NCBI GenBank assembly: GCA_002712305.1
Contig: PATE01000018.1
Span: 9,670-19,605 of the forward strand
Direction: 5' to 3'
Origin: Gemmatimonadota bacterium
GTDB lineage: Bacteria > Latescibacterota > UBA2968 > UBA8231
DNA length: 9,936 bases
How positions within the stretch are numbered: position 1 is the first letter of the stretch; the number at the start of each line of letters is the position of its first letter. The notes under the pieces were generated by a model. The model saw only the letters and a list, made by a program, of their open reading frames with translations. It ran no database searches and had not been told where the DNA came from. The translations under genes were made by a program, and so were the position numbers. This document shows, one piece after another, positions 1-9,936 of the stretch.

Positions 1-1926
1 CAGCTTGGCTTCTCCCATCGCATTGAGGAGCGGGCCATCGTCAGGCGCGATTCCAAGACCAGCGGTGTAGTGATCCTCCGCTCTTTGTATATCCCCTCGA
101 CTCAGGGCGACCTTGCCCAATCTCAGCCGAACCTCGGCCATGGTTCGGCCAGAACGCCCGTAGGTGGCAAGGGCCTGCTCATGCAGGTTGAGAGCAGCCT
201 GGGATTGTGCGAGCAACTCCAACAGTTCACCGTTGTTGGGAAAGTGGCCCAGTGCGCGATTGAGGGCCTTCGCCGAGGCCTGCAATTGCTCGGCTTGACG
301 CAGACTGCGCGCCATGCCGATATGAGTCTCGCGTCGATCGGGCTGGAGTGTCAGTGACAGATCGAAATAGTGGGCCGCAGAGTCGTAGTCAGCTGCGGCC
401 AGATACGTGCTGCCCAGGTTGTGGTAGATCGGACCGCTGGGCCGTGCGTGCACTACTTGGCGGTAGGCGTCCAGCGCTTCCGCGTAGCGCCCCATCTCCT
501 TGTACACATTGCCGAGGTTATTCCACGCTTCAAGCAGCGCCGGATCGAGTTCGAGGGCCCGCTGGAAACCGGCGATGGCCTGCTCATGGCGAGCCAGATG
601 AAGGTGAGCCGTGGCGATGTTGTAGTGTCCTCTCGCCAGAGCGGGATTCAGATCAAGGCCTCGGCGCGTAAACCGGATCGCTTCTTCGAATCTCTCCTGC
701 TCCAGATGCGCTTTGCCCAGATTGACATGGGGACGCGCCATCTGCGGGCCCTGCTCGATGGCCGCCTCCCAGATAGAGATCGGCGATGCCCACACCTGAT
801 TGCGCTGCCAGGTGAGCAGCACGAGCAGCACGACACCCGCAAAAAACCACGGACCGTATCTGGACGTGCGCTGCCGCATCTTCTCAAGAAACCAACCGGC
901 ACACAGGAGAAACCCGGGCAAGGCTGGATAGAGACGATGCTCGTTCACGAGCACGTTCAGGGGGACGACGAGGGTTGGTGCAAGAGCCAGCAGAACCCAA
1001 CCCCCGCCAAATGCGAGGTGTTGCGCTCCCCTGCGATAGCGCCAGAACAGGACGAGACCACTGAAGCAGAAGACGGTGGCCACCAGGACCGTCGCGTCAG
1101 CGACGCTCGCCGAGATGTTGAATTGAGGTTCGATACTCAGGTGGGTGGGCATCGCCATCGACTGCAGGTAGAAGGACAGTGCTTTCACCTGCGTCAGCCA
1201 CTGACTGACGTGGTCGCGAACGGGAGAACCGATCGCCTTGCTGATGATGGACGCCGTTCCCACGACATACATGACAACCACAATCGTCGGCCCCACCAGG
1301 AGCTGCCATCGGTGGCGTTGACCGCTCAACAACAGATACCAGCCGACAATGGGGATGATGACAACACCTGTCGCTTTTGTCAGAACGGCCAGCAATGTCC
1401 AACCCGTCAGCCGGTACGCCTGACCGGCGCGAGCGGGGGCCAGGAGAGTCAGCATCGCTCCAAGCATCGACAGGGTCACAAGCGACGATGACCTGCTGCT
1501 GACATAGTTGACCGGTTCGGTCACGATGGGGTGCACGGCAAACAGCAATGCCGACATGAGGCTTACGTGGTCGGAGAAGCCGAAACGCCTCATGACACAG
1601 TAGAAGAGCAGGACGACGACCGCGTGCAGAATCGCGTTTACAACATGAAACCCGGCGACACCATCGATGGCATAGTTGATCGCGTAGGTCGTCAGCAGAA
1701 GAGGCCGATACATCCGCGCTTCCGGCATGACCGAGAACGCACCGGGGTCGACGAAAAAGGAGGGAATCTGTTGCCAGTCGCGCAGACGCTCATTGTCTGC
1801 GATAGAGTGGCTGTCGTCGTACACGAACCCATGATCAAAGGTATTGGCAAACAGAACGACGGTTCCCACTAAAAGCGCCGTGCATCCCCATCGATGAGAA
1901 GGTCCGCCGGCCAGGTATCGCATCAT
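1..1926 (-). CDS. TMTC-like GT-C membrane glycosyltransferase with C-terminal TPR repeats (3' end cut by window)
   Basis: The frame is open for 642 codons from the ATG at 1926 to the window edge with no stop; I checked every codon. Residues 1 to about 385 are a multi-pass membrane region. After the first TM helix comes an acidic pair (FVYDD, D37/D38), then YRPLLLTTY (73-81), HPIVTEPVNYVSSRS (132-146) and VNEHRLYPALPGF (327-339). This pattern is typical of GT-C/PMT-like proteins and of TMTC proteins, which transfer sugars from a lipid carrier to proteins on the outer face of the membrane. From about residue 396 there are at least six TPR units of about 34 residues, for example HYNIATAHLHLARHEQAI and AWNNLGNVYKEMGRYAEAL, running to the window edge. 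The start overlaps the flippase stop as ATGA, so the two are probably translationally coupled; a second ATG follows at once. The flippase and methyltransferase neighbours suggest glycan or glycoprotein assembly. The acceptor is unknown. The class call is firm; transferase activity is inferred. Confidence 0.85.
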   Translation of the reverse strand, partial: MMRYLAGGPSHRWGCTALLVGTVVLFANTFDHGFVYDDSHSIADNERLRDWQQIPSFFVDPGAFSVMPEARMYRPLLLTTYAINYAIDGVAGFHVVNAILHAVVVLLFYCVMRRFGFSDHVSLMSALLFAVHPIVTEPVNYVSSRSSSLVTLSMLGAMLTLLAPARAGQAYRLTGWTLLAVLTKATGVVIIPIVGWYLLLSGQRHRWQLLVGPTIVVVMYVVGTASIISKAIGSPVRDHVSQWLTQVKALSFYLQSMAMPTHLSIEPQFNISASVADATVLVATVFCFSGLVLFWRYRRGAQHLAFGGGWVLLALAPTLVVPLNVLVNEHRLYPALPGFLLCAGWFLEKMRQRTSRYGPWFFAGVVLLVLLTWQRNQVWASPISIWEAAIEQGPQMARPHVNLGKAHLEQERFEEAIRFTRRGLDLNPALARGHYNIATAHLHLARHEQAIAGFQRALELDPALLEAWNNLGNVYKEMGRYAEALDAYRQVVHARPSGPIYHNLGSTYLAAADYDSAAHYFDLSLTLQPDRRETHIGMARSLRQAEQLQASAKALNRALGHFPNNGELLELLAQSQAALNLHEQALATYGRSGRTMAEVRLRLGKVALSRGDIQRAEDHYTAGLGIAPDDGPLLNAMGEAKL

Positions 1927-3410
1927 GACCCTCTCTCCGGTCGCACAACGGCTCGCAGGAGCGCAGTGATTTCGCGTCGATCCTCTCTAAACAGCAGCGC
2001 CGGCATCCCCCATGCGCCGCACACCATGATCACGGATCCGAGCAGCAGTCGAGTACCGGCGCCGTGGATCAGAGCCGAGAGCACCCAGTACGCACCTGTG
2101 GCCGTCGCGGCAGCGAAGGCGCTGACTCTCAGCAGATGGGCCCAGGGCAGCAGGTGTCGCACAGATCGGCTCAGCAGGTGAGAAATCGCCAGAAGCAGGA
2201 CAAGGACCTGCAGATAGGTTGCGCTTACGGTGGCCACGGCGGGGCCGAGCATGGCCAGTGACGGATGGGCCTCGCGCAACCAGAGAACAAGCCCCACACT
2301 CAGCATCGTGTTGACCACCAGATCAGCAAGCGAGCCAAACAAGGCCCAGTTTGCTCGACCGCTACCCACGAGAATGGGGTTGTAGATCGCGCATCGCAGA
2401 GGCAGCATGAGCAGAAAGCAGCGGAACACGTTGGCGCTGTCGCCGTAGGCCGGAGGCAGATACAGTCGCATCACATCATCGGTGAACACGAAGAGGTAAA
2501 AAAAGAGGGGCAGAATAAGCCAGCTAAGCCGGACGACGGCGGTTCGAAACAAGTCGGCCACCTGGTCTATATCGCCCGCGGCCATGAGTCGACTGACTTC
2601 CGGGACCATGACGGTTACCAGCGACGCCAGAACCAGACTGACAGGCACCTCGATGGCACCCAGATGATAGATTCCCATGCGACTGGGATCGAGAAACAGG
2701 AGTACGACCAGTCGGTCCACCGACCGAGACAACGATCCCACGCCTTCGCTGGCCCCAATCGTAATCGCGTATCGCAGGAAATCGGACATCCCCACGTTTG
2801 GCCCTCGTGCCCTGCCGACGCGGCCGAGCGCGACGTAGGCGATCAGAAGACGCGCGAGACCTGCTGCCGACAGCGCGGCAAAGGTCAGCTCAACAGACCA
2901 GTTGAATACGTAGGCGCCTGACGCACTGCCGATCAGTACGACCGCTCCCAGCCAGGCGATGACCGCCTGCCACATGGGGCGCCCCGATGCGACGAGGGCT
3001 GCTTCGATATGTCCACCAGCCACCAGACAGAAGACATACGGAAGGAAAGAGATCAGAGAATCACCGAGTTGCGCTGCTGTCAGCCCATCTACGGAGAGTG
3101 CGATCAGTGGACTGGCGATCCACAAGACAAGGCAGAGGACGAGGGCTGAGGCCGCGAGCACGACAGTACTGCGGACGAGCAGTGCCCCTCGCTGCGGCGA
3201 TTCACGTCGGGGCAGCGCGTACAGAAGGGCCCCCGGGATGCCCATCAGGAAGAAGGGAACGAGCGTATTTCCGAGGACCCAAATCGTGCTGAATTGGCCA
3301 AAGAGATCCGGTGCCCAGGCGCGAGCCAACAGGGCATTGACGACCAGGATGCTCCCCGTCGTCGCAACCCGACCACTGGCGACGATGGCGGCTCGTCGCG
3401 AAAGACCCAA
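1923..3410 (-). CDS. Oligosaccharide/polysaccharide flippase (Wzx/MATE-like, MOP superfamily)
   Basis: A 495-residue, almost wholly hydrophobic protein whose length and helix pattern fit the 12-14 TM polysaccharide transporters of the MOP superfamily. These proteins flip lipid-linked oligosaccharides across the inner membrane. The N-terminus is basic (GLSRRAAIVASGR) and leads into the first helix, followed by the family-typical WAPDLFGQFSTIWVLGN and GIPGALLYALPR. In the middle, GSLSRSVDRLVVLLFLDP and MVPEVSRLMAAGD match the conserved centre of the family, and LYLPPAYGDSANVFRCFLL fits the eighth-to-ninth helix region. The start is a TTG directly after the TGA of the methyltransferase and in the same frame. 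It is supported by GGAGAAGG five bases upstream. The stop overlaps the start of the TMTC-like gene. The specific glycan cannot be told from sequence. Confidence 0.88.
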   Translation of the reverse strand: MGLSRRAAIVASGRVATTGSILVVNALLARAWAPDLFGQFSTIWVLGNTLVPFFLMGIPGALLYALPRRESPQRGALLVRSTVVLAASALVLCLVLWIASPLIALSVDGLTAAQLGDSLISFLPYVFCLVAGGHIEAALVASGRPMWQAVIAWLGAVVLIGSASGAYVFNWSVELTFAALSAAGLARLLIAYVALGRVGRARGPNVGMSDFLRYAITIGASEGVGSLSRSVDRLVVLLFLDPSRMGIYHLGAIEVPVSLVLASLVTVMVPEVSRLMAAGDIDQVADLFRTAVVRLSWLILPLFFYLFVFTDDVMRLYLPPAYGDSANVFRCFLLMLPLRCAIYNPILVGSGRANWALFGSLADLVVNTMLSVGLVLWLREAHPSLAMLGPAVATVSATYLQVLVLLLAISHLLSRSVRHLLPWAHLLRVSAFAAATATGAYWVLSALIHGAGTRLLLGSVIMVCGAWGMPALLFREDRREITALLRAVVRPERGS

Positions 3411-4160
3411 TCAGGCCTTCTCCGCTTCCAGAAGCAGGAAGGCGGCCCTGCCTGTCAGTCGGTTGCAGATGCCGTCCACAATCCTCCACAGCCCATGAGG
3501 CCACCAACGGGTCCAGTGAGGCATCCGCATCAGTTCGAGCACCTTGTTTCCCATCACGTGGGTCGTCGTTGTGCGCAGACCAGTAGCAGCCACCAACTGC
3601 GTCAAACTCTGTTGGTTGAAAGTGTGAAGGTGTGCATTGGCTGGTGTCAGTTGATTGCAGTGGATGCACAGATGTTGGAGGATCGTCTCTCTGTACGGAA
3701 CTGTGACGATCAGTCGCCCACCTGGGCGCAAGACCCGTGCCGCCTGCTGGAGTCCGGCTGCGACATCCTCAAGGTGCTCGACCACTTCGGACAGCACGAC
3801 GGCATCGAAGCTGGCCTCTGCCAAACCGACGGCGTACACGTCTGTCGCCAGGTAGGATGCTGCGTTGGGATAGCGGCCTCGCGCCGAGGCTACACCGCTG
3901 GGAGCGATATCGCAGGCCACGACCTGGGCTCCCCTACCGGCACACAGATCCGAGAGCCACCCCGACCCGCATCCGAGATCCAGTACTCTCATGTCCCGCC
4001 GCAGACGCAACCGATTGACGATGACCTGCAGTCGACGGCGTTCGGATGCGGACCTGATGTGTGACAGCGAACCCGGATCTTCGATGTAGTCAGCGTCTGC
4101 ACGATAGTGCTGCTTGTAATCGTGCAGTCTGGAGGGTGTCGTCGGTGACGTTGAGGTCAC
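3411..4160 (-). CDS. Class I SAM-dependent methyltransferase
   Basis: A 249-residue protein with a complete Rossmann-type methyltransferase core. Motif I is VLDLGCGSG (59-67), which binds SAM. An acidic residue ends beta-2 (ACDIAPS, D84), which holds the ribose. FDAVVLSEVVEHLED (118-132) matches motif III, and LRPGGRLIVTVPY (144-156) is the post-core signature of the Methyltransf_11/23 group. A following HCNQLTPANAHLHTF (168-182 region) resembles the substrate-side loop of polysaccharide-linked members. No signal peptide or TM helix is seen, so it is probably cytoplasmic. The start is a GTG; AAGGGAG lies 11 bases upstream, a little far, so the start is moderately sure. It is first in the operon with the flippase and the TMTC-like gene, which suggests it methylates a sugar or lipid-linked glycan. 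The true substrate is unknown. Confidence 0.87.
   Translation of the reverse strand: MTSTSPTTPSRLHDYKQHYRADADYIEDPGSLSHIRSASERRRLQVIVNRLRLRRDMRVLDLGCGSGWLSDLCAGRGAQVVACDIAPSGVASARGRYPNAASYLATDVYAVGLAEASFDAVVLSEVVEHLEDVAAGLQQAARVLRPGGRLIVTVPYRETILQHLCIHCNQLTPANAHLHTFNQQSLTQLVAATGLRTTTTHVMGNKVLELMRMPHWTRWWPHGLWRIVDGICNRLTGRAAFLLLEAEKA
3416..3423 (-). promoter_or_regulatory. Ribosome binding site for the TTG-started flippase
   Basis: On the minus strand this reads GGAGAAGG, close to the anti-16S complement, with a 5-base gap (CCTGA) to the TTG at 3410. It lies inside the last codons of the methyltransferase gene. It decides the start, because no ATG occurs near the front of the flippase frame and the preceding codon is the methyltransferase TGA. 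Confidence 0.7.
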
Positions 4161-4201
4161 GAAGTCGCTGGCTCCCTTGTAACAACAGAAGTTCCGGAAA
4201 C

Positions 4202-4235
4202 AAAAAAAGTCCCGTTCGCCGGGGGCGAACAGGAC
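4202..4235 (-). terminator. Rho-independent terminator after the 88-residue gene
   Basis: On the minus strand the arms 4235-4224 and 4220-4209 form a 12-bp GC-rich stem (GTCCTGTTCGCC with GGCGAACGGGAC), which has one G-U wobble and a CCC loop. Seven T residues (4208-4202) follow at once. The shape is textbook and oriented to end transcription of the gene that stops at 4307, 71 bases upstream of the stem. On the plus strand the wobble becomes a C-A mismatch and there is no T tract, so it works in one direction. It separates the small gene from the methyltransferase operon, which begins only 41 bases further on. Confidence 0.92.
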
Positions 4236-4306
4236 GCAACATCATCGCGTCAACTTTGAGTCAGCGCTCGAGGGCTTCGGCCGCCTGCAGCACCTGACTG
4301 CGTTCG

Positions 4307-4573
4307 TCAGGAACCCTCGCCTTCGGTCGCGGCGGCTTTCACCTGGTTCTCAAGATACCCAACGACGCCTTTCAGAGCATCCAGCCGGGTTGTCGTGGCC
4401 TCTTCATTTAGCTTGAGGCCCTCGAACTCCTCTGCTGAGCCGAGCCGCTTTTCTCGTAGTTCATTAATCTGAGGCTCAATAGCCTGAAGTTTCACTTTCA
4501 AATGCTTCAGGCGCATGGAGGTGCCGTACTTCGTCGCCACCACTGCCAGCGCTGCCAGTATCGTCCAGATCAT
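4307..4573 (-). CDS. Small membrane-anchored coiled-coil protein, function unknown
   Basis: An 88-residue protein I do not recognise as a named family. Residues 2-18 (IWTILAALAVVATKYGT) form a short hydrophobic segment that could be a single TM anchor. The rest is strongly charged and helical: LKHLKVKLQAIEPQINELREKRL (23-45) and a second stretch 58-81 ending GYLENQVKAA show heptad-like hydrophobic spacing. The tail is acidic and Gly-rich. The architecture (N-terminal anchor, cytoplasmic coiled coil) resembles small stress or scaffold proteins such as PspB, but this is an analogy of shape only. It is likely real because a strong promoter lies upstream (4665-4693) and a textbook terminator downstream. 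No Shine-Dalgarno is visible before the ATG. An in-frame TGA four codons upstream fixes the start as the first ATG after it. Confidence 0.75.
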   Translation of the reverse strand: MIWTILAALAVVATKYGTSMRLKHLKVKLQAIEPQINELREKRLGSAEEFEGLKLNEEATTTRLDALKGVVGYLENQVKAAATEGEGS

Positions 4574-4582
4574 TTCAACGAA

Positions 4583-4611
4583 TCAGACGGTAGCGATGGC
4601 GCCACCCATCG
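4583..4611 (-). promoter_or_regulatory. Leader hairpin and tiny in-frame leader ORF before the 88-residue gene
   Basis: In the roughly 85-base leader, the arms 4611-4606 and 4599-4594 (CGATGG and CCATCG) form a perfect 6-bp stem with a 6-base loop. The ATG at 4609 lies inside the stem and opens an 8-residue frame, MGGAIATV, ending in TGA at 4585-4583. This is in phase with the main gene, whose ATG is 12 bases downstream of the end of the codon TGA region. The main start lacks a clear ribosome binding site, so coupling from this mini-frame is possible, but it could be chance. Confidence 0.3.
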
Positions 4612-4664
4612 GTCTTTCACGGCCAGTGGAAGAGAAGGATTTACGTACACGCTCAGATGACGGA

Positions 4665-4693
4665 AATATAGCCGGGGCTAGCAGTTATGTCAA
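4665..4693 (-). promoter_or_regulatory. Sigma-70-type promoter of the 88-residue gene
   Basis: On the minus strand a perfect -35 box TTGACA (4693-4688) is followed by exactly 17 bases and the -10 box TATATT (4670-4665, five of six matches). The start of transcription would be near 4658, giving a leader of about 85 bases before the ATG at 4573. Together with the terminator at 4235-4202 it makes the small gene a monocistronic unit of about 450 bases. Confidence 0.75.
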
Positions 4694-4819
4694 ATTTGTC
4701 ATCACGTCAAACGAATCGGTATGCGCCAGGCTCATCGAATGCGATCTGCTTCCCGTTGCTGCTTCACAATGAGAACGAAACGCCTGAAACGACACTGACG
4801 ATTCATCCATCAACCCCTT

Positions 4820-4848
4820 TTGTCATCTCACCTCAACCCATGTATAAA
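4820..4848 (+). promoter_or_regulatory. Plus-strand sigma-70-like promoter with no gene behind it
   Basis: TTGTCA (4820-4825) and TATAAA (4843-4848) are each five of six matches to consensus and are separated by exactly 17 bases. Transcription would start near 4855 and run towards 5054, antisense to the end of the minus-strand operon. No start codon with a ribosome binding site and credible reading frame follows. The region is AT-rich, which raises the chance of a false match. Confidence 0.45.
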
Positions 4849-4868
4849 CAGACAGTTATCATATTTAT

Positions 4869-4888
4869 ATAACTTGGTATCAAGTTAT
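4869..4888. repeat. Palindrome ATAACTTG-N4-CAAGTTAT, operator-like
   Basis: The arms 4869-4876 and 4881-4888 are perfect 8-base inverted repeats around GTAT. The palindrome lies about 15-34 bases after the expected start of the plus-strand transcript, where a dimeric repressor would block it. It also overlaps a competing pairing, since GTTAT at 4855-4859 can pair with ATAAC at 4869-4873. It could be an operator or an RNA switch element. Confidence 0.45.
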
Positions 4889-4935
4889 GGCATGAGCCTT
4901 GCTAAACAGTAGACAGCTCTGAGTGGTACCCGCCT

Positions 4936-4991
4936 GAAACGCCTTTCTCGATCCGAATCCCGCCCGGGACGAAGTTCGAGAAGGGCGTTTC
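4936..4991 (+). repeat. Long inverted repeat forming a 15-bp hairpin
   Basis: Arm 4936-4950 (GAAACGCCTTTCTCG) faces arm 4977-4991 (CGAGAAGGGCGTTTC) across 26 bases. Within the loop, TCCC (4958-4961) and GGGA (4966-4969) can form a small inner stem. In plus-strand RNA the one non-Watson-Crick position is a U-G wobble, so all 15 pairs form; in minus-strand RNA it is an A-C mismatch. A weak T-rich stretch follows on the plus strand, and no T tract follows on the minus strand. It lies 62 bases past the stop at 5054, so it might instead stabilise the 3' end of the minus-strand operon mRNA. Confidence 0.5.
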
Positions 4992-5053
4992 GTTTGTACG
5001 CCAGGCAGCTGATTGAGCGACAGACTCACCAACCCCCTCGGGGCGACGGGCTT

Positions 5054-6232
5054 TCACTTCTTCATCTCAGGGCGGAAGGGCACCAGCGCCGCGTCTTGCG
5101 GCCTGAGTTGGGTCGGCCAAACCGGTGGTTTCTCGTAAGACGAATACGCCACGTCCAGGTGCGGTGTGTCGACAGATACGTGCCCTCGATGGCGGGAGTC
5201 GAGCAATGCCTCGAGAGCACCGCTCACCAGCAGCGTTCTCTCCACGGGATAAACCGCGTTGCCCGTGAGAAACATCTGCTGCGCGTTCAGTGACAGATAG
5301 CTAAAGTGAGGATGCGGATCTCCGTGCAGATAGAATTCCGTGCCCGTCACTTCCCCATCGACCCGCCCTGCATACCCCCAGCCGGAGAGATATCCTCGCA
5401 GCATGAACGTCGCCGTCTGCAGTCCATCTGCGTACTCCATCAGATAGACGGCTGGTGATTCGCACACTTGCCGCGGATCTCCGTCTTCCCGCGATTCGAT
5501 GTGGTGGGCTGCCGCGCCGAACAGATCCTGGGACCACCTGCCCTGTTGTCCCGCCTCCCAGACGGCATCGCCTTCCAGACACTGAACCGAACGGATGCCG
5601 GATTCACCGCCCTTGCGACGTTCGACCATACACTGAAGGGTCTCCAGCGCGTGGAAGCCATAGGAGTCGAGGCCCCCATAGGCGAGCGAGACGGCCTCGG
5701 TGACCGGCGTTTCCAGGTCGTACTCAAGCCCTGGATTGCGATAGGTGACCGGCAGCGACGACCCTGCCATGAACGGGATCTGAAGTTCACGCGCTCTGTC
5801 ATACATCCACTTGGCCGAGTCCCAGTTCCATGCAAGATGTTTGTCGGAAAACACGGGCACCGACCGTCCCGAAGTGGCAAAGACCCCGCAGATCTGCTCG
5901 AAGAAGAATCTCCGTGGATAGAGATGCTGTTCTTTCTCATTCCACGCGTAGTCGCCGTGTTCGCCGATCAGCAGCACACCATCCACGGCCAGGTCATTCG
6001 TGTTCAGGGTTAAGGCCTGAACGATACTCTCGTAGACGGGAATATCGTGCTCCTTGGCCACATCCAACCCGACGTCTCGAGGGCCGACCTGGTCGAGATA
6101 GAACGACACAATTTCAACCTGAGGCTCGACAAGCCCATCGTCGGTCGGGAACCCCTTCAGGAACTTGCCAATGATGACATCGGCGTGGGAAAACGGATAG
6201 TACGTCGTGATGATCGCGGCGATTTTCTTCAT
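5054..6232 (-). CDS. Conserved protein of unnamed family, faintly Gfo/Idh/MocA-like
   Basis: A 392-residue protein with no family name I can assign, though I recall similar uncharacterised proteins in planctomycete-like genomes. Striking motifs are SHAD (15-18), GVLLIGEHGDY (85-95), PVFSDKHLAW (126-135), AGSSLPVT (156-163), FHALETLQCMVERRKGGE (193-210), EGDAVW (220-225) and HGDPHPHFSYL (303-313). The order 'VLLIGEHGD... VFSDKHLA... ARELQIPFMAG' recalls the N-terminal NAD domain of Gfo/Idh dehydrogenases, where an EKP-LA lysine motif is followed by helix and 'vp-mvg'. No Gly-rich nucleotide loop is visible at the N-terminus, so cofactor use is doubtful. The chosen ATG at 6232 lies 14 bases after the isomerase stop. 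The frame is open further up to 6385, but that part lies inside the isomerase gene and looks non-coding. It is last in the sulfatase operon. Confidence 0.8.
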   Translation of the reverse strand: MKKIAAIITTYYPFSHADVIIGKFLKGFPTDDGLVEPQVEIVSFYLDQVGPRDVGLDVAKEHDIPVYESIVQALTLNTNDLAVDGVLLIGEHGDYAWNEKEQHLYPRRFFFEQICGVFATSGRSVPVFSDKHLAWNWDSAKWMYDRARELQIPFMAGSSLPVTYRNPGLEYDLETPVTEAVSLAYGGLDSYGFHALETLQCMVERRKGGESGIRSVQCLEGDAVWEAGQQGRWSQDLFGAAAHHIESREDGDPRQVCESPAVYLMEYADGLQTATFMLRGYLSGWGYAGRVDGEVTGTEFYLHGDPHPHFSYLSLNAQQMFLTGNAVYPVERTLLVSGALEALLDSRHRGHVSVDTPHLDVAYSSYEKPPVWPTQLRPQDAALVPFRPEMKK

Positions 6233-6246
6233 GCTGTCGCTCTTGC

Positions 6247-7116
6247 TTATCCCTTCCACTTTCGCAGCAGGGAGCGCCAGACCGTCTCGATCTCTTCCCG
6301 GGCGCGGCAGGCGTCCTTCCACACGTCGGGGAAACACTCCAGCGCATATCCTGAGCCCTGCGGACCCAGTTCGACAACAGCCCACAGTTCACGGCCCGAG
6401 CGTGCTCCCCGCAGCCACGCCTCCAACACGGGTCGACAGAAATTGTCGCGCCAAGTGACGAAGTCGCCGTCGAGCTTGCCTCGTCCATCGGTGATGGGGG
6501 TCTGACAATGGCTGCCGGTGAAGGTGCGCAGATGGATGAGATCGCTCATTCGCAACAGATCTTTGCGATACAGTAACCGTTTGGCGAAGTCGTGCGGTCG
6601 GACCTGCTTGACGATGGCGGGGTGCGAGTGATCGAAATTCGTGCGTAGCTTCTTGCCATACTTCTTCTCGTACGCCGATGCGAGGGCGAGCCCCTTCTCG
6701 GGTGTCTCGGTACATGTGTCCCGATGCCATTCGATGGCCGGTTGGATTCCACACTTCTCGCCAGCCTTCATCACCGCATGAGCCACAGGCAGGGCTTTGG
6801 CCGTGGGTGTGTCGTGGTCACACAACTGCACGTTCACGTGTATAGCGCCGGCGTCGGCGAAACTCTTCATCTTGGGTAAAGCATCTTTGGCCGCTCCCAC
6901 GTCGACACCGCCAACCAGCGTCAAGCCGTGCTTGTTCACTGCTGCAGCGATGTCGGCTGCAGCTCCCGCGCTGAAGCCATCGAAGCCGGCTTCCTTTGCT
7001 TTGCGCACTTTGGTATCCATCGACCACTGCTTTGCCGCCGATGGGTAGTTGGTAAGAGACCATGCGGCTGCGCACAACCTCAGTTTCGGCTTGATTTTCG
7101 GCTTCTTCCCAGGCAT
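6247..7116 (-). CDS. Sugar phosphate isomerase/epimerase-like TIM barrel (AP endonuclease 2 / xylose isomerase-like fold)
   Basis: A 289-residue protein whose pattern fits the AP-endonuclease-2 TIM barrel enzymes, which isomerise or epimerise sugars and keto-sugars using a divalent metal. The N-terminal strand carries CAAAWSLTNYP (15-25). KEAGFDGFSAG (41-51) is the usual second strand. IEWHRDTCTETPEK (128-141) carries the first metal Glu (E129) and a signature seen in a group of such proteins. NFDHSHPAIVKQ (160-171) offers D162, H163 and H165. IHLRTFTGSHCQTP (194-207) is a further His-rich strand. VVELGPQGSGY (247-257) carries the last Glu (E249). Which of these bind metal is inferred from the fold. 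The first residues are basic, without a signal peptide. The start at 7116 is fixed by AAAGGAG seven bases upstream. It follows fdhD by 29 bases. The substrate is unknown. Confidence 0.82.
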   Translation of the reverse strand: MPGKKPKIKPKLRLCAAAWSLTNYPSAAKQWSMDTKVRKAKEAGFDGFSAGAAADIAAAVNKHGLTLVGGVDVGAAKDALPKMKSFADAGAIHVNVQLCDHDTPTAKALPVAHAVMKAGEKCGIQPAIEWHRDTCTETPEKGLALASAYEKKYGKKLRTNFDHSHPAIVKQVRPHDFAKRLLYRKDLLRMSDLIHLRTFTGSHCQTPITDGRGKLDGDFVTWRDNFCRPVLEAWLRGARSGRELWAVVELGPQGSGYALECFPDVWKDACRAREEIETVWRSLLRKWKG

Positions 7117-7123
7117 CTGATTT

Positions 7124-7130
7124 CTCCTTT
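7124..7130 (-). promoter_or_regulatory. Ribosome binding site deciding the isomerase start
   Basis: The minus strand reads AAAGGAG with a 7-base gap to the ATG at 7116. The reading frame is open as far as 7293, inside fdhD, so this site is what places the start at 7116. Confidence 0.75.
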
Positions 7131-7145
7131 GAATCGGGAAAGGAC

Positions 7146-7970
7146 TCAGTCGAGTCGGTGTGGATGGGTATAGAGATTCGCCGTAGTCCCCCGCAGGAAC
7201 CCAACGAGCGTAATCCCCGCTTCGCGTGCGAGGTCGACGGCGAGGGTCGACGGGCCGGACACGGCGGCGATGAAACAGACACCAGCCATCCACGCCTTTT
7301 GAACGATTTCAAAACTGACACGACCGCTCACCAACAGGACGGACAACTCTGGAGGGCGTTCCCCCTTCAGCACGTAGTGACCTACGAGTTTGTCCATAGC
7401 ATTGTGTCGACCGACGTCCTCGCACAGGTGCAGCAAGTCTCCTGACAGGTCGAATAGTGCGGACGCATGAAGTGCACCGGTTCGTTCGAACTGCGCCTGC
7501 CCCTTGCGCAAGACATCGGACAAGGACCACAGCACCGGACGGGACAGGGTGAACGATCGAGAGATCGGATCAGCCTTCGTACGCAGCTGATCGATACTCG
7601 CCTTGCCACAGACTCCACAACTCGAGGTCGCATAGAAATTGCGCCGGAGTCGATCGACGTCGACTTCACAGGTGAGCCTGGCCTCGACAACATTCTGTTC
7701 GTTCGGCGGTTCGGCCGTGGCGCAATATCCGAGGGTTCCCAAGTCCTTCGGGGAGGGCAGCACGCCCTCGGTGAGAAGGAAACCCGCCGCCAGAGCAAGA
7801 TCGTCACCCGGTGTGCGCATGAGGACGGCGATCGCCTCATCCTGCAGACGGATCTCCAAGGGCCCTTCGACAGTGATATCATCATCGCGGGGCATCGCCA
7901 CGTCATTGCCCGCATCGAGCCGATGGATTTCACGCCGATCCACACTTCGATCTGCTAAACGATCAGACAT
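7146..7970 (-). CDS. fdhD: Formate dehydrogenase accessory sulfurtransferase FdhD
   Basis: A 274-residue, full-length FdhD. In studied bacteria FdhD takes sulfur from the cysteine desulfurase IscS and hands it to the molybdenum bis-MGD cofactor, activating formate dehydrogenases; it works in the cytoplasm. The sequence shows PLEIRLQDEAIAVLMRTPGD and LAAGFLLTEGVL (59-71), typical of the N-terminal half. The sulfur-carrying motif is SSCGVCGKASI, with Cys118 and Cys121 matching the essential CxxC of the family. HLCEDVGRHNAMDKLVG, LLVSGRVSFEIVQKA, AVSGPSTLAVDLA and the closing TLVGFLRG follow in the usual order. The start at 7970 is preceded by GGTGAG eight bases upstream and lies 18 bases after the sulfatase stop. 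It is in an operon with a sulfatase and a sugar isomerase and no formate dehydrogenase is present in the window, which is odd. The identification is certain from motifs. Confidence 0.96.
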   Translation of the reverse strand: MSDRLADRSVDRREIHRLDAGNDVAMPRDDDITVEGPLEIRLQDEAIAVLMRTPGDDLALAAGFLLTEGVLPSPKDLGTLGYCATAEPPNEQNVVEARLTCEVDVDRLRRNFYATSSCGVCGKASIDQLRTKADPISRSFTLSRPVLWSLSDVLRKGQAQFERTGALHASALFDLSGDLLHLCEDVGRHNAMDKLVGHYVLKGERPPELSVLLVSGRVSFEIVQKAWMAGVCFIAAVSGPSTLAVDLAREAGITLVGFLRGTTANLYTHPHRLD

Positions 7971-7988
7971 GAAGTGAACTCACCGGCA

Positions 7989-9503
7989 CTACATCGGCCC
8001 CACGCGCCGTGGCCCGCGATCCATGGCCAGCATGGACGCATCGAAGCTGCGGCGCAGCAGATCGAGTCTCGTCTCGAGGTAGTCAGAATTGTGCCAGAGA
8101 TTCTGGAACTCATGTGGATCTTCGTGAAGATCATAGAGTTCGCCCTCTGACTTGCCGTGGTAGACGACCAGCTTGTAGCGCCGATCGCGCCACATGGTCG
8201 CAAAAGAGTTGTCAGGTTCATCGAGAGCGTCGTAGTACTCGCAGCGAACGTGATCACGATGGGGCGACGCCACCTGTTCGGCCAGCCTCTTTGCCAGAGA
8301 ACGGCCCTGCATGTGGTGCGGCATGTCTATACCGGCGAGATCTAGCAAAGTGGGCGCAAGATCCGTCAACTCCACGAGACTATCGTCGACGATCCCCTCC
8401 CGCACTCGGCCCGGAGCACGGAAGATGAGGGGTACTCTGACAAGGCCCTCGTAAAAGCGACAACCCTTTGCGATCAGACCGTGGTCGCCCAGCGTCTCTC
8501 CATGATCGCTGGTGAAGATGACGACCGTGTTTTCACGTTGGCCGGTTTCGTCCAGACAGTTGAGCATACTCGCAAGGCTATCGTCGATGAGCTTGATCAT
8601 CGCATAGTAGGCTGCCTGAAGGGTCTTGGCATCGCGACGCTGTGAGATCGGGTCTGCCAACTCTTCAACTTCCTGTTCGCCTCCTCCCAGACGGGGGCTG
8701 GCTGGGGCGACGGGATGTTTGATATCCAGCATCTCGGGCGTACGAGCACGAGACTGAAAGTCCACGCCTTCTGCTTCCAGTCGGCCTTGTTGTTCCAGAT
8801 CTGACGCCTTGAACAACGGTCCCGGCATCTGTTCCGGATCGAAGAGCTTACGATAGGCGGCGGGTGGATTGAAGGGCGGATGGGGGTCGTAGACGTTAAC
8901 ACTGAGGAGCCAGGGTTGCCCACCCATTCTCTCCGTCATGAACTGGTTGGCCATCTCAGCGCACCACGTTGTCTGGTGCAGATCTGTGGGAACGCCCTGA
9001 CTGTAGGGGGTGAGTTCACCTAGCACGGCCCCTTTCTCGCGCACCCAGTCAGCGTAGTCGTGCCCGTGCTGCCAGTCGTCTCTCGGCGCGTGGCTGTACT
9101 TCCAGTGGTTGTATCCATCGTTCGTGCGGGGCTCAACGCGACCGAAGGCACTGGCAAGATGCAGCTTGCCCACCAGACCACAGTCGTACCCAGCGTCAGC
9201 GAGCAGGCGCGTCACCAGAGGTGGTGCATCATCGGGGAAATGATCATTGCCATTACCCATGACATGCACGGCACTCGGATACATGCCCGTGAGAAAACTG
9301 GCCCGACTGGGCGTGCAGATCGGGCTCTGACAGTAGGCGTGCGTGAACGCTGTCCCTGTAGCGACCAGTTCGTCGATGACGGGTGTCGACACGTGGCGGT
9401 TGCCGAGGGCACCAATCGTGTCGTATCGCTGCTGGTCGGTGCAGACCCAGAGAATGTTGGGCGGCTGCGTCGACGCCAAGGGGTTCGTCCGATCTATAAA
9501 CAT
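7989..9503 (-). CDS. Type I sulfatase (formylglycine-dependent sulfatase/phosphonate-ester hydrolase family)
   Basis: A 504-residue sulfatase of the alkaline-phosphatase superfamily. NILWVCTDQQRYDT carries the metal-binding D23 and Q24. SPICTPSRASFLTG holds the signature C-x-P-S-R: Cys63 would become formylglycine, the catalytic nucleophile, and T72-G73 completes the motif. LVGKLHLA places K113 and H115, DPHPPF lies at 206-211, and FTSDHGETLGDHG places D333 and H334, followed by AKG (K346). The Asp-His pair instead of Asp-Asn is shared with the choline-sulfatase and phosphonate monoesterase branches, so substrate is uncertain. No signal peptide is seen, so it may be cytoplasmic, unlike most scavenging sulfatases. 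The start at 9503 is an ATG without an obvious Shine-Dalgarno; the frame is open up to 9623 but that would run into the divergent gene. The activating enzyme is not in the window. It heads the four-gene operon. Confidence 0.93.
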   Translation of the reverse strand: MFIDRTNPLASTQPPNILWVCTDQQRYDTIGALGNRHVSTPVIDELVATGTAFTHAYCQSPICTPSRASFLTGMYPSAVHVMGNGNDHFPDDAPPLVTRLLADAGYDCGLVGKLHLASAFGRVEPRTNDGYNHWKYSHAPRDDWQHGHDYADWVREKGAVLGELTPYSQGVPTDLHQTTWCAEMANQFMTERMGGQPWLLSVNVYDPHPPFNPPAAYRKLFDPEQMPGPLFKASDLEQQGRLEAEGVDFQSRARTPEMLDIKHPVAPASPRLGGGEQEVEELADPISQRRDAKTLQAAYYAMIKLIDDSLASMLNCLDETGQRENTVVIFTSDHGETLGDHGLIAKGCRFYEGLVRVPLIFRAPGRVREGIVDDSLVELTDLAPTLLDLAGIDMPHHMQGRSLAKRLAEQVASPHRDHVRCEYYDALDEPDNSFATMWRDRRYKLVVYHGKSEGELYDLHEDPHEFQNLWHNSDYLETRLDLLRRSFDASMLAMDRGPRRVGPM

Positions 9504-9525
9504 GATTGCGGGGAAGGCGGCGCCA

Positions 9526-9554
9526 ATGTTATGTTCGCCACTGGCAAGGGGCAA
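9526..9554 (-). promoter_or_regulatory. Weak promoter candidate for the sulfatase operon
   Basis: On the minus strand TTGCCC (9554-9549) and TAACAT (9531-9526) are 17 bases apart, four of six matches each. It lies in the 98-base divergent gap before the sulfatase ATG at 9503 and would leave a very short leader. Other promoters in this gap cannot be excluded. Confidence 0.3.
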
Positions 9555-9601
9555 CCATTTCGACGGCCCCCATACCCCTCCAACAAGACGCAACTGGCTG
9601 C

Positions 9602-9936
9602 ATGAATCGTTTCCTCGACGCATTGGGCGCAGGCCCCCTGCTCGCCGATGGCGCCATGGGTTCTTACATCTTCGAACTCACGGGGAGACTGTCGGAACCG
9701 AACCATGTGTACGAGTCCTTCAGCCTCGATCGGCCCGAAGTCATCCGCGACGTCTATCTCGGATATCTGCGCGCGGGAAGTCGCTGTCTGACCACAAATA
9801 CCTTCGCCGCCAACGCCGACTGCCTCGCTGTCGATGGGCTGGCCGAGCGACTTGTCGACTTGAACCGTGCTGCCATCGACGTCGCCCGTGAGGCGGCCGA
9901 GCAGTATCGGGCCAGTGAGGGCGGTGAGGAAATCTT
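9602..9936 (+). CDS. Homocysteine S-methyltransferase family protein (3' end cut by window)
   Basis: The first 111 codons of a gene that runs off the window. It is the only plus-strand gene. LLADGAMGSYIFE (13-25) matches the start of the homocysteine S-methyltransferase domain, where DGAMGT is usual. LTTNTFAAN (63-71) is the second signature of the barrel. Such enzymes move a methyl group to homocysteine to form methionine, with a zinc ion bound by cysteines that would lie further on, beyond the window. The full gene could be a single-domain enzyme, a MetH-like methionine synthase or a fusion with methylenetetrahydrofolate reductase; the part seen cannot tell. The ATG at 9602 is chosen because the domain normally begins about 15 residues before its first motif. 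No Shine-Dalgarno is visible. It is divergent from the sulfatase operon, with 98 bases between the starts. Confidence 0.88.
   Translation, partial: MNRFLDALGAGPLLADGAMGSYIFELTGRLSEPNHVYESFSLDRPEVIRDVYLGYLRAGSRCLTTNTFAANADCLAVDGLAERLVDLNRAAIDVAREAAEQYRASEGGEEI

Follow-up and report, generated by a model that had tools for sequence, protein, structure and literature searches.

An FdhD gene between a sulfatase and an unnamed TIM-barrel gene in Latescibacterota probably serves a formate dehydrogenase encoded on another contig

Introduction

Xylose-isomerase-like TIM barrels comprise, among others, the D-tagatose/D-allulose 3-epimerases, IolE, DgpB/C and Art22, and we know of no formate-yielding reaction for this fold family. 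In Escherichia coli the genes gcl, hyi and glxR form a glyoxylate operon. FdhD is the accessory sulfurtransferase/chaperone of formate dehydrogenases, and a CXXC motif is found in groups I and II of FdhD, not in all FdhD proteins (PMC6239281). In the use of algal methoxy-sugars, formaldehyde is a by-product of demethylation, and the dehydrogenase studied there is not involved in its detoxification (PMC10033563). The release of C1 compounds from algal sugars therefore has precedent. Our literature search found no paper joining Latescibacteria, sulfatase and formate dehydrogenase, and none on Verrucomicrobia that brings together a gene cluster, formate dehydrogenase and xylose-isomerase-like genes.

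Here we describe a latescibacterial locus in which FdhD lies between a sulfatase (S) and a TIM-barrel protein (T), followed by a protein of an unnamed family (X). We give an even chance to the following explanation: a catabolic-type operon was built stepwise, its FdhD serves a formate dehydrogenase in trans, and the pathway of T yields formate or a C1 unit.

Results and Discussion

The four genes form a conserved, same-strand cluster

The window analysed is a stretch of 9,936 nucleotides from contig PATE01000018.1 (assembly GCA_002712305.1). Re-reading of its open reading frames recovered all four genes on the minus strand, as first described: S (7989-9503, with the frame staying open up to 9623), FdhD (7146-7970), T (6247-7116) and X (5054-6232, ATG at 6232), separated by 18, 29 and 14 bases. 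We infer that they are co-transcribed. Upstream, the operon is bordered by the start of a divergent homocysteine S-methyltransferase-type gene on the plus strand (9590-9934, truncated by the window end; PF02574, E 4.9e-18), which is also a neighbor in G001, G012 and G015 and lies farther off in other relatives. Just downstream of X, an inverted repeat at 4936-4991 (27-nt arms, 78% complementary, 2-nt loop) is a candidate for where transcription of the unit stops; it has no scored T run, and the terminator scan missed it. A promoter scan gave no signal above chance.

The complete order S-FdhD-T-X is intact in G001, the one same-genus relative (Candidatus Latescibacterota), where the reading frames of T and X overlap by up to 10 bases. 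Two genomes of the same family, G012 and G005, retain FdhD-T-X or T-X at contig ends. Because the order recurs, in full or in part, in these three genomes, the arrangement is more than chance.

The sulfatase scores far below the equivalog cut-offs

By its domains, PF00884 (E 1.4e-46, over the cut-off) and PF16347 (E 5.4e-28), S is classified as an S1-type sulfatase of the alkaline-phosphatase superfamily. Its translation contains the formylglycine motif CTPSR (C-x-P-S-R), which is also present in five relatives, and any of ten FGE-sulfatase matches (PF03781) in the genome could mature it. While S shares PF00884 and CTPSR with the arylsulfatase, PehA and choline-sulfatase models of NCBIfam, its scores stay well under the equivalog cut-offs, at little over half of them or less. 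The choline-sulfate pathway was ruled out on this basis (TIGR03417, 204.1 bits against a cut-off of 433.45). S further differs from these S1 sulfatases in its SGSH_C-type C-terminus and in its predicted location, which is probably cytoplasmic since a signal peptide is not evident.

FdhD and its probable client

FdhD exceeds both NCBIfam equivalog cut-offs (NF001943, 288.4 bits against 269; TIGR00129, 161 against 140.9), matches PF02634 (E 5.4e-65), carries a CGVC motif within SSCGVCGKAS and is present as a single copy in the genome. In equivalog-level match, CXXC motif and single copy it agrees with the FdhD/NarQ/FdsC chaperones such as E. coli FdhD. A formate dehydrogenase is likewise encoded in the genome, but on another contig, and FdhD sits between the sulfatase and TIM-barrel genes and not beside fdhA. 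The preliminary description had found FdhD out of place in a sugar pathway and considered that it might activate an unseen oxidoreductase. This enzyme is likely the formate dehydrogenase on contig C6, whose alpha subunit (56467-59331; TIGR01591, 821.6 bits against a cut-off of 666.25) has cysteine at the selenocysteine position, adjoins a NuoEF-like subunit and is the only strong PF00384 match in the genome. Because the genome holds a single FdhD and a single strong match to a formate dehydrogenase alpha subunit, this Cys-type enzyme is probably the client, its cofactor being the probable target in trans; the assembly is 90.9% complete in 146 contigs, and it may lack a further formate dehydrogenase that the organism has.

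FdhD stays with T, and the sulfatase does not stay with FdhD

Comparison of families within Latescibacterota placed the locus in a wider context. Where a genome of family f1 carries T and FdhD on one contig, the two are 33-1652 bp apart (16/16 genomes), while in the sister family f3 FdhD is near T in 0/11 genomes and the S-T pair occurs without FdhD. S and T thus appear to be an old pair by their distribution. The durable link is that of T with FdhD, not of the sulfatase with FdhD: the loci read from genera g4 and g5 have FdhD beside T and no sulfatase beside FdhD.

Formate dehydrogenase genes do occur next to the cassette in relatives. A selenocysteine-type fdhA-fdhB pair faces FdhD-T in G004, G006, G007, G011, G014 and G017, with X just past fdhB in G006 and G007. 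Only in G000, G001, G005 and G012, which belong to genera g1 and g5, does X directly follow T, and these four genomes have a Cys-type formate dehydrogenase in place of the Sec pair; elsewhere X usually lies apart from T. Since X abuts T only where the Sec pair is absent, X looks secondary. Loss of the selenocysteine machinery was ruled out as the cause of the loss of the Sec enzyme, as a SelB match over the cut-off remains in the genome studied here. The locus illustrates how an operon-like order can arise once an intervening formate dehydrogenase pair vanishes.

The same neighborhoods allow a simpler account, in which FdhD is a passenger, trapped between S and T by a rearrangement beside a formate dehydrogenase locus and without any metabolic tie to T. 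We regard this as a serious but rather improbable explanation. It would fit the f3 cassettes that lack FdhD, and it would fit the ordinary place of FdhD in f3 and f4, where the loci read usually have it as the last gene of an fdhB-fdhA operon, directly after fdhA in L162 and L163 (f3) and in L164 and L169 (f4). Likewise, the f1 genome G003, which lacks T, has FdhD downstream of fdhA, and the f1 arrangement may be one inherited event. In the FdhD tree the f1/f2 lineage is separate from that of f3/f4, and the order of events is therefore uncertain. Against a passenger stands that g4 and g5 retain FdhD beside T without S, and that T and FdhD are associated in a second phylum and even when unlinked.

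In Verrucomicrobiota, 15 loci have FdhD no more than 9 kb away from T, in different gene orders. In several of these loci, T follows a HIBADH-like dehydrogenase and is itself followed by a formate dehydrogenase or FdhF/YdeP enzyme and then FdhD. Of 106 evenly sampled genomes, 7 carried T and 17 carried FdhD, and all 7 T-bearing genomes had FdhD. When the seed genome was left out, FdhD was present in 6/6 T-bearing against 10/99 T-less genomes (one-sided Fisher 5e-6, relatedness of the genomes ignored). Among 36 other T-bearing genomes, adjacency disregarded, FdhD was present in 27 and missing from 9, some of these assemblies being small and perhaps incomplete. Linkage is absent in f3 and in Opitutales, where genomes with the closer form of T had FdhD in 11/11 cases, never beside T. 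The FdhD tree, with long branches and no outside rows, does not decide on co-transfer of T and FdhD between the phyla. The recurrence of FdhD with T in two phyla hints that the pathway of T makes formate.

T is a xylose-isomerase-like barrel placed by its fold

The window protein T matches no Pfam or NCBIfam family, and no Pfam family even at E 10. Its AlphaFold2 model (pLDDT 92.9, pTM 0.90) is an eight-stranded barrel with PDB matches of Z 19-22 over about 235-245 residues, best to Art22 (Z 22.2) and IolE (3cny, Z 20.6), and with Z of about 20 to DgpB/C and the D-tagatose/allulose 3-epimerases. On the strength of this modeled fold, and not of a sequence model, we confidently place T among the xylose-isomerase-like TIM barrels, in agreement with the sugar-isomerase-type barrel initially proposed, although identity to these proteins is 9-17%. 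E129, D162, H195 and E249 are invariant in 50/50 alignment rows and lie at or near the ends of strands 5-8 in the DSSP of the model. In the known epimerases, E-D-H-E at strands 5, 6, 7 and 8 are the metal ligands. The four residues of T are candidate metal ligands, and T would depend on a metal. What sets T apart from known barrels of this type is its recurring FdhD and formate dehydrogenase neighbors. Verrucomicrobial clusters pair T with a gene resembling 2-hydroxy-3-oxopropionate reductase (score below the equivalog cut-off), which recalls hyi-glxR of the E. coli operon, but such a reductase was not identified beside T in Latescibacterota, and no gcl was identified.

For the stepwise explanation, in which T and FdhD are metabolically tied, we envisage the following course; both the order of events and formate as the product are inferred. 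S and T would have paired first. In f1, FdhD would then have come to lie between or beside them, next to an fdhA-fdhB locus. In the lineage of the genome studied here, the neighboring selenocysteine-type pair would have disappeared, the unlinked Cys-type enzyme been retained and X come to abut T. S would take off a sulfate ester in the cytoplasm, and T would isomerize, epimerize or cleave the carbon skeleton by means of a divalent metal; no transporter or kinase defines the substrate. FdhD would mature the bis-MGD cofactor of the unlinked formate dehydrogenase in the ordinary way, and this enzyme would oxidize the released formate with NAD. FdhD would have been kept with T because the pathway of T gives formate or a C1 unit that needs a formate dehydrogenase. 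This would account for the seemingly misplaced FdhD and offers a testable functional lead for two nameless protein families, T and X; a metabolic tie would suggest an unrecognized source of formate in uncultured bacteria. A bolder, speculative version, which we think improbable, would make T the founder of an uncharacterized metal-dependent barrel family whose reaction or next step releases formate, with formate dehydrogenase and FdhD as usual partners across Latescibacterota and Verrucomicrobiota, in a new formate-yielding route for carbohydrates or organosulfates.

X and the sulfated-sugar pathway

The preliminary description had read the locus as a sulfated-sugar operon and X as a possible Gfo/Idh-like protein. 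X has no Pfam or NCBIfam family and no significant Pfam match. The fold matches listed for its weak model (pLDDT 54.3) are Gfo/Idh-type oxidoreductases (Foldseek/VIA), and their Z scores reach 15 across about 145 residues. Judged by this model, X probably has a divergent Gfo/Idh/MocA fold. As a conventional Gfo/Idh enzyme it was ruled out: the GxGxxG dinucleotide loop was not found (alignment A4 has AAIITTYYPFSHAD in the loop), DKH occupies residues 130-132, the place of EKP in Gfo/Idh proteins, the profile match to 6z3b reaches E 0.019, and profile-profile comparison with two proteins of the same phylum read as Gfo/Idh gave no significance. The weak model agrees with the Gfo/Idh-like protein first proposed; the motifs do not. 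Unlike the Gfo/Idh/MocA oxidoreductases, the X family was found, among the genomes searched, only within the phylum, and it is large, with 14 matches in the genome itself. Stop codons inside some of these matches were taken as alignment running beyond gene ends.

We consider it quite unlikely that the four genes make up one sulfated-sugar pathway in which S desulfates, X oxidizes and T isomerizes or cleaves, as in 3-keto-sugar routes. The pairing of a Gfo/Idh protein with a xylose-isomerase-like barrel is that of DgpA with DgpB/C, both of which are among the fold matches, and the S-T pair spans two families; however, the many paralogs of X, its lack of a glycine-rich NAD loop, its weak model and its position beside T in only four genomes speak against it. 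What survives of the operon proposal is the conserved order, the sugar-isomerase-type barrel and the old sulfatase-barrel pair. A fixed four-gene unit does not, as X adjoins T in g1 and g5 only, the g4 and g5 loci read have no sulfatase next to FdhD, and FdhD is outside the f3 cassette.

Very unlikely, in our judgment, is an FdhD that activates a pathway-specific molybdenum oxidoreductase acting on the substrate of T in place of a formate dehydrogenase: FdhF/YdeP-family enzymes (TIGR01701 over the cut-off) do lie between T and FdhD in the loci L229 and L261 and beside T in L233, but the genome studied here has otherwise only weak PF00384 matches (E 5.8e-6 and 8.5e-6), which, as read from translations, appear to sit among NADH-dehydrogenase-like and respiratory (cytochrome-oxidase-type) genes.

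Conservation of the gene order

The four minus-strand reading frames of the window, encoding a sulfatase (S), FdhD, a TIM-barrel protein (T) and an unnamed protein (X), were recovered at the coordinates, and with the intergenic gaps (18, 29 and 14 bases), given in the preliminary description. The order proved only partly conserved in Candidatus Latescibacterota relatives. S-FdhD-T-X is found whole in G001, and other relatives keep parts only: FdhD-T-X in G012 and T-X in G005 (both at contig ends), S-FdhD-T in genera g6 and g7, and FdhD-T without S in the g4 loci read. Our genome, in which the window spans C39:9670-19605, is a draft (4.77 Mb, 90.9% complete), as are the genomes compared, some of them incomplete. 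Downstream of X lies an 88-residue minus-strand ORF (window 4307-4573), kept in relatives (69% in G001, 45% in G007) and followed, in the same order as there, by methyltransferase, flippase-like and TPR genes.

In family f1, to which our genome belongs, FdhD lies 33-1652 bp from T in all 16 genomes with both on one contig. The same position test placed FdhD close to T in 0 of 11 genomes of the sister family f3, where S and T are adjacent and FdhD is absent from the pair in the loci read. FdhD directly follows the formate dehydrogenase gene fdhA in L162 and L163 (f3) and in L164 and L169 (f4); at L161, a third f3 locus with FdhD, fdhA was not found within the stretch read. These three are a minority of f3 FdhD loci, and many f3 and f4 genomes have FdhD and T loci known by position alone. 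The f1 genome G003, without T, shows the order fdhB, fdhA (without in-frame stop), FdhD (L264:4056-10426), hence FdhD lies beside its own enzyme where T is missing.

Formate dehydrogenase as the probable client of FdhD

FdhD scores above two equivalog cut-offs and is encoded once in our genome. A likely candidate for the unseen oxidoreductase considered earlier is a formate dehydrogenase. In our genome and the g1/g5 relatives read, no fdhA-fdhB pair was found beside the cassette, and the closest formate dehydrogenase is Cys-type and sits at a different locus, in our genome C6:56467-59331 (TIGR01591, 821.6 bits). G006 and G007, by contrast, have an fdhA-fdhB pair in convergent orientation between T and X, and its fdhA carries an in-frame TGA at the exact selenocysteine (Sec) position of formate dehydrogenases. 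Such a pair also faces T in G004, G011, G014 and G017, and most relatives searched gave formate dehydrogenase alpha matches with one TGA. G012 has a second, distant formate dehydrogenase-like gene. Known FdhD proteins mature the cofactor of their clients (PMC6239281), and by analogy the window FdhD most likely acts in trans on the C6 enzyme.

In the simplest order of events, the Sec fdhA-fdhB pair would have disappeared from between T and X, while FdhD and X remained. Loss of selenocysteine decoding is ruled out as the cause, since SelB is still present in our genome. Possibly, FdhD in f1 is a passenger by origin.

Two alpha genes, both minus-strand, were noted to be interrupted by an in-frame TGA at the Sec position (NCSRA*HAPTVAGL; L042:5787-8489 and L043:5077-7812). 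PhyH-type dioxygenase-like and amidohydrolase-like genes, recognized by eye, lie a few kb from the genome's own formate dehydrogenase (L062:4954-6642, minus strand).

Recurrence of FdhD with T in Verrucomicrobiota

Verrucomicrobial relatives of T (about 40-45% identity) have FdhD less than 9 kb away in 15 loci, with a gap of about 150-200 bp in nine Roseibacillus/Akkermansiaceae loci. L227 reads HIBADH-like gene, T, fdhB, fdhA, FdhD; in L229 and L261, and apparently L262 (tblastn), a HIBADH-like gene again precedes T, and an FdhF/YdeP-type oxidoreductase gene stands between T and FdhD. Mapped onto the T tree, linkage to FdhD requires at least seven changes, so it was acquired or lost several times. 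Among 106 Verrucomicrobiota genomes drawn evenly, 7 had T and 17 had FdhD, the latter including all 7 with T. Excluding the seed genome (selected on account of its linkage), FdhD occurred in 6/6 genomes with T versus 10/99 without (one-sided Fisher 5e-6, ignoring relatedness). FdhD was also found in 27 of 36 further T-bearing genomes, mostly chosen because FdhD was unseen near T (Opitutales 11/11, Poribacteria 3/3). Of the nine lacking it, L238 lies outside the tree sample and the other eight fall within the verrucomicrobial part of the T tree. This recurring company argues that the T pathway may feed formate dehydrogenase.

Predicted functions of T, S and X

Pfam/NCBIfam searches gave no family match for T or X. 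The proposed sugar-isomerase type of TIM barrel is supported by the T model (pLDDT 92.9, high confidence, 50 relatives), which matches xylose-isomerase-like barrels: Art22, IolE, DgpB/C, and D-tagatose and D-allulose 3-epimerases. E129, D162, H195 and E249, on strands 5-8, are invariant in 50/50 alignment rows. S, a sulfatase of PF00884, carries a CTPSR motif, has no evident signal peptide and scores well under every named sulfatase equivalog; our genome has ten FGE-sulfatase matches.

X (window 5054-6232, minus strand) belongs to a large unnamed family, its paralogues aligned in A4, with 14 matches in our genome and 20 in G001. The family occurs in 51 of 100 genomes searched, among which none outside our genome's phylum had it. 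The suggested Gfo/Idh likeness is echoed by the fold matches listed for a poor model (pLDDT 54.3, five rows), which are Gfo/Idh-type oxidoreductases, but DKH replaces EKP and GxGxxG was not found. X is best viewed as a neighbour that joined later. A sulfated-sugar pathway, as suggested earlier, would be compatible with the S-T pair and with published work that portrays Latescibacteria as degrading sulfated algal polymers (PMC4454575).

A minus-strand 811-residue ORF combining Alginate_lyase and Amidase domains (L166:432-2867) adjoins a second T paralogue (39% identity) of its genome. Opitutales and one other verrucomicrobial genome encode DUF455/ferritin-like proteins close to T (L204:5249-6583; L209:5533-6852, called by eye from similarity to L204; L253:9919-11367, under the Pfam cut-off).
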